The position numbers were made by a program, and so were the translations under genes. Positions 1-64,000 of a stretch of 64,000 bases of DNA are shown one piece after another. This DNA is from Terriglobus aquaticus (lineage in GTDB: Bacteria; Acidobacteriota; Terriglobia; Terriglobales; Acidobacteriaceae): NCBI RefSeq assembly GCF_025685415.1, contig NZ_JAGSYB010000001.1, forward strand, positions 3,410,001 through 3,474,000. The letters are read 5' to 3'. Under the pieces are notes generated by a model that worked only from the letters and a program-made list of their open reading frames with translations, made no database searches and was not told the origin of the DNA. Each line of letters starts with the position of its first letter. Positions within the stretch are counted from its first letter, which is position 1.

Positions 1-887
1 GCGATCTCCGACGCCACGCTTGGCTTCTCAGTCGCGGCTGTGTACATGCCGGCTGCGACGATCAGAATCGCGCCGAGAAGCATCGCGAGCGTGAGCCGTT
101 CTCCCCAGAGGACATACCCGATCACGGCTCCTACGGGGAGCTGGCTGTAGTGGAATTGCGAGACGTACGCCGTGGCAGCGTGGCGCAGGGCGAAGAAGAA
201 GCAGAGGTTGCCGACGACTCCGAAGACCGAAATGGCGACGATCACGCCGGACATCCGCAACGACACGCTCTGCAGGTGACCAGCGGTGCATGCGCCCGCT
301 ACCAGGGCGATGGTGATGCCGGAGACGAAGGCCAGGCTGTTGGCCGACTCCGTTTGCGTGAGGCGGCGCGACCACACCATGTTTGCCGAAAAGCAGGCGA
401 CACACACCGCGCAGGCAGCGTAGCCGATGGCGTCGGCGTGGTGGACCGCACTCAATGGATTTACCGCAATCACGATGCCGCAGAAGCCAAGTGCGAGGGC
501 AAGGATGCGTTGCCACCCCAGCCTCTCGCGCAGCCACAGGTGGGCAAGCACGGCGGCCACCAGGGGCGATAGGAATACGAGTATGTAGAACATGGTCAGC
601 GATGCGTGCTGCAGTGCAATGAGCACGCCGATGTTGTTGCCCATGTCCAGCAGCGATCGGAGCACCTGCCGCACGGGCTGCCGGGGAAGCAGAGATCGGA
701 TCTGGCCGCGCACAGCGGCTGCGAGCATGACGATCAGCGCCGCAGCCAGCCCCACGAGCGCGATGATCTCCAGGCGGGGAAGCGTGGAGGCGCCGGCAAA
801 CTTGAGGCTGACATCGCACAGCACCCACAGCGAGTAGCCGAGCAGAGCCAGGCCGGCGGCCTGCAGATGGGAGACGGTTCGCCGCAT
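1..887 (-). CDS. EamA/DMT-family transporter, 3' end cut by window
   Basis: An uninterrupted minus-strand frame runs from an ATG at 887 off the left edge, giving 295 codons with no stop. It translates to a very hydrophobic protein starting MRRTVSHLQAAGLALLGYSL, with about nine predicted membrane segments and the two-fold helix-bundle pattern of EamA drug/metabolite transporters. One helix pair ends in a short charged turn (LWLRERLGW), and a second copy near the end reads VLWGERLTLAM, the usual EamA W-[GR]E-x-[LP] signature. A role as an inner-membrane exporter of small metabolites is inferred from the family; the substrate cannot be told. The different-frame 312-codon ORF over the same span is arginine-rich and is a shadow. 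Confidence 0.8.
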   Translation of the reverse strand, partial: MRRTVSHLQAAGLALLGYSLWVLCDVSLKFAGASTLPRLEIIALVGLAAALIVMLAAAVRGQIRSLLPRQPVRQVLRSLLDMGNNIGVLIALQHASLTMFYILVFLSPLVAAVLAHLWLRERLGWQRILALALGFCGIVIAVNPLSAVHHADAIGYAACAVCVACFSANMVWSRRLTQTESANSLAFVSGITIALVAGACTAGHLQSVSLRMSGVIVAISVFGVVGNLCFFFALRHAATAYVSQFHYSQLPVGAVIGYVLWGERLTLAMLLGAILIVAAGMYTAATEKPSVASEI

Positions 888-1004
888 GGTGTACCTGAAG
901 AATAGCGACTGGACGGGGCGACCTGCGTTTTGTGCCAGCCCGCGTGCAGGCGTTCGCACGGCACACCTTCGCGCGAAATCACTACAATCGTTGCAGGACG
1001 CGCT

Positions 1005-1286
1005 ATGCTCAGCCGCAACTTGTACATCCTTGCCGCGACTCTGGGGTTCTTTGCCCTGGTGGCGTATGTCATTGGGTTCAGCGGGATTGCGCATGAGCCG
1101 GGGGCACCGCAGGATGCCAGCCTGTGGCACATGATCGGCATCATCCTGCTGTTGCTTGGCCTGGTGGTGACGCTGTTCGGCGTGTTTCAAAGCATGTTTG
1201 AGCAGGCGGAGCGCCGGTCGGCGCGGCAGGCAGGACAGGATCGGGCGAAGTCACCGCGGCGGTCTGATGGCGGACCGGTCCGATAA
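1005..1286 (+). CDS. Small two-helix membrane protein
   Basis: This encodes a 93-residue protein beginning MLSRNLYILAATLGFFALVA. The ATG at 1005 has an AGGACG ribosome site just upstream; a longer in-frame start at 930 adds an unlikely arginine-rich leader. Two membrane helices lie at about residues 6-27 and 42-64, followed by a basic, glutamine- and arginine-rich tail that should face the cytoplasm. I do not recognise the family. It sits 12 bases before queD on the same strand, so it may be cotranscribed with the queuosine genes, but nothing in the sequence links it to that pathway. Confidence 0.65.
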   Translation: MLSRNLYILAATLGFFALVAYVIGFSGIAHEPGAPQDASLWHMIGIILLLLGLVVTLFGVFQSMFEQAERRSARQAGQDRAKSPRRSDGGPVR

Positions 1287-1298
1287 ACTGAAAGAGCG

Positions 1299-1679
1299 AT
1301 GTACGAAGTGACTGTGGAAGCCGGGTTTTCGTCCGGACATTACCTGCGCGAGTATTACGGCAAGTGCGAGAACCCGCACGGCCACAACTATCGCGTGCTG
1401 GTGACGCTGGCCGGCGAAGAGCTGGAGCCAAACGGATTGCTGCTCGACTTCAAAGTGCTGAAAGACGTGCTGAAGCCGGTGGTGAACTACCTGGATCACC
1501 AGATGATCAATGACCTGGAGCCGTTCACGACGGTAAATCCTTCTGCAGAAAACCTGGCGCGGTATTTCTTCGACAAGACGAACGAACACCTGCGCGAGGT
1601 GACCGGCGGACGTGTCCGGGTAAAGCGCAGCACCATCTTTGAGACGGATACGTCGCAAGCGACGTACTACGTCGACTAA
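1299..1679 (+). CDS. queD: 6-carboxy-5,6,7,8-tetrahydropterin synthase QueD
   Basis: A 126-residue cytosolic enzyme of the PTPS/QueD family, the step that turns 7,8-dihydroneopterin triphosphate into 6-carboxytetrahydropterin in preQ0/queuosine synthesis. The three zinc-binding histidines are visible: His14 in FSSGH and His27 and His29 in ENPHGHNY. The catalytic cysteine is Cys23, and the Asp66-His67 pair and the glutamate of the late FETD motif complete the active site. Length is typical of QueD (about 120). queE follows 11 bases later and queC is 3.4 kb away on the other strand, which supports the pathway assignment over sepiapterin-type PTPS enzymes. Confidence 0.93.
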   Translation: MYEVTVEAGFSSGHYLREYYGKCENPHGHNYRVLVTLAGEELEPNGLLLDFKVLKDVLKPVVNYLDHQMINDLEPFTTVNPSAENLARYFFDKTNEHLREVTGGRVRVKRSTIFETDTSQATYYVD

Positions 1680-1690
1680 GCAGTAAGTTC

Positions 1691-2395
1691 ATGCGACTGA
1701 TTGAGCTCTATAAATCCGTGCAGGGCGAAAGCTCGTTCACCGGCGTGCCGTGCATCTTTGTGCGGTTTGCGGGGTGCAACCTGCGCTGCTCGTGGTGCGA
1801 TTCCACCTACACGTTTCAGGGCGGCAAGCCCTTTACCGAAGATGAGGTAGTGGCGCAGATCGAGGCTCTGCAACCGTGCCCGCTGATCGAGTTCACCGGG
1901 GGCGAGCCCATGCTGCACGAGCGCGAGCTGCTGCCGTTGATGCAGCGGCTGCTGCGCGATGAGAGCAGGCGCTACACGCTGATGATGGAGACGAGTGGTG
2001 AGCGTCCGCTGGGCGAAGTGCCCACGGAAGTGCATAAGATTGTCGATGTGAAATGCCCGGGCTCCGGGTCGGCGTTCGGGTCGTTTCGCATGAGCAACCT
2101 GGACGCTCTGACCTCGCGCGACGAGGTGAAGTTTGTTCTGCGCGATCGTCGCGACTATGAGTTTGCTCGCGACTTCATTCGCGAGCATCTGCAGGGCAAG
2201 GTTGCGGAAGGAACGTTGGGCGGCATTCTTCTCTCGCCAGCGTTTCATCAGTCACCATCGCCGTTGCGCACGGCCGACAACATGGAGCTGGACGCGCGCG
2301 ATCTGGTGAGCTGGATGCTGGAAGATGGCCTGCCCGCGCGACTTTCTCTGCAAATTCACAAGTTCGTATGGGAGCCGCAGAAGAAGGGCGTGTAG
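1691..2395 (+). CDS. queE: 7-carboxy-7-deazaguanine synthase QueE (radical SAM)
   Basis: A 234-residue radical SAM enzyme that contracts the ring of 6-carboxytetrahydropterin to 7-carboxy-7-deazaguanine, the second committed step to queuosine. The cluster motif C-x3-C-x2-C is at Cys29, Cys33 and Cys36 (GCNLRCSWCD). It is followed by the FTGGEP loop that binds S-adenosylmethionine in this superfamily. The N-terminus LIELYKSVQGE is characteristic of QueE. It lies directly behind queD with an 11-base gap and ends 40 bases before mutY, so the three genes probably form one transcript. Confidence 0.93.
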   Translation: MRLIELYKSVQGESSFTGVPCIFVRFAGCNLRCSWCDSTYTFQGGKPFTEDEVVAQIEALQPCPLIEFTGGEPMLHERELLPLMQRLLRDESRRYTLMMETSGERPLGEVPTEVHKIVDVKCPGSGSAFGSFRMSNLDALTSRDEVKFVLRDRRDYEFARDFIREHLQGKVAEGTLGGILLSPAFHQSPSPLRTADNMELDARDLVSWMLEDGLPARLSLQIHKFVWEPQKKGV

Positions 2396-2435
2396 GCCTG
2401 TTGCTGCCTTTCCGCGTCGTACACTGCAAGCATTC

Positions 2436-3719
2436 ATGGCAGCCAAACGAACCAGCTCCGCGCGATCTGCTGCTTCGCGCGCAGAGGTGGAGCTGCCGCT
2501 CGACAAGAGCGCGCAGGCAGACTTCTCTGCGGCGCTGCTGGCCTGGTATCGGCGGCACGCCCGCGATCTGCCCTGGCGGCGTGATCCGGATCCATATCGC
2601 ACATGGGTAAGCGAAATTATGCTGCAGCAGACGCGCGTGAGTGCCGTGCTGGAGCATTTTCGCGCTTTCACCGAGCGGTTCCCGACGCTGGTAGCGCTCG
2701 CGCTGGCCCCGGAAGAAGACGTGCTGTCGCGGTGGAGCGGCCTCGGCTACTACAGGCGCGCGCGCATGCTGCATCGGGCGGCCAAGTTCCTGCTACAGGA
2801 GCATGAGGGCACGCTGCCGCGCACTGCGGCGGAGTTGCGCAAGCTGCCCGGCATCGGCAGCTACACCGCGGCCGCGATTGCCAGCATTGCCTTTGGAGAG
2901 CGGACTGCCGTGGTGGACGGCAACGTGGAACGCGTGCTGCTGCGCGTTGCGGGACGGCCCGAACAGGCAGACCGGGCGACGATCGACTTCGTTCAGCGAT
3001 TTGCGCAGGCGCTAATTGATGCGCCGGGACAGGAAGCTGAGGCCACCGGCGTTCCCGCACCTGCGCCGGGCGATCACAATCAGGCCATGATGGAGCTGGG
3101 CGCAACGGTGTGTCTGCCGCGCGGTCCGCGGTGCCTGGAATGCCCTGTGTACGACTGGTGCCGCACGCGCGGCGAGCACCCCACACCGGCGCGTGCCGCA
3201 ATGAAGTCTGAGCGGGTGGCCTATGCGTTGACGACGCGCAACAATGGGCCGCGCGGTGGCGTGGAGGTACTGCTGCATCGGCGCGGTGATGAGCAGACCG
3301 TGATGCCCGGCATGCTGGAGCTGCCGCTGCTGCGCTCTGCCCCCGCCACGGAACCCATGCTGCGGCTGCGCCACGCCATCATGGGGACGAACTACTACGC
3401 TGAAGTTTTTGGATTCAAGAATCGCCAGCAGGTGCATCGAGCAGCGCAGCCGGGCTTTCAAACTGCGTGGTTCGATACGCAGATGTTGGACCGCCTGCCC
3501 CTGACCGGGTTCGCTCGAAAGGTGCTGCAACGGGCCGGGCTGATGGCGCCCGCAGTCCCGATGCCGGCGCGCTCCACGGTTGGGGAAGCACCCTTGGCGT
3601 CGAGACTGGCGGCCCGGGTGAGTTTACTGTCCACGAAGCCAAATCGCGGCAGTGAGCGGACCGAGACGGGAATGCGCAGCCAACTCTTGTTTGACGAAGA
3701 AGATAGCTCGGATGGATAG
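2436..3719 (+). CDS. mutY: A/G-specific adenine DNA glycosylase MutY
   Basis: A 427-residue base-excision repair enzyme that removes adenine paired with 8-oxoguanine. The ATG at 2436 is chosen because upstream in-frame starts would overlap queE. Visible features are the catalytic glutamate Glu60 in SEIMLQQTR, the helix-hairpin-helix LPGIGSYTAAA starting at about residue 137, and the catalytic aspartate Asp161 in VVDGNV. The [4Fe-4S] ligands are Cys226, Cys233, Cys236 and Cys242 in C-x6-C-x2-C-x5-C spacing. From about 250 on there is the NUDIX-like domain that recognises 8-oxoG. The last 60 residues are low-complexity with an acidic end, longer than in E. coli MutY (350). Confidence 0.95.
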   Translation: MAAKRTSSARSAASRAEVELPLDKSAQADFSAALLAWYRRHARDLPWRRDPDPYRTWVSEIMLQQTRVSAVLEHFRAFTERFPTLVALALAPEEDVLSRWSGLGYYRRARMLHRAAKFLLQEHEGTLPRTAAELRKLPGIGSYTAAAIASIAFGERTAVVDGNVERVLLRVAGRPEQADRATIDFVQRFAQALIDAPGQEAEATGVPAPAPGDHNQAMMELGATVCLPRGPRCLECPVYDWCRTRGEHPTPARAAMKSERVAYALTTRNNGPRGGVEVLLHRRGDEQTVMPGMLELPLLRSAPATEPMLRLRHAIMGTNYYAEVFGFKNRQQVHRAAQPGFQTAWFDTQMLDRLPLTGFARKVLQRAGLMAPAVPMPARSTVGEAPLASRLAARVSLLSTKPNRGSERTETGMRSQLLFDEEDSSDG

Positions 3720-3756
3720 CAGACCAGCGTGACGGAATCTTCAACACGGAACGCGA

Positions 3757-3784
3757 AAAGGCCCGGGAGCGATCCCGGGCCTTT
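3757..3784. terminator. Perfect 12-bp hairpin, bidirectional terminator
   Basis: The arm at 3757-3768 (AAAGGCCCGGGA) pairs perfectly with 3773-3784 across a 4-base loop. A-run and T-run flanks lie on both sides, so it works in both directions. It sits between the convergent ends of mutY (3719) and the TPR gene (3804), as expected for a shared intrinsic terminator. Confidence 0.85.
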
Positions 3785-3803
3785 CCCTGTCCTGCAGATT
3801 TGA

Positions 3804-4937
3804 TTAGCGCTTCTTGCCCGCCTTGTAGCTGTTCACCACGGACTGATCCATTTCGGCCAGGATGCCCTTGACTTCGGGAGCGAAGCGGCCAGTGGGAGCG
3901 AGTTCGAGGTACTTGTTGTAGGCCTCGACGCAGCCCGGAGGCGGCACGAGCTTGTTGCCCTGCATGGAGCTCTTACCGATGAGCGAGGCACCCTTGATGT
4001 AGTAGGCATCGGCCTTGGTCGGATCGGCGGCGATTGCCTTGTCGGCCATGGCGGCGGCTTCGTCGTTGCTGCCGGCGTTCTTCAGAGTGACAGCGGCGTT
4101 GAAGTAGTACATGCCGGCCTTGGCAGGCTCTGCCTGTGCGGCCTTATCGAAGGAATCGGTAGCATCCTTGGGCTTGCTGGTCGCACCGTATACCTGACCC
4201 AGGCCGTTGTACGCGGCTCCGGCAAAGGCGGGGTTCGGCTTCTTGCTGGTGCCGTTGGTGTCAATCGCCTTCTGGAAGGCGGTGCCGGCATCGGCGTAGT
4301 CCTGGGTCTTCTTGCTGGCGTCGGTGTCCGTCTTGGCCAGGGCCAGTTCGGCATTGCCCTGCTCCAGCCACAGCACCGGCTCATCCGCCTTGGTTGCGGT
4401 GGCCTGCTTCATGTCGTCCACAGCGGACTGCGGATTCGTTTTCTCTTCCTCGCGGGCCTTGGTCAGCAGGGCATTCAGGTTGCCGATCTGCTTGTTCGCG
4501 GCAGCGGTTTCAGAGTTGCGCTTCTTGAACTCTTCAATGTTCTTGCGCTCTTCCGGCGACAGGTGGCTCAGGTACTCCTGCCGGGTCATGTCATCGTTGG
4601 CCGCGATATTGTCGCCAGCCTTCAGAACGACGTGGTCCAGGTAATCGACGGTCTTCTCGTTGACCTGGTAGAAGAGCACGTAGTCGCCCGGCGCGACACC
4701 GTCGATCTTGTAGCTGCCGTCGGCTCCGACTGGAGCGGTGTACTGGTACTTGCGGGTCTTGTCGTCGGGGCTGGTGCGATCCGTGGTCAGCTTGACCACG
4801 CCCTCTTTCACGGGGGACCCTGCCGCGTTGGTCACCGTACCGTGAACGCTGGCGGGTGCCGGCGCCTGTGCCAGCACCGAGGCCGATGCCAGAACCAGCG
4901 TCGCTGCGCTGAGGGAAAGGTTCCGAAGAGTTTTCAT
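3804..4937 (-). CDS. Secreted CarboxypepD_reg + TPR protein
   Basis: A 377-residue protein with a clear signal peptide (MKTLRNLSLSAATLVLASAS...LAQ, cleavage near residue 23). A carboxypeptidase-regulatory-like beta-sandwich follows at about 29-110 (HGTVTNAAGSPV, then DGSYKIDGVAPGDY). A charged linker (MTRQEYLSHLSPEERKNIEE) leads into TPR-like helical repeats from about 155 to 350. This domain pair is common in Acidobacteriota, where it is periplasmic or surface-exposed and of unknown function; protein-protein scaffolding is the inference. The gene is monocistronic, with its own 120-base upstream region and the shared hairpin downstream. Confidence 0.8.
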   Translation of the reverse strand: MKTLRNLSLSAATLVLASASVLAQAPAPASVHGTVTNAAGSPVKEGVVKLTTDRTSPDDKTRKYQYTAPVGADGSYKIDGVAPGDYVLFYQVNEKTVDYLDHVVLKAGDNIAANDDMTRQEYLSHLSPEERKNIEEFKKRNSETAAANKQIGNLNALLTKAREEEKTNPQSAVDDMKQATATKADEPVLWLEQGNAELALAKTDTDASKKTQDYADAGTAFQKAIDTNGTSKKPNPAFAGAAYNGLGQVYGATSKPKDATDSFDKAAQAEPAKAGMYYFNAAVTLKNAGSNDEAAAMADKAIAADPTKADAYYIKGASLIGKSSMQGNKLVPPPGCVEAYNKYLELAPTGRFAPEVKGILAEMDQSVVNSYKAGKKR

Positions 4938-5057
4938 GATCTGTCCTGCCGCTCCTGCCGGCCGTGAGCTTCCAACCGGTTCCTAAAATGATGAGACGCT
5001 TCTGTGACGGCCGCCGTACCCGCTGCGCCGCCACTTTAGTGTATGTCCGCTCCGCTG

Positions 5058-5774
5058 CTATGCTCCAGCGCCGGCAGCGTACGGGATCGGGTCTGACTGA
5101 CCTGCTTCGCGGAAGGCACGCAGCCGCAGAACGCAACTTTCGCACACGCCGCAGGCCACCCGGTCGCCCGAATAGCATGACCAACTTACATGCAATGGTG
5201 CACGGAGTTCAACACCCAGCCGCACGATCTCAGCTTTGCGCATGCGGATCAGTGGCGTTATGACCCGGATGTCGCCCTCTTTGGTGCCCTGCTGAATCAG
5301 TTCGTTGAAGGCGTCATAGTAGGCCGGCCGGCAGTCGGGATAGCCGGAGCTGTCCTGCTCGACCGCGCCGATGAAGATGGTGCGGGCGCCCAGCACCTCG
5401 GCCCAACTGACCGCGGCGGAGAGGAAGTGCGCGTTGCGGAAGGGAACATAGGTGACAGGCACGTGGGCGCCGATCGCGTTGTCCTCCGCGGGCGCGTCGG
5501 GAACGGCGATCAAGGCGTCCGTGAGGGCGGAGCCGCCGATGGTGCGGAACAGATCCATGCGCAGCGGCAAAAACTGGCGGAAGCCGAGAATGCTGGCGAC
5601 AGAACGGGCAGACTCGAGCTCGCGGGCTTCGGTGCGCTGGCCGTAGGAGAAGTGCAAGGCGTAGGCGTCGAAATCGCGCGCTGCCAGGGCGGCGCAGACG
5701 GTTGAGTCCATGCCACCGGACAGGCAGACCACGGCCTTGTTCCGTGGCTGCGCCGCTGTTGCAGATTCGGCCAC
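5058..5774 (-). CDS. queC: 7-cyano-7-deazaguanine synthase QueC
   Basis: A 238-residue ATP-dependent enzyme that converts 7-carboxy-7-deazaguanine and ammonia to preQ0. The PP-loop SGGMDST is at residues 19-25. The C-terminal zinc site is formed by four cysteines in SCYSGD...CGVCESC, and the SxGYPDCRP and RNAHFLS motifs are also typical of QueC. The start is a GTG at 5774 that shares one base with the stop of the upstream DUF2007 gene (TAGTG), implying translational coupling. Together with queD and queE this gives the complete route from dihydroneopterin triphosphate to preQ0; queF and tgt are not in the window. Confidence 0.93.
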   Translation of the reverse strand: MAESATAAQPRNKAVVCLSGGMDSTVCAALAARDFDAYALHFSYGQRTEARELESARSVASILGFRQFLPLRMDLFRTIGGSALTDALIAVPDAPAEDNAIGAHVPVTYVPFRNAHFLSAAVSWAEVLGARTIFIGAVEQDSSGYPDCRPAYYDAFNELIQQGTKEGDIRVITPLIRMRKAEIVRLGVELRAPLHVSWSCYSGDRVACGVCESCVLRLRAFREAGQSDPIPYAAGAGA

Positions 5775-6073
5775 TATAGGTCGTCTCCGTTGTCGGCCAG
5801 TGCTGCGCCATGTGGTGTGTTTGGACCGGTGACGGTCTCGCTGTCCTGCAAGCCTCCGGCAGGAACCGTGTTCAGCAACTCGCGCGCTGTTTCGGCGTCG
5901 GCCACTCGTACCTGCAGCCGGGCACCGCTCATGGGCAGCAGGATGTTGGCTTCTTCGCCGGAAAGAAAGCTGTCGATGCCGCTGCCGTCCAGCACGCTCT
6001 GCGCCAGTTGCGCATCACCAACTTCGCTGTAGCTGGCCACGGTTACGTAATCGTCTTCGTCGCGCTCTGCCAT
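5774..6073 (-). CDS. DUF2007-type putative signal-transducing protein
   Basis: A 99-residue acidic protein beginning MAERDEDDYVTVASYSEVGD. The core has the DUF2007 pattern: a beta strand, a helix (AQLAQSVLDGSGI), a second strand ending in SGEEAN, then VRVADAETARELL. The ATG at 6073 is preferred over a distal in-frame start at 6136, which adds a cysteine-rich leader. The fold is ferredoxin-like and PII-like by family description; the function is unknown. It overlaps queC by one base, so the two are produced together, but a role in queuosine synthesis is only a guess. Confidence 0.75.
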   Translation of the reverse strand: MAERDEDDYVTVASYSEVGDAQLAQSVLDGSGIDSFLSGEEANILLPMSGARLQVRVADAETARELLNTVPAGGLQDSETVTGPNTPHGAALADNGDDL

Positions 6074-6165
6074 GATTCCTCGCTCTCTCAAGTCTAAGAC
6101 GCCGAACTGGCAGCACCCGCTGCATGTTGTTCGCATCTGGGGTGGCGGGCTCTGGCACTCCGGGG

Positions 6166-7845
6166 TTAGTGCGCGTCGAGCTCGATCTTGCCAATGATGC
6201 GTGGCGGACGCTTCAAGAAGAAGACCAGCGGCAACAGGAAGATAAGCAAATAGGTGAACAGCCGGTACTGATCCATGTACGCCAGCAACTGCGCCTGTTC
6301 CCGCAGGCGCCCGTACAGTTCAGACAGGCCGGCGATGCCTTGGTTGGCTGCACTGAATCCCTGCGCGTTGCCTACTGCTTGCAGCGCCCGCTGTGCCAGC
6401 GGATTGGAAGCGGTGAGGTTCGCTCCCAGGTAGGCCTGGTGTGCCTGCGCTGTACGCTGCAGGAAGGTGCTCGCAACTGCGATGCCGATGGATCCGCCCT
6501 CGTTACGCACTAGGGCGTATAGTCCCGCTGCGTTGGAGCTTTGGTCGGAGGGCAGGAAGCGGAACATGATCGTCGACAGCGGGACGGTGACCATGCCCAG
6601 TCCCATTACCTGGACGACGCGCGGCCATATGAACGAACTCTCAGAGACCGACAGGTTGGCCAGCGAAAGCCACCAGGTGCCCAGCACCATGGTCGCGATG
6701 CCCGCGAAAATAAACCGCCGTGCGTCCGAGCCCCTGCCGAGCATCCAGCCCACGATCGGGACTTCCAGCATGGTCACCAGGCCGGCCGGCGACACGGCGA
6801 TGCCCGCGCTGGTCGCGGTGTATCCCATCAACTCCTGCAGAAACTGTGGCTCCAGGAAGGTAGACGCGTACAGAGCCGTGTACACGCCGAGCACGATCAC
6901 GCAGCACATTCCGAAGTTCCGCTCAGCCAACAGCCGCAGGTTCACCACCGGTGCCTTAACTCGCAGCTCCCACCAGACGGCTGTCAGCAGGCAGGCGATC
7001 GCGATGAATGCCGTCCAGCAAATGAAGCTGCTGCCGAACCAGTCGAGCTCCTGGCCCTTATCGAGCACAACTTCGAGTGAGGCGAGGCCGATGGAAATGA
7101 GTGCCAGGCCGGTGCCGTCAATCTGCAGCTTCTTGCCCTTGTTCAACAGGCGCTTGGCGACCAGTTGCGGCGGGTCGTGCAGAACGATGCGCGTGAAGAA
7201 GGCACACGCCAGGCCCACGGGAATGTTGATGTAAAAGATCCAGCGCCAGGAGTAGTTATCGGTGATCCAGCCGCCGAGCGTGGGTCCCAGAACGGGCGCA
7301 ACCAGGATGGCGATGGTGTACACGGCCATGGCCATGCCTCGCTTTTCGCCGGGAAACGCGTCGGCCAGAATGGCCTGGACGCTGGGTTGCAGGCCGCCAC
7401 CAGCTAGTCCCTGCAGAACGCGAAAGATTACGAGAGCGGCGAGCGACGGAGCCAGTCCGCACGCGGCGGAGAATACCGTGAACAGGACCACGGAGATTAG
7501 ATAGAAGTTGCGGCGGCCGATGACGGAGGAGATCCAGCCGGAGATGGGCAGGATGATCGCATTGGCGACCAGGTAGCTGGTGAGCACCCAGGTGGACTCG
7601 TCCTGCGAGCTGGACAGGGCGCCCGCAATGTGTGGCAGCGCGACGTTGGCGATGGACGTGTCGAGCACCTCCATGAACGTGCCCATGGTGACGACGAGTG
7701 CAACGATCCAGGGGTTGATCTGCTTGACGGCCTCAAGCACCGTTGGGCCGCCCTGTGCGGGCGAACTCAGGGGCACGTCCGGCTCAAAGCGGGTGGCCGC
7801 CGGTGCGAGTGCCTGCTCGGTTTGTACGACGCTCTGTTCTGGCAT
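6166..7845 (-). CDS. DHA2-family (EmrB/QacA) multidrug efflux permease
   Basis: A 559-residue inner-membrane major-facilitator protein with about 14 predicted helices. After a 40-residue cytoplasmic N-terminus come motif D1 (LDTSIANVALPHIAG), motif A between helices 2 and 3 (GWISSVIGRRN) and the antiporter motif C (VLGPTLGGWITD). These are diagnostic of drug:proton antiporters of the EmrB type. No EmrA or TolC partner is adjacent. It is transcribed away from a TetR gene, and the twin palindromes in the 121-base gap suggest it is repressed by that regulator and induced by its substrate. Confidence 0.9.
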   Translation of the reverse strand: MPEQSVVQTEQALAPAATRFEPDVPLSSPAQGGPTVLEAVKQINPWIVALVVTMGTFMEVLDTSIANVALPHIAGALSSSQDESTWVLTSYLVANAIILPISGWISSVIGRRNFYLISVVLFTVFSAACGLAPSLAALVIFRVLQGLAGGGLQPSVQAILADAFPGEKRGMAMAVYTIAILVAPVLGPTLGGWITDNYSWRWIFYINIPVGLACAFFTRIVLHDPPQLVAKRLLNKGKKLQIDGTGLALISIGLASLEVVLDKGQELDWFGSSFICWTAFIAIACLLTAVWWELRVKAPVVNLRLLAERNFGMCCVIVLGVYTALYASTFLEPQFLQELMGYTATSAGIAVSPAGLVTMLEVPIVGWMLGRGSDARRFIFAGIATMVLGTWWLSLANLSVSESSFIWPRVVQVMGLGMVTVPLSTIMFRFLPSDQSSNAAGLYALVRNEGGSIGIAVASTFLQRTAQAHQAYLGANLTASNPLAQRALQAVGNAQGFSAANQGIAGLSELYGRLREQAQLLAYMDQYRLFTYLLIFLLPLVFFLKRPPRIIGKIELDAH

Positions 7846-7871
7846 GTTGCTTTGAGTTGCCGGATTGCGAA

Positions 7872-7907
7872 AATGACCGCACAGTCATTGTACTGACTCG
7901 CTAGTCA
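7872..7907. promoter_or_regulatory. Twin TetR-type operators (TGAC-N6-GTCA)
   Basis: Two copies of the same palindrome lie in the divergent gap between the exporter and tetR. The first is AATGAC-cgcaca-GTCATT at 7872-7889, perfect over six bases per arm. The second is TGAC-tcgcta-GTCA at 7894-7907. Their centres are 20 bp apart, about two helical turns, which fits two dimers on one face of the DNA. Binding by the adjacent TetR protein is inferred from position and symmetry. Confidence 0.75.
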
Positions 7908-7966
7908 TTGGAGCAGGCATGCGGGGAAAACGATGCAGACATGTTTCACCCGGAATGTGCTAGCTT

Positions 7967-8611
7967 GTGCTCGTGCCTGCAGTTGCGTCTTCTCTTTCCG
8001 CACGCGTCCGCCGCAACGAAGCTCTCTCCGAGATCCGGACAGGGGAGATCCTGACGGCTGCAACGCGGGTGTTTGGGCGCAAGGGATACGAAGCCACTCG
8101 TGCGGAAGACATTGCTGCCGCCGCGGGCATCGCCAAAGGAACGCTGTACCTGTACTTCGACAGCAAAGAAGCCATCTATAGCGCGACCGTGAGCCGGGCC
8201 TGCCGCGAGCTGCGCGCCGAACTGGAACGGCATACCGCGCAGGTCACCGGATTCCAAGAAAAGCTACGGACCGCGCTGCAGGTCCGGCTGGAGTATTGGA
8301 CAGAAAACCAGTCCATTTACAGATTGTTGCTGACCGTTGGCCGGGAGCAGAAGCATCGAAGGCAGACGGCCGACTTCTTGCGGGCCGCGCAGCGCGACTA
8401 CAAGACGCTGCTGCAGGATGGGGTGGATGCGGGCGAGTTTGCCTGCGACGACCTAGAGCAGCTTGCCTGGGCGACGCTGGACCTAGTGCGCGGCGCAAGT
8501 GAGCGGCGTATCGATAAGTTAGGCGAGAGTGATCCGCGGCAGGATGCGCTGCGGATTACCGCGTTTGTGCTGGCGCAGAACACACGCCGGCCAAGTTCGC
8601 GGAAGCGTTGA
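7967..8611 (+). CDS. TetR/AcrR-family transcriptional repressor
   Basis: A 214-residue regulator. The DNA-binding helix-turn-helix spans about residues 25-70: GEILTAATRVFGRKGYEATR, then EDIAAAAGIAKGTLYLYFDSKE, which matches the TetR_N consensus closely. The remaining 140 residues are helical and would form the ligand pocket and dimer interface. The start is GTG at 7967; a second GTG at 7973 is equally possible. It is divergent from the DHA2 exporter and most likely controls both genes through the twin palindromes between them. Confidence 0.9.
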   Translation: MLVPAVASSLSARVRRNEALSEIRTGEILTAATRVFGRKGYEATRAEDIAAAAGIAKGTLYLYFDSKEAIYSATVSRACRELRAELERHTAQVTGFQEKLRTALQVRLEYWTENQSIYRLLLTVGREQKHRRQTADFLRAAQRDYKTLLQDGVDAGEFACDDLEQLAWATLDLVRGASERRIDKLGESDPRQDALRITAFVLAQNTRRPSSRKR

Positions 8612-8730
8612 GCGAGGACCAGGAGAGCTAGGAGAGAGGCCGCGGGGAGTCGAAGATAGATTCGAGGCAGATGGTGTGAAACCTCCAGCCTCGCTAATCG
8701 CGCCCCACTCCCGATTCGCATCGCGGCCTG

Positions 8731-9903
8731 CTAGTTCTTTGGCTGTTTTTCTACACCTTTACCAGGATTCTTCGCGTCCACCAGGTCCGGTGTGCTGACT
8801 GCACCCAGGGTCTGTTTCTGCGCCGCTGTGTCAATCCGCTTGGTACGTGTGAAGGTTTGCAGCTTGACCGGTGCGCTAGTCTTCAGCGCTTCCAGTACTC
8901 CCTCCAGGACTCGGACATCGGCAAAGCCTTCCTCGCCGTCGGGTTCGGGATCGGTGTTGTTCAGAATGCAATCGCTGAAGTACTTCAGTTCGCCCCCGAA
9001 GTGATCGGTATTCTTGAAGCTCTTCGTCGACTTGTCGTCTTTGATTGCGATCGTCTGTTCCAGCGGCTTGCCGAACATGTAGCAGGGATCGAGCACCACA
9101 GTGCCCTTGTCGCCTACAGCGGTCAGGCTGTTCGTAGTATTGCCGAAGTAGGAGACGCTGAACTGTGCCAGGCGCTCGCCCGGGAACCGCAGCGTGACCG
9201 CGACGGTGTCGTAGAAGTCCTGCGGCAGGCCGGATTCGGGATGCTTCGTCCCAACCGCGCTGGCTACCTCGGTGGGCTCGTCTTCCAGGATGTAGCGAGC
9301 GGCGTTGACAGGGTAGGGTCCCATGTCGAGCACCGGACCGGCGAGGTCGCCGTGATGCGCGCGATGGTTTGAGGGGTCCACCATCTGGGCAAAGGTAGAG
9401 CTGAACGTCGTGATGCGGCCCAGATCGCCCGAACGGATCGTGTCGATTGTGGCGAGCGTTGCCGGTTCAAAGTGCAGGCGATACGCGACCATCAGCTTTG
9501 CACCGCCAGCGGACTTCGCGGCACGCTCCGCCTCAAGAATCTTCCTGCACTGCTCGGTGGAGACTTCCATCGGCTTTTCCGTGAGCACGTGGATACCGGC
9601 GTTGAGCGCAGGAACGATGAACTCGGCGTGCCGCCAGTTCGGGGTTGCGAGATAGATGGCGTCGAACGTGCCGGACCGCAGGGCTTCGCTGAACTGCTCG
9701 TAGGTATAGGTCGCTTCTACGTCGTACTTCTCGCCCAGTTCCCTGGCTTTGGCGGGGTCGCTGGTGACCAGGGCGGTAATAACAGAGTTGCCGGTGTGGT
9801 CCACACCGGGCATCATGTCTTCCTGTGCGATGTCCCCTACGCCGACGATGGCATAGCGCACTTTCTTTTCGGCTGCCATGCCGAGCCATTCCTTGATGCC
9901 CAT
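8731..9903 (-). CDS. Gfo/Idh/MocA-family NAD(P)-dependent oxidoreductase
   Basis: A 390-residue two-domain sugar oxidoreductase. The Rossmann domain begins YAIVGVGDIAQ, with the glycine motif at about residues 20-25. The family's EKPM motif (HVLTEKPMEVS) follows, and then the C-terminal beta-sheet domain that carries the substrate site (DMGPYPVNAARYIL). It is slightly longer than usual because of a lysine-rich tail from about 355. The best-known relatives oxidise or reduce the C1-C6 positions of sugars or inositols; the substrate here is unknown. The start used is ATG 9903 (GAGG nine bases upstream); ATG 9879 is possible. No signal peptide is seen, so it should be cytosolic. Confidence 0.85.
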   Translation of the reverse strand: MGIKEWLGMAAEKKVRYAIVGVGDIAQEDMMPGVDHTGNSVITALVTSDPAKARELGEKYDVEATYTYEQFSEALRSGTFDAIYLATPNWRHAEFIVPALNAGIHVLTEKPMEVSTEQCRKILEAERAAKSAGGAKLMVAYRLHFEPATLATIDTIRSGDLGRITTFSSTFAQMVDPSNHRAHHGDLAGPVLDMGPYPVNAARYILEDEPTEVASAVGTKHPESGLPQDFYDTVAVTLRFPGERLAQFSVSYFGNTTNSLTAVGDKGTVVLDPCYMFGKPLEQTIAIKDDKSTKSFKNTDHFGGELKYFSDCILNNTDPEPDGEEGFADVRVLEGVLEALKTSAPVKLQTFTRTKRIDTAAQKQTLGAVSTPDLVDAKNPGKGVEKQPKN

Positions 9904-10017
9904 CCTGTTCACCCTCGCGTCTCTGCGTTGTTTGCAGAGGGTGAGATGCGACGCGATCCGGGTCGCGCAGGCGGGCGGCGCGATCTAGCGTGCGCCGCCG
10001 CCGTCGGAAGGTCCGGG

Positions 10018-10953
10018 TTACATATTGGTGTTGCCGGCACGCATCTGTTCGTTGAAGGTCGGCTTGGTAAAGGCGAGCGCCTCTGCCAACGTGGACTCGA
10101 ACTCGGAGTGGTGGCCCATGAGCGGCGTGGTGGCGCTGCCAAACTCGCGATCCTGCTCAAACTGCAGCAGGCCGTCGCGGGAGAGAGATTCGGCGCTCTT
10201 CTGCAACTCCGCAACGGTTGTGTTGAGGTACTGCGCGTCACGCGGATCCAGCAGCCACACGGGTGCATTGCCGCCCAGTACACCGCTGAGCCAGAATAGT
10301 TTGCTGGCGAGGAAATCCTGGCGCTGCTGCTCGTCCGTATCGTTGAAGATGAAGCGCCCCTGCTTGGTCGAGTAGTACCGCGTGGTGACCGGTACTGGCT
10401 GGCGGTTGCCGCTCTTGACCAGTTCGATCTGGCCCTGATCCATGACCTTGCGGACGGCGTTGTAAATGAAGCCTTCGGCAAAGGGCTGCTCCGGTGCGGC
10501 AACGACCTCGGCGAAGGTGACGGTCATGCTGGCGGAAATCTTGGCGCGCAGTTGCTGTTCGGGCGCAGTTTTGCCGTCTTCCAGGTGCGCCTCGCCGTGC
10601 ACGATGTAGGTGTCGGCGCCCGACGTGGAGAGGTGGAACGGCCACTGCCATGCGGAGAAGCTGATCGGCAGGCCGCCCAGCGTGACCGCGCACTCCGGCC
10701 GAGGATTGCGCAGGCGCTTTGCCGTTTGAAGAAGGAAGTCGTGCACCGGCTGCTGGAACGCGGCCTTGGACAGGTCGAGGTTGGCGCTCAATTCCAGGGT
10801 CTGGCGCCGCGCCGGGTTGTCCGGCAGGGTGAGCGTGTACAGCTCCGTGGGCAAGCCGTTGAAGCCGGAGTTTTCACCTGCGCCTGCCAGGTGCAGCCCT
10901 GCCCGTGCTGCTGCCTCTTCCACCTGCTTCGCCAGCTTCGTCGTCAACGCCAT
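10018..10953 (-). CDS. Unrecognised soluble protein, 311 aa
   Basis: The ATG at 10953 is preceded by an AAGGAA site; longer in-frame starts add a proline/arginine-rich leader without homology character. The protein begins MALTTKLAKQVEEAAARAGL, has no signal peptide or membrane helix, and is rich in charged residues. The middle reads like a mixed alpha/beta fold (WQWPFHLSTSGADTYIVHGE, then a long helix AAPEQPFAEGFIYNAVRKVM). I do not recognise a family or motif. It has its own 64-base space from the oxidoreductase gene downstream and is divergent from the TPR gene at 11200. Confidence 0.7.
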   Translation of the reverse strand: MALTTKLAKQVEEAAARAGLHLAGAGENSGFNGLPTELYTLTLPDNPARRQTLELSANLDLSKAAFQQPVHDFLLQTAKRLRNPRPECAVTLGGLPISFSAWQWPFHLSTSGADTYIVHGEAHLEDGKTAPEQQLRAKISASMTVTFAEVVAAPEQPFAEGFIYNAVRKVMDQGQIELVKSGNRQPVPVTTRYYSTKQGRFIFNDTDEQQRQDFLASKLFWLSGVLGGNAPVWLLDPRDAQYLNTTVAELQKSAESLSRDGLLQFEQDREFGSATTPLMGHHSEFESTLAEALAFTKPTFNEQMRAGNTNM

Positions 10954-11199
10954 GGTGCTCTGCTTCCTTCGGGAATGAAATCTTGGGCCAGAATGCGGAG
11001 CACCTCCCGGAACGCGGTCGCGCGGAGAGCTCTTTTGCCCCATCTGCGATGGTATCGCAGTAGGCACTTAGGCGCGGTGGCTGTGGCGGTCCGAACCGGC
11101 AGGCGCGCACCTGGGGAAAGTCCCTCTTGCGGAGTGTGCCTCGCCGGGAGCAAGATGCTTCCACCTTGCACGCATTCCGCTCCTGTGTCGGGAGGGACT

Positions 11200-12018
11200 A
11201 TGTACCGCCTTTCGGTGTCGATCGTCGGCGTGTTGTCTGTGATGTTTCTTGCGCCCGCCCCGCTGCGAGCGCAACAGGCAGCGGCCCAGCTTGCGGGTGC
11301 CGGGAACATTCCTGCGTCTATTCCGGCGACGTCCGTGGGTGCGGACACGGCAACCCACGTGGTGGATGGCGAAGGTCCGCCCTCGATGATGTTGGCCGAT
11401 TCGCTCGTCGCGCGCGGACGCTACCTGGCCGCCATTCGTGTATACAGCCAGCTATCTCCGGTCAGCGCCGATGTGCAGAATCGCATGGGCGTGGCCAGCG
11501 AGCGGATGCTGATGTTCGATCAGGCGCAGCACTGCTTTGAAGCGGCGCTGAAGCTGGACCCAAAAATGGGAGACGCCTGGAACAACCTGGGCACGGTGAT
11601 GCACAGCCGCGGCGACCTGGGTAAGGCAGAAAAATACTACCGAAAAGCCCTGAAGCTGAAGCCGACCAACGCGGACACATTTCAGAATCTGGGCGCGCTG
11701 TACTACAGCAAGCGCAACTACAACAAGGGTGATGCGATGTATCGCCAGGCCATTCGGCTGGACCCTGAGGTGATGGAGCGAACGGCGCAGCACGGAGTAC
11801 AGACTGCAGGCACTTCCAAGAACCAGGCCGAGATGCACTACCACCAGGCGTGCACGTTTGCGCAGAGTGGCAATCCAAAGCTGGCTTTGGAATTTCTACG
11901 GCGCAGCATCGTCGAAGGATTTCACGACCGCAACCGGTTGTTGCACGAGTCGAGCTTTGCCGATCTACGGACCAGCGAACCGTTCCTGCGGATGGTGGAC
12001 GATCTGAAGAGCAACTGA
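11200..12018 (+). CDS. Secreted TPR-repeat protein
   Basis: A 272-residue protein. The ATG at 11200 follows a strong GGAGGGA site; the open frame extends upstream to 10552, but that part is antisense to the previous gene. The signal peptide is MYRLSVSIVGVLSVMFLAPA...RAQQ. At least three TPR units follow at about 120-225, for example GDAWNNLGTVMHSRGDLGKA and ADTFQNLGALYYSKRNYNKG, each with the W/L-G-Y-A-P spacing. A final helix pair ends in LRMVDDLKSN. It probably acts as a periplasmic scaffold; the partner is unknown. Confidence 0.8.
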   Translation: MYRLSVSIVGVLSVMFLAPAPLRAQQAAAQLAGAGNIPASIPATSVGADTATHVVDGEGPPSMMLADSLVARGRYLAAIRVYSQLSPVSADVQNRMGVASERMLMFDQAQHCFEAALKLDPKMGDAWNNLGTVMHSRGDLGKAEKYYRKALKLKPTNADTFQNLGALYYSKRNYNKGDAMYRQAIRLDPEVMERTAQHGVQTAGTSKNQAEMHYHQACTFAQSGNPKLALEFLRRSIVEGFHDRNRLLHESSFADLRTSEPFLRMVDDLKSN

Positions 12019-12044
12019 ACGCCGCCGTCCCTTTCTTCAGCCGT

Positions 12045-12605
12045 CTACGGGTGCAACTGGTCCAGCGCCAGGTTCAGTTGCAGCACGTTGACGCGTGGTT
12101 CACCCAACAAGCCAAGCTGGCGTGGCGTGGTGTTGGCCTGAACGAGTTGGGTCACCGCGTCCGCGCTCAGGTGGCGTTCGCGGGCGATGCGCGGCACCTG
12201 GTACAGCGCGGCGGCTGGGGTGATGTCTGGATCCAGACCGGAGGCGGAAGCGGTGACCAGGTCTACTGGAACATCGGTGCTGCCCTCCGCCTCAGACTTC
12301 ACGCTGGTATTCACGCGGTCCACCAGGGTTTTGCTGGACGGAGCCAAGTTGGAGCCGCTGCTGGACTGGGCGTCGTATCCGGTGCCCGCCGCGGACGGCC
12401 GGCTGTGGAAGTAGGTCGCTCCGGTGAACGGCTGCCCGATGATCCTGGAGCCGATCACATCTCCGTTGCGGGTGATGAGTTGACCGGTGGCCCTGTCGCG
12501 GAAGAGAAGCATAGAGATGCCGGTGATGACCGCGGGGTAGATCAGGCCAAGGAGGACGGCCGTGATGGCCGTGTAGAGCGTTGCGGTGACGATGGTCTTC
12601 TTCAT
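12045..12605 (-). CDS. kdpC: Potassium-transporting ATPase subunit KdpC
   Basis: A 186-residue subunit of the KdpFABC potassium pump. It has one N-terminal membrane helix (VTATLYTAITAVLLGLIYPA) and a large periplasmic domain with the family signatures QPFTGATYFHSRPSAAGTGY and DLVTASASGLDPDI. KdpC stabilises the complex and is thought to assist ATP or potassium binding. It is the last gene of the operon, 11 bases behind kdpB, and converges with the TPR gene across only 26 bases. Confidence 0.96.
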   Translation of the reverse strand: MKKTIVTATLYTAITAVLLGLIYPAVITGISMLLFRDRATGQLITRNGDVIGSRIIGQPFTGATYFHSRPSAAGTGYDAQSSSGSNLAPSSKTLVDRVNTSVKSEAEGSTDVPVDLVTASASGLDPDITPAAALYQVPRIARERHLSADAVTQLVQANTTPRQLGLLGEPRVNVLQLNLALDQLHP

Positions 12606-12616
12606 GGCTCGGGTCC

Positions 12617-14653
12617 TTACGCCAGGTGAATCGCGGTGATGAGCATGTCGATCAGCTTGATGCCGATGAACGGAACGATGATGCCGCCCACACCATAGAC
12701 AAGCAGGTTGCGCTGCAACAGCGCTGCGGCAGATAGCGGCTTGTACGCTACACCTTTCAGCGCCAGCGGAATGAGACCGATGATGATCAGAGCGTTGAAG
12801 ATGATAGCCGACAGTACCGCCGATTCCGAGTTGTGCAGGTGCATGATGTTGAGCGCGTTCAGCACCGGGAAGACGCCGGCGAACATAGCCGGGATAATGG
12901 CGAAGTACTTGGCCACGTCATTCGCGATGCTGAAGGTGGTCAAAGCGCCGCGTGTCATGAGCAACTGCTTGCCGATGCCGACGATCTCGATCAGCTTGGT
13001 CGGATTCGAGTCGAGGTCAACCATGTTGCCGGCTTCCTTGGCGGCCTGGGTGCCGCTGTTCATGGCGACGCCTACGTCGGCCTGAGCCAGCGCGGGCGCG
13101 TCGTTGGTACCGTCGCCGGTCATGGCGACGAGCTTGCCCTCGGCCTGCTCGCGCTTGATTAGGTCCATCTTGTCCTTGGGCTTGGCCTCCGCCAGAAAGT
13201 CGTCGACACCTGCCTCACGCGCAATGGCGGCGGCGGTCAGCGGGTTATCGCCCGTGATCATCACCGTGCGAATGCCCATGGCGCGGAGCTGGTCGAAGCG
13301 CTCCTTCATGCCGCCCTTGACCACGTCCTTCAGGTAGATCACGCCCATGGCGCGGCCGTTCTCGGCGACGACCAGCGGTGTGCCGCCCTTGCGGGAGATC
13401 TCTTCGACGGAGGCGCGAACCTCAGCGGGCATGCCTTTGCCGTGCTCGTCCAGATAGCGAGCGATCGCATCCACGGCACCCTTGCGAATGGAGCGACCGT
13501 CCACCTCGATGCCGCTCATGCGGGTGTTGGCGCTGAAGGGAATGAACTCGGCGTTCACCTGGCCGAGTTCGCGACCGCGCAGGTTGTACTGCTCCTTCGC
13601 GAGCACGACCACGCTGCGGCCTTCCGGAGTCTCATCGGCAAGCGACGAGAGCTGCGCCGCGTCGGCAAGCTCCGCAGCGGTCACACCGGGTGCGGGAACG
13701 AACTCAGCGGCCTGGCGATTGCCGACGGTAATGGTGCCGGTCTTGTCGAGCAGCAGCGTGTTCACGTCGCCTGCGGCTTCCACGGCGCGGCCGCTCGTGG
13801 CCAGCACGTTGTGCTGCACGAGGCGATCCATACCTGCGATGCCGATCGCCGAAAGTAGCCCACCAATGGTGGTCGGGATCAGGCAAACCAGCAATGAGAT
13901 GAGCACGAACACGGTCTGCGGCGCGCCCGAGTACTGCGCGAACGGCTGCAGCGTGACGACCGCCAACAGGAAAATAATCGTAAGTCCCGCAAGCAGAATG
14001 TTGAGTGCAATTTCGTTGGGAGTCTTCTGCCGTTCGGCGCCTTCGACCAGCGCGATCATGCGGTCGAGGAAGGTCTCGCCAGGGTTCGAGGTGATGCGTA
14101 CGGTGATCACGTCACTGAGCACGCGCGTGCCGCCCGTAACTGCGGAGCGATCGCCACCGGCTTCGCGAATCACCGGAGCAGACTCGCCCGTGATCGCGGA
14201 TTCGTCGACAGAAGCGACACCTTCGACTACTTCACCGTCGCCAGGAATCATCTGCCCGGCGGTGACGCGGACCACATCGTCGGCACGCAACTGGGAACTG
14301 GCGATCTCCTGCACTTGGCCGCTCTTGTCCACCTTGTAGGCGGTGGTCTCGGACTTGGCCTGGCGCAGGGCGTCGGCCTGTGCTTTGCCGCGGCCCTCCG
14401 CCATGGCCTCGGCGAAGTTCGCGAAGAGCACCGTGAACCAGAGCCACAACGTGATCTGGAGGTCGAAGCTGAAGTGCCCACGGTGCAGGATGCGATCGAT
14501 GACCAGCAGCACGGTGGTGAGCACGCTGCCGATCTCCACCACAAACATGACGGGGTTCTTCATCATCAGCCGTGGGCTGAGTTTGCGCAGGGCATCTACC
14601 GAGGCGCGGCGGACAATTGCGGGATCAAAGAGAGAACGTTTCTTCGTGGCCAT
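12617..14653 (-). CDS. kdpB: Potassium-transporting P-type ATPase KdpB
   Basis: The 678-residue catalytic subunit of the KdpFABC pump. The phosphorylation motif is DKTGT with Asp303; the TGES loop of the actuator domain is at 155-158, and the hinge motif reads [11 protein letters not shown]. Seven or so membrane helices frame these domains, as in E. coli KdpB (682 residues). It uses ATP hydrolysis to drive potassium through KdpA at micromolar external concentration. It lies 18 bases behind kdpA and 11 before kdpC in one operon. Confidence 0.97.
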
Positions 14654-14671
14654 GGTTTCCTCGTTGCGCCG

Positions 14672-16435
14672 TTAGAAGAGTTGGCCCGCGCGGAGCAGCA
14701 GATGTTCCAGTATTGGACCAAGGCTGAGCACTGGGAAAAAGGTGAGCGCGCCGACAATCAGGATGATGCCCGTGAGCAGCACCGTGAACAGGGGCGTGGT
14801 GACCGGGAAGGTGCCGGCGGAGGCGGGCACAATCTTCTTCGCGGCTAGGCTGCCAGCGATGGCCATCATGGGAATCAGCATGAGGAAGCGGCCAGCGAAC
14901 ATCGCAACGGCGAGCGAGAAGTTGTACCAGTGCGTGTTGGCGCTGAGGCCAGCGAAGGCGGATCCGTTATTGCCGGTGGCGGAGGCGTACGCGTACAGGA
15001 TCTCCGATAGGCCGTGCGGTCCGTGGTTGGTCAAGCTGCCTAGGCCCAGAACCGGCATGCGAATCGCGATGGCCGCCAGGCTCAGGATGATGAGCGGAAA
15101 GATGAGCAGATACAGCATTGACATCTGCACGTCATACGCTTCGATCTTCTTGCCGAGGTACTCCGGCGTGCGGCCGACCATGAGACCGGCGATGAACACC
15201 GCGAGGATGACGAAGACCAGCATGCCGTACATGCCCGCGCCCACGCCGCCAAAAACGATTTCGCCCAGCAGGATGTTAACCATGGGAACGAGGCCGCCGA
15301 GCGGTGTGAAGCTGTCATGCATGCCATTCACGGCACCGCAGCTTGCGTCAGTGGTCACGGTTGCGAACAGGGCGGTGTTCGCAATGCCGAAGCGAACTTC
15401 CTTGCCTTCCATGTTGCCGCCGCTCTGCGTCGCGGAGACGTGCTGGTCTACATGCGCGAGTTGCGGATTGCCCTGTGCCTCTGCCCAGTAGCAAACGAAC
15501 GTGCCGGCGAACCACAGAATGACCATGGCGGCGAGCACAGCCCAGCCGTGCTTCGGAGACTTCACCATCTGGCCTAGAGTGACCGTCAGGGCCGCAGGTA
15601 TCAGAAAGATCGCCAGCATTTGCAGCAGGTTGGTCAGCGGCGTGGGGTTCTCAAACGGGTGGGCGCTGTTTGCATTGAAGAAGCCGCCACCGTTGGTGCC
15701 GAGCATCTTGATGGCTTCCTGCGAGGCTACCGGGCCCTGTGCAATGGTCTGCGTGGACACGGTTGTTGTCTTGCCGTCAGAGCCGGTCGTCTTCTGTGTC
15801 TCGACGAGCTTTGCTGTGTCGTAGGGCCGGAAGTTTTGCACGACTCCCTGCGATACCAGCACCAACGCGAGCACGGCGGAAATCGGCAGCAGGATCCACA
15901 GCGTGCCGCGCGTCAGGTCGACCCAGAAGTTGCCGAGCGTCTTCATCTCGCGGCGGGCGATGCCACGAATGAACGCGATCGCGAGTGCCAGACCAACGGC
16001 TGCGGACCAGAAGTTGTGCGTGGCCAGACCGACCATCTGAGTCAGGTAGCTCATGGTCGTTTCCGGCGTGTACGACTGCCAATTGGTGTTCGTCGTGAAC
16101 GAGACAGCGGTGTTCAGCGCCAGGTCTGCCGCCACGTTGGGCAGGTTCTGCGGGTTCAGGGGCAGCAGGTGCTGCACGCGCTGGATCACATAGGTAAGCA
16201 CCAGAGACGCCAGGCTGAAGATGAGCATGGCGTTGGTGTACTGCCACCACGTCATCTCCTCGTCTTGTTTGACTCCGGTCACGCGGTACAGCAGACGTTC
16301 TATTGGCGCCAACACAGGATCGAGAAAGGTGCGGCGGTGTTCGAAGACGGCGGTGATGAAGCTGCCCAGCGGCTTCGCCAGAAGCAACACAATCGCCATG
16401 AACAAGCCAATTTGCAGCCAACCATTCAGAGTCAT
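14672..16435 (-). CDS. kdpA: Potassium-transporting ATPase channel subunit KdpA
   Basis: The 587-residue channel-like subunit, with about ten membrane helices and four selectivity-filter repeats. Two of these are easy to read: LGTNGGGFFNANSAHPFENP and TTDASCGAVNGMHDSFTPLG. It belongs to the Trk/Ktr/HKT potassium channel superfamily and forms the ion path of the Kdp pump. The start at 16435 directly abuts the kdpF stop (TAA then ATG), so the two are translationally linked. Confidence 0.97.
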   Translation of the reverse strand: MTLNGWLQIGLFMAIVLLLAKPLGSFITAVFEHRRTFLDPVLAPIERLLYRVTGVKQDEEMTWWQYTNAMLIFSLASLVLTYVIQRVQHLLPLNPQNLPNVAADLALNTAVSFTTNTNWQSYTPETTMSYLTQMVGLATHNFWSAAVGLALAIAFIRGIARREMKTLGNFWVDLTRGTLWILLPISAVLALVLVSQGVVQNFRPYDTAKLVETQKTTGSDGKTTTVSTQTIAQGPVASQEAIKMLGTNGGGFFNANSAHPFENPTPLTNLLQMLAIFLIPAALTVTLGQMVKSPKHGWAVLAAMVILWFAGTFVCYWAEAQGNPQLAHVDQHVSATQSGGNMEGKEVRFGIANTALFATVTTDASCGAVNGMHDSFTPLGGLVPMVNILLGEIVFGGVGAGMYGMLVFVILAVFIAGLMVGRTPEYLGKKIEAYDVQMSMLYLLIFPLIILSLAAIAIRMPVLGLGSLTNHGPHGLSEILYAYASATGNNGSAFAGLSANTHWYNFSLAVAMFAGRFLMLIPMMAIAGSLAAKKIVPASAGTFPVTTPLFTVLLTGIILIVGALTFFPVLSLGPILEHLLLRAGQLF

Positions 16436-16522
16436 TTAGAACTTCTCCGGGCGCAACAAGGCGTACACGAGATACACCATCAGCAGAACCGCGATAGTCA
16501 GAAGAGCCACATTCAGGATCAT
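16436..16522 (-). CDS. kdpF: Potassium-transporting ATPase subunit KdpF
   Basis: A 28-residue single-helix peptide that begins MILNVALLTI, continues through a hydrophobic helix and ends YALLRPEKF. The Y-x-L-[LI]-x-P-E-[KR]-F ending is the hallmark of KdpF, which stabilises the Kdp complex in the membrane. Its stop codon touches the kdpA start with no gap. Its ATG overlaps the stop of another small ORF upstream (ATGA), so four cistrons are coupled. It is too short for most ORF callers. Confidence 0.9.
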   Translation of the reverse strand: MILNVALLTIAVLLMVYLVYALLRPEKF

Positions 16523-16617
16523 GGGCGTTTTCCCTTCAAATCTTCACATCCGCGCACATACAGCAGCGATGTGGCAAAGAGCAGCGAGAGTAATAGCAAG
16601 GCCAGAGCATCCAGCAT
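16519..16617 (-). CDS. Small membrane peptide coupled to kdpF
   Basis: A 32-residue ORF starting MLDALALLLLSLLFATSLLY and ending VRGCEDLKGKRP. It has one hydrophobic helix (residues 2-20) and then a basic, cysteine-containing cytoplasmic tail. An AAAGG site lies about nine bases upstream of the ATG at 16617. Its TGA overlaps the kdpF ATG by four bases (ATGA), which strongly suggests real translation. The tail Y-V-x-x-C-[DE]-x-L resembles other short ORFs I recall next to kdpF, but I cannot confirm that here. It may be an extra Kdp accessory subunit or a leader peptide for kdpF. Confidence 0.65.
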   Translation of the reverse strand: MLDALALLLLSLLFATSLLYVRGCEDLKGKRP

Positions 16618-16661
16618 CTAGTCAGCCTTTCTTGAGTGCGATAGTGGTCCCGCGAGTCGGC

Positions 16662-16691
16662 CTTCGCACCACGTCGGGGTGCGGTGCGAAG
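16662..16691 (-). promoter_or_regulatory. Perfect 9-bp inverted repeat in the kdp leader
   Basis: CTTCGCACC at 16662-16670 pairs with GGTGCGAAG at 16683-16691 around a 12-base loop. It lies 45 bases upstream of the first ORF of the kdpF operon, inside the 291-base gap between kdpE and that ORF. A second short GC palindrome (agagccgggctct) follows at about 16705-16717 on the plus strand. The gap holds no other gene. The hairpin could be an RNA leader structure or a protein site; no T-run follows it, so it is not an obvious terminator. Confidence 0.45.
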
Positions 16692-16881
16692 ATGCTGCGT
16701 AGCAGAGCCGGGCTCTTTGGAAGAAGAGCGATGCTGTAACGCAGGGTGCGACCGGCGGGCTGAGACATAATCGTGCTGTTGCTGTGTGTTGATCTTGCCG
16801 ATCACCCGGCAGCACACGAAGCCACGCGACGTACGGACTTACAATCCCGACCACACAGTAATTACATGCTTCCTCGCGTGG

Positions 16882-16914
16882 GAAGTCCGTTAGAAAGGCA
16901 TGAGAAAGTTATAA
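16882..16914 (-). promoter_or_regulatory. Three contiguous 11-bp direct repeats, candidate KdpE boxes
   Basis: Read on the minus strand, TTATAACTTTC (16914-16904), TCATGCCTTTC (16903-16893) and TAACGGACTTC (16892-16882) follow one another with no gap. Each ends in a C/T-rich TTC block. Head-to-tail repeats with a 10-11 bp period are the usual binding pattern of OmpR/PhoB-family regulators such as KdpE. The first repeat overlaps the kdpE stop codon. The KdpE assignment is an inference from position and repeat spacing. Confidence 0.5.
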
Positions 16915-17607
16915 GTTCTCAGGCGAGGGAGTAAGCCGGTAGCCCACCCAGGGCTCGCTGTGAATGTAGCGATGTTCGCCGTGCTCAATCTTCTTACGCA
17001 GTTGCGCTACCAGAGTGCGCAGCTTCTCGACTTGCCCCTCTTCGGCAGCGCCCCAAATGAAACGACCAAGAGCTCGATGGGTCAGGATGCGATCCGGCTT
17101 CTGCAACAGAGCCGCAAGTAACTGAAACTCCTTCGGTGTCAGGCGCACGTCCACACCGCGCACCAGCACACGGTGGACTTCCGGGTTTAGTTCGAAGTCG
17201 CCTGCGTTCAGCGTGCCTTCGGGTGTCGTGCTTTCCTGCGGCGGCAGGGCCTGGCGACGTAACTGTGCGCGCACACGGGCCAGCAACTCCGGCATGGCGA
17301 AAGGCTTGGTCACATAGTCATCTGCGCCCGCGTCCAGGGCGTCGATCTTCATGCCTTCGGTCGCGCGAACGCTAAGAACGATGATGGGCACGCGAGAGAT
17401 GCGGCGGATCGCCTCGGTCAGTGCAAGCCCGTCCATTACGGGCATGCTTAGGTCGGTAATGACCAGGTCTGGCTTTGACGATTCGAAGACCTCAAGGCCT
17501 TCGCGGCCGTTGCCCGCCTTGATCACCTCGTAGCCGCTGCTGACCAGGGAAGCGCGCAGCATGCGGGTGATCTGGGGCTCGTCGTCGACGATGAGGATGC
17601 GGCTCAC
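16909..17607 (-). CDS. kdpE: OmpR-family response regulator KdpE
   Basis: A 232-residue two-domain regulator. The receiver domain (1-120) has the acidic pocket Asp8/Asp9, the phospho-acceptor Asp52 (VITDLSMP) and the conserved lysine in DDYVTKPF. The winged-helix DNA-binding domain (about 130-228) ends ...RYIHSEPWVGYRL, typical of KdpE. The start is a GTG at 17607 overlapping the kdpD stop (GTGA), with AGGAGG immediately upstream; the longer open frame is antisense material. It should activate kdpFABC under potassium limitation after phosphorylation by the kinase half encoded at 18756. Confidence 0.92.
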   Translation of the reverse strand: MSRILIVDDEPQITRMLRASLVSSGYEVIKAGNGREGLEVFESSKPDLVITDLSMPVMDGLALTEAIRRISRVPIIVLSVRATEGMKIDALDAGADDYVTKPFAMPELLARVRAQLRRQALPPQESTTPEGTLNAGDFELNPEVHRVLVRGVDVRLTPKEFQLLAALLQKPDRILTHRALGRFIWGAAEEGQVEKLRTLVAQLRKKIEHGEHRYIHSEPWVGYRLTPSPENL

Positions 17608-18737
17608 GATTCCTCCTGGGTGACGATGTGCAGATCGACGTGTGGCGCTTCGGTCATGAACTTCTGGATGGCGAGATGGTACAGGTACTTGCGCAGGCCG
17701 TGCAGGGCAGATCGGCCGAAGATCACCTGGGTGATGCGGTGCTGCGTGACGTATTCGGCCGTGGCAGACGCGACACTTTTCCCTTTCAGGTGAACGATCT
17801 CCGCACCCAGATTGCTCGCGAACTGCAGGTGCGCCTGCAGGGTGTGTTGCCGCTCCGGATCTTCGTCGCGCTCCGTCTCTACGTGAACTACGAACAACTC
17901 GCCGTCCATGCCCTCGGCCAATCTGGCGCCGCGTGCGATCAGGTCGCGCGCCTGCGGATTGCTGCTGATGCACACGGCGATGCGCTCCGTAACCGCCCAG
18001 TGCGCACCCAGGCGTTTACGGCGAACGTAGTCGTCCAGGTGGCGGTCGACCGCCTTGGTGACTTTTTGCAATGCCATCTCGCGCAGGGCGATCAGATTGC
18101 CGCGTCGGAAGAAGTTCGCCAGTGAGCGCTCGATGCGATCCGGCGGATAGATGTCACCGCGCCGCATGCGCGTGATGAGTGCTTCCGGGGTCAGGTCGGC
18201 GATAACGATTTCGTCGGCGCGGTCCAGCACCCAGTCGGGCACCTGCTCGCGCACGGTCACGCCGGTCAGTGCCTGCACGCGCGTAGTCAGGCTTTCAATG
18301 TGCTGGATGTTGACCGTGGTGAGAACGTCGATTCTGTTTTCGAGCAGCAGCAGAACGTCTTCGTAGCGCTTTTCAAAGCGGCTGCCCACCACGTTGGTGT
18401 GTGCTAATTCGTCGACCAGCACCACCTGCGGAGCGCGCTTGAGAATCGCGTCTACATCCATCTCCTGAAAGATGGTTCCGCGATAATCGAGGTCGCGCCG
18501 GGGCACCTGCTCGAGTTTCTGGCTTACCTCCGCTGTGCCTGCGCGGCCGTGCGTTTCGACGACACCGATGACCACGTCCTCGCCGCGCTGCAACCGCCGC
18601 AGGCCCTCGCTCAACATGCTGTACGTCTTGCCGACACCCGGAGCGTAGCCAAGAAAGACCTTGAAGCGGCCCTTCTGCTTCTCGCCTTCCGCCTCGCTGC
18701 TGTGCAACCAGTCTTCCGGTGTCTTCCGAACGGTCAT
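17604..18737 (-). CDS. kdpD: KdpD N-terminal sensor half (KdpD + USP domains), no kinase
   Basis: A 377-residue cytosolic protein equal to the N-terminal half of canonical KdpD. The Walker A motif GYAPGVGKT is at 30-38 and the Walker B-like stretch reads VVLVDELAHTN, together forming the KdpD domain (about 23-230). A universal-stress-protein-like domain follows at about 250-372; in KdpD proteins this domain binds cyclic nucleotides. It stops before any membrane helix, where E. coli KdpD (894 residues) continues into four helices and the kinase. The ATG at 18737 is 18 bases from the divergent start of the gene encoding the missing half. It overlaps kdpE by four bases. Confidence 0.9.
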   Translation of the reverse strand: MTVRKTPEDWLHSSEAEGEKQKGRFKVFLGYAPGVGKTYSMLSEGLRRLQRGEDVVIGVVETHGRAGTAEVSQKLEQVPRRDLDYRGTIFQEMDVDAILKRAPQVVLVDELAHTNVVGSRFEKRYEDVLLLLENRIDVLTTVNIQHIESLTTRVQALTGVTVREQVPDWVLDRADEIVIADLTPEALITRMRRGDIYPPDRIERSLANFFRRGNLIALREMALQKVTKAVDRHLDDYVRRKRLGAHWAVTERIAVCISSNPQARDLIARGARLAEGMDGELFVVHVETERDEDPERQHTLQAHLQFASNLGAEIVHLKGKSVASATAEYVTQHRITQVIFGRSALHGLRKYLYHLAIQKFMTEAPHVDLHIVTQEES

Positions 18738-18755
18738 CGCCTTAGAATTGCCCTC

Positions 18756-20225
18756 ATGGACTCGCGGCGCTTCATCATCATCTTTCGGTGGACGGTTGCG
18801 GCTGCGGCTCTGGCCGGAATTGTACTCGTCTACAGCCGCTGGCTCCATGTGAACCAGACCACGGTTGCGTTGACGCTGCTGTTGCTGATCCTGACACTCG
18901 CAGCCAACTGGGGCTTCCGCTACGCGTTGGTAACTTCGCTTGCGGCAACGGTTTGTTACAACTTCTTTTTTCTTCCACCCATCGGCAGAATCACGATTGC
19001 AGATTCGCAGAACTGGCTTGCACTCTTTGTCTTCCTTGTAACTGCCGCGGTCGGCAGCCGGTTGTCCCAGAAGGCGCGCGATCAGGCGTCGCGAGCACGG
19101 TCGCGGCAGCGGGAGGTCGAGCTGTCGTTCCAACTGGGCCGCGAGCTGCTGCAACTGGACGATGTCGGCAATCTGCAAACGGCATTGCCGGTGCTCATCG
19201 CCCGCGTAACGCACGCTTCCGGAGTGGTGTTGTATCTGTTGGATGGTGACCGCGTGTTTCAGCATGGCAGCACTGTGATCAGCGCGGAGGTTCCGCACCT
19301 GCGCCAGGTAGCGCTGAGCCTGCGCGAGCCAGACCTGGAAGCGACGGGTGAGGTGCGCATTCCCATCATGGCGGGCGCGCGGCCGCGCGGCTTGCTGACC
19401 ATGACCGGTGTCCGGGTGTCATCGGAAAGCCTGCAGACCATTGGCGGCCTCGTGTCTATCTCCCTGGATCGCGCTCAGGCGCTGGCCGACCTGGCGAAGG
19501 GTGAGGCGACGAAGGAAAGCGAACGCCTTCGTACGCTGATTATCGATTCCATTACGCATGAGCTGCGCACGCCGCTCACCTCGATCAAGGGCGCGGCTTC
19601 GGCGCTACGGGCGAACCGCAACATGCCGGCCGACATGCGCGACGACCTGATCGACGTGGTGGATGAGGAGAGTGACCGGCTGAACCTGCTGGTCGAGCGA
19701 GCCACCGAAATGGGCAAGCTGGATGCCCGGCAAGTTCACATGACCTTCCGCGCCGTGAACGTGCACGACCTGCTGGAGCAGGCTCGGCACGATTGCGCTT
19801 CGTCCTATGCGCACCACCCGATCACCATCGTGGATGGAAACGTTCCCGACGTGTGGGCCGACGCGGAACTGGTGCAAAAGGTGGTGTGCAACCTGATCGA
19901 GAACGCGGCGAAGTATTCACCGGAGCAGACACCGATCACCGTCTCTGCCCGGGTTCAAGGCAGTGCGGTTTCTATCGCGGTTGCAGATCGAGGCTACGGC
20001 ATCGATCCTAGCGAGCAGTCGTTCATCTTCGACCGCTTCTACCGGGCGCGAAATCCGCATGAGCATATCTCGGGATCGGGAATGGGCTTGGCCATCAGCC
20101 GCGCGATTGTCGAGGCGCACGATGGAACGATCGAGGTGACCAGTCAACCGGGTTCGGGTTCGGTGTTCACCTTTACCCTGCCGCTGGCCACAGCCGCGCA
20201 TGAGGCGACGCTCGTAGAGATGTGA
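18756..20225 (+). CDS. KdpD C-terminal half: DUF4118-GAF-histidine kinase
   Basis: A 489-residue membrane histidine kinase with exactly the parts that the divergent kdpD half lacks. Four membrane helices of the DUF4118 type lie at about 6-27, 36-53, 56-75 and 86-103. A GAF-like region follows at about 125-240, then the H-box with His268 (IDSITHELRTPLTS), the N-box (LIENAAKYSP) and the G-boxes (DRGYGI, GSGMGLAIS). The start is ATG 18756; an upstream in-frame extension would be antisense to kdpD. It most likely phosphorylates KdpE with the separate sensor half. The 18-base gap leaves no room for a normal promoter, so promoters must lie inside the opposite coding region. Confidence 0.88.
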   Translation: MDSRRFIIIFRWTVAAAALAGIVLVYSRWLHVNQTTVALTLLLLILTLAANWGFRYALVTSLAATVCYNFFFLPPIGRITIADSQNWLALFVFLVTAAVGSRLSQKARDQASRARSRQREVELSFQLGRELLQLDDVGNLQTALPVLIARVTHASGVVLYLLDGDRVFQHGSTVISAEVPHLRQVALSLREPDLEATGEVRIPIMAGARPRGLLTMTGVRVSSESLQTIGGLVSISLDRAQALADLAKGEATKESERLRTLIIDSITHELRTPLTSIKGAASALRANRNMPADMRDDLIDVVDEESDRLNLLVERATEMGKLDARQVHMTFRAVNVHDLLEQARHDCASSYAHHPITIVDGNVPDVWADAELVQKVVCNLIENAAKYSPEQTPITVSARVQGSAVSIAVADRGYGIDPSEQSFIFDRFYRARNPHEHISGSGMGLAISRAIVEAHDGTIEVTSQPGSGSVFTFTLPLATAAHEATLVEM

Positions 20226-20250
20226 CGCCTGCGCGTGAAGCGAGCCGCGC

Positions 20251-21696
20251 TTAGAAATGGAAGACCAGGTCGCTGGCCGCGGTGAACTGGTTGATCGCTG
20301 TGCCGTGATTGTAGGTGCGGCGATCCCACGCGTGGTCGAAACGGATCTCGGGGCGAAGTTGAATCGTAGATCCGATCCAGTGGTTCCATGCGAACGTCCA
20401 CTCCGACACTTTGCCCGCGTACCCGGTGCGCTGCCCCTTCTTGTCGTTCAGCAGATCGTTGCGCAGCGTCAGGTAGTTGTGCGGCCCAAGCTGCTTATTT
20501 ACGTAGTTCACAAAGGCATACTCCTGGGCGAAACAGGTTGCCTTGCCGGGTGAGCAGTTGGCACCGTTGGTGCCCTTTTCCGGAGTGATGGGACCGTTCA
20601 CGCTGGGAACGTCGCGCTCGTACATGAAGTAGACCTCCGTCGCCATGTGCCAACTGGAGTTGAACTTGTGGTACCAGGTTTCATCGAACATTTGAATATT
20701 GTTGAAGGCGTATTTGCCGTCGTTGATGCCGTTCACGCAGGTGTAGCTGTTGTTGTTTTCTGACTTCGACGATCGACTCACGCACCCCATGAATGAGGGC
20801 TTCGCGTCGCTGGTCCAGGGCGCGACATCATGGCTCGCAGAGATGCCGAGTTGGATCACCGTCTGCTTATTGGCCTGGATGGTCGCGAGCGCGCCTGTGT
20901 CGGTGAACGGGTCAACCGAGTAGAGCAGGGAGTGGCTGAAGACGTAGTTGTTCGGAGTGAGTTGCGCTTCAATGCCGGGAATGGAAATGAAGCGGCCGAC
21001 ACGCAGGTTCATGCCTTCGGCAACATGCGGGAAGTACACGTCCACGTACTCCAGCGCGGGGTCAAAGCCGTACTGCCGGTTGTTGTCGAGCAATTGGCTG
21101 CTGAAGTAACCCTTGTTGGTGGTCGACCGGTAGTCCGTTCCAAACAGCGAGGTCAGGTGAAAGCCCCAATCGATGTGATCGCGCTGCACCGAGTCGGGAA
21201 GCCGTTCCACGTAGACAACGAACTGTCCGAGTTCGAGGCGGTTCGGGTAAAAGTCATTCGCCACAGGATTATTGCGCGCGCCCTGGGCGTTGCCAGCGGT
21301 GCTGCCGTTCACCGTGGGCTCCACCCAGCCGTACACTTTCACCCGGCCCTTGGCGCCGTTCAGGGCAGTTTGCAGCGGGTATGAATTTGTGTCGGGTTCA
21401 CCGATGGTGGGTGAACCGCCGTAGCTCCAGTCGGCGCTGGGGAAGGGCGGCGAGCTGAGGGGAGATGGAAGACCTCGGCGGGCCGGAGCCGGGCCGGACG
21501 CGGCGGTGCCGTTCCAGTCCTGGCGGTAGTAGGCGGCCAGCCTCTGCCAGAAATCACCAGACTGCCCCGGAGACGCGCTGGCGCTTGGTGCTGTTGGAGT
21601 CGGGCCGGCGTCCGCGGGGGCCGGCGAAGTCTGCGCAAGGCAGAGGGAACTGGCCAGAAGGACTGGAATCGAAAGAATCCTGATACCGCTCTTCAT
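20251..21696 (-). CDS. BBP2-type outer-membrane beta-barrel protein
   Basis: A 481-residue protein with a signal peptide (MKSGIRILSIPVLLASSLCLAQ) and a proline/alanine-rich linker to about residue 95. A beta-barrel with alternating aromatic strands follows, for example YGWVEPTVNGS, NRLELGQFVVYVERLP and LRVGRFISIPG. It ends in phenylalanine (ASDLVFHF), the usual C-terminal signal for outer-membrane insertion. The pattern fits the BBP2 porin-like family of Acidobacteriota and Planctomycetes; the cargo is unknown. It converges with the kinase gene across 25 bases and is 125 bases downstream of the small membrane-protein gene. Confidence 0.8.
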   Translation of the reverse strand: MKSGIRILSIPVLLASSLCLAQTSPAPADAGPTPTAPSASASPGQSGDFWQRLAAYYRQDWNGTAASGPAPARRGLPSPLSSPPFPSADWSYGGSPTIGEPDTNSYPLQTALNGAKGRVKVYGWVEPTVNGSTAGNAQGARNNPVANDFYPNRLELGQFVVYVERLPDSVQRDHIDWGFHLTSLFGTDYRSTTNKGYFSSQLLDNNRQYGFDPALEYVDVYFPHVAEGMNLRVGRFISIPGIEAQLTPNNYVFSHSLLYSVDPFTDTGALATIQANKQTVIQLGISASHDVAPWTSDAKPSFMGCVSRSSKSENNNSYTCVNGINDGKYAFNNIQMFDETWYHKFNSSWHMATEVYFMYERDVPSVNGPITPEKGTNGANCSPGKATCFAQEYAFVNYVNKQLGPHNYLTLRNDLLNDKKGQRTGYAGKVSEWTFAWNHWIGSTIQLRPEIRFDHAWDRRTYNHGTAINQFTAASDLVFHF

Positions 21697-21821
21697 ATTC
21701 CTCTACTGAGATGCCGGGTGCGCCCTCCTGCAGTTCCGTCTATAGAGGTTTGTGCGCCGGCAGTGGTGTTCGCGCTAACCGAGGTCAACCATGCGGTCGA
21801 GCCTCCATCGCTCGTGCGCTC

Positions 21822-22289
21822 TCACGCTGCGTGCAAGAGCCGGACGATGCACCACGTCCACACGGCCAGCAGAGTCGCTGCTTCCGCAAGCACCAGAACG
21901 CCGATGCGTCGGCAAACCGTGACTGGCGGAGTCTCAGCGGAATCGTGGCCTGCACTTCGTCCCGAGGCGCCGGGCAGCAGGCCGCCGGCTGCCTCTCTGC
22001 GCCGCGGCGACAGCAGCATTCCGCCGAAGCACAGCAGGCGGATTGCACCGACGGGGATAAAGAGGTACACCAAACCGACCAGCAAGGCCGCGGGCGAGAT
22101 CTGCTGGTGCGGATGCGCAACGGCGTCATGGACGCACCACCATGTCAGCGCTACCGTGCCGCAGCCCAGGGCCGCACTGAACAGCGCCGGATAGAGCATG
22201 AAAGCACGGCGAGCTTTCTCCTGCGCACGGGTCTCTCGTGCCGCTGCCGCTTCCATGCCTGCCGACGCCACAGGGACGGAGGTCTTCAT
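21822..22289 (-). CDS. Small three-helix membrane protein, coupled to SRAP-like gene
   Basis: A 155-residue protein beginning MKTSVPVASAGMEAAAARET. Three hydrophobic helices lie at about 32-53, 65-87 and 132-152, with a basic loop (LLSPRRREAAGG) between the second and third. The start at 22289 overlaps the stop of the SRAP-like gene (ATGA); an in-frame ATG nine codons earlier would lengthen the overlap. I do not recognise the family. The four-base overlap says it is co-translated with the SRAP-like protein, so the two products may act together. Confidence 0.65.
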   Translation of the reverse strand: MKTSVPVASAGMEAAAARETRAQEKARRAFMLYPALFSAALGCGTVALTWWCVHDAVAHPHQQISPAALLVGLVYLFIPVGAIRLLCFGGMLLSPRRREAAGGLLPGASGRSAGHDSAETPPVTVCRRIGVLVLAEAATLLAVWTWCIVRLLHAA

Positions 22290-22924
22290 GCCGGGAGACA
22301 TGGGCTCAACCGCCAATCCTGCAACGTGTTCACGTCCAGGGCACGCAACAGATCAAAGGGCTCGTCGCGCACGTCGCCCGTGTATAGCCATCGATCCTGG
22401 TCAGGTTCCGCAATTACGACCGGGATGCGATCCGCGAAGTGCCGCATCGCTGCGGAGACCGGTGTTGTGACCACAGCAAAGGTCTCTACCGGGTGGCCGT
22501 TGTCGTTACTCCATGTCTCCCACACGCCGGCCAGGCCGAAGATCTCACCGGAGGCGAGCGCCAGGGAACACATGCTGCCGGTCCGGTCTGGGCCGTGCTG
22601 CAGGTCGGTTACGTGGTCGGCAGGAAGGATGCATCGCCGGCGCCGAAACGCACTCCGGTAACAGGACGAGCAGGAGAGGCTTTCCGCGTGCGCCGCTTCC
22701 CGCTCTTCCGCTCCACCCTCATCGTGGGCATACGCGGGGATCAGACCCTGGCGCATCCACACAAGTTCACGTTGCCCCGTGCGTGACAGGCGAAGCACGG
22801 GATAGTGTCGGTGACTGTACGCCGTGCCGCGATGTGTCCACTGCGGCGTGGCCTGCGGTGCAACATGAGCCCAGGCGAAGAGGCGCTCCGCATCCATGGC
22901 GAGTTCAAAACTGGGATGGATCAT
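22286..22924 (-). CDS. Degenerate SRAP (YedK/HMCES-like) domain protein
   Basis: A 212-residue protein whose order of motifs matches the SRAP fold but without its catalytic residues. Compared with remembered E. coli YedK, the segments correspond as follows: AWAHVAPQATPQW to YNVAPGT, VWMRQGLIPAYAHDE to the WGYAPGWW region, RRCILPADHVTDL to ICFADGWFEW, GLAGVWETW, and FADRIPVVI to HDRRPLVL. The N-terminal Met-Cys-Gly, whose Cys2 forms the DNA crosslink, is absent; the catalytic Glu and His positions are also replaced. The start used is ATG 22924; a GTG at 22972 is possible and adds MGFC. It is therefore a likely pseudoenzyme or a divergent DNA-binding relative. Normal HMCES proteins cap abasic sites in single-stranded DNA. 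Confidence 0.6.
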   Translation of the reverse strand: MIHPSFELAMDAERLFAWAHVAPQATPQWTHRGTAYSHRHYPVLRLSRTGQRELVWMRQGLIPAYAHDEGGAEEREAAHAESLSCSSCYRSAFRRRRCILPADHVTDLQHGPDRTGSMCSLALASGEIFGLAGVWETWSNDNGHPVETFAVVTTPVSAAMRHFADRIPVVIAEPDQDRWLYTGDVRDEPFDLLRALDVNTLQDWRLSPCLPA

Positions 22925-22993
22925 AAGTGGCTGTATTGCTGCCAGGTGGGCCTCCGCTGTGCAGAAGCCCACCCGCGAGCGGGTTGAGATTGC

Positions 22994-24607
22994 CTAGAAC
23001 TTCACAAGAAACGCGAACGTCATGCGGTTCTCACTATTGCGCAGGTCAGGCGACCAGCCAGGCACAGCAGCACCGGGCGTACCTGTGTTTCCTCCCGGCG
23101 GCGTTACGCCGCCCGGCCCGCTGAAGTACGGCACGTTTGCCGCGCGATGGTTGTACTCCAAGCGGTATGTGAAGTACTGGCTGGGCATGTAATCCGCAGT
23201 GACCGAGGCATCCCAGGCCTTGAACGGATCGCCAGGATTCTCAGTGAAGTACGTTGTGCCCGAAGCCGCGGTCGCACCATTGATCGGCGGCAGCAGCACC
23301 AGGTAGCGGCCTGGATTGTTGATGCGTCCGCCGCCGAGCGTCAGCGCGTAGCGATCGCGGTCGAACCAGAGGCGGTTGTAGAGCATGAAGCCCAGGAAGC
23401 TTTGCTTGGGGCCGTTCTTGCCATTGCCGAAGCAACTGACGCCCCCACCGGATTCACAGCCGGCGTCGCCTGTAAGGGAGAGTGCGGCCTTGCTGATCCG
23501 TGCATACTGGCTGCCTGCCTGGTAGTACTTGTACTCGATGCTGTCGTCGGTGTGGTAACGCGTGCGATCCTTCACGCCCAGAGCATCGCGTCCTAGAGCG
23601 TATTGGTTGCCCAGGATGGACCACCGTCCATTGGGACGGTACAAGATCTGGCCGCCAAGGCCGGGGCGGTTGTTGAACTTCCCATACGACTGCCAGCCGT
23701 TGGTGAACCAAGGCTCAATCTTCAATTTCGCCGTGGGATACCACTGCAGCCGCACACCGTTGAAGAACCATGGCGTGTTCGACGACACATACGAGGGCTG
23801 GTACGCCCAGTTATCAAACTGGTAGTAAGAGAATAGGCCGACATAGGACATGAAGATGCCCGCGTCCAGGTTGATGCCGTGCTGCACATTGAAGTGATAC
23901 CCGCCATACGCCTCTGAGACATAGCGGTAAGCGTCTGCCAGGTTCCACTGGCCGCGGGCGGGGCTGGCGTCGTTGCGCGGTGTCGTTTCAGAGTAGAGCC
24001 CGAATTGTGTCATCAGGCGAGCCCGGACGTTGTCGTAATGGAAATCACCACCTACGCCGAGCTGCGTGAGCTGTACTTCACCTGAGCGGAAGACTTCGCT
24101 GGAGCCGGAGATGGTGTCGTCCTGCGGGTGGCGAAAGTCATAGGTGTAGTTCACGTCCGCGCGAATCTCTGGCGTGAAGAACTTGGTCGCATACGGCGTA
24201 TCGATGGTGCGTGCGTTTCCGTTGAGCCAGCTGTAATCGGCATAGGCAAACGGCTCTGAGTGTTTGTCGTCAGTGGCGGCGTGTTCCACGGCCGGCTCTG
24301 GAGGCGCGCTTGCCTTCGCCGTCGTGCTGTCTTCCTCAGCAGCGGTTGGCGCAAGGCTCTGCGGTACTACTTCGGGTGTGGTGCGGATCGCGGCAGGCGA
24401 CGATGAGTTCGGTTTCCGCATGGCATTGATCTGCTTTTGCAGTTCGTCGATCTTTCGTTGCAGGTCGTCGATCTGGGCGTTTCGTGTGGCGTCGTCTTCC
24501 TGGCCGGTTTGCGCATGGCAGGTTGCGTAGGAAGGGATTGCCAAAACTGCCAGCAGCGCAAGGGTTGTACTGAAAATCTTCCCGCGCTCTGTGGTTTTGT
24601 TCAACAT
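22994..24607 (-). CDS. BBP2-type outer-membrane porin with coiled-coil N-terminus
   Basis: A 537-residue protein. The start is ATG 24607, giving the signal peptide KIFSTTLALLAVLAIPSYATCHAQ. A short coiled coil (IDDLQRKIDELQKQINAM, about residues 46-63) is the kind of segment that anchors or trimerises some porins. After a flexible linker the barrel starts near 130 (FAYADYSWLNGNARTIDTPY). Strands such as FGLYSETTPRN and LEYNHRAANVP follow, and the protein ends FAFLVKF with a C-terminal Phe. The cargo is unknown. Upstream there is a direct-repeat element like the one after kdpE, so it may be part of the potassium response. Confidence 0.8.
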   Translation of the reverse strand: MLNKTTERGKIFSTTLALLAVLAIPSYATCHAQTGQEDDATRNAQIDDLQRKIDELQKQINAMRKPNSSSPAAIRTTPEVVPQSLAPTAAEEDSTTAKASAPPEPAVEHAATDDKHSEPFAYADYSWLNGNARTIDTPYATKFFTPEIRADVNYTYDFRHPQDDTISGSSEVFRSGEVQLTQLGVGGDFHYDNVRARLMTQFGLYSETTPRNDASPARGQWNLADAYRYVSEAYGGYHFNVQHGINLDAGIFMSYVGLFSYYQFDNWAYQPSYVSSNTPWFFNGVRLQWYPTAKLKIEPWFTNGWQSYGKFNNRPGLGGQILYRPNGRWSILGNQYALGRDALGVKDRTRYHTDDSIEYKYYQAGSQYARISKAALSLTGDAGCESGGGVSCFGNGKNGPKQSFLGFMLYNRLWFDRDRYALTLGGGRINNPGRYLVLLPPINGATAASGTTYFTENPGDPFKAWDASVTADYMPSQYFTYRLEYNHRAANVPYFSGPGGVTPPGGNTGTPGAAVPGWSPDLRNSENRMTFAFLVKF

Positions 24608-24660
24608 CTCTGCTTTCTCATTTCTGAGCCGCACTAAGCGGCCTCTCCCCATTTCATTCC

Positions 24661-24682
24661 GGAAGAGATGAGAAAGGCATAA
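24661..24682 (-). promoter_or_regulatory. Two contiguous 11-bp direct repeats upstream of the porin gene
   Basis: On the minus strand TTATGCCTTTC (24682-24672) is followed directly by TCATCTCTTCC (24671-24661). The first is nearly identical to the middle repeat after kdpE (TCATGCCTTTC), differing at one base of eleven, and both repeats have the same 11-bp spacing. The element ends 53 bases before the porin ATG. An OmpR-family regulator such as KdpE is the inferred binder. Confidence 0.45.
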
Positions 24683-25032
24683 GAACGCTCGTGAAGTAGA
24701 GCAGAGCTTACCCGCGCTCTGCAGGTGCTCTGTTGTAGGAGCCGAGTTGCTCGTAAAAGTGCGCTTTCCTGTTCACTGCTTTTTGCGCTCCGGTTATTTT
24801 CCAGAGACAACGTCATCCCGCTGCTGCGCAAGATATCTCCATCTCCGAGTTGCAGAGATGGCGATCAGCTCTCCACGCTGACCCGTCCTTGTAGTAGTCA
24901 GCGCCTGCGGTGTTGCCCGACCTTTGCACAGGTGTATGTCACTGCCCCCACTCAGCAGCAGCCAATAAGAAGCAAGCGTTTATTCAGAGATGTCGTGGTG
25001 AGGTATTGCAGGAGAACGTCGCCCGTGATCGA
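24683..25032. other. Intergenic region with two inverted repeats, no gene seen
   Basis: Together with 24608-24682 this 350-base stretch forms a 425-base gap between the porin gene and the glycosyltransferase gene. I see no convincing ORF with a ribosome site. It contains GCAGAGC-N8-GCTCTGC at 24701-24722 and CCATCTC-N9-GAGATGG at 24839-24861. Neither has a T-run, so they are as likely to be regulatory sites as terminators. The region must hold the porin promoter and the end of the glycosyltransferase transcript. Confidence 0.4.
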
Positions 25033-26052
25033 TCAGCCGAGCGGCTGCGCCGGCTTCATCTCTGGGGCGGCTCCAGCCAGGTGGGTCGATGTGAACGGAG
25101 TCTCGCTGTTTGGCGACGACGATGCGTTCAGGACTTCCTGGAAGAAGAAGAGCGGCCGCTGTTTACTCTCGGTGTAGATGCGGCCGATGTACTCGCCCAC
25201 GATGCCGAGCGAGAGCATCTGCAGCCCCGCCATGAAAAGCATGCCGATGAAGCTGATGGCCCAACCAGCCACCCAGGACGACGTGAACAGCCGCACGGCC
25301 AATGTGTAGAGAATGCCTACGAGCGCAGCAGTGGCAGCGAAGAAGCCGAGGATCGTGACGATGCGCAGTGGAACCGTCGAGAAGCCAACGATCCCGTCGG
25401 TAGCAAGCATGAGCATGCGGCGCAGCGGATACTTGGTAGTCCCCGCGAACCTGGCGTGCCGCTCGTAGCGCAGCCCTGTTTGTTTGAAACCGATCCAACT
25501 GCCCATGCCCCGCAGCAGCCGGTGCCGCTCTGGCATTTGTGCGAGGGCCTGCACCACTTTGCGATCGATCAGTCGAAAGTCCCCGGTATCCAACGGAATC
25601 TCTACGTCAGAAAGACCGTTCATCAGGCGGTAGAACAGCTTGGCGGTAATCAGCTTGAAGCGGCTCTCGCCCTTGCGGACATCGCGCACGCCATAGACCA
25701 CCTGAAACCCTTCGCGCCACAGCCGGAACATCTCCGGAATCAGCTCAGGCGGGTCCTGCAGGTCGGCATCGATAATGACGACGGCCGCTCCCCGAGTGAG
25801 GGTCAAACCAGCGGTCACGCCGATCTGGTGGCCGAAGTTGCGGCTGAGCCGGCCGATCGTGACATGTTCCCGATCGGTAAGATGAAGTTCTTCCAGGAGA
25901 AACGGCGTCGCATCGCTGGAACCGTCGTCGACAAAGACAATCTCGTACGGTACAGCCATTCCCTGCAGCACTTTTGTGAGCTGACTGTGACATTCTGCAA
26001 TGACCTCTGCCTCGTTGAAGCAGGGGACAACAATGCTTAGGGTCGGCTCCAT
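25033..26052 (-). CDS. GtrB/DPM1-like family 2 glycosyltransferase
   Basis: A 339-residue GT2 enzyme of the polyprenyl-phosphate sugar transferase type. The catalytic domain begins LSIVVPCFNEAEVI, with VFVDDGSSD, the metal-binding IDADLQDPPELI and the DTGDFRLIDRKVV segment. Two membrane helices near 230-255 and 265-290 anchor it in the inner membrane (FFAATAALVGILYTLAVRLF). Family members attach a sugar from a nucleotide donor to undecaprenyl phosphate for transfer outside the membrane. No flippase or acceptor-transferase gene is adjacent, so the final glycan is unknown. Confidence 0.88.
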   Translation of the reverse strand: MEPTLSIVVPCFNEAEVIAECHSQLTKVLQGMAVPYEIVFVDDGSSDATPFLLEELHLTDREHVTIGRLSRNFGHQIGVTAGLTLTRGAAVVIIDADLQDPPELIPEMFRLWREGFQVVYGVRDVRKGESRFKLITAKLFYRLMNGLSDVEIPLDTGDFRLIDRKVVQALAQMPERHRLLRGMGSWIGFKQTGLRYERHARFAGTTKYPLRRMLMLATDGIVGFSTVPLRIVTILGFFAATAALVGILYTLAVRLFTSSWVAGWAISFIGMLFMAGLQMLSLGIVGEYIGRIYTESKQRPLFFFQEVLNASSSPNSETPFTSTHLAGAAPEMKPAQPLG

Positions 26053-26184
26053 AGCCGCATTATGGCAGATGCAGCCGCGGAACCGGGGCTGGAACGCGTT
26101 GCTGAGCAGCTTTCCGCCAGGTTCTGCTTCTCAGGCCTGCGTGCGTCCCTTACCTAAACGGGTATCCTTGCTGGTGAGGGACTT

Positions 26185-26391
26185 ATGGACACCAACAACT
26201 CCGCCAGGCGCACCGAAGACATCGCGCTCGATCTTCTGAAGTTCATTGCATCGACCACGAACGTGGTGAAGGGCAGCGGCGGCGGCACACCTGGGTTTGC
26301 GGGCGCCACCATTGCGAAGCCCGAAGACCAGGTAGGCCAACTGTTGGATCTGTATGGCCGCTGCCGTAAGGCGGTTGAGGGGTCTCTGTAA
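26185..26391 (+). CDS. Small conserved-looking soluble protein, 68 aa
   Basis: A short protein starting MDTNNSARRTEDIALDLLKF. A GAGGGA site lies seven bases before the ATG. The first half is an amphipathic helix, the middle a glycine-rich loop (KGSGGGTPGF) and the end a second helix (QVGQLLDLYGRCRKAVEGSL). It resembles short hypothetical proteins with a helix-loop-helix layout, but I do not know the family. It ends 19 bases before the likely start of the endonuclease III-like gene, so the two may be cotranscribed. Confidence 0.6.
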   Translation: MDTNNSARRTEDIALDLLKFIASTTNVVKGSGGGTPGFAGATIAKPEDQVGQLLDLYGRCRKAVEGSL

Positions 26392-26410
26392 GCTCGGCGA
26401 GGCGGTCAGA

Positions 26411-27244
26411 GTGGCGCGTCTTCAGCCAGCTCCTAATTCGCTCTTCGGTGATGCGACCGGGCCTCATTCGGAAGCGCCCGGCTGGACGGCGCACGACTTG
26501 CAGGAGCAGCGGCGCCTGGTCGCCATGCACCAATCGCTGCTGAATGCCTGTGGAACTCCGCCGCAGCGCGAGGTCTGGGACCCGCTGACCCAGCTCATCT
26601 ACTCCCTATGTAGTTCCCGCACCAAGACGCCGGAGTCGCACGCTCTGCTGCGGGCTCTGCGGGAACGTTACGACGGGTGGCCAACGGGGCCTAATAGTTG
26701 GGACGAAGTGGGGTGGGAGCGGCTGCGGGATGCTCCCGTTACGGAGATCGAAGAGACCATCCACATGGCCACTTTTGCGGACCGCAAAGCACCGCAATTG
26801 AAGGCCACACTCGAGCAGATCACGGCACGTACGGGAGCGTTGTCGCTGCTGTTTCTTGCCAACTATCGCACCGCGAAGATTCGCACGTGGCTGGAGCAGT
26901 TTCCAGGCATCGGGTCGCAGGTGAGCGCTGCCGTGGTGAACTTCTCCTCGCTGCGTCGACCGGTGATCAGCGTGGACGGCCACCATCAGCGCGTGTCCGT
27001 ACGCATGGGCTTTGCACCGGAGCGCAGCACGCCGAGACAGGTCGAAGACGCGCTGATGCGCATTGTCCCTAGCGACTGGCAGGCCGTGACCATGGACGAC
27101 CATCACCAGTTGGTGAAGTTGCTGGGGCAAACCCGATGCACCCCGAATCAGCCCGCCTGTTTCGCTTGCCCGCTGGTTGAGCTTTGCCCGACAGGAAGCT
27201 CAAAGATCCGCCACTATCCCGCAGTGCTTCAGTCGAAATACTGA
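26411..27244 (+). CDS. Endonuclease III-like HhH-GPD glycosylase lacking the catalytic Lys
   Basis: A 277-residue base-excision repair protein of the HhH-GPD superfamily with an iron-sulfur cluster. The helix-hairpin-helix FPGIGSQVSAAVV is at about 164-176 and the conserved aspartate is Asp189 (ISVDGHH). Cluster ligands are Cys243, Cys250, Cys253 and Cys259 (C-x6-C-x2-C-x5-C). In E. coli Nth the helix begins LPGVGRKTA with the catalytic Lys120; here that position is Gln170, so a lyase reaction of the Nth type is not expected. It could be a monofunctional glycosylase of unknown substrate. The start is GTG 26411 with GAGG upstream; ATG 26354 is the alternative. Confidence 0.85.
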   Translation: MARLQPAPNSLFGDATGPHSEAPGWTAHDLQEQRRLVAMHQSLLNACGTPPQREVWDPLTQLIYSLCSSRTKTPESHALLRALRERYDGWPTGPNSWDEVGWERLRDAPVTEIEETIHMATFADRKAPQLKATLEQITARTGALSLLFLANYRTAKIRTWLEQFPGIGSQVSAAVVNFSSLRRPVISVDGHHQRVSVRMGFAPERSTPRQVEDALMRIVPSDWQAVTMDDHHQLVKLLGQTRCTPNQPACFACPLVELCPTGSSKIRHYPAVLQSKY

Positions 27245-27309
27245 GGCGCTCGAGCCAGCTAGTGGAATCGTCGATACAGAAGGAACACCCTGATTGCCGG
27301 TGAAAGAAG

Positions 27310-27354
27310 ATGCCAGTGCAAACGGCGCTAAGTCCGCGCCGTTTGCACTGGCAT
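27310..27354. terminator. Perfect 19-bp inverted repeat between convergent genes
   Basis: The arm at 27310-27328 (ATGCCAGTGCAAACGGCGC) is the exact reverse complement of 27336-27354, with a 7-base loop. It lies between the convergent ends of the endonuclease III-like gene (27244) and the small minus-strand gene (27412). A TTGCTTT stretch follows on the plus strand. A bidirectional terminator is the simplest reading; its arm is longer than the other terminators in this window. Confidence 0.6.
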
Positions 27355-27411
27355 TGCTTTGCCCCGCGTCTCCCTCAGGGCGCGGGAGTTCGCTTGCTCG
27401 GTATCGAATAC

Positions 27412-27621
27412 CTACGCCGAGGCGGCCGGCACAAAGCCGTCACAACCGCTGATCGGCGTCACCTTCAGGTGAAGGCTGGAGTGTTTGGGGTGACCGCATT
27501 CGTCCAGCAGCACCACATCTGCCTGCTTGCTGGAAATGATGCTGACCAGCGCGTCGTTCTTTGCGTGGTTCTCGCCAAAGTGGCTACACAGCCCGCACTG
27601 TCCGTCATGAAGAGCCTGCAT
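27412..27621 (-). CDS. Small Cys/His-rich protein, probable zinc binder
   Basis: A 69-residue protein beginning MQALHDGQCGLCSHFGENHA. The start at 27621 has a strong GGAGGA site; a 99-codon upstream extension in the same frame is antisense-like and lacks a ribosome site. Candidate metal ligands are the C-x2-C pair, His residues in HFGENH, a second cluster ECGHPKHSSLH and a late Cys in SGCDGF. I recall similar short acidobacterial proteins of this shape, but the function is unknown and no partner is evident. It is divergent from the purine nucleoside permease gene. Confidence 0.65.
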   Translation of the reverse strand: MQALHDGQCGLCSHFGENHAKNDALVSIISSKQADVVLLDECGHPKHSSLHLKVTPISGCDGFVPAASA

Positions 27622-27772
27622 GATATGTTCCTCCGTCCATGAGTGAGAGACGGAATCGTGGCCGCATGTTGCTCGTCTGCAAGCGATCTCCACACGGAAA
27701 GACGCTGCACCACTCGCTTCAGGAAGAAGTCGTTTCTTGTCGCCCACCATGTGCTTCGCTAGGCTGAAGGAC

Positions 27773-28840
27773 ATGCATCTTTTTCGCAGAAGTACGTTGG
27801 CGCTCGCCCTGCTGTGTGGAATGCGCGCCGTGGCACAAGGGCCATCCGCTACCGGGCAGCGTCCCATCCCGGTCAAGGCCGTCGTCGTCACTATGTTCGA
27901 GATCGGCAAGGACACCGGGGACGCGCCCGGCGAGTTCCAGTACTGGGTTGAGCGCGAACACCTGAACCATCGCTACGCGCTGCCAGCCGCGTATCACGAC
28001 GCCTTGATGAACGACGACGGTGTGCTCGGCATCGTGACCGGCATGGGAACGTTGCGCGCCAGCAGCACCATCATGGCCCTGGGGCTTGATCCAAGATTCG
28101 ATCTGTCGCATGCGTACTGGATCGTCGCGGGCATCGGCGGCATCGATCCGCAGGCCGGCACGCTTGGGTCGGCGGTGTGGTCGGACTGGATCGTGGACGG
28201 GGATTACGCGTACGAATTCGATGCCCGCGAGATACCGAAAGATTGGTCGACAGGGTACGTTCCATTGCGGAAGAAGACTCCGTACGAAGAGCCCAGGACC
28301 GATGACAACGGTATGGCGTTTCAACTGAACAGCAAGCTCGTCGACTGGGCGGTCCGCCAGACGGAGCACACTCCGCTGATGGACCTGCCCGGCTTGCAGG
28401 AGCGCCGTCTACAGTTTGCGGGCGATGCCGCGCATACCGCGCCCCGGGTGCAGCGCGGAACTGCGATGTCTTCCAGCACGTACTATCACGGGCGCAAGTT
28501 GAGCGAGTGGGCGCGCGCGTGGGTGCGCTACCAGACTGGCGGCAAGGGCACTTATGCAATCAGCGGCATGGAGGATTCGGGAACGCTGTACTCGTTGAGC
28601 CAGCTTGCGAAGACCGGTCGCGTTGACATGAACCGCGTGCTCGTTTTGCGGACAGCAAGCAACTTCGATCAGCAGCCAGCGAGTGAGCCGCTGGCCGACG
28701 AGGCGTTCAGCAGCAAGATCGCAAGCTACAGCGCCCTGCAGCCGTCATTGGAAAATGCATTTCGAGTCGGCGATGCGGTTGTGCACGAACTAGTGCAGGG
28801 TTGGCCGAAATATCGCGATACGGTCCCGGCCGCCCAGTAG
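27773..28840 (+). CDS. Purine nucleoside permease (NUP family), secreted
   Basis: A 355-residue protein of the NUP family, named for the yeast purine nucleoside transporter and found in many bacteria. A signal peptide (MHLFRRSTLALALLCGMRAV) precedes the conserved core: KAVVVTMFEIGKDTGDAPGE, GVLGIVTGMGTLRASSTIM, YWIVAGIGGIDPQAGTLGS and YAISGMEDSGTLYSL. The fold resembles nucleoside phosphorylases, and there are no membrane helices beyond the leader. A periplasmic purine-nucleoside-handling role is therefore inferred rather than true permeation. It is a single gene. Confidence 0.85.
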   Translation: MHLFRRSTLALALLCGMRAVAQGPSATGQRPIPVKAVVVTMFEIGKDTGDAPGEFQYWVEREHLNHRYALPAAYHDALMNDDGVLGIVTGMGTLRASSTIMALGLDPRFDLSHAYWIVAGIGGIDPQAGTLGSAVWSDWIVDGDYAYEFDAREIPKDWSTGYVPLRKKTPYEEPRTDDNGMAFQLNSKLVDWAVRQTEHTPLMDLPGLQERRLQFAGDAAHTAPRVQRGTAMSSSTYYHGRKLSEWARAWVRYQTGGKGTYAISGMEDSGTLYSLSQLAKTGRVDMNRVLVLRTASNFDQQPASEPLADEAFSSKIASYSALQPSLENAFRVGDAVVHELVQGWPKYRDTVPAAQ

Positions 28841-28955
28841 CCGGCCGACAATGCCAGCTTTATGCGGTGAAGCCGATGCTTGTGCGAAATCTGTCAGGTG
28901 TGGCAACACGCAGCCGCAACCCGCCGTCCCAAACGGTGTCTTCTCGTATGTCGTT

Positions 28956-28971
28956 GCTCCGAATTCGGAGC
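28956..28971. promoter_or_regulatory. Perfect 16-bp palindrome upstream of a small secreted-protein gene
   Basis: GCTCCGAATTCGGAGC at 28956-28971 is self-complementary over all 16 bases. It ends 37 bases before the ATG at 29009, where a repressor site would be expected. No regulator gene is adjacent. The rest of the 168-base gap shows no gene. Confidence 0.35.
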
Positions 28972-29008
28972 GTTGCTCTGAACGAGACGGGCAGGAAAGG
29001 AACTTCGC

Positions 29009-29365
29009 ATGAACATCAAGGGACGTATCGTAACGGCCGTGTTCGCAGCAGCTTTGGCTGTGCCGGCGATCTCCATGGCGCAGTACGGAAATGGGTACGG
29101 ACCGCCGCCTCCGCCACCTCCGGGACAGGGCCCGGGAGGATGGGATGCGCCTCCGTCTGATTTTCGCCAGGACGTTCAGCGTCAGGGATGGCGCGATGGC
29201 ATGTACGGCGCCAGCCAGGATGCGAAGAATGGACGTCGCCCAAATGTGATGAATCGCGATGAGTACCGCAACTATCGTGGACCGGCGCGCCGTTTGTACC
29301 GTGCGGCCTTCCAGCGTGGCTATGCGGCGTTCTGGTCGCATCAGGGTGGGGGCCGTCCGTACTAG
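29009..29365 (+). CDS. Small secreted Pro/Gly/Arg-rich protein
   Basis: A 118-residue protein with a strong ribosome site (GGAAAGGAA) and a signal peptide ending VPAISMAQ. The mature part starts with a proline/glycine-rich stretch (residues 26-44, with seven consecutive prolines). A basic, aromatic segment follows in which RQGWRDGMYGASQDAKNGRR and YRAAFQRGYAAFWSHQGG look like two related helix units. This repeated W/F-x-D/R-G-Y/M pattern is seen in small periplasmic proteins of unknown function in this phylum. It is monocistronic with its own terminator. Confidence 0.65.
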   Translation: MNIKGRIVTAVFAAALAVPAISMAQYGNGYGPPPPPPPGQGPGGWDAPPSDFRQDVQRQGWRDGMYGASQDAKNGRRPNVMNRDEYRNYRGPARRLYRAAFQRGYAAFWSHQGGGRPY

Positions 29366-29383
29366 GCCGTCCTCGTCAGAGAG

Positions 29384-29414
29384 AAGCCCGCTCCTGCAGG
29401 AGCGGGCTTTCTTA
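29384..29414. terminator. Intrinsic terminator, 26-bp continuous palindrome
   Basis: AAGCCCGCTCCTG at 29384-29396 mirrors CAGGAGCGGGCTT at 29397-29409 with no separate loop, followed by TTCTTATTT. It lies between the convergent secreted-protein gene and plsC and can serve both strands. Confidence 0.8.
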
Positions 29415-29443
29415 TTTGCGTTCCGTGATACTGCGATCTACCG

Positions 29444-30289
29444 TCAGGCGAATATCTTGGCTTCGTTCGTTGGCGCTTGCTCCGGGCGGTCCAGCGGGGA
29501 ATAGGCGTAGTACATGTCACTGATTGTTTTCAGTAACTGCTGCGTCAGTTCGTCCGCATTCTTTGTGGTCATGCCGACGGTATCGATCGCTTCCCCGACC
29601 ACCAGCAGCAGCGGCCGTGGCGACAGCGAGTAGGTGTGCATGGGCAGTAATTCAAATGTGCCGATGAGCGCCAAGGGAACGAGCGGTACCTGTGCCTTGA
29701 TCGCCATAAACGCCGCACCCGACAGGAACTGCCTCACGTGTCCGTCGCTGGACCGGCTTCCATCCGGAAACAGCAAGATCGGCATGCCATCTTTCAGCGT
29801 CTTCACGCCGCGGGTCAGCCCTGCAATCTGCGAGCGAAGACTCGACTGATCGATGGGCACCTGCCCTGACCGCGTCAGGTGCCACCCGACTGCCGGGTAC
29901 TTGAACAGATAATGGTTCGCCAGGATGCGGAACTGGAAGGGAAGCGTTCCGAACAGGGCAGGCGTGTCCATGTAGCTGAGGTGGTTGCAGGCATACACGG
30001 CGGCACCGCTGCGCTGCAGCCGCTCGGGATGTACCACCGTCAGCCGCGATCCCGAAAGCAGCAGCATGCCTTTCGCCCATGCCTGTGCCACGCTGTGCTG
30101 CTGGCGTCCAGACTTGTCCCACAGCGAACAGAACAGCGAGAGCGATCCACACGCCAAGGTCCACACTGCCATAAGCGGGATCAGCACAAGGTACGTCACC
30201 CACTTCCAGAAGGCAGACGGTTCGCGCCGTGTCATGCGAGGCAGGTCGCGCTGCGTTCGTTCACCATTCTCCACGGCCAGTTGGCTCAC
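29444..30289 (-). CDS. plsC: 1-acyl-sn-glycerol-3-phosphate acyltransferase
   Basis: A 281-residue membrane-associated enzyme that transfers an acyl chain to lysophosphatidic acid in phospholipid synthesis. Motif I is H103-x4-D108 (NHLSYMD). The acceptor-phosphate motif usually written FPEGTRS here reads FPDGSRS at 174-180. The downstream VPLVPLALIG is motif IV. One N-terminal membrane helix lies at about 30-55. The start at 30289 overlaps the folC stop (ATGA). The C-terminal extension past 230 looks soluble. Specificity for the sn-2 position is the family inference. Confidence 0.85.
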   Translation of the reverse strand: MSQLAVENGERTQRDLPRMTRREPSAFWKWVTYLVLIPLMAVWTLACGSLSLFCSLWDKSGRQQHSVAQAWAKGMLLLSGSRLTVVHPERLQRSGAAVYACNHLSYMDTPALFGTLPFQFRILANHYLFKYPAVGWHLTRSGQVPIDQSSLRSQIAGLTRGVKTLKDGMPILLFPDGSRSSDGHVRQFLSGAAFMAIKAQVPLVPLALIGTFELLPMHTYSLSPRPLLLVVGEAIDTVGMTTKNADELTQQLLKTISDMYYAYSPLDRPEQAPTNEAKIFA

Positions 30290-31695
30290 TTCTGCTCCTC
30301 CGAATCAGCCAGCATGGCTTCTTTCCATTCAGCCACAAGGTAGACCGACCCGGCCACCACCACGGAACCGTTCGTGGCAGAGCGAAGTGACGTGTACGCC
30401 TCGGCGATACCGGAAAGCAACTGCACCGCTTCGTCACCGGACTGCTTGTGCATCGCGACTTCATGCCCTGCGTGTCCAGCAGCAATGGTGGCAAGCCGCT
30501 CCGCACCGGCAGCGCGCGGCGAATGCACGGGCACCAGGATGACGCGGTCACCTGGTCCGTCAAAGATGGGGAACAGAATCTGGGCCATCTCCTCCAGCGC
30601 CTTGTCTGCCAACCCGCTGAACACAAGCGTGCGGGGCGCGGGCAGGGTCTCGTCCGCGAACGCGCGGGACAGGTACGACCGCAGCGTCCACACGCCTGCA
30701 GGATTGTGTGCCACATCCATCAGCAGGGTGGCTCCGCCAGGCAGCGTGGTTCGCTCCAGCCGGCCAGGCCAGCGCACCTCCCGGATGCCGCGCTCTGCCG
30801 TTGCCGCCGTAATGCGGTCAAGCCCGGTCCGGGCGGACAGCCACTCCGCCGTCGCCAGCGCCAGGGCCAGGTTGCGCCGCTGGTGGTCGCCAGGCAATTG
30901 CGGCGTCACCGTGAAGGCGCCGCCGAACGCAGGAACCACATAGCTGTCGCTCACCGCCTCGCGTGGCGAGGGCTGTGGCAGGTACGCCGCTGCATTTACG
31001 CCTGTAACGTCCAGCGCCACGGCTCGTTCGCCGATCGCGGAGTTCGCCTCAGGATGTTGCGGCAGGGTGACGAGAGTTCCGCCGGGCCGCAGAATGCCGG
31101 CCTTTTCGCGTGCGATCTCGGTAATGGTGTTGCCCAGCCACTCCTGGTGGTCCAGGGCAATGTCGGTGATCACGCTGCATACAGGCTCGACGATGTTGGT
31201 TGCGTCCAGGCGTCCGCCCAAGCCCACCTCGAGCACCGCCATATCCACACCTGCGTGTTGGAATGCGTGAAACGCGATCGCGGTCACAGTCTCGAAAAAG
31301 CTAGGCATTTGCGGCAGATCGCCGCGAGCGACCAGATCGCGGGAGGTAGCATCCACCGTGGCAAAGCTCTCCGCAAACGCCTCATCTGCGATGGGTACGA
31401 GCGAATTGCCAGGCTGGGCCGGGTCGCTGATCTGTATGCGCTCGTTGACTCGTAACAGGTGCGGCGAGGTGTACAGGCCCGTGCGATAGCCGCTGCACGC
31501 CAAGATGCTGGCCAGCGTCGCGGCAGTCGATCCTTTGCCGTTGGTCCCGGCGATTAGAACGGAGGGGAACTGAGTCTGTGGGTCGCCCAGGGCACGCGCC
31601 AACACGCGCATATGCTCCAGCTCAAACTTGCGTCGGGTACCCGCCAGCTCGGCTCCGGCGGTGGCCAGCAATTGGATGGCCGCTTCATAGGTCAT
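30286..31695 (-). CDS. folC: Bifunctional dihydrofolate/folylpolyglutamate synthase
   Basis: A 469-residue cytosolic ligase that adds glutamate to dihydropteroate and tetrahydrofolate. The P-loop GTNGKGSTAATL is at about 49-60. The omega-loop region (YTSPHLLRVNERIQ), the conserved EVGLGGRLDATNIV and the DVAHNPAG motif of the second domain are all readable. Length is typical (about 420-470). It is the first gene of a two-gene unit with plsC (four-base overlap). No accD is adjacent, in contrast with some bacteria. Confidence 0.93.
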   Translation of the reverse strand: MTYEAAIQLLATAGAELAGTRRKFELEHMRVLARALGDPQTQFPSVLIAGTNGKGSTAATLASILACSGYRTGLYTSPHLLRVNERIQISDPAQPGNSLVPIADEAFAESFATVDATSRDLVARGDLPQMPSFFETVTAIAFHAFQHAGVDMAVLEVGLGGRLDATNIVEPVCSVITDIALDHQEWLGNTITEIAREKAGILRPGGTLVTLPQHPEANSAIGERAVALDVTGVNAAAYLPQPSPREAVSDSYVVPAFGGAFTVTPQLPGDHQRRNLALALATAEWLSARTGLDRITAATAERGIREVRWPGRLERTTLPGGATLLMDVAHNPAGVWTLRSYLSRAFADETLPAPRTLVFSGLADKALEEMAQILFPIFDGPGDRVILVPVHSPRAAGAERLATIAAGHAGHEVAMHKQSGDEAVQLLSGIAEAYTSLRSATNGSVVVAGSVYLVAEWKEAMLADSEEQK

Positions 31696-31959
31696 GCGAA
31701 CCTGATTGTAGCCAGAGCGCCCAATCCTGTCGTTTGCACCGGCGGATGTGCAGGTTGATCAAGCAGGGACTGCAGCGATCCCGCGTCGCATGAATCTATC
31801 GGCCAGAGTGCGTCCAAGGTTAGGCCGACTCCCCCGAAGGTGGTACATGCCAGTACATAGGTGATTCGTAACATTGGTATCGCCCATGGTAGGCCAGGTG
31901 AGTTGCCGGGGTGCCTGCGTAGCCGGTTGTACGCGGGACTTTGCTCCAAAGGATGTTCC

Positions 31960-32043
31960 ATGCATGATTTGATTGTTGGCCTTGCGTTCCTCGTTATGCT
32001 AGTTCTTCCTTCCGTTTTCGCCATGCGTTCCGGCGAAGAATAG
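31960..32043 (+). CDS. Small single-helix membrane peptide, 27 aa
   Basis: A short ORF starting MHDLIVGLAFLVMLVLPSVF and ending AMRSGEE. It is one hydrophobic helix with a charged C-terminus. An AAAGGA site lies six to seven bases upstream of the ATG at 31960, and it is preceded by a 264-base gap divergent from folC in which I see no other gene. I recall similar short peptides in this phylum, but this cannot be checked here. It may be a membrane microprotein; alternatively it may not be translated. Confidence 0.45.
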   Translation: MHDLIVGLAFLVMLVLPSVFAMRSGEE

Positions 32044-32066
32044 GTTGGAACCCAACCCTGCATTGG

Positions 32067-32966
32067 TCACGCATTGCCGGCCAGCAGCAGGCGCGCTCCC
32101 TTTCCCAGGACACCCAAACCGTCACAACGACCCGAAAAATAGCGGGCGTTGATCCCGAAACTGTCCAGGTCCAGTAGCACCTCCCAACCGGAGTCCCCCA
32201 ACTCCCGCTCTATCTCTTCCGGCGCAAAGAACTGCTGAAACGGTTCCCCCGCTTGCGCTACCCGGGCACTCAACGAATCCAGTGCCAACTGCTCATTCGG
32301 CGGCAGCATCGCTCGAGGCAGACTGTAATCCAGCACAAGTCTCTTGGTTCCAGGCAAGCTCCCCAGCCCTCGCAGGGTTGAGCGCATGGCGTCCGCAGTC
32401 AGGTAGGGCACCACTCCCAGCCAGGCGATGACCGTAGTCGCGCCAGGGTCGAATCCCGCGGCCAGCAGACGTTCGATCAGGTCATCCTCCTCGAAGTCCA
32501 CCGACACGTAGCGGCAAGACTCCGGCGGAACGATGCCGCTTTCCCGCAGCAGCGATCGTTTCCAGAGCTGGGTCGCGGGATGATCCACTTCGAAGACGCG
32601 TACATCCCCGTACGGGTTGCGGTAGGCGAAGGTGTCCAGCCCGGCACCGAGCAGCAGGTATTGCGTCGCGCCTCGAGCCACTTCATCACGCAGCGTGTCC
32701 TCGGCCAGGCATGCTCGCGCGACCACAAAGGCCCGCAGCGACCGCGAATAGGGTCGACGGGGCGCACGCAGTTGGTTCAGCTCCAGCTTGTCGCGCGTCA
32801 TGCCCAGGATCCGCAGCGCCAACGGGTCGCGGAAGACCACGGGATCGTCGAAGACCTGATGCGCCGCGCGGCGAAGCGCTACGCGGTAGGCGGTTCGTGA
32901 AGGTGTGGCTTCGATCAGAGAGTTTGCTCCGTTGCGGTCGGCAACTGCCCCGCATGTGCGCGGCAA
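32067..32966 (-). CDS. LCM-type SAM-dependent methyltransferase
   Basis: A 299-residue class I methyltransferase of the leucine carboxyl methyltransferase-like (PPM) group. Motif I reads [14 protein letters not shown], followed by [14 protein letters not shown] and the late [12 protein letters not shown] segment that binds the ribose. Bacterial members of this group methylate small polar substrates that are mostly unknown. The only in-frame start consistent with the domain is a TTG at 32966; upstream sequence is shared with hslV's promoter in the 30-base divergent gap. No neighbouring biosynthetic genes suggest a substrate. Confidence 0.8.
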
Positions 32967-32996
32967 GCGGTCGCTGCGCCTTTATACTGGAAGTTG

Positions 32997-33629
32997 ATGC
33001 CTACGAAGAAAACGCCCGCAAACCGGGCACAGACTCACCTGCAGCACCACCCGTACGATTTGGGCCTTGGCCCTGACGGCACACGCCGCCGCATCCGTTC
33101 GACCACGGTACTGTGCGTGCGCCGCGACGGCAAGGTGGTCATGGCGGCCGATGGCCAGGTGACCATGGGATCGGCCGTGATGAAGCAGGGCGCGCGCAAG
33201 CTGCGGCGCTTGTACAACGATAAGGTGCTGGCTGGTTTTGCCGGATCGACCGCCGATGCGTTCTCCCTGTTCAGTCGATTTGAAGGCAAGCTGGAGCAAT
33301 TCGCCGGAAACCTGCCACGCGCTGCCGTGGAGCTCGCCAAGGAGTGGCGCACCGACAAGCTCTTGCGCCAGTTGGACGCGCTGCTGCTGGTGGCGGACAC
33401 GGATCATATCTTCCTGCTTGGCGGCAACGGCGACGTGATCGAGCCGGACGTCACGGCGGGCGGCGCCATCATGACCATCGGCTCGGGCGGTTCGTTTGCC
33501 CAGTCGGCTGCGCAGGCTCTGCTGGAAAACACCGACCTGCCGGCCCGCGCCATCGTCGAAAAAGCGATGAAGATCGCGTCCGAGATCTGCATCTACACCA
33601 ACGCGAACTTCGCCATCGAGGAGCTGTAA
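32997..33629 (+). CDS. hslV: HslV (ClpQ) peptidase subunit with long propeptide
   Basis: The 210-residue proteolytic subunit of the ATP-dependent HslVU protease. The mature enzyme should start at Thr36 ([12 protein letters not shown]), which aligns with Thr1 of E. coli HslV, and continues [20 protein letters not shown] and [11 protein letters not shown] as in the family. Upstream of that threonine are 35 residues with no internal Met, so the start is ATG 32997 (or TTG 32994). Most HslV proteins have one residue or a few to remove. hslU starts two bases after the stop, so both subunits are made together. Confidence 0.92.
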
Positions 33630-33630
33630 G

Positions 33631-35340
33631 GTGGCCATCTATCTGCCCGGCACCGCCGAGGATCAATCCGTCTCCCTCGAACAGCTCACTCCGCGCGAAA
33701 TCGTTGCGGAGCTGGATAAGTACGTCATCGGCCAGCAGGCCGCAAAGCGTGCGGTAGCTATTGCGCTGCGCAACCGGCATCGCCGGCAGAAGCTCGCACC
33801 CGAGCTGGCCGACGAGATCATGCCGAAGAACATCATCATGATCGGCGCCACCGGCGTGGGCAAGACCGAGATCGCGCGACGTCTCGCGAAGCTGACCAAC
33901 TCACCGTTCCTGAAGGTGGAGGCCAGCAAGTTCACTGAGGTCGGCTACGTTGGCCGCGACGTGGAGTCGATCGTGCGCGACCTGGTGGAAACCGCCATCG
34001 AGATGGTGCGCGAAGAGAAGCTGGAAGAGGTCGAGGACAAGGCAGAGTTGAATGCGGAGGACCGCATCCTGGACCTGCTGTTGCCCCAGCCTGCCGCGCC
34101 TGCTGCGAAGCCAACGGGCACGCCTGTGCAAGTGATCACCATGCAGGTGCCCAAGGATGGCGAGGTGCTGGATCTGAGCAAGCTCGATCTGTCCAAGGCG
34201 CTGGAAGCCGCGCAGGACAAAGCGACGGAAGGGCAACTGGAAGAGCAGCAGGCACCCGCATCGTCCGCAGAGGCCGCCCCTGACGCTGCTTCGCTGGCGC
34301 GCACCCGCGAGAAGCTTCGCGCGCAGTTTCGCGAAGGCAAGCTGGACGACCGCATTGTCGAAATCGAAGCTCGCGAACGCAACTCTCCCAATATCGAGAT
34401 CGTCGGCGTAGGCTCCAGCGAAGAGTCGGATGTGAACCTGAAGGACATCCTGCCGGGCCTCTTTGGACCTCGTTCGCGCAAAAAGAAGATGAAGGTCTCG
34501 GAGGCGTTCGAGTACCTGATTGAAGAGGAAGAGTCGCGCCTGATCGACATGGATCAGGTGACACGCACGGCCATCGACCGCGTCGAGGAATCGGGCATCG
34601 TCTTCCTCGACGAGATCGACAAGATTGCCGGCCGCGAAGGTGGTCACGGACCCGACGTCTCGCGCGAAGGTGTGCAACGCGACATTCTGCCCATTGTGGA
34701 AGGCACCACCGTCAATACCAAGTACGGTTTCGTCTCGACCGACCACATCCTGTTCATCGCCGCGGGCGCGTTCCACGTCTCAAAACCCAGTGACCTGATC
34801 CCGGAACTTCAGGGCCGCTTTCCCATTCGCGTCGAACTGCAGTCGCTGACTGTAGAAGATTTCCTGCGCATTCTCACGGAGCCGAAATCCTCGCTGGTGA
34901 AGCAGTCAATTGCGTTGCTGGATACCGAAGGCCTGAAACTCGAGTTCCAGCCTGAAGCGCTGGAAGAGATGGCGAGTTTCGCCTTTCGCGTGAATGAGAC
35001 CACGGAAAACATCGGTGCGCGTCGCCTGCACACGATCATGGAGCGGGTTCTGGACGAGATCAGCTTCCAGGCACCCGACCTGGTCAAGCAGGCGCAGGCT
35101 GCCGAGCGCGAAGCGGCAGACCGGGGCGAGCAGCGCGAGGATGGTGTGATCGCACAAGTCGAACCCAGCACGATTCCGGTGAAAGCAGGCGAACCCGTCC
35201 CCGAGCGCTCTCCGTTACCAGTGGTGCTCCGTCGTAATGGCGACACCACCGAGCGCGTCGTGGAGGTTCATGCCGACTACGTTCGCCAGCAGGTCGCCAG
35301 CATCGTCAAGAACCAGGACTTGAGCCGCTACATTCTGTAG
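33631..35340 (+). CDS. hslU: HslU (ClpY) ATPase subunit, enlarged
   Basis: A 569-residue AAA+ unfoldase that feeds HslV. Walker A GATGVGKT is at 72-79, the pore loop GYVGRD at 105-110 and Walker B IVFLDEID further on. The C-terminus LSRYIL fits the tail that docks into HslV. E. coli HslU has 443 residues. The extra length is in the intermediate domain (an Ala/Glu-rich stretch around 150-225) and in a roughly 55-residue insertion before the last helix (from about 490), rich in Glu, Arg and Pro. The start is GTG 33631. Substrates are not indicated. Confidence 0.95.
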
Positions 35341-35352
35341 CGTGCTGCATGC

Positions 35353-35390
35353 ACAGCAAAAGCCCGGCGATCGCCGGGCTTTGCTGTTTT
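35353..35390. terminator. hslVU terminator hairpin
   Basis: AAAGCCCGGCGA (35359-35370) pairs perfectly with TCGCCGGGCTTT (35371-35382). An outer ACAGC/GCTGT extension pairs with one bulged A, and TTTT follows. It lies between hslU and the convergent BON/LysM gene and is likely bidirectional. Confidence 0.85.
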
Positions 35391-35406
35391 CACCTGCTGC
35401 CTTGCG

Positions 35407-35796
35407 CTACGACAGCACCGGCAACTGGATCGTGGTTCCCACCGGGATGTTGTTGGCATCCACGTTGTTGGCTTTGGCGACTTCGGGGTACTTGTTGGCG
35501 TGGCCATAGAAGCGCAGGCAGATCGCGCTCAGCGTGTCGCCGTGCTTGATGGTGTACGGCTGCTCGTCGGGCCCGGTCTGCGTCATCTGGATCTCGAAAT
35601 CGGAGTAGGTCGGATCGACGGATTTAATCGTGTCCCAGATGCGGTTCACAATCACCTTGGACGGCACCGAGCACTTCAGCACCAGCTTGTCGCCGTTCAT
35701 GAAGATGCCTTCCATCTTCGTGCCCTCATCGCTGAATCCTGTAAGAACCTGTCCTACTTTTGCGTACTTCTGTTCCAATGCGGCCTGATCTGCCAT
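35407..35796 (-). CDS. BON-LysM protein, YgaU/Kbp-like
   Basis: A 129-residue protein without a signal peptide. It has a BON-type alpha/beta domain in the first 75 residues (GEGI-like turn DGTKMEGIFMNGDKL is not canonical, but the SVPSKVIVNRIWDTIKSVDP segment fits), followed by a clear LysM domain at 80-128: YTIKHGDTLSAICLRFYG and NNIPVGTTIQLPV. The closest described protein is E. coli YgaU (Kbp, 149 residues), a cytosolic potassium-binding protein. Potassium binding here is a guess by family. The ribosome site is GGAGAGGA. Confidence 0.75.
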   Translation of the reverse strand: MADQAALEQKYAKVGQVLTGFSDEGTKMEGIFMNGDKLVLKCSVPSKVIVNRIWDTIKSVDPTYSDFEIQMTQTGPDEQPYTIKHGDTLSAICLRFYGHANKYPEVAKANNVDANNIPVGTTIQLPVLS

Positions 35797-35938
35797 CGCT
35801 CAATCCTCTCCAACTGCGAAAACGTCTGTGCCGAAGTTCGGCATCCAGTCGTTCGATGCTGGGAAGCGCCGCCGCGTGGAACTGCCGCATGCGTTTCTCT
35901 ACAGACGTTTCACGAAGAGAGGCTGCCCTTTGATAGCT

Positions 35939-36913
35939 TCACCGATTCCAGCGATGGGCCCGAAGTGTTTCCACCTGTTCCAGTGGCAGGGGACCTGCAC
36001 GCATTGCCTCCACGTTCGCAAGTACGTGTTCTGAAGAGCGCATGCCGACAATCACAGTGCTGACCGCCGGATGCGTCATTGCAAACCGCAGCGCCGTCTC
36101 CGGCAAGCTCGCGTCTTGCGGCAGAGCATCACGAAGAGCGTCGACGCGGTCCATGGTGGCGCCCAGGTTCTCCGGCGTGAAGTATCGGTTGCGCCAGTCA
36201 CCTTCCGGAAAGGTCGTCTCACGCGTCATCTTGCCGCTTAGCGAGCCCTCGTCGAGCGCACAGCGCGCGATGACGCCTACGCCGCGTTCCTGGCACAGCG
36301 GAAGCAGCTCATCCTCGGGGTTCTGGTCGAAGATGCTATAGATCACCTGCACCGTTTCGATCAGCCCCGTCGTAATCGCGCGCATGCCGTTCCAAGGCTG
36401 AAAGCGATTCAGGCTGATGCCCAGGTGCGCCGCCCGCTTCTCCCGCAGCAGCAGTTCGGCTGTACTGCGAAAGTCCGGGTCGTCGACCCAGGCGTCGTCC
36501 CACACATGCCACTGCAGCACAGGGATCGTGTCGACCTGCAGCGATCGCCGCAGCTCATCCACCTTGCGCAGCACATGCTCCTGCGGAAAAGCTTCCTGGT
36601 AGCTGCCTGCCGCGGGCCACTTGGCGTTGGCCGGTGGAATCTTGCTGGCGCCCACCAGGTGCGGCCGCTCGGCCAGCAAGTCACCCAGTAACGCATCGCT
36701 GGCTCCGTCGCCGTAGGCCATCGCGCTGTCGAAGAAGGTGATGCCTCGATCCGCAGCGTCACGCAGCACAGCACGATTGCGGGTCTCGTCCGCGCCAGAC
36801 CAGCCCGTCATACCCCACATGCCATAGCCGATGCGGCTTACCTGAAGACCGGTGCGGCCAAGCGGTCGCAGATCTTCGGTGGAAGACTGCGCAGGAGGTA
36901 CGGTCGAGTTCAT
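35939..36913 (-). CDS. Aldo/keto reductase
   Basis: A 324-residue NADPH-dependent oxidoreductase with the AKR barrel. The catalytic tetrad is Asp62 and Tyr67 (FDSAMAYGDG), Lys91 (GASKIPP) and His136 (QWHVWD). The N-terminal LGRTGLQVSRIGYGMWGM is typical of the family; the SIFDQNPEDELLPLCQERGVGV region also fits. The start chosen is ATG 36913; ATG 36925 adds four residues. It precedes the pectin locus by 70 bases, so a role in sugar metabolism is possible but unproven. Confidence 0.88.
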   Translation of the reverse strand: MNSTVPPAQSSTEDLRPLGRTGLQVSRIGYGMWGMTGWSGADETRNRAVLRDAADRGITFFDSAMAYGDGASDALLGDLLAERPHLVGASKIPPANAKWPAAGSYQEAFPQEHVLRKVDELRRSLQVDTIPVLQWHVWDDAWVDDPDFRSTAELLLREKRAAHLGISLNRFQPWNGMRAITTGLIETVQVIYSIFDQNPEDELLPLCQERGVGVIARCALDEGSLSGKMTRETTFPEGDWRNRYFTPENLGATMDRVDALRDALPQDASLPETALRFAMTHPAVSTVIVGMRSSEHVLANVEAMRAGPLPLEQVETLRAHRWNR

Positions 36914-36985
36914 GCGCCTAAGCATAGCGCCTGCGTCCGTGGGTATACCGATGCGTTGGTGTGCTGCCGCTGCGTTGTCATCGGG

Positions 36986-37906
36986 CTAATTCTTTACGGC
37001 TTCCATGTGATCCGGTACGTCCGCCGCAGCCGGGCTGAAGAACTTCGCGAGCGGATCAGGGTGAAGCATCTTGAGGCCCGTGATCACGGCGCGGGCATTC
37101 ATCTCCGCGCCGGCCAGGCTGGTGTGCGTGTGCGGGTCCGCAAACAACGGCTCGACCGCGGCCTGGCCCAGGTTGTCGTACTCGCGGCCGATGATCTCGT
37201 TCAGGTCGATGAAGGGCACGTGCTCGCGTGCGGCAATCTGCTGCGCCCAACCGCCGTAGTCCTCCCCGCTGTTGCGATGCACGTGGCCGTCGCTGTCCCA
37301 GATCTTGCGCGGGATCAGCGAGCATACAATCACGGTCGCGCCTTTTGCCCGGCCCTCGCGCACGTACTCGTCCATGTACCAGCCGTAGGTGTGTACCGTC
37401 TCGTGCTTGTGCGTGATCGGGTTATCGATCTCCTTCGACTCGTCGCCCACACCCTTCAGCGTGCCGCGTGCGCGTGCCGTGTCGTCCAGCGGGCCGGAGT
37501 CGTTGTGTCCGAACTGCAAGAGGATGAAGTCGCCCGGTTTCAAGCGATCAAGTACCTCCTGCCAGCGGCCCTCGGTGATGTAAGTGCGACTGCTGCGGCC
37601 GCCGATCGCGCGGTTCACTACATTGATCTTTGCCGGATCGAAAAAGCTGTGCAGCGGCTCGCCCCATCCCCACTGCCCGCCCTTGCCGGTCGCGTCGCCG
37701 TTGCGCACGGTGGAGTCGCCCACCAGGAACAGCGTTGGGAGCGCCGGGTTCGCGGCCTCCGGCAGCGGCGGTCGCGAAGTTGCGCCAGGGTCGGTGCTCT
37801 GCGGTGCCGCCTGGGGCGCGGTCGTGGCCGGCGTGGTCGGTTGCTGCTGCACGGCAGCGGGCGCGACGAGCGTGATGGCCAGAAGAGATGCGAGAAACGA
37901 CGGCAT
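36986..37906 (-). CDS. Rhamnogalacturonan acetylesterase-like SGNH hydrolase
   Basis: A 306-residue secreted esterase with a signal peptide (MPSFLASLLAITLVAPAAVQ) and a proline/threonine-rich linker. The SGNH blocks are visible: block I FLVGDSTVRNGD, block III FGHND and block V DPHTHTSLAG, giving the Ser-Asp-His triad of CE12 enzymes. Members remove acetyl groups from the galacturonic acid of rhamnogalacturonan I, opening it to lyases and hydrolases. The start is ATG 37906 (a GTG nine bases earlier is possible). It is divergent from a second esterase of the same superfamily and lies at the edge of the pectin locus. Confidence 0.82.
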   Translation of the reverse strand: MPSFLASLLAITLVAPAAVQQQPTTPATTAPQAAPQSTDPGATSRPPLPEAANPALPTLFLVGDSTVRNGDATGKGGQWGWGEPLHSFFDPAKINVVNRAIGGRSSRTYITEGRWQEVLDRLKPGDFILLQFGHNDSGPLDDTARARGTLKGVGDESKEIDNPITHKHETVHTYGWYMDEYVREGRAKGATVIVCSLIPRKIWDSDGHVHRNSGEDYGGWAQQIAAREHVPFIDLNEIIGREYDNLGQAAVEPLFADPHTHTSLAGAEMNARAVITGLKMLHPDPLAKFFSPAAADVPDHMEAVKN

Positions 37907-37999
37907 GCCGACCACGCTAGTTCCTTTACGGAAACAATGTCAATCGACGAACATGCGCCAGTCTGGGTATGCTGCTAGGCGAACTTCGAGGTGTCGTTT

Positions 38000-39283
38000 A
38001 TGGTTTTCCGGTCCCGGTTCGTGCTGGCGTGCGGTGTGGTTCTTTTTGCGATGGGCGGCGCTGCCGCGGCACAGACGTTTGTGTGCGGCAAGGCCCGCGG
38101 GGCTGAGCGCCCGCTGACCGCAGCTACGCGTTACGCGTCCGGTTCCGCCGGCTTCGACCTGGTTGCTTCACCTACGGTGCAGAACGGTGCGTGTAGCGCG
38201 ACCGGTTCGTTTTACTTCTCCGCTCCGCTCGCAGAGGGCAACTACCGCGTCGAGGTGGAACTGGGCGGTCCCGAGGCAGCGGTCACCACCGTGAAGGCCG
38301 AGGCACGCCGGCTAATGCTGCTGAATGTGCACACGGCGGCCGGGGCGCACACCGTCGAGCGCTTTGCCGTGAACATCCGCACGACGGCCCTGCCCGGCGG
38401 TGGCAACGTTCGCATCAAGCCGCGCGAAGTAGGCAGCCTGCGCTGGGATGACAAGCTGACATTGGAGTTCGCGGGGACGCATCCCAGCGTGCGCCGCATC
38501 ACCGTCACGCCCGCGCCGTCGATCCCGACCGTGTACTTGGCCGGGGATTCCACTGTGGTCGATCAGGACAAAGAACCATGGGCTGCGTGGGGGCAGGTCT
38601 TGCCGCTGTTCTTCACCGACGCCATTGCGGTGGCCAACCATGCGGAGTCGGGAGAGACCATCGCGTCGTCTGAAAGCGAACTTCGATTCCAGAAGATCTT
38701 CTCCACGCTGCGGCGCGGCGACTACCTGTTTATGCAGTTCGGCCACAACGATCAGAAGCCCGGCAAAGGCTATGTGCCGGCGGCCACTACCTACAGCGAT
38801 CTGACGCGCAAGTATGTCGCCATGGCCCGCGAACGTGGCGCCACGCCGGTACTGGTGACCAGCATGAACCGGCGCACCTTCGACAGCGACGGTCACATCA
38901 CGGACACGCTTGCGCCGTACCCGCAAACCGTACGCTCCCTCGCGGAAGAAACGCACAGCACGCTCATCGACCTGAACGCCTGCAGCAAAACGCTGTACGA
39001 GGCGGTGTGCGAACCTCACTCGCGTGAGCTCTTTGTCTACGCTCCCGCCAACACCTACCCGGACCAGCCCGAGGCGTTGCACGACGACACGCATTTCAAC
39101 AGCTTTGGAGCCTACGAGCTGGCGCGGTGCGTGGTGCGTGGCATCCAGCAGTCGGATCTGCCGCTACGAAAATCGCTTCGATCGGGAGTTGCAGTCTTCG
39201 ATCCCGCACACCCCGACGCACCTTCTGCGGCTACGATCCCCGCAAGTCCCGCAGTTGCAGTACAGACGCCGTACGGCCGGTGA
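38000..39283 (+). CDS. Rhamnogalacturonan acetylesterase with N-terminal beta domain
   Basis: A 427-residue secreted esterase. A signal peptide (to about residue 25) is followed by a galactose-binding-like beta domain at about 30-155, with strands such as FYFSAPLAEGNYRVEVELGG. The SGNH catalytic domain follows: YLAGDSTVVDQDKEPWAAWG (block I with the nucleophile Ser), FGHNDQKPG (block III) and DDTHFNSFGAYELA (block V). This domain order is seen in many CE12 enzymes for pectin. The start is ATG 38000, nine bases after GAGG. It differs clearly from the neighbouring esterase, so the two may act on different acetylated sugars. Confidence 0.82.
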   Translation: MVFRSRFVLACGVVLFAMGGAAAAQTFVCGKARGAERPLTAATRYASGSAGFDLVASPTVQNGACSATGSFYFSAPLAEGNYRVEVELGGPEAAVTTVKAEARRLMLLNVHTAAGAHTVERFAVNIRTTALPGGGNVRIKPREVGSLRWDDKLTLEFAGTHPSVRRITVTPAPSIPTVYLAGDSTVVDQDKEPWAAWGQVLPLFFTDAIAVANHAESGETIASSESELRFQKIFSTLRRGDYLFMQFGHNDQKPGKGYVPAATTYSDLTRKYVAMARERGATPVLVTSMNRRTFDSDGHITDTLAPYPQTVRSLAEETHSTLIDLNACSKTLYEAVCEPHSRELFVYAPANTYPDQPEALHDDTHFNSFGAYELARCVVRGIQQSDLPLRKSLRSGVAVFDPAHPDAPSAATIPASPAVAVQTPYGR

Positions 39284-39344
39284 CGGCGAAGGGCTGCGGA
39301 GGTGGCAGTAGCAATCACTTCAGCGGTCCCGCGAGCCGCCGGAT

Positions 39345-39395
39345 TCAAATGAGAACAGGTTTCATTTGACACACGTTGATTCGTTCCACTAGCAT
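39345..39395 (+). promoter_or_regulatory. Promoter with flanking inverted repeat for the TonB receptor gene
   Basis: TCAAATGA (39345-39352) and TCATTTGA (39362-39369) form an 8-bp inverted repeat with a 9-base spacer. The right arm runs into TTGACA (39366-39371), a full -35 consensus; TAGCAT at 39390-39395, 18 bases further, is a reasonable -10. The repeat would cover the -35 region, so it is a candidate repressor or activator site controlling the receptor. Confidence 0.55.
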
Positions 39396-39410
39396 CCGGC
39401 TCGTTTCCGT

Positions 39411-39422
39411 TGAAACGTTTCA
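39411..39422. promoter_or_regulatory. LacI-family-like operator TGAAACGTTTCA
   Basis: TGAAACGTTTCA at 39411-39422 is a perfect 12-bp palindrome with a central CG, the form bound by LacI/GalR-family regulators. It lies just after the predicted promoter and 13 bases before the start codon of the TonB receptor gene. No LacI gene is in this window, so the regulator would act from elsewhere. Confidence 0.6.
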
Positions 39423-39435
39423 GGAGTCTCCAGCG

Positions 39436-42400
39436 ATGAACCCCTTCCAGTCTGTTTCCGCGCGCCGCACCGGCATGCGCTCCCTGTGTTTGTCGGCCGT
39501 GTTGCTTGCGCCCGCCGCCGCGCCTCTGCTCTTCAGCCCCGCCGCCCTCGCGCAAACCGGTGGCCAGGCCGGCATCCAGGGCACGGTCACCGACCTGTCC
39601 GGCGCTGTCATTCCCAATGCCACCGTGACGATCACCAACCAGGAAACCAAGGTGGTGACCACCAAAACCAGTTCGGGCGCCGGCCTGTTTGAGGCGGCAC
39701 CGCTGATTCCAGGCACGTACACAGTCGAGGTCACGGCGCAGGGCTTCCAAACCTTTCGCCAGGAAAACCTGACCATCGACGCCCTGCGGCTTACGGGACT
39801 CAACCCCAAGCTCACCATTGGCAGCACCGATCAGACCGTCACGGTGACCGCGGCTCCGCCCGCGCTGGAGACAACCAACGCGACGCTCGGCGGCACCATC
39901 GAGAACGACGTTTACGAGTCGCTACCTGTACCGCAGAACGGCCAGCAGCGCGACCCCACGGCGTTTGCCACGCTGCTGCCTGGCGCGCAGGGTGGAGCTC
40001 GCGCGCCGATCATCGGCGGCACCGGAAACTACCTTGCGGAGCTCTCCGTCGATGGCCTTCCGCTGACCACCATCAACCAGCAGGGCGACAATCGCACCGT
40101 TCTCAACTCGATCCCGATCGAAGCCATCGATCAGTTCCAGGTGCTCACCAGCACGCCGCCTGTTGAGTACCAGGGCGCGGGCCTGCTGAACTTCACCCTC
40201 AAGTCGGGCACCGCGCAGTACCACGGCCTCGCTGCAGCCTTCTTCCGCAACACCGCGTTTGACACCTGGGGCTATACGCCGAAGTTCGCCACCGGTCGTG
40301 ATGCGAATGGCAACGTGACTCCTGCCCGCAAGCCTTACGAGAACCAGAACGAGATCGTCGGCTCCGCAGGCGGACCCATCCCGTTCCTGAAGAAGAAGGG
40401 CTTCTTCTTTTTCAGCTATGACCGTTTCCACGGCCGCAACGGCATTACGCCCGGCCTCTTGACGGTTGCGACGAACCAGATGCGCCAGGGCGACTTCAGC
40501 CAATTGCTGGCGGCGAACGGCGGCCCCGGCTACGCCATTTACGATCCCACAACGCAAGCGGCTTGCACCGCCAACAGCACGACCGGTGCTTGCCGCTACC
40601 AGTTCGGGTACGGCCCGGGTGGCACGCGTGGAGCGGCGGGTAACCCGGTGCGCCTTGGCTCCCCGAACGTGATCCCTGCGAACGAAATCTCTCCGATCGC
40701 TGCCTACATGCAGAGCTTTCTGCCGGGCACGATCAACAACAACATCACCAACAACGTGCTGACCGGTGTACCGACCGGCTACGACAACTGGGAGTACGTG
40801 GGCAAGCTGGACTTCGACCTCACGTCGAAGCAGCGGCTGTCTACGGCGTTTACGCAGGGCAAGCGCCTGAACGTGCCCTATACCGTTGGTGCGAACCCGA
40901 CGCTGCCGCTGCCGTACACGAACGGCGCGTTTGCGGACGTGGCGATTCACATCCACACGTTGGAGCATGCGTGGGCGATCTCGGACCGCATGACGAACCA
41001 GTTCCGCTTCGGTTACGTGAACATGGGCGGACCGCCAGTGCAGAACGTGACCACGCGCAACTCGGCGTACTCGGCAACCGCGGCCGGCATCACCAACCTG
41101 CCGCCGGGCCTGTCGTCAGCCGCATTCCCGGGTGCGGCATTCAGCGGCGCTAATGCGCAGACCACGTGGACGGCGAACGGTGCAAGCGCTGCAACGTACA
41201 CCAGCGTCTCGCACACCTTTACCGTCAAAGACAACTTCAACTATGTCATCGGTCAGCACAACCTGACTGCCGGCTTTCAGTGGCAGGATCTGGAGATCAA
41301 CGCCTCCACCTACGACGGTCCTTCGGGCGTTGTGCCCGTCACTTACGCCGTGAACGAGACGGCAAACCTGAACAACGGCGCCTACGCGGCGAACTCCGGC
41401 TACTCGTATGCCAGTTTCCTGCTGGGTGCGCCGCAGTCCACCTCGCTGACGATCCAGTCGTTCGGCATCCTGGGCGGTCGGTACAAGCCATTCGCTCCGT
41501 ACTTCTCGGATAACTGGAAGGTGCGCCCGAACCTGACGCTCGACCTTGGTTTGCGTTGGGACTACCTGCCCACCTACACGGAGGCCAAGGATCGCTGGTC
41601 CTTCCTAAATCCGAATCTGACCAACGCGATCACCGGCAACCCGGGCGAGATTCAGTTTGCGGGCGACCATGGCGCCGGTGTCTCGTGCCAGTGCCGTACC
41701 CCTGTACACAACTACTTCGGCAACTACGGCCCGCGTGTTGGCTTTGCGTGGCAGGTGCATCCCACCACGGTCTTCCGTGGCGGCGCGTCCATCCTCTACA
41801 CGCACGGCGGCGGTACTGGCGGCCGTGCGGGTGCGGCCACAGGCGGCGGTCAGCTCGGCTACTCGTCGAACCCCAGCTTCCAGGATTCAACGAACGGCCC
41901 TGCCTTCTACCTGAACAACAGCCCGTACTTCCAGCAGATCGGCCTGGCAAACACCCGCTTTGGCGGACCGACCTACAACCTGCCCACGCCGCTGGGACCG
42001 GTTGCTGCGGCGCAAACGCTGAACACGGGCAACTACCTGAGCAACGGCGCCTACGTTGCACCGGGTGGCGTGACCTACGTGGACCCGTACCTTTCGGGCC
42101 GTGCGCCGACGGTCTACTCTTTCAACTTCGGCTTCCAGCAGGCGCTCAGCAACAGCCTGACGGTCACCGCGAACTACGCCGGCACCATCGCGCACTTCCT
42201 GCTGACCGGCGGATCCAACGCGCGCGGCTACTGGGCCAACCAGATGAATCCCGTCTACACGGCGGCTCTGGGCCCACTGCTCGCCAGCGACAACAAGACG
42301 CCGCTGCTGAACGCACCGGCAACCGCGGCCAATCTTGCTATCGCAACTCGTGCCGTCCCGGGCATCAACGTGCCCGCGGCGATTGCTGCGGCGGCAAACG

Positions 42401-43335
42401 GTGCGGGCGGCTCCAACATCCGCATGGAGCAGGTGCTGGTCGCCTTCCCGCAGTACGCCTCAACTTCCGGCGGCAACGTCACGGACATCTGGGGTCAGAA
42501 CGTCGGCAACAACAGCTACAACTCGTTCCAGTTGACGCTGGCGCAGCGGCCCTGGAAGGGGCTCAGCTACACGCTCAATTGGACGTTCTCGCGCAACATC
42601 GGCGATGACGGCACCTTCCGTAGCGGCTTCGACATTCCGGCAGCAGCGGTGAGCAACGGCAAGAACTGGAAAGCCGATCGCATCGAGCGCGGCCTGACGA
42701 CCGTAAACACGCCGGAGAACCTGGCCCTCTACGGCTACTGGGATCTGCCGTTTGGCAAGAACAAGTACTTCGACGGCAACCGTGTCGCCAGCGCGCTGCT
42801 CGGTGGATTCCAGTTCTCTGAAATCTTCCGCTACACGTCGGGCACGCCTGTGGCGGTCACGTGGGCCTGCTCACCCACCGGCGTGGCGGGTGTGAACCCC
42901 GGCAACGGCCAGTGCATGCCGGACCTGAACCCGAACTACAACCCGAAGTCCGCGCGCATCAACGGCAGCTTCGGCTCTGGCATCAGCGGGCAGAACCTGT
43001 CGGCGGTCAAGTACATCGACAGCAACGCATTCCAGACGCCGCCGCAGTTGAATACCAGCGGCTCGGGCATCTACCAGATCGGCGGTGCGCCGCGAACGGC
43101 TCCCTTCAACCTGCGGAATCCAAGCAGCTATAACCTGGACGCTTCGCTCAAGCGCAGCTTCCCGCTGGTGGGCGAGCGCACCAAGCTGACGCTGCAGGCC
43201 GACGCCTTCAACGTGCTCAACAACACCGTCTTCGGCAACCTGAACGCAAGCTGGCCTTCCACCAGCTTCGGTACCGTGTCGAACGTGGCCAACACCTCGC
43301 GGCGCTGGCAGTTCTCAGGTCGCGTAACTTTCTAA
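39436..43335 (+). CDS. Oar-like TonB-dependent receptor with CarboxypepD_reg domain
   Basis: A 1299-residue outer-membrane transporter. The ATG at 39436 has AGGAG nine bases upstream, and the signal peptide ends ...SPAALAQ. A carboxypeptidase-regulatory-like domain (about 42-125: GIQGTVTDLSGAVIPNATVT) is followed by a plug region and a large beta-barrel ending in aromatic RWQFSGRVTF. Acidobacteria lack SusD, so this type of receptor is thought to import oligosaccharides alone with TonB-ExbBD. Its place directly ahead of three glycosidases and next to two pectin esterases suggests a rhamnogalacturonan-derived ligand. Confidence 0.9.
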   Translation: MNPFQSVSARRTGMRSLCLSAVLLAPAAAPLLFSPAALAQTGGQAGIQGTVTDLSGAVIPNATVTITNQETKVVTTKTSSGAGLFEAAPLIPGTYTVEVTAQGFQTFRQENLTIDALRLTGLNPKLTIGSTDQTVTVTAAPPALETTNATLGGTIENDVYESLPVPQNGQQRDPTAFATLLPGAQGGARAPIIGGTGNYLAELSVDGLPLTTINQQGDNRTVLNSIPIEAIDQFQVLTSTPPVEYQGAGLLNFTLKSGTAQYHGLAAAFFRNTAFDTWGYTPKFATGRDANGNVTPARKPYENQNEIVGSAGGPIPFLKKKGFFFFSYDRFHGRNGITPGLLTVATNQMRQGDFSQLLAANGGPGYAIYDPTTQAACTANSTTGACRYQFGYGPGGTRGAAGNPVRLGSPNVIPANEISPIAAYMQSFLPGTINNNITNNVLTGVPTGYDNWEYVGKLDFDLTSKQRLSTAFTQGKRLNVPYTVGANPTLPLPYTNGAFADVAIHIHTLEHAWAISDRMTNQFRFGYVNMGGPPVQNVTTRNSAYSATAAGITNLPPGLSSAAFPGAAFSGANAQTTWTANGASAATYTSVSHTFTVKDNFNYVIGQHNLTAGFQWQDLEINASTYDGPSGVVPVTYAVNETANLNNGAYAANSGYSYASFLLGAPQSTSLTIQSFGILGGRYKPFAPYFSDNWKVRPNLTLDLGLRWDYLPTYTEAKDRWSFLNPNLTNAITGNPGEIQFAGDHGAGVSCQCRTPVHNYFGNYGPRVGFAWQVHPTTVFRGGASILYTHGGGTGGRAGAATGGGQLGYSSNPSFQDSTNGPAFYLNNSPYFQQIGLANTRFGGPTYNLPTPLGPVAAAQTLNTGNYLSNGAYVAPGGVTYVDPYLSGRAPTVYSFNFGFQQALSNSLTVTANYAGTIAHFLLTGGSNARGYWANQMNPVYTAALGPLLASDNKTPLLNAPATAANLAIATRAVPGINVPAAIAAAANGAGGSNIRMEQVLVAFPQYASTSGGNVTDIWGQNVGNNSYNSFQLTLAQRPWKGLSYTLNWTFSRNIGDDGTFRSGFDIPAAAVSNGKNWKADRIERGLTTVNTPENLALYGYWDLPFGKNKYFDGNRVASALLGGFQFSEIFRYTSGTPVAVTWACSPTGVAGVNPGNGQCMPDLNPNYNPKSARINGSFGSGISGQNLSAVKYIDSNAFQTPPQLNTSGSGIYQIGGAPRTAPFNLRNPSSYNLDASLKRSFPLVGERTKLTLQADAFNVLNNTVFGNLNASWPSTSFGTVSNVANTSRRWQFSGRVTF

Positions 43336-43362
43336 CCCCGGTCAGACCGGCAACCGCAAGCG

Positions 43363-43394
43363 AGGCCTCAGCGCAGACCGTCTGAGGCCTTCTT
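43363..43394 (+). terminator. Partial terminator or attenuator after the TonB receptor
   Basis: AGGCCTCAG (43363-43371) pairs with CTGAGGCCT (43382-43390) around a 10-base loop, followed by TCTT. It lies in the 93-base gap before the downstream glycosidase gene on the same strand, so it may lower transcription into the operon rather than stop it fully. Confidence 0.55.
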
Positions 43395-43428
43395 GCATCT
43401 CCCAACCGATCGCCTTGAGGAACTGCTT

Positions 43429-45699
43429 GTGCCGACGTGCACGCAATGCCTTGCAACCCTGACCTTCGCGATGGCAGTCACGGCGCCGCAGGCGCAGACC
43501 GCAACGCAGGCTCCGGCTTGGCTGCGGCTGACCATGCCGACAGCCTCCACGGTTGCGTCCGAATGGATCACACCGCCACCGCAGTATGGTCCGGAGCCGT
43601 ACTACGGCCTGGCCGGTGCGGCGGGCACCGTCACGCTGGATACGGTTGGCCATGATCTGGACACCATGCACGCGCTCGGGTTTCGCGCCGTTACGCTGCA
43701 GTGGAGCACAGGAACCGGCACGCAGTATCTTTCGCCGGAGTGGTTCGCTTTCTTCCGACAGGTTGTTGCGGAAGCAAAGCGCCGCGACATGCGCATCTGG
43801 ATCGTCGATGATGCCGGCTACCCGAGCGGCTTCGCGGGTGGCCGCTTCACGCGCGAGCACCCCGAGCTGCGCATGCAGGCGCTGGTTGCAACTCGCACGG
43901 AGATACGCCCGGGCACCAGCTTCGACGCGCCAATCCCTGCGAACCTCGTGGCCATCTCCGCCGTCTCCGATGCCGGTGAGACCCAGACCGTTCCGGTGCA
44001 GGCTGCGCATGCCCACTGGGCGGCGCCCGCCACCGGAACGTGGACCGTGGTTGCCGTCACGCACGACTTCCGCACGTCACCCACCCGGAGCGACACGAAT
44101 CCCAGCCGCGCCAAGGATGGTTCTCAGTCGCTCGAAGATTACCTTGACCCTGCTGCCACCGCGCAGTATCTCCAGTTCACGCATGAGGCCTATGCGAAAG
44201 CCGTCGGCGATGAGTTCGGCAAGACCATCCTGGGCTTTCGTGGCGATGAACCCGACTACTCCATCGGCGGGCTGCCGTGGACGCCGAAGTTCTTCGATAC
44301 GTTTCAGCGTGTAAAGGGGTACGACGTACGGCCCTACCTGCCGGCGCTGCTGGCGCGCCGCGATGCGTCGCACGGCCAGCCGGCCGCGACGATCCCCGTT
44401 GCGACTCCGCAGCAGCAGCGTGTGCGCGCCGACTACTACGACGTGTTCTCCCGCATGTTTCGGGACGGATTCTTTGCACCGCAAAGTGAGTGGTGTGCAG
44501 CCCACGGCCTTGCATACCAGGTCCACCTGAACCATGAGGAACTGCAGATCGACCTGGCTCACAGTGAAGGCGACTACTTCCGCGACTTCGCGCCGGTGCA
44601 GATCCCTGGAGTCGATGCCATTTGGCACCAAATCGGGCGCGACACCGTCTCCGACTTTCCGCGATTCGCGTCGTCTGCCGCGCATGTGTACGGCAAGCCG
44701 CTGGCCTTTACGGAGAGCTTTGCCGCTTGGAGGCCCGAGCCGGACATTGCGCTCGCCCGCTATGCAATCAACGAGCAGCTCGTGCGCGGAATCAATCTGT
44801 TCGAGATGATGTACTACCCGGCGACTCAGACCGGAACGGATCGCGGAGGCCCGCCGGCGTACATGCGCGATGCCGGCTTTCCGGCTCTCGCCTTGTACAC
44901 GCGCCGGCTCAGCTATGTCTTGGCGCTGGGTCATCCCGCGGCACACGTCGCGCTGCTGCAACCGCGGGAGGCACTCTGGACAGGCGATCACCGCGCGGAC
45001 GACCTCTTCGTTTCCATGGAGCGCGCGCTCAGTGAGCAGCAGATCGACTTCGACATCGTCGATGAAGACGCCGTGGCGTCGGGCATGCGGCTGGAGCGCG
45101 GTAGCTTTGTGTCGCAAAGCGGAAACCGGTATAGCGCTATCCTGGTGCCGCGTGCAGGCCTGCTTCCTTCGGCTGCCGCAGAGCGGTTGCGTCGTTTCGC
45201 CGCGGATGGCGGCAAGCTGATCTTCCTGGGCGACAAACCGGCAGGCATGGCGGCCCGCAACTATCGTGATGCGGCTGCCTTTCCGATGGCGTCCTTTGCA
45301 TCTGCACCTGTGATCGCGGTCGATCTGCCGCCGGTGCCCACGCCTCCGCAGTTCCCACCAGCAACGCCGCCCGCGCCCATGCCCATCTCACCCGAACTTG
45401 CGAAAGTGCTGCGCTCTGCCGATCCGCATCCGGCGATGGAGCTTGCGAAACCCGATGCCGCGGTGCGCCTGCTGCATCGCACTCTCGCGGATGCAGACGT
45501 TTTCTTGCTCTTCAATGAGTCGTCCACTGAGGTCACGAACAGGGCCGTGCTGCACTCGCCCGGCACGCGCGTGGAGCGGTGGGACGCGGAGACGGCCAGC
45601 ATCGCAGCCCTGCAGGACGCCAAGCCAGGCGCCAACGGACTCCAGGTGTCCTTGCACCTGGCGCCATACGAGGCAGAATTGCTGGTGGTGCGCCGGTGA
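43429..45699 (+). CDS. GH106-related glycoside hydrolase
   Basis: A 756-residue secreted enzyme. The GTG at 43429 has GAGGAA eight bases upstream and gives a signal peptide (to about residue 23); an earlier TTG lacks a ribosome site. The TIM-barrel catalytic part includes RRDMRIWIVDDAGYPSGFAG, FRGDEPDYSIG and the VHLNHEELQIDLAHSEGDYF region, which resemble the D/E-rich loops of the alpha-L-rhamnosidase family GH106 and its relatives. The last 250 residues look like a class I glutamine-amidotransferase-like and beta domain. Rhamnosidase or related activity on pectin side chains is inferred. Its stop overlaps the GH2 start (GTGA). Confidence 0.72.
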   Translation: MPTCTQCLATLTFAMAVTAPQAQTATQAPAWLRLTMPTASTVASEWITPPPQYGPEPYYGLAGAAGTVTLDTVGHDLDTMHALGFRAVTLQWSTGTGTQYLSPEWFAFFRQVVAEAKRRDMRIWIVDDAGYPSGFAGGRFTREHPELRMQALVATRTEIRPGTSFDAPIPANLVAISAVSDAGETQTVPVQAAHAHWAAPATGTWTVVAVTHDFRTSPTRSDTNPSRAKDGSQSLEDYLDPAATAQYLQFTHEAYAKAVGDEFGKTILGFRGDEPDYSIGGLPWTPKFFDTFQRVKGYDVRPYLPALLARRDASHGQPAATIPVATPQQQRVRADYYDVFSRMFRDGFFAPQSEWCAAHGLAYQVHLNHEELQIDLAHSEGDYFRDFAPVQIPGVDAIWHQIGRDTVSDFPRFASSAAHVYGKPLAFTESFAAWRPEPDIALARYAINEQLVRGINLFEMMYYPATQTGTDRGGPPAYMRDAGFPALALYTRRLSYVLALGHPAAHVALLQPREALWTGDHRADDLFVSMERALSEQQIDFDIVDEDAVASGMRLERGSFVSQSGNRYSAILVPRAGLLPSAAAERLRRFAADGGKLIFLGDKPAGMAARNYRDAAAFPMASFASAPVIAVDLPPVPTPPQFPPATPPAPMPISPELAKVLRSADPHPAMELAKPDAAVRLLHRTLADADVFLLFNESSTEVTNRAVLHSPGTRVERWDAETASIAALQDAKPGANGLQVSLHLAPYEAELLVVRR

Positions 45700-48113
45700 G
45701 ACATTTCCTGCAACAGCATCGCAACTGGATCCTGCGGGGCATCGGTCCCGCAGCGTGTGTGCTGCTCGCTTTGCCATGCAAAGCAGATGCGAAGCGCAGC
45801 CCAGACTCGTGCTCCGCTCGCGCCATCACGTTCGATGGCGACTGGCGCTTTCAGCGCGGTGACCAGGACGGTGCGGAGCAGCCCGGCTACACGGACGCGG
45901 CATGGCAGACCGTGGCCACGCCGCATGATTGGGCCATCGCCGGCCCGTTTGACGCAGCGAATCCTTCGCGAGGTCAGGGCGCGTTCGCACCCATGGGTGT
46001 GGGCTGGTACCGCAAGCACTTCAGCCTGCCGCTGGGCTGCGGCACCCACGCAGTTGTGCAGTTCGACGGCGTGATGGCGAACAGCACGGTCTGGATCAAC
46101 GGTCACCAGCTCGGACACCGGCCAAGCGGCTACAGCAGTTTCCGTTATGACATGACGGAGTGGCTGCACAAAGATGCCGGCGCGGATAACGTGATCGCGG
46201 TTCGGGCCGACAACGCACAGCAGCCCTCGTCGCGCTTTTACCAGGGTGCCGGCATCTACCGCCACGTGCATCTGTTTGTTCTGCCGGCCATGCACATCAC
46301 CGGCTGGTCCACTGTGGTTCGCACCACTGCTCTGTCTGCCGACAGCGCAACGCTCACCGTGGAGGCCGGGACGCACAACGAGGCAGATCGGCCCGTGGTT
46401 GCGCGCGCTCGCATCACCCTGCTGGATCCAGACGGCCGCGTGGCGGCGCAGGCCTTCGCGGGCGACAGCACGCCGGTTCCCGTGGGTGGATCGCCCGTGC
46501 TTTCCGCTACACTCACGGTCGCTCATCCGCAGCGCTGGGACCTTGCGCATCCTGCTCTGTATCGGGCTCGTTTCGATCTGCTGGACGGCGATCGCGTTAT
46601 CCAGATGGAAGAGGTGCCGTTCGGCATTCGCGATGCTCACTTCGAAGCTGCGACCGGATTCTGGCTTAACGGGCGCAACCTGAAGATCAAGGGAGTCGCG
46701 CTGCACTCCGACGTTGGCGCGCTCGGCGTGGCGGCACCGCTCTCCCTGTGGGAACACCGTCTGCGTGCCATGCAGAGCATGGGGGTCAACGCGATTCGTA
46801 CCGCGCACAACGTAGTTGCGCCGGAGTTCCTTGACCTGTGCGACCGGCTCGGCCTGCTGGTCCTCGACGAGTACTTCGACGTTTGGACCGTGGCCAAAAA
46901 CCCCTTCGACTACCACCTGTACTTTCGCGACTGGTACCTGCGTGACACCCGCGATGGTGTACGCCGCGATCGCAATCATCCCAGCATCATCGCGTGGAGT
47001 GCGGGCAACGAGATTCACGATACGCCGCATCCTGAGATTGCTCTTCCTATTCTCAAGTCGCTGGTGGAGGAGTATCACCGGGCCGATCCCACGCGGCCGG
47101 TCACGCAGGCACTCTTTCGCCCCAACGTTTCGCACGATTACCAGGACGGCCTAGCCGACTTGCTGGATGTCGTCGGCCAGAACTACCGGCCCAACGAAAT
47201 CCTTGCTGCTCACGCAGACAAGCCGTCCCGCAAGATTCTGGGAACGGAGAACATCCACGACCGCGCCACATGGCTTGCAGTTCGTGACAATCCACCGTAC
47301 TCGGGCATGTTCGTGTGGGCCGGTACAGACTACCTCGGCGAAAGCCGCCGCTGGCCCTTGATCGGCGACAGCGAGGGTCTGTTCGATCGCACTGACTGGC
47401 CGAAGCCCGATGCGCTGGAGCACGAGAGCTGGTGGGCGGAGCACCCCGTTGTGCACGTGGTTCGGCGGATCGCACCGCAGCCGCTCGCACCCACGGATCC
47501 CGGCTATGAGGCAGAGCAATACCGGCCCAGGCAGGTTGTGTTTGCCGACTGGTCGCCGCGCGATCGATCGCCGCACACCGAAGCGGTCGAGGTGTACAGC
47601 AACTGCGCCTCGGTGTCGCTGCTGCTGAACGGCAAGATGCTCGAAACCCCAAAGCCCCTGCCTGCCGATGCCGCGCCCCGCACCTGGTCGGTCCCGTTCG
47701 CGCCGGGAACGCTGACGGCACGCTGCGTCGATACCGCAGGCACGCTGGACACTTTGAGAACCGCTAACGTTCCCGCTCGCCTTCGCCTCACACTGGAAAC
47801 ACCACCGCCGGGCACCGGCTTTGACCAGGTTGCAATCGTGCGCGTCACGGTTGTGGACCGCAACGGCACACCCGTGCCCGAGGCTGCGCTGCCACTGCAC
47901 TTCAGCGTCGAGGGCGCGGCCACGCTGCTCGCCACCGACAACGCTGACAACGTGTACAGCGGCCCCTTTCCACAGCCTGATCGCGCAACATTGGACGGCC
48001 GCGCCGTCGCGTTTGTGCGGCGAAGCGCAGCGACCGGCCGGGCGCGGCTGCTGGTGCAGGCGAGTGGCTTACCTGTTGCGGTGCTCAACCTCGGCGCGCT
48101 TGGTCCGCACTAA
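45696..48113 (+). CDS. GH2 beta-galactosidase-like enzyme
   Basis: An 805-residue GH2 enzyme starting at GTG 45696, which overlaps the preceding stop by four bases. After a signal peptide (ILRGIGPAACVLLALPCKAD) come the sugar-binding domain (WRFQRGDQDG, HDWAIAGPF, GVGWYRKHF), an immunoglobulin-like domain and the barrel. The acid/base Glu is in WSAGNEIHDT and the probable nucleophile is in LGTENIHDRAT. A DUF4982-like and a late Ig-like domain follow (about 590-800). Members cleave beta-galactose or beta-glucuronate; in this pectin locus, galactan side chains of rhamnogalacturonan I are the likely target. Confidence 0.87.
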   Translation: MRHFLQQHRNWILRGIGPAACVLLALPCKADAKRSPDSCSARAITFDGDWRFQRGDQDGAEQPGYTDAAWQTVATPHDWAIAGPFDAANPSRGQGAFAPMGVGWYRKHFSLPLGCGTHAVVQFDGVMANSTVWINGHQLGHRPSGYSSFRYDMTEWLHKDAGADNVIAVRADNAQQPSSRFYQGAGIYRHVHLFVLPAMHITGWSTVVRTTALSADSATLTVEAGTHNEADRPVVARARITLLDPDGRVAAQAFAGDSTPVPVGGSPVLSATLTVAHPQRWDLAHPALYRARFDLLDGDRVIQMEEVPFGIRDAHFEAATGFWLNGRNLKIKGVALHSDVGALGVAAPLSLWEHRLRAMQSMGVNAIRTAHNVVAPEFLDLCDRLGLLVLDEYFDVWTVAKNPFDYHLYFRDWYLRDTRDGVRRDRNHPSIIAWSAGNEIHDTPHPEIALPILKSLVEEYHRADPTRPVTQALFRPNVSHDYQDGLADLLDVVGQNYRPNEILAAHADKPSRKILGTENIHDRATWLAVRDNPPYSGMFVWAGTDYLGESRRWPLIGDSEGLFDRTDWPKPDALEHESWWAEHPVVHVVRRIAPQPLAPTDPGYEAEQYRPRQVVFADWSPRDRSPHTEAVEVYSNCASVSLLLNGKMLETPKPLPADAAPRTWSVPFAPGTLTARCVDTAGTLDTLRTANVPARLRLTLETPPPGTGFDQVAIVRVTVVDRNGTPVPEAALPLHFSVEGAATLLATDNADNVYSGPFPQPDRATLDGRAVAFVRRSAATGRARLLVQASGLPVAVLNLGALGPH

Positions 48114-48229
48114 ACTTCTCGCCGCCTTCCGTGCTGGTGCGGGTCGCTTCTCGCGCTATCTGGCAACCTGCACCTGCGCGCTGCTTACAATTCCTGTAGC
48201 CCGCCCCGGCGGAGCAGGGGGAGCGTTCG

Positions 48230-49306
48230 ATGCGACACTGGAAGCGGCTTTGGTGGGCATGTGCATCGTGGACGGGTGTGCTGGCCTGCATGGGGGCGCA
48301 CGCCCAAAGCAATGTCGAGTTGGGCAAGCTGGGCTGGTATGCCGATCCGGAAGCGCACGTCTTCGCGGGACAGTACTGGATCTATCCGACCTCGTCCGAC
48401 CCAGGCACCGCACCGCGCCCGGCCAGCGACTTCAACCCGCAGCAGCAGAAGCTGCGCGAAGGGCACGTCATCCATCCCGTGTACCTCTTGCACACATCGC
48501 TGGACGCGTTCTCCTCGCCCGACCTGGTGCACTGGACTCGCCACAAGGACGTCCTCGACGTACGCAACGTGCCTTGGGCGGCCTATGCCATCTGGGCGCC
48601 CAGCGCGGTCTATCGCAACGGCAAGTACTACCTGTTCTTCGCAGCCAACGACATTCAGAAAACCGACACCTTCGCCGGCGGCATCGGCGTGGCCGTAAGC
48701 GACAAGCCCGGTGGGCCGTTCATCGATGCCTTGGGCAAGCCACTCGTCGGCAGGTTTGAGAACGGCGCGCAGCCGATCGATCCCATGGTCTTCCAGGATA
48801 GCGACGGCTCCGTGTACCTCTACTACGGCGGCCAGGGGCACTGCAATGTGGCGCGCCTGTCCAGCGACCTGCTGCACGTGATTCCGATGCAGGACGGCAC
48901 CATGTTCCGGGAGATCACGCCCGCGAACTACGTCGAGGGTCCGTTCATGCTGAAGCGAAACGGCACGTATTACTTTATGTGGTCCGAGGGAGACTGGGGC
49001 GATGCCAGCTATGGAGTGGCTTACGCCAGGAGCAAAAGTCCTGAGGGGCCATTCGTGCGTGCGGGCAAGATCTTGACCACCGATCCCAAGGTGGCCAACG
49101 GCCCGGGGCACCACTCCGTGTTGCAGATCCCGGGTACGGACGAGTTCTACATCGTCTACCATCGCCACCCACTCGGCACCACCGGCATCAACCAGCGTGT
49201 GCTTGCTATCGATCGCATGCGCTTTGACGCCACCGGCAATATTCTGCCGGTCGCGATCACACCGGACGGGGTTCCATCACGACCGCTCGCCCCTCCCGCA
49301 CGATAG
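48230..49306 (+). CDS. GH43-family glycosidase
   Basis: A 358-residue secreted five-bladed beta-propeller enzyme. The ATG at 48230 has GGGGGAG upstream and the signal peptide ends GAHAQ. The catalytic base is the Asp in WYADPEAHVF, the pKa modulator is in QPIDPMVFQDSDG and the acid is the Glu in YVEGPFMLKRNG. The order and spacing are typical of GH43, whose members release arabinose, xylose or galactose from plant polysaccharides. Arabinan or galactan chains on pectin are the likely substrate given the neighbours. It follows the GH2 gene with a 116-base gap. Confidence 0.87.
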   Translation: MRHWKRLWWACASWTGVLACMGAHAQSNVELGKLGWYADPEAHVFAGQYWIYPTSSDPGTAPRPASDFNPQQQKLREGHVIHPVYLLHTSLDAFSSPDLVHWTRHKDVLDVRNVPWAAYAIWAPSAVYRNGKYYLFFAANDIQKTDTFAGGIGVAVSDKPGGPFIDALGKPLVGRFENGAQPIDPMVFQDSDGSVYLYYGGQGHCNVARLSSDLLHVIPMQDGTMFREITPANYVEGPFMLKRNGTYYFMWSEGDWGDASYGVAYARSKSPEGPFVRAGKILTTDPKVANGPGHHSVLQIPGTDEFYIVYHRHPLGTTGINQRVLAIDRMRFDATGNILPVAITPDGVPSRPLAPPAR

Positions 49307-49357
49307 TTGAACGAAATCTTGGTCCCTTCGCGGGAGCGGCTCGTTTACAGTCACACC

Positions 49358-50941
49358 ATGCAATCTGCGTCGTCTCGTTTCGATCCGTGCTCAATCCTCC
49401 CTTCGTTTGTGTGGCGTCGCGTCACTCGGAGTGTCGCGCTCCTCTCGATCTCTGCCGCAGTCTTGTCCGGCAGTGTTTCGGTCGCGCAACGGCGCGCTTC
49501 AGCAGATCAGCCGGACTATGCACGGCTCGGCAATCCCATCGCCACGCCCGCTCCTGACGCGCAGATCCGAGCGTCGCTGCATGAAGCATCGCCGGATCGC
49601 ATCCGGCAAAATATCGAGCGGCTCGTCGCCTTCAACAATCGGTCCACGGTGTCGTCGACAGAAACGGACCTGAAGCCGGGCACCGGCGTGCTGGCCGCAG
49701 CGGACTGGATCCGGAGCCAGTTTGAGGAGTACAGCAAGGCCTGCGGCGGCTGCCTGGAAGTGAAGGTCGACGAGTTCGTGGAGCAGCCACAGCCCGGCTT
49801 CGGCAACAGCAAGCCACGCATCGTGCGGCCCACACCATTGCGCAACGTCTACGCCATCCTGCGGGGCACCGATCCCGTGGCCAGCAAGCGGATGTACCTG
49901 GTGACCGGCCACTACGACACGCGCGTAAACGACGTGATGGACACGCACGGCTTTGCGCCAGGCGCAAACGACGACTCCAGCGGAACCGCTGTGAGCATGG
50001 AGTCCGCGCGCGTGCTCTCGCAGCACAAGTTCCCCGCGACCATCGTGTTTGTCTGCGTCGCCGGCGAGGAGCAGGGTCTGAACGGTTCCGCCCACCTGGC
50101 CAAGCTCGCAAAGAGCGAGGGCTGGCAACTGGAAGGTGTCCTGAACAACGACATCGTCGGCGGCGACACCACGCCCGGCGACACGCTGCAATCCAAGACG
50201 CGCGTCCGTGTGTTCTCGCAGGGCATCCTCCCCACCGCGCCGATCGAGCAGATTCGCGCGGCTCTGAGCGTAGGTGGCGAGAGCGAAGGCCCTTCGAGGC
50301 AACTGGCGCGCGAGGTGCTGGAAGTAGATCGCACTTATCTCGAGAAGCTCAAAGGCAACGTGAACTCCGCGCATGGCTCTCTCGCCGGCACACAGCCTCA
50401 GGAACTGCAGGCCGTGATGGAGTTGCGCCTGGACCGCTTCCTGCGCGGCGGCGATCACAAGAGCTTCAGCGACCAGGGCTTCCCGGCCGTCCGCTTCACG
50501 GAGTGGCGCGAGAACTTCAATCACCAGCACCAGACCGTCCGCCAGGAAAACGGTGTCGAGTACGGCGATCTGCTTAAGTTCGATGACTTCCACTACATCG
50601 CACAGGTGGCCCGCCTGAACATGGCAACGCTGGGCACATTGGCCATGTCGCCCGGTGTGCCGCAAAACGTGAAGGTCGTCACCAGCAACCTGGATAACGA
50701 CACCATCCTCACCTGGGATCCGCCGGCCAGCCCAACGCCCGGACCGGTGCGGTACGAGATCGTGTGGCGTGAAACTGCCGTGAACGACTGGCAGTATGCG
50801 GCGGATGCAGCGCGCTATTCGGGCACCGTGGGAGAGCACTCAGTTCGTCTGCCCGTGTCCAAGGACAACGTCTTTTTCGGTGTGCGTGCGTGCAGCGGAA
50901 CGGCGTGCAGCCAGGCCGTGCCGCCCGTACCCGCACGGTAG
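49358..50941 (+). CDS. M28-family zinc aminopeptidase, secreted
   Basis: A 527-residue peptidase. The ATG at 49358 gives a long leader with a hydrophobic helix (SVALLSISAAVLSGSVSVAQ); the TTG at 49307 would add 17 residues. The M28 ligands are present: His in VTGHYDTRVND, Asp in GANDDSSGTA, the Glu pair in GEEQGLNGSA, Asp in LNNDIVGGD and a late His in NHQHQ. A fibronectin-type III-like domain closes the protein (about 430-527: VKVVTSNLDNDTILTWDPP). It removes N-terminal residues from peptides outside the inner membrane. It lies just after the pectin cluster but has no clear link with it. Confidence 0.85.
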   Translation: MQSASSRFDPCSILPSFVWRRVTRSVALLSISAAVLSGSVSVAQRRASADQPDYARLGNPIATPAPDAQIRASLHEASPDRIRQNIERLVAFNNRSTVSSTETDLKPGTGVLAAADWIRSQFEEYSKACGGCLEVKVDEFVEQPQPGFGNSKPRIVRPTPLRNVYAILRGTDPVASKRMYLVTGHYDTRVNDVMDTHGFAPGANDDSSGTAVSMESARVLSQHKFPATIVFVCVAGEEQGLNGSAHLAKLAKSEGWQLEGVLNNDIVGGDTTPGDTLQSKTRVRVFSQGILPTAPIEQIRAALSVGGESEGPSRQLAREVLEVDRTYLEKLKGNVNSAHGSLAGTQPQELQAVMELRLDRFLRGGDHKSFSDQGFPAVRFTEWRENFNHQHQTVRQENGVEYGDLLKFDDFHYIAQVARLNMATLGTLAMSPGVPQNVKVVTSNLDNDTILTWDPPASPTPGPVRYEIVWRETAVNDWQYAADAARYSGTVGEHSVRLPVSKDNVFFGVRACSGTACSQAVPPVPAR

Positions 50942-51015
50942 CAATGCGACCTACGGCGGGTACATATTGTGAGGCTCTGAGGAGGCCAAAGATCGACGAC
51001 GTCATTCTGTAACGT

Positions 51016-51031
51016 TGGATAACGGTATCCA
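51016..51031. promoter_or_regulatory. Palindrome TGGATA-ACGG-TATCCA before the TPP-enzyme gene
   Basis: TGGATA (51016-51021) and TATCCA (51026-51031) are perfect reverse complements with a 4-base centre. The site is 36 bases before the GTG start of the TPP-dependent enzyme, in a 126-base gap without genes. It could be a repressor site; the regulator is unknown. Confidence 0.4.
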
Positions 51032-51067
51032 CAAAAGCGCCATCTCTGTTCGATACAGGAGAAAACG

Positions 51068-52816
51068 GTGACTTCATCGGATGTTCTGGTAGAGCGGCTG
51101 ATTGCGTGGGGAGTTGATACGATCTTTGGCCTGCCGGGCGACGGCATCAACGGCGTGATGGAGGCGCTCCGCAAGAGCCAGGACAAGATTCGCTTCATCC
51201 ACGTCCGGCATGAGGAGTCGGCCGCCTTCATGGCGTGCGCCTATGCCAAGTTCACCGGCAAGCTGGGCGTGTGCCTCTCCACCAGCGGGCCGGGTGGCAT
51301 TCACCTGTTAAACGGCCTGTATGACGCCAAGCTCGATCAGCAACCGGTGCTCGCCATCACCGGCATGCAGTTTACCGACGTGACTGGTTCCTTCGGCCAG
51401 CAGGATGTACAGCTCGACAAGCTGTTTGTGGACGCGTGTTGCTACAACGAGCGCATCATGAGCCCCACGCACATGGAGCCCACGGCCGACCTGGCCATTC
51501 GCACCGCGCTCATGATGCGTGGCGTAGCCCACATCACCATCCCTATCGACATTCAGTTGAAGGATGTGGACAAGAAGGAACGCTCCGACCGCAACATCGA
51601 GCACCACACCAACAGTGTTCGCGCCATCACCGGCAACACTCCGGTGCAAGGCAATTTGCAGCACGCCGCACAGATCCTCAACAACGGCAAGAAGGTCGCG
51701 ATCCTCGCCGGTGCGGGTGCCCTGCACGCCGGTGACGAGCTGGTGCAGGTCGCGGAGTTGCTGGGAGCGCCTATCGTAAAGCCGTTGCTGGGCAAAGGCT
51801 GCGTTCCCGACGATTCGCCGTACACCACCGGCGGCATCGGCCTGCTGGGCACGGCTCCCTCGCAGGACGTGATCGAGAACTGCGACACGCTGCTCATCGT
51901 CGGCTCCAGCTATCCCTACATGGAGTACCTGCCCAAGCCGGGCAGCGCCAAGTGTGTCCAGATCGATTCCAATGCGCAGCGCATCTCGCTGCGGTACCCG
52001 GCAGAGGTGGGCCTGGTGGGCGATTCGAAGAAGACTCTGCGCGAACTTCTGCCGCTGCTGCGACGGAACAGCTATCGCCGCTTCCTGGAACGTGCCCAGC
52101 GCGACATGGATGACTGGAACCACACCCTTGAGAAGGAAGGAACCAATTCCGCCAGCCCCATGAAGCCACAGGTAGTTGGCTGGGAGCTGAGCAAACGCAC
52201 GAAGGAGAACGCGATCATCGTCTCCGATTCGGGCACCAACACCACGGTGTGGGCGCGGTACATGAAAGCCAAGAAGGGCCAGATGCATTCGTGCAGCGGC
52301 AACCTGGCAACCATGGCATGCGGCATGCCTTACGCGATTGCGGCGCAGGTGGCGTACCCCGACCGCCAGGTCATCGCGGTAGTGGGCGACGGTGGCTTCA
52401 GCATGCTCATGGGCGAGTTCATCACCGCCGTCGCATACAAGCTGCCCATCAAGTTCGTGATCATCAAGAACAACTCGCTTGGTCAGATCAAGTGGGAGCA
52501 GATGGTGTTCGAGGGTAACCCGGAGTACCAGTGCGACCTGTTCCCCGTAGACTTCGTTGCGTTCGCGCAGGCGATGGGTGCGTACGGGGTCAAGATTGAC
52601 TCGCAAAAGACTGCAGGCGCGAAGTTCGACGAAGCCCTTGCGATCAATGGCCCTGTGATCATCGAGTGCGTTGTTGATCCGCTGACGGCGATGCTGCCGC
52701 CCAAGATCACCACCAAGCAGGCGATCAAGTTCTCGGAGGCGCTGGCCAAGGGCGAGCCCAACCGCGTAAAGATTGCGTTGACGGCGGCCAGTGACACGGT
52801 CCGGCAGATTATCTAG
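51068..52816 (+). CDS. TPP-dependent pyruvate oxidase-like enzyme
   Basis: A 582-residue thiamine-diphosphate enzyme of the POX/acetolactate synthase group. The activating glutamate lies in VRHEESAAFM (48-50), the central domain runs from about 190 to 330, and the TPP/Mg motif is GDGGFSMLMGEF...IIKNN. The substrate-side stretch GSFGQQDVQLDKLF is typical of pyruvate oxidase rather than ALS, and no ALS small subunit is near. It would decarboxylate pyruvate to acetate or acetyl groups. The GTG start has AGGAG upstream. Electron acceptor is unknown. Confidence 0.82.
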   Translation: MTSSDVLVERLIAWGVDTIFGLPGDGINGVMEALRKSQDKIRFIHVRHEESAAFMACAYAKFTGKLGVCLSTSGPGGIHLLNGLYDAKLDQQPVLAITGMQFTDVTGSFGQQDVQLDKLFVDACCYNERIMSPTHMEPTADLAIRTALMMRGVAHITIPIDIQLKDVDKKERSDRNIEHHTNSVRAITGNTPVQGNLQHAAQILNNGKKVAILAGAGALHAGDELVQVAELLGAPIVKPLLGKGCVPDDSPYTTGGIGLLGTAPSQDVIENCDTLLIVGSSYPYMEYLPKPGSAKCVQIDSNAQRISLRYPAEVGLVGDSKKTLRELLPLLRRNSYRRFLERAQRDMDDWNHTLEKEGTNSASPMKPQVVGWELSKRTKENAIIVSDSGTNTTVWARYMKAKKGQMHSCSGNLATMACGMPYAIAAQVAYPDRQVIAVVGDGGFSMLMGEFITAVAYKLPIKFVIIKNNSLGQIKWEQMVFEGNPEYQCDLFPVDFVAFAQAMGAYGVKIDSQKTAGAKFDEALAINGPVIIECVVDPLTAMLPPKITTKQAIKFSEALAKGEPNRVKIALTAASDTVRQII

Positions 52817-52930
52817 TCGAGTCGGTCGGCGGGTTGGTGTTTGGGTCAGGATCGGAACACGGTCCTGACCTAAGATCTCCGGGTGAGTTCTTTCGTCCGG
52901 GGTGGATCCGGCCTTCGAGGTCATGCGCGC

Positions 52931-54022
52931 ATGAAGATTACCGGCGGCACCGCGACTTCTTACACCGTCCCCACCGACGCCCCGGAGGCGGACGGCACGT
53001 TTGCCTGGAACTCCACCACGCTGATCGTGGTGGAGCTGAAGGCCGGCAACGCAACCGGGCTCGGCTACACCTACAGCCACTCCGTTATCGCGGCGTTATG
53101 CCGCGACATGATCCAAAAGATTGTCGCCGGCTCAGATGTTTGGCAGAGCGCTGACTTGTTCCATCGCATGCGCGTCTCGCAACGGAACTATGGTCGCGAG
53201 GGCATCGGCGCGACAGCATTGTCCGCGATCGACGTCGCTGTGTGGGACCTGAAAGCGAAGCTGCTGCAGAAGCCGCTTGTCGCCCTGCTCGGCCAGGCGC
53301 ACGATGCAGCGCCGGTCTACGGCTCCGGTGGCTTCACCGCGTACAACGACGAGCAACTGACCGCCCAGCTTGCGGGGTGGGTCGCACAGGGTATTCCGCG
53401 CGTGAAGATGAAGATTGGCACCCATCCTGATGATGATCTGCGGCGCGTTGCGCTGGCACGCAAAGCGATCGGCAACCATGCCGAACTCTTCGTGGACGCC
53501 AACGGTGCCTACTCGCGCAAGCAGGCTCTGGATTTTGCTCACCGCTTTCGCCACGAGTACGGAGTGACGTGGTTCGAGGAGCCGGTCAGTTCAGACGACC
53601 TGCGTGGCCTGCGGCTGCTGCGCGACAACGGTCCGGATGGCCTGGACATCGCCGCCGGCGAGTACGGCTGGAACGACATGACCCTGCGTGCCATGCTGGA
53701 CGCCGAGGCCGTCGACGTGCTGCAGGCAGACGCCACGCGCTGCGGCGGCGTCACCGGCTTCATGGCTGCGAGCGCCCTGGCAGAGGCGCATCCTCTGCCG
53801 CTTTCTGCACACTGCGCCCCCAGTCTGCACCTGCACCTTGCGTGCGCGTCGCGGCCGTTGCGCCACGTCGAGTACTTCCACGATCACGCCCGCATCGAGC
53901 GGATGCTGTTCGACGGATTTCGCGAACCGGTAAACGGTGCCATGCTTCCCGATCTGACGCGTCCTGGCATGGGTCTCGAGTTCAAGCGGCAGGATGCCGA
54001 ATCGTTCCGCGACGACATCTGA
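52931..54022 (+). CDS. Enolase-superfamily sugar-acid dehydratase/racemase-like enzyme
   Basis: A 363-residue enzyme of the mandelate racemase/muconate cycloisomerase group. The base motif K-x-K is Lys159 and Lys161 (VKMKIG). Metal ligands are Asp189 (VDANG), Glu216 (WFEEPV) and Glu244 (AGEYGW), and His294 (SAHCAPSLH) supplies the second base. The start is ATG 52931; a GTG at 52883 is possible. Relatives dehydrate L-rhamnonate, L-fuconate, D-galactonate or similar acids. Beside a pectin locus, dehydration of a sugar acid from galacturonate or rhamnose is a reasonable guess, but this sequence alone does not show which. Confidence 0.82.
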   Translation: MKITGGTATSYTVPTDAPEADGTFAWNSTTLIVVELKAGNATGLGYTYSHSVIAALCRDMIQKIVAGSDVWQSADLFHRMRVSQRNYGREGIGATALSAIDVAVWDLKAKLLQKPLVALLGQAHDAAPVYGSGGFTAYNDEQLTAQLAGWVAQGIPRVKMKIGTHPDDDLRRVALARKAIGNHAELFVDANGAYSRKQALDFAHRFRHEYGVTWFEEPVSSDDLRGLRLLRDNGPDGLDIAAGEYGWNDMTLRAMLDAEAVDVLQADATRCGGVTGFMAASALAEAHPLPLSAHCAPSLHLHLACASRPLRHVEYFHDHARIERMLFDGFREPVNGAMLPDLTRPGMGLEFKRQDAESFRDDI

Positions 54023-54162
54023 ACGATTACACGGGAGCACTCCTCGCGCGCGATGACTTCTAACCACAGCCAGCAACACCCAAGCGACGCGACAGGAAAT
54101 TCGTCTTGGATCCGATGCACGGTCCAGACGTGTAGGTTCAGCGCGAGTACTTGGGAGAGCGC

Positions 54163-55140
54163 GTGAATTCTCTGGCACTCTTCGATACTTCTCCCAAGGC
54201 GCTCGTGAAGTTTGTACCGCCCCCGTTTGGCGGGTTGGTGCGCACCGCTCTGGACCATGTGCGCCATGGACGTTTCCAGCGTTCGCTTTCGCTGATGGTT
54301 GCGGCTACGAGTGCGGTCAGCGCGCTCGAGGTCGGCTACGAGCATTATCGCGGTTCCTATTCGAATCCAGTCATGTATACGCCGGTAGTCCTGTCCGGCG
54401 CTCTGGCCGTCGCAAGCTTTGCGGCCGTGTTCTCGCGCCGCGCCGCACAGACTTGGATGCGCTGGCTGTCATGGATCACCTTGCTGGACGGTGTGGTGGG
54501 CTTCGGCTTCCACATCCGCGGCATCCGTCGCAAGCCGGGTGGATGGCGCATGCCGGTGACCAATCTCGTCATGGGACCACCGCTGTTCGCACCGCTGCTG
54601 TTCGGCACGAGCGCTTACCTCGGCGTGCTGGCCAGCTATCTGCAGCGGGAAGAAGACAGCGAGACAGGCTCATATGTGCTGGATGCGCTTGCGGTGGGCC
54701 GGGAGCTGACAGGCCGCGATGACTGGCGCAACGACATCCGGGTCGGACGCTTTCAGAAGCACTTCTGTATTGTGGTCGCGGCCTACACCGTGTGTGTCGG
54801 CGCTGAAAGCTGGTACTCGCATTACAAGAACAACTTCGCCTACCGCGTGCAGTGGTCTCCCATCCTGCTTACGCCGCTGCTGAGCGGCGCGGCTCTGGGC
54901 TCGCTGAAAAGTGAGCGAGTGGCCAACACCCTTCTGCCTGCTGCCAGTGCGCTCGCCATGGTCGATGGTGTGGTCGGCACGTACTTCCACGTACGCGGCA
55001 TTCTTCGAAAACCCGGCGGCCGCACGAAGCCGCTGTACAACACGCTGTACGGTCCGCCGATCTTTGCACCCATGTTGTTTGCGGCGGCAGGCATGCTCGG
55101 CATGATGGCCTACCTGGTGCGACGGGAGAGATCACGATGA
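54163..55140 (+). CDS. Internally duplicated membrane protein, partner of GMC oxidoreductase
   Basis: A 325-residue integral membrane protein built from two copies of one unit, about 40-165 and 195-322. Matching segments are HGRFQRSLSLMVAAT / VGRFQKHFCIVVAAY, EHYRGSYSNPVMYTPVVLSG / SHYKNNFAYRVQWSPILLTP and DGVVGFGFHIRGIRRKPGG / DGVVGTYFHVRGILRKPGG, then GPPLFAPLLFGTSA / GPPIFAPMLFAAAG. Each has about four helices. I know no named family. The GTG start at 54163 has GGGAGAG upstream. Its stop overlaps the next gene by four bases (ATGA). A quinol- or cytochrome-coupling role is suggested only by context. Confidence 0.8.
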   Translation: MNSLALFDTSPKALVKFVPPPFGGLVRTALDHVRHGRFQRSLSLMVAATSAVSALEVGYEHYRGSYSNPVMYTPVVLSGALAVASFAAVFSRRAAQTWMRWLSWITLLDGVVGFGFHIRGIRRKPGGWRMPVTNLVMGPPLFAPLLFGTSAYLGVLASYLQREEDSETGSYVLDALAVGRELTGRDDWRNDIRVGRFQKHFCIVVAAYTVCVGAESWYSHYKNNFAYRVQWSPILLTPLLSGAALGSLKSERVANTLLPAASALAMVDGVVGTYFHVRGILRKPGGRTKPLYNTLYGPPIFAPMLFAAAGMLGMMAYLVRRERSR

Positions 55141-55892
55141 GCGAAAACAAGAGTCCGCTGACCGATCCGCGGACCGGAGAGGCCCTGCCTCAACGCGTGC
55201 AGCCCGGCTACTACCCCAAGTGGCGCGTCATGCGCGAGTATCGCTATTGGGACGCGGCTACCCGCGACGTGGTCACACAACGACTGGAAGCGCCCAAGCC
55301 GCTTCGCTTCTTCACCGCTGAAGAGGCGGGGGTGATGGAGGCCGTGCTCGACCGCATCCTGCCGCAGGACGATCGGCTCCCCGCGCAACGCATCCCTCTG
55401 CTGCCCGTGCTTGATACGCGCCTCGCGACGAACAAGTTGGAGGGCTATCGTTACGAAGACATGCCGCCCGACCAGGAGGCGTATCGCCTGGCCGTGCGCG
55501 CCCTGGACGCGATGGCACAGGAGATCTACGGGGCACCCTTCATCTCGCTCACCGTCACGTCGCAGGAACTCCTGCTCAAGTCGCTCAGCGAAGGCCATCC
55601 CGCGGGCGCGAAGGAGTTGTGGTCAACGCTCAATGTGAAGCGGTTCTGGACGCTGCTGGTCAGCGATGCCTGTGCCGCCTACTACGCGCATCCGTGGGCG
55701 TGGGATGAGATCGGCTTTGGCGGCCCGGCATATCCGCGCGGCTACATGCGCCTGGAGGCTGGCCGGCCCGAGCCTTGGGAGTTCAACGAAGAGCGCTATG
55801 GATGGACCGCACCGGCGGATTCCATCAGCGACTACGCAGACCCCGAAAGCGGTCACACAGCGTCCGCACACGGGCAGGCGGGAACGCACTGA
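55137..55892 (+). CDS. Gluconate 2-dehydrogenase subunit 3-like protein
   Basis: A 251-residue protein similar in layout to the small subunit of flavin-linked gluconate 2-dehydrogenase. The central segment FFTAEEAGVMEAVLDRILPQDD is the family's usual opening, followed by helices to about residue 180. No twin-arginine or other leader is visible, whereas many homologues have one. The start overlaps the stop of the membrane-protein gene by four bases; a GMC flavoprotein follows after 52 bases. The three products probably assemble into a membrane-bound dehydrogenase of a sugar or sugar acid. Confidence 0.82.
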   Translation: MSENKSPLTDPRTGEALPQRVQPGYYPKWRVMREYRYWDAATRDVVTQRLEAPKPLRFFTAEEAGVMEAVLDRILPQDDRLPAQRIPLLPVLDTRLATNKLEGYRYEDMPPDQEAYRLAVRALDAMAQEIYGAPFISLTVTSQELLLKSLSEGHPAGAKELWSTLNVKRFWTLLVSDACAAYYAHPWAWDEIGFGGPAYPRGYMRLEAGRPEPWEFNEERYGWTAPADSISDYADPESGHTASAHGQAGTH

Positions 55893-55944
55893 GATAACCG
55901 ACAATGACACTCATTGTTAGCACCGCAACCGGAGAAGTAACGCG

Positions 55945-57708
55945 TTGAACTGGCCGCACTCCAAATCGCCCCTCGGCGGAGCATTCGAAGAGCCCGAACA
56001 TGATGGCATGCATCGCCTGGGGCCGATGCAACGCATCAGCATCCCGCGCCGCCGGTTTCGCGACGAGGACGTTGTCGACTACGTCATCGTTGGTGTGGGT
56101 TCGGCCGGCGGCGTTCTGCTGCAGCGCCTCGCCCGCGCCGGCTTCGATGTTGTGGGATTTGAAGCCGGGCCGTTCTGGGATACCGAGCGCGACTGGGTCT
56201 CCGACGAGGCGGGATCGCACAACCTGTACTGGAACGATCTGCGCATCATCGGCGGTAAGGATCCGCTGGCGCTGGGCTCCAACAATAGTGGTAAGGGGGT
56301 GGGCGGCGGCAGCGTGCATTGGGCAGCGTTCACGCCGCGCTTTCATCCCTCAGACTTCGAGGTGTACACGCGCGACGGCGTGGGTGCCGACTGGCCGATC
56401 GACTACGAAGACATCGAGCCCTACTACGAACTGCTGGAGCAGGAGATGCCGGTCGCCGGGCCGGCCTGGTATCCCTGGGGCAAACCGCACGGCCATCCAT
56501 ACGCGCCGCACCCCATGGGTGCCGTCGGCGACGCGCTGATCACGGGATGCACCCGCCTCGGCATCGGCGTGTCAGCGGGCGGACCCGTAGCCATTCTTTC
56601 CGCTTCGCGCGGCGATCGCCCCCACTGCATCTATCGTGGCTTCTGCATTCAGGCATGCAAGGTCGGCGCCAAGGCTTCCACGCTGATCACGCACGTGCCC
56701 GACGCGCTGAAGCACGGCGCCGAGATTCGCGATACCAGCATGGTGTCGCGCATCGAGATCGGCAAGGACGGCCGCGCTACCGGCGTTCACTACTTTGACG
56801 CGGAGGGCCGCGAGCACTTCCAGCGCGCGCGCTGTGTCATCGTCAGCGGCTACGCCATCGAAACTCCGCGCCTGTTGCTCAACTCGGCCTGCCCCGGTCA
56901 CGAGCGCGGGCTGGCCAACTCCAGCGGCACCCTCGGCAAGTACCTGATGGCGCAGGCCGGCAACGTGATCCTCGGCCGCTTCGAAGAACTCATCCGCATG
57001 TACAAGGCGCCCCCGGCGCATGCGTTGACTGAGGAGTTCTACGAAACCGATCCAACGCGAGACTTCGCGCGCGGGTTCGCGATCCAGACGGTAGGTCCGC
57101 TGCCCATCGCGTTTGCGAAGCAGATGATGGCGGCCAAAGGCCAGTGGGGCTGGGGTTTGCGCCGCAGCATGATGGACTACAACCACTGGGCCGCGTTCGG
57201 TCTCTTGGGCGAGATCCTGCCGTGGGCCGACAACACCGTGGAGCTGGCGACCGGTGCCAACGAGAAGGATCGTTTCGGCCTGCCTGTTGCCAGAGTCAGC
57301 TTCAATCTGCACGAGAATGACAAGCGCCTGATCGAGTTCGGCAAGAACAAGACCATGGACGTGATGCGCGCAGCAGGCGCAGTAGAGGTGGTGCAGGAGC
57401 AGCGCTTCGCTCACCTGGTGGGTGCAGCCCGCATGGGCAAGTCGCCTCACGACTCGGTGTGCGACAAGTTTGGCCGCACCTGGGATGTCGACAACCTCTT
57501 CGTCATGGACGGGAGCGTGATGCCAACGCAGGGCTCCGCCAATCCGGGCCTCACCATTCAGTCGCTGGCTGCGCGCACGGCCGACTATCTCATCAGCAAT
57601 CATTCGGCGATCCAGAGCGGGGCGAAACGCTCGCTGGAAGAGCCAGGCATCCGCAAGACGTTGTCGCCTCCCGGTACCTTCCGCAGCGGGATACCGCATC
57701 TGCGCTGA
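55945..57708 (+). CDS. GMC-family flavoprotein oxidoreductase
   Basis: A 587-residue FAD enzyme. The TTG start has GGAGAAG upstream; the dinucleotide motif GVGSAGG is at 50-56. The second motif SGKGVGGGSVHWAAFTPRFH and the C-terminal HLVGAARMG...NLFVMDGSVMPTQGSANPGL, which binds FAD and carries the active-site base, are clear. It is the catalytic subunit of the operon with the subunit-3-like and membrane proteins. Known relatives oxidise gluconate, sorbitol, glucose or fructose to keto products. The substrate cannot be read from the sequence. Confidence 0.88.
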   Translation: MNWPHSKSPLGGAFEEPEHDGMHRLGPMQRISIPRRRFRDEDVVDYVIVGVGSAGGVLLQRLARAGFDVVGFEAGPFWDTERDWVSDEAGSHNLYWNDLRIIGGKDPLALGSNNSGKGVGGGSVHWAAFTPRFHPSDFEVYTRDGVGADWPIDYEDIEPYYELLEQEMPVAGPAWYPWGKPHGHPYAPHPMGAVGDALITGCTRLGIGVSAGGPVAILSASRGDRPHCIYRGFCIQACKVGAKASTLITHVPDALKHGAEIRDTSMVSRIEIGKDGRATGVHYFDAEGREHFQRARCVIVSGYAIETPRLLLNSACPGHERGLANSSGTLGKYLMAQAGNVILGRFEELIRMYKAPPAHALTEEFYETDPTRDFARGFAIQTVGPLPIAFAKQMMAAKGQWGWGLRRSMMDYNHWAAFGLLGEILPWADNTVELATGANEKDRFGLPVARVSFNLHENDKRLIEFGKNKTMDVMRAAGAVEVVQEQRFAHLVGAARMGKSPHDSVCDKFGRTWDVDNLFVMDGSVMPTQGSANPGLTIQSLAARTADYLISNHSAIQSGAKRSLEEPGIRKTLSPPGTFRSGIPHLR

Positions 57709-57736
57709 TCTTCGAGGACACGGGTAGCGCAGATGT

Positions 57737-57762
57737 AGGGTGGCGCGTTCCGCGCGCCAAAC
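57737..57762. terminator. GC-rich hairpin between convergent operons
   Basis: TGGCGCG (57741-57747) pairs with CGCGCCA (57753-57759) over a 5-base loop, with AGG/CCT outside as weaker pairs. It lies between the GMC operon and the convergent membrane-protein gene at 57817. No T-run follows, so the terminator call is moderate; the motif also resembles dispersed palindromes seen in many genomes. Confidence 0.4.
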
Positions 57763-57816
57763 CTGACGTTCGGCTGGCAGGCAGAACCTCCGCCTTCGTG
57801 CAAGGCGCGTTTCGCG

Positions 57817-59346
57817 TTAGTTTGCCTGTGCGATCGCGTCGAACACGCCGGTTTCCACCGTTGCCCCGTGCTTCATCTGCACAAAGATGCGGTAACGCCC
57901 GGCACTGGGAAAGCCGTACGGGAACTCCACTGTCGGCGCGATCGGCTTGGAGGCATCAGCGTTCCCGCCAAGCGCCATCTGGTCCATGCCGCTCATGGCT
58001 CCCATACCGCCCTCGTTCGCGACCTCCAGCGACTGCATGGGCGCGGAGCCCTCCGGGTGCGTGTGCGCGAAAGCGCTGAAGTCCGCCTTCACGAACGCGG
58101 CATGCCCAGCCATGCCGAGGTAGGGCAGCGTGTCGCTCGCGGGCTTGCCTTGCGGGTCCAGCAGCGTGAAGCGGAACCGCACGGGCTGACCGGCGCGTAA
58201 CCGCGCCGGACGGTCCCAGCGCATGGTGTAGCCATCCGGCAGGTGAAAGGAAGGACCGAGCTCGTTCTCCGAAACAGGCGACGTCAGCGCACTCGCGTCC
58301 TCAGGGCTCAGCATCCCACCGTGAAAGCCCTCGGGTACGTTCAACTCCGTGATCAGGGTTTCGGGCAGGCCGTTGCGGTGCACAATGTCGCCAAACAGGC
58401 GATAGGTACCGGCCGGCATCGTAGGCAGCGTCATGGCCAGTTGGCCAGGCGCAGTCGGTGCCGGGTGCAGGTGGAAGACTGCATCCATCCCCGGCTCCCG
58501 AATCGCATACAAGTGCATCAAGTGCCCGTGGTCGGGCAGGAAATCACTATTCAGCCGGTCGCGTCGCGGGTTGTCGGTCAAATAGCTGCTCACACTCAAG
58601 TGAAGCGTGTCGCCGCTCAGCGAAGGTGTCAGGTGTAGTGGTTGATATACGCGGTCAGCGTAGTCGGCTGCCTCTACGTTCCACCATTTGCCGCCGGCCC
58701 ACACTGCCGCGCTCACCACCAGCAGCGCTGCACCGGCTGCGGCCCAGGAACGTCGAATGCGAGCCGCATCAGGCTGCATGCCGGGGCGCAACCGCGCTTC
58801 GCGTATAGCTGCACCCACAATCCCTGCAACGCCAATCACCAGCAGCGTTCCCAGTCCGCCCAGGATGAGGCCCAGCGTTCGATTCATCTTCAGCATCGTC
58901 AGCGCAAAGGCTGGCACAGGCACGCTGGTGCTGGCCGTGCCTGCGGCTCCGGTCACCGCAAACTGCACCTTCCACGATCCGGGCGCCATCAGCCACAGCG
59001 AGCCGGAGAAGAACGCCGGATCCTGCGGGGAACGCGCCATAGCATCGGACGTGGGCGGGTGTTTGCTGGCCTCGCCGACCATGGGCACGGGCGTGATCGA
59101 GATGCCCTTTACCTCCGGCCCTGAGCTGCGTACCTCCACGGTCGCCACGCCGGGAATCACGTTCGGCGGCCTCACCGTGACGAACAGCCGGTACGGTCCC
59201 GCCTGTACCTCTTGGAAAACGTCTTTATTGCCCACGTGCGCATAGGCCAGTGCTGGCATCAACACAAGCAGCAGCGCGGCACAAAAGATGGCGACGCAGC
59301 GCCGAGCAGGGCGACACAACCTCAACGCTGCACCCCGCGCATCCAT
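57817..59346 (-). CDS. FixH/YtkA-like membrane protein of unknown function
   Basis: A 509-residue protein. The ATG at 59346 overlaps the upstream gene by 25 bases; a TTG at 59325 would give a four-base TTGA overlap. A signal peptide (VAIFCAALLLVLMPALAYAH) precedes a FixH- or CopC-like beta domain (about 34-130: FVTVRPPNVIPGVATVEVRS). Two helices at about 155-180 and 205-225 follow, then a periplasmic beta-rich region (LPDHGHLMHLYAIREPG, then GYTMRWDRPARL). Histidine- and methionine-rich patches such as MGAMSGMDQM and AHTHPEG hint at metal handling, but no known family is certain. Confidence 0.65.
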   Translation of the reverse strand: MDARGAALRLCRPARRCVAIFCAALLLVLMPALAYAHVGNKDVFQEVQAGPYRLFVTVRPPNVIPGVATVEVRSSGPEVKGISITPVPMVGEASKHPPTSDAMARSPQDPAFFSGSLWLMAPGSWKVQFAVTGAAGTASTSVPVPAFALTMLKMNRTLGLILGGLGTLLVIGVAGIVGAAIREARLRPGMQPDAARIRRSWAAAGAALLVVSAAVWAGGKWWNVEAADYADRVYQPLHLTPSLSGDTLHLSVSSYLTDNPRRDRLNSDFLPDHGHLMHLYAIREPGMDAVFHLHPAPTAPGQLAMTLPTMPAGTYRLFGDIVHRNGLPETLITELNVPEGFHGGMLSPEDASALTSPVSENELGPSFHLPDGYTMRWDRPARLRAGQPVRFRFTLLDPQGKPASDTLPYLGMAGHAAFVKADFSAFAHTHPEGSAPMQSLEVANEGGMGAMSGMDQMALGGNADASKPIAPTVEFPYGFPSAGRYRIFVQMKHGATVETGVFDAIAQAN

Positions 59347-60530
59347 CGGCCAAACACAAGACCCACCCAGGTCGAGAGGACCGCGCACACCGCCGCCTGC
59401 AGGAGCCCCAGGTACAGTGGCAATCCGTAAGCCGGGTGGAAGAACTGGCGCATGCGATCCACGCCGTCTGGCCGTGAGTTGTAGTCGAAATACGTGGTGC
59501 CGAAGAAGCGGTTTTCGCTCGCCTTGGAGAGTAGGAACTTGGCAAACGGCCACTCCACTGCCACCAGCACGGCAGTAAAGACTACGCCAGAGACCACCGC
59601 GATCTGCCACGTCTTCCACGACTTTGCTCTGCGCCACAGCAGGTCCAGCGCGATGGCGGGAACGATCAGCAGAACCGGAAATTTCGCTGGGACAAGATGC
59701 GTAACGGGATTGAAGACGGGGCCCAGCTTTGGCTCAGCATGCACCAGCGGAAAGATCAGGATCTCGCCGATGATGAAGGCCATGTAGGTGGCCGCCGCAA
59801 CCGTAGCCGCCCAACGAAACCGCGAAGCCTGCGAGATGACCGCAAGCGCAACAGGGATCGCAATACCCATCGCGATGTAGGCCTGCGTCTGGTGCAGCAT
59901 CACGTCCCACGTGTACTCCTGCAGAAAGAACATCTGCCCGCCCACCGTGAGGCCGCCCAGATACAGCAGCAGCTTTTGCAGCGTGCTGAAGCTCGCAGAG
60001 CCGTCCGTTGCAGCGCGATTCATTGCCGCCAGGATCAGGAAGAACACGCCCAGCGACACCGCGCGGATGCCCAGGATCAGCAGCGTGTGCGGCGGGCTGA
60101 CAATCTTTACGTCCAGACCGTACGCGTTGTGCCACCAGTTGTCGAATGGCGCGGAGGTGACCATCGCGAGGCCACCCCAGCCCGCGAGGAACACTCCCAG
60201 CGGCGCCCGCAGGCCGAAGATGCTGACCGACGCTGGCCGCAACTCCGCGTCGCGGCGAAACGTGCATTGGTATACCAGCCACAGACCCACGATGCCGGCC
60301 AGCACGCCGCACAACTGGATCATCAAATGCGCTGGAGTCCAGAAGGTGTCGCGTCCGATGGAGCGGTGCCACGCCACGTCCCATGCGCCGCCAATCGTGG
60401 CAGAGGTGACGCCAGCAACCACGGTCCAGATGTACCAGGGCACGCCAGCGGCGGCGGCACTGCGGGCTACGGTGCGGCTGCGGGATGTGGGAACCGCGGC
60501 AAGTGCGGTCGGGTGGGCTGCCGTAGACAT
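59322..60530 (-). CDS. Polytopic membrane protein, ~12 helices, unknown
   Basis: A 402-residue integral membrane protein starting MSTAAHPTALAAVPT at 60530 with AGGAG upstream; the first helix starts near residue 30. Conserved-looking segments include GGAWDVAWHRSIGRDTFWTP, FDNWWHNAYGLDV and HAYGLP-like ends. The paired histidines and WDxxWH motifs in the loops could bind haem or metal, which is a guess. It overlaps the FixH-like gene, so they are co-translated. I know no function; similar gene pairs near copper or cytochrome genes are remembered but unconfirmed. Confidence 0.65.
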   Translation of the reverse strand: MSTAAHPTALAAVPTSRSRTVARSAAAAGVPWYIWTVVAGVTSATIGGAWDVAWHRSIGRDTFWTPAHLMIQLCGVLAGIVGLWLVYQCTFRRDAELRPASVSIFGLRAPLGVFLAGWGGLAMVTSAPFDNWWHNAYGLDVKIVSPPHTLLILGIRAVSLGVFFLILAAMNRAATDGSASFSTLQKLLLYLGGLTVGGQMFFLQEYTWDVMLHQTQAYIAMGIAIPVALAVISQASRFRWAATVAAATYMAFIIGEILIFPLVHAEPKLGPVFNPVTHLVPAKFPVLLIVPAIALDLLWRRAKSWKTWQIAVVSGVVFTAVLVAVEWPFAKFLLSKASENRFFGTTYFDYNSRPDGVDRMRQFFHPAYGLPLYLGLLQAAVCAVLSTWVGLVFGRWMRGVQR

Positions 60531-60624
60531 GGCTCGGCTCCTGTGGCGCTGAGGCGTTACAGGTAGCCTAGCGGAGGCGAACTGGCGGAAACAAGCCATT
60601 TGGCCTGCGGCTTACGCCAGTCCG

Positions 60625-63319
<2,695 letters not shown>

Positions 63320-63339
<20 letters not shown>

Positions 63340-64000
63340 CGGCATGCTCCAGGTTCGTGTCGGCAACGCCGCGCGTCCATCCCAGCCGCAAGTCGCGCAC
63401 GTCTTGCAATTGGAACAGGGGCGTGCCGTTCGCGCGAGGCGCATTCAGCGCAAAGAAGTCCGCGCGCTCTACATCTTGCAAGTAGAACGGCGAGCGCGCA
63501 TCGGGCGCAGCCGTACGCACCTCGATGTGGCTCATTTCCACATTGCGCACGTGCCGCAGAAAGAATCCCGTCGCGGGAATGCGCCCAAACATGCCCGGCT
63601 CCGGATACGCATTCTCTTTCTCCGGAACCGCGATGTTCCGGTCCGCGTCCGTTCCGCCGCCCTCGTTGTGCACGTAAATGTCGCTTAGCTTCACATCCTC
63701 CACTGCGTGACCAGGCACACCGCTCAGGATGGAAGCAATCTTTGAAGCCGAGTTATAGCTTTCGATATTGCTGAACAGAATGCGTGCCGCCGTACCCACC
63801 TTTGTGCTCTCCTTGGGCCCGCGCAAGCGCGCTCCCAGTCGCACAAAAATGGGCGCAGAAACACAGTCGCGCATCGTCGTATTCGTGATGGCGATATCTT
63901 CCATCAGTGCGCCATCCACACTCTCCAGCGCGTAGCCCTGGCAACCCTCGAACACACAATTCGATACGGTGATGTTGATGAATCCGCCGTTCGACTCCGT
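63320..64000 (-). CDS. GH28 polygalacturonase-like enzyme, 5' end outside window
   Basis: The last 226 codons of a minus-strand gene that continues past the right edge; the frame is open up to base 64000 (TESNGGFINITVSN, then CVFEG). The visible part is right-handed beta-helix coils: ALMEDIAITNTTMRDCVS, VGTAARILFSNIESYN and VEDVKLSDIYVHN. The catalytic Asp cluster lies upstream, out of view, so activity cannot be confirmed. By fold and by linkage with a GH106 rhamnosidase it should hydrolyse galacturonan or rhamnogalacturonan. It overlaps the next gene by 20 bases. Confidence 0.78.

Follow-up and report, generated by a model that had tools for sequence, protein, structure and literature searches.

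Genes of the kdp locus in Terriglobus aquaticus

The window, i.e., the whole 64,000-nucleotide stretch of DNA that was analysed, holds a kdp locus in which ORF calls place two KdpD-like chains on opposite strands as divergent genes. The first gene, kdpD-N (17604..18737, minus strand, start at 18737), encodes a chain of 377 aa with a KdpD domain (PF02702) and a Usp domain, which is predicted to be an atypical serine kinase with KdpB as its substrate. The second (18756..20225, plus strand, start at 18756) encodes a DUF4118 histidine kinase of 489 aa, which resembles the C-terminal half of KdpD and whose phospho-acceptor is H268 by alignment. A spacer of 18 bases (18738..18755) separates both start codons, and a TAGAAT hexamer in it (18743..18748, plus strand), predicted to serve the kinase gene as its −10 box, lies 7 nt upstream of the ATG. 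On the minus strand, kdpD-N is followed by the response regulator gene kdpE (16909..17607), whose GTG start codon overlaps the kdpD-N stop codon in a shared GTGA, and then by kdpA (14672..16435), kdpB (12617..14653), which contains the TGES motif, and kdpC (12045..12605), an ORF named from its position and its matches to kdpC of relatives. The anatomy given in a preliminary description of this DNA (377 aa on the minus strand, 489 aa on the plus strand, an 18-base gap and GTGA coupling to kdpE) is thus confirmed in its coordinates.

The genome to which the window belongs (4.16 Mb, 99.99% complete) contains one PF02702 match and one DUF4118 match, both at the kdp locus, and what is canonically a single-chain KdpD appears as two separate frames on opposite strands. 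The earlier proposal that the KdpD function resides on two divergent genes is borne out, since PF02702 and DUF4118 profile matches reveal no full-length kdpD elsewhere in this nearly complete genome.

The KdpD–Usp chain

Pfam places PF02702 at residues 21–230 and Usp at residues 251–351 of kdpD-N, which aligns with residues 6–346 of E. coli KdpD, and the structure 2r8r, annotated as a sensor protein, matches residues 21–238 (E 6.6e-66). A plain hydropathy scan gave no strongly hydrophobic stretch, so that kdpD-N is a KdpD and Usp chain with neither membrane part nor kinase core. Its best NCBIfam model is NF038185 (KdpD_non_kinase), at 378.3 bits, which is below the curated cut-off of 550.

In E. 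coli, phosphorylation of KdpB at S162 was ascribed to the N domain of KdpD, an atypical serine kinase, of which residues 1–230 alone were enough in vitro (PMC11018627). That the E. coli domain acts alone in vitro speaks against the earlier view that the two halves must meet in trans. Equivalents of the Walker A motif and of D109, E110 and R190 are present in kdpD-N of the window, as is the target serine in the TGES motif of KdpB. Of 109 distinct divergent-type N-halves, 108 retain D109, E110 and R190 and one has a gap; at the position of W39, 104 have Y or F (Y in 74, the window included). TGES itself is kept in all 76 KdpB matches covering the site, duplicates included. Among 150 genomes of the family, KdpD-N and kdpA occur together in 110, kdpA only in 4, KdpD-N only in 10 and neither in 26.

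The histidine kinase chain

The plus-strand kinase aligns with residues 387–884 of E. coli KdpD and contains DUF4118, HisKA and HATPase_c domains according to Pfam. H268, N383 and the glycines of the G box are invariant across 60 aligned kinases. The domain make-up proposed earlier holds for KdpD, Usp, DUF4118, HisKA and HATPase_c. However, its GAF domain has no Pfam match in the window kinase; GAF_3 was found in 14 of the 60 aligned kinases, a set that includes fused C-halves. The four proposed helices depend on the DUF4118 match, whereas the plain hydropathy scan gives only two strong hydrophobic stretches, near the N-terminus.

Laid end to end, the two chains have the same kinds of domains in the same order as E. 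coli KdpD, apart from the undetected GAF. However, E. coli K-12 KdpD is one protein, its stated length of 894 aa being correct, with kdpFABCDE on one strand, whereas the window has two chains on opposite strands. The remark that nothing seems lost (866 versus 894 residues) takes no account of E. coli residues 347–386, which are covered by neither alignment.

Conservation of the head-to-head layout

In the family sample of 150 genomes, PF02702 was found in 120, three of which (G036, G076 and G146) show KdpD-N fragments only, and DUF4118 was found in 143. By coordinates, a DUF4118 gene is divergent from and adjacent to KdpD-N in at least 82 of the 120 genomes (at least 85 pairs), which affirms that relatives have the same divergent pair; in the adjacent divergent pairs listed, the domain edges are 110–243 nt apart. 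For none of the 143 PF02702 matches does a DUF4118 gene lie downstream on the same strand, among the DUF4118 matches listed. In the three long PF02702 frames of the family, the fusion partner consists of CBS and MgtE domains, with no histidine kinase. Of 297 genomes sampled more widely across the phylum, 105 score above the PF02702 cut-off; open frames of approximately 900 aa occur, for example, in the families f23 and f4, and frames of about 370–450 aa in many further families.

The fetched loci contain 108 distinct head-to-head pairs, with gaps of 3–154 nt (median 50) between the start codons, which are themselves predictions, and with a gap of 100 nt or less in 102 of them. The gap is 18 nt in the window, 17 nt in four genus mates and 14 nt in the complete genome of Terriglobus roseus, a species with two kdp regions; all have the same layout. 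An assembly error or a recent inversion breaking one kdpD could be suspected from the odd layout alone, but it is hardly conceivable given its recurrence in these five relatives; assembly error is refuted by the 108 distinct divergent pairs together with the conservation of a TANNNT box in 98 of 103 of them. Because the layout is conserved, chance and assembly error are excluded as its origin.

The position of kdpE bears on the partnership. Of 26 named acidobacterial loci (L071–L096), 12 have kdpE after the kinase and 8, like the window, after the N-half, while 2 (L076 and L079) gave no kdpE match nearby and the contig end truncates the remaining 4. As N-half and kinase are neighbours in every one of these loci while kdpE switches sides, all three most likely belong together. 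Alternatively, another regulator could be the target of the plus-strand kinase, whose position next to kdpD-N would then be fortuitous: PnpS and PhoR top its NCBIfam matches, with KdpD ranking lower, and DUF4118 kinases are also found without a KdpD-N partner (DUF4118 in 143 of the 150 genomes, KdpD-N in 120). However, this kinase is the sole DUF4118 protein of the window genome, kdpE follows the kinase directly in the 12 loci above, and kinase and kdpE are found together and divergent in 6 of 11 kinase loci from genomes with another N-type (see below), making service to another regulator very improbable.

The start region

A TANNNT hexamer was found 5–9 nt upstream of an in-frame kinase start codon in 98 of the 103 head-to-head pairs, a count based on predicted start codons. 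Its spacing is 6–7 nt in 91 of the 98 and its sequence TA[CG]AAT in 87, while eight control patterns searched alike occur in 0–26 of the 103 pairs. Among 26 kinases outside such pairs, TANNNT was found in 9 and TA[CG]AAT in 3, although a wider stretch was searched (−120 to +60, versus 70 and 40 for the pairs). In the window genome, TA[CG]AAT-N7-ATG occurs 9 times, versus once for the reversed control. A scan with the sigma-70 consensus gave 0 sites. Boxes of the TANNNT kind mark leaderless genes, whose share in three Acidobacteria genomes was estimated at a mean of 13.3% (PMC3160421). The box 5–9 nt before the start codon thus predicts a leaderless kinase mRNA. Since TAGAAT lies inside the 18-nt spacer, the core of the putative kinase promoter would be located in the spacer and outside kdpD-N, contrary to the earlier suggestion that the coding sequence of each gene must contain the promoter of its neighbour. 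Any −35 element of the kinase would land within kdpD-N codons.

On the other strand, a GA[CG]AAT box lies 5–9 nt before the N-half start in 36 of the 103 pairs, versus 0–10 for variants with AA, CA or GT as the first two bases. However, it occurs in just 5 of 40 pairs of the score-defined group that contains the window, and is less clear than the box of the kinase. This conserved, almost spacer-less start region is a candidate for two opposed regulatory genes with a common promoter region.

Origin of the two chains

A tree of the N domain unites the divergent N-halves in a single supported clade (55 rows labelled "div" and one labelled "lone", from a locus in which a kinase was not observed) among freestanding KdpD-N of cyanobacteria and other Acidobacteriota. 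The fused KdpDs, acidobacterial ones included, lie on the opposite side of the tree, which also contains 8 freestanding rows, 6 being first copies of tandem pairs. Support for the division between fused and freestanding forms is 92, and 80 in a tree of 51 rows. The kinase tree likewise separates 44 fused C-halves and one other row from 83 freestanding kinases, among which are all 53 divergent ones. Both trees were built with FastTree, with no bootstrap, and are unrooted; short rows and rows nearly identical in the core were removed beforehand, as was one gappy row from the N tree.

A clade of acidobacterial fused KdpDs and divergent N-halves was rejected with a p-AU of 0.017, or of 0.022 when other freestanding acidobacterial N-halves were added to the constraint, in tests on 51 rows with a quick tree and a simple model. 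This rejects a recent origin of the pair by splitting of a fused acidobacterial kdpD. The wording "split", taken as an event, is left unsupported by the same test and by the grouping of both halves with freestanding lineages. With trees that have no root, our claim is limited to the two-chain form being, as the trees suggest, no product of a recent local break of kdpD; an ancient split of a fused kdpD may still lie behind it.

Input to the predicted serine kinase

For short KdpDs, Silberberg et al. proposed control by c-di-AMP via the Usp domain, and showed such control in Deinococcus geothermalis (PMC11018627). However, the diadenylate cyclase (PF02457) is absent from the window genome and from its four genus mates, and is found in 75 of the 150 family genomes, so that self-made c-di-AMP cannot drive the N-chain in the window genome. 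The Usp domain of the window also departs from the c-di-AMP-binding signature (A/G/C)XSXSX2N...(Y/F) derived from Firmicutes (PMC8214093): read by hand in a register taken from alignments, C256 and S258 match, while N260 replaces the second S, A263 the N and H285 the Y, which is Y271 in S. aureus. Divergent-type N-halves, labelled by best identity to reference rows rather than by tree, have Y at residue 285 in 54 of 54 cases from cyclase-bearing genomes, and H in 25 and Y in 8 of 33 cases from cyclase-less genomes. In the tree control, this amounts to 3–4 independent pairs (sign test p 1), the outgroup rows have both H and Y, and six other columns outrank residue 285 in mutual information. Since the independent changes are too few, the association is descriptive and is not called coupled.

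With the c-di-AMP input missing, the N-chain might need the kinase after all. In a KdpD assembled in trans, the N-chain would dock on the membrane kinase, and the serine kinase and KdpE would answer to one K+ signal, as they do in fused KdpD. The continued adjacency of the pair in at least 82 of 120 genomes favours such an assembly, as do the missing cyclase and the H at the S. aureus Y271 position, which make c-di-AMP unlikely and another sensor necessary, and the reported role of the N-terminal region of fused KdpD as a scaffold for KdpE and DNA (PMC8214093). However, the uniform Y in N-halves from cyclase-bearing genomes shows that the layout persists where c-di-AMP is available, and sister genera with the other N-type have the kinase at kdp loci with no adjacent N-half, which also counters the earlier statement that the halves must find each other. 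We consider assembly in trans unlikely as the explanation of the pair.

The other N-type, likewise labelled by best identity to reference rows, was found in 35 family genomes, 34 of which have no diadenylate cyclase (a raw count that ignores shared ancestry). This KdpD-N sits directly behind a histidine-kinase-like protein, in which the phospho-histidine is replaced in all 34 alignable family cases (Q in 17, R in 10, E in 3, D in 2, S in 1 and L in 1), while N383 and G413 are kept. One more family case is cut off, and two in family f10 also have no histidine. The label of this type ("psi") also took in rows from outside the family, and the sole row with H under it is the DUF4118 kinase of a distant genome (L221), where kdpA, kdpB, kdpC, the N gene, the kinase gene and kdpE follow each other in that order on one strand. 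A further 16 rows of the label, none in the family, have no kinase core within the 700-nt reach, at least one of which (L229) has a His-bearing kinase beyond it. In 6 of 11 DUF4118 kinase loci from genomes with the second N-type (L192–L195, L199 and L202), the kinase is divergent from kdpE with no N-half between them. Searches of the window genome with the His-less protein gave mostly kinase-core matches at 37% identity or less and no full-length match, and a literature search found no paper on a pair of KdpD-N and such a protein.

A His-less partner beside KdpD-N keeps the idea of assembly in trans alive for the window, and suggests that the serine kinase takes its input from whichever partner is available. 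In cyclase-less Acidobacteriaceae, the KdpD serine kinase might accordingly be signalled in trans by a membrane kinase-like partner, i.e., the head-to-head DUF4118 kinase in the window and the His-less protein, as a sensor only, in the sister genera; we offer this as a tentative and rather doubtful extension.

Proposed regulation and known systems

The locus probably encodes a natural two-chain Kdp regulator, in which a serine kinase brakes the pump and a separate kinase drives KdpE, rather than a broken KdpD. The N-chain would be a soluble atypical serine kinase that phosphorylates the TGES serine of KdpB at high K+, which would stop pumps already in the membrane. The membrane histidine kinase would sense K+ and phosphorylate KdpE, turning on kdpABC at low K+. 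The kinase would be translated from a leaderless mRNA with its −10 box in the spacer, and the N-chain transcribed in the other direction with kdpE. From sequence comparisons, we infer the serine kinase and histidine kinase activities, KdpE as the partner and the leaderless start; assembly in trans is possible and not required. The interpretation in the preliminary description is partly supported. The locus would represent a natural case of the pump brake and the gene switch of KdpD as separate genes, and with no c-di-AMP maker in the genome, it poses in directly testable form the question of which signal drives the brake.

This arrangement is an instance of a known two-chain form, already known in the phylum Acidobacteriota: a KdpD of two chains, atypical serine kinase and histidine kinase, was described for Acidobacteriota and Chloroflexota by Silberberg et al. 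in 2024 (PMC11018627). Like that form, the window has a KdpD/Usp chain with the serine-kinase residues, a separate predicted histidine kinase with TM and DHp-CA parts, in which no GAF match was found, and KdpE. However, the window genome has no diadenylate cyclase, which is invoked there for short chains, and its genes lie head to head, whereas the available part of PMC11018627 gives no gene layout for Acidobacteriota. No description of a head-to-head kdpD-N and kinase layout was found in the open-licence literature. The kdp region of Alicyclobacillus acidocaldarius is reportedly treated by Schleussinger, Schmid and Bakker (2006). In that species, the serine kinase chain lies downstream of the pump (PMC11018627), whereas in the window the N-chain and the kinase are encoded by the first gene on each side. 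The kdp region of Deinococcus radiodurans is similar in having a truncated kdpD-N, a separate sensor kinase and regulator, and opposed operons. However, its kdpD-N lies within the kdpBAC operon (kdpBACD-N; PMC5716572), whereas that of the window is head to head with the kinase.

Other contexts of the KdpD domain

At loci L171–L190, L215, L217 and others, a histidine-kinase-like membrane protein is followed directly by a freestanding KdpD-N (a PF02702 plus Usp chain). The phospho-histidine is missing from the kinase-like neighbour of this second KdpD-N type in all 34 alignable cases from the family (150 Acidobacteriaceae genomes), and from two further such neighbours in another family, f10. The second type occurs in 35 genomes of the family, and all but one of these (34) lack diadenylate cyclase.

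PF02702 proteins also occur as tandem pairs, at L184 (6948–9268), L185 (about 3680–5430), L220, L224, L225 and L024. The Walker-B glutamate is replaced by G or P in the first copy of all six pairs and is present in the second (6/6), i.e., judged by sequence, an inactive-looking first domain adjoins an intact second one. In three family genomes, domain matches revealed single-chain fusions of PF02702, CBS and MgtE (L315, 1503–3626, minus strand; L316, 2345–4453, plus strand; L317, 2192–4294, plus strand), each preceded by a second PF02702 protein. MgtE is a divalent-cation transporter, and the KdpD serine-kinase-like domain is thus attached to a different transporter in these fusions, for which a literature search found no paper.

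Variation around the head-to-head pair

No kdpE match was found near the head-to-head pairs of KdpD-N and DUF4118 kinase genes at L076 and L079, though kdpA-B-C is present at L079; at L076, kdp pump genes were not found within 10 kb downstream. By eye and uncounted, many family genomes showed a TTGTCGA-like block upstream of the kinase, immediately 5′ of the −10-like TACAAT box, often recurring farther upstream. Block and box can together spell ATTGT-N11-ACAAT, a possible operator; neither block nor motif was seen by eye in the window.

The complete genome of Terriglobus roseus DSM 18391 contains a large duplication, i.e., two 21,110-base regions (L071 and L072), each holding a whole kdp locus, with 19,080 identical positions in an ungapped comparison over 21,110 bases.
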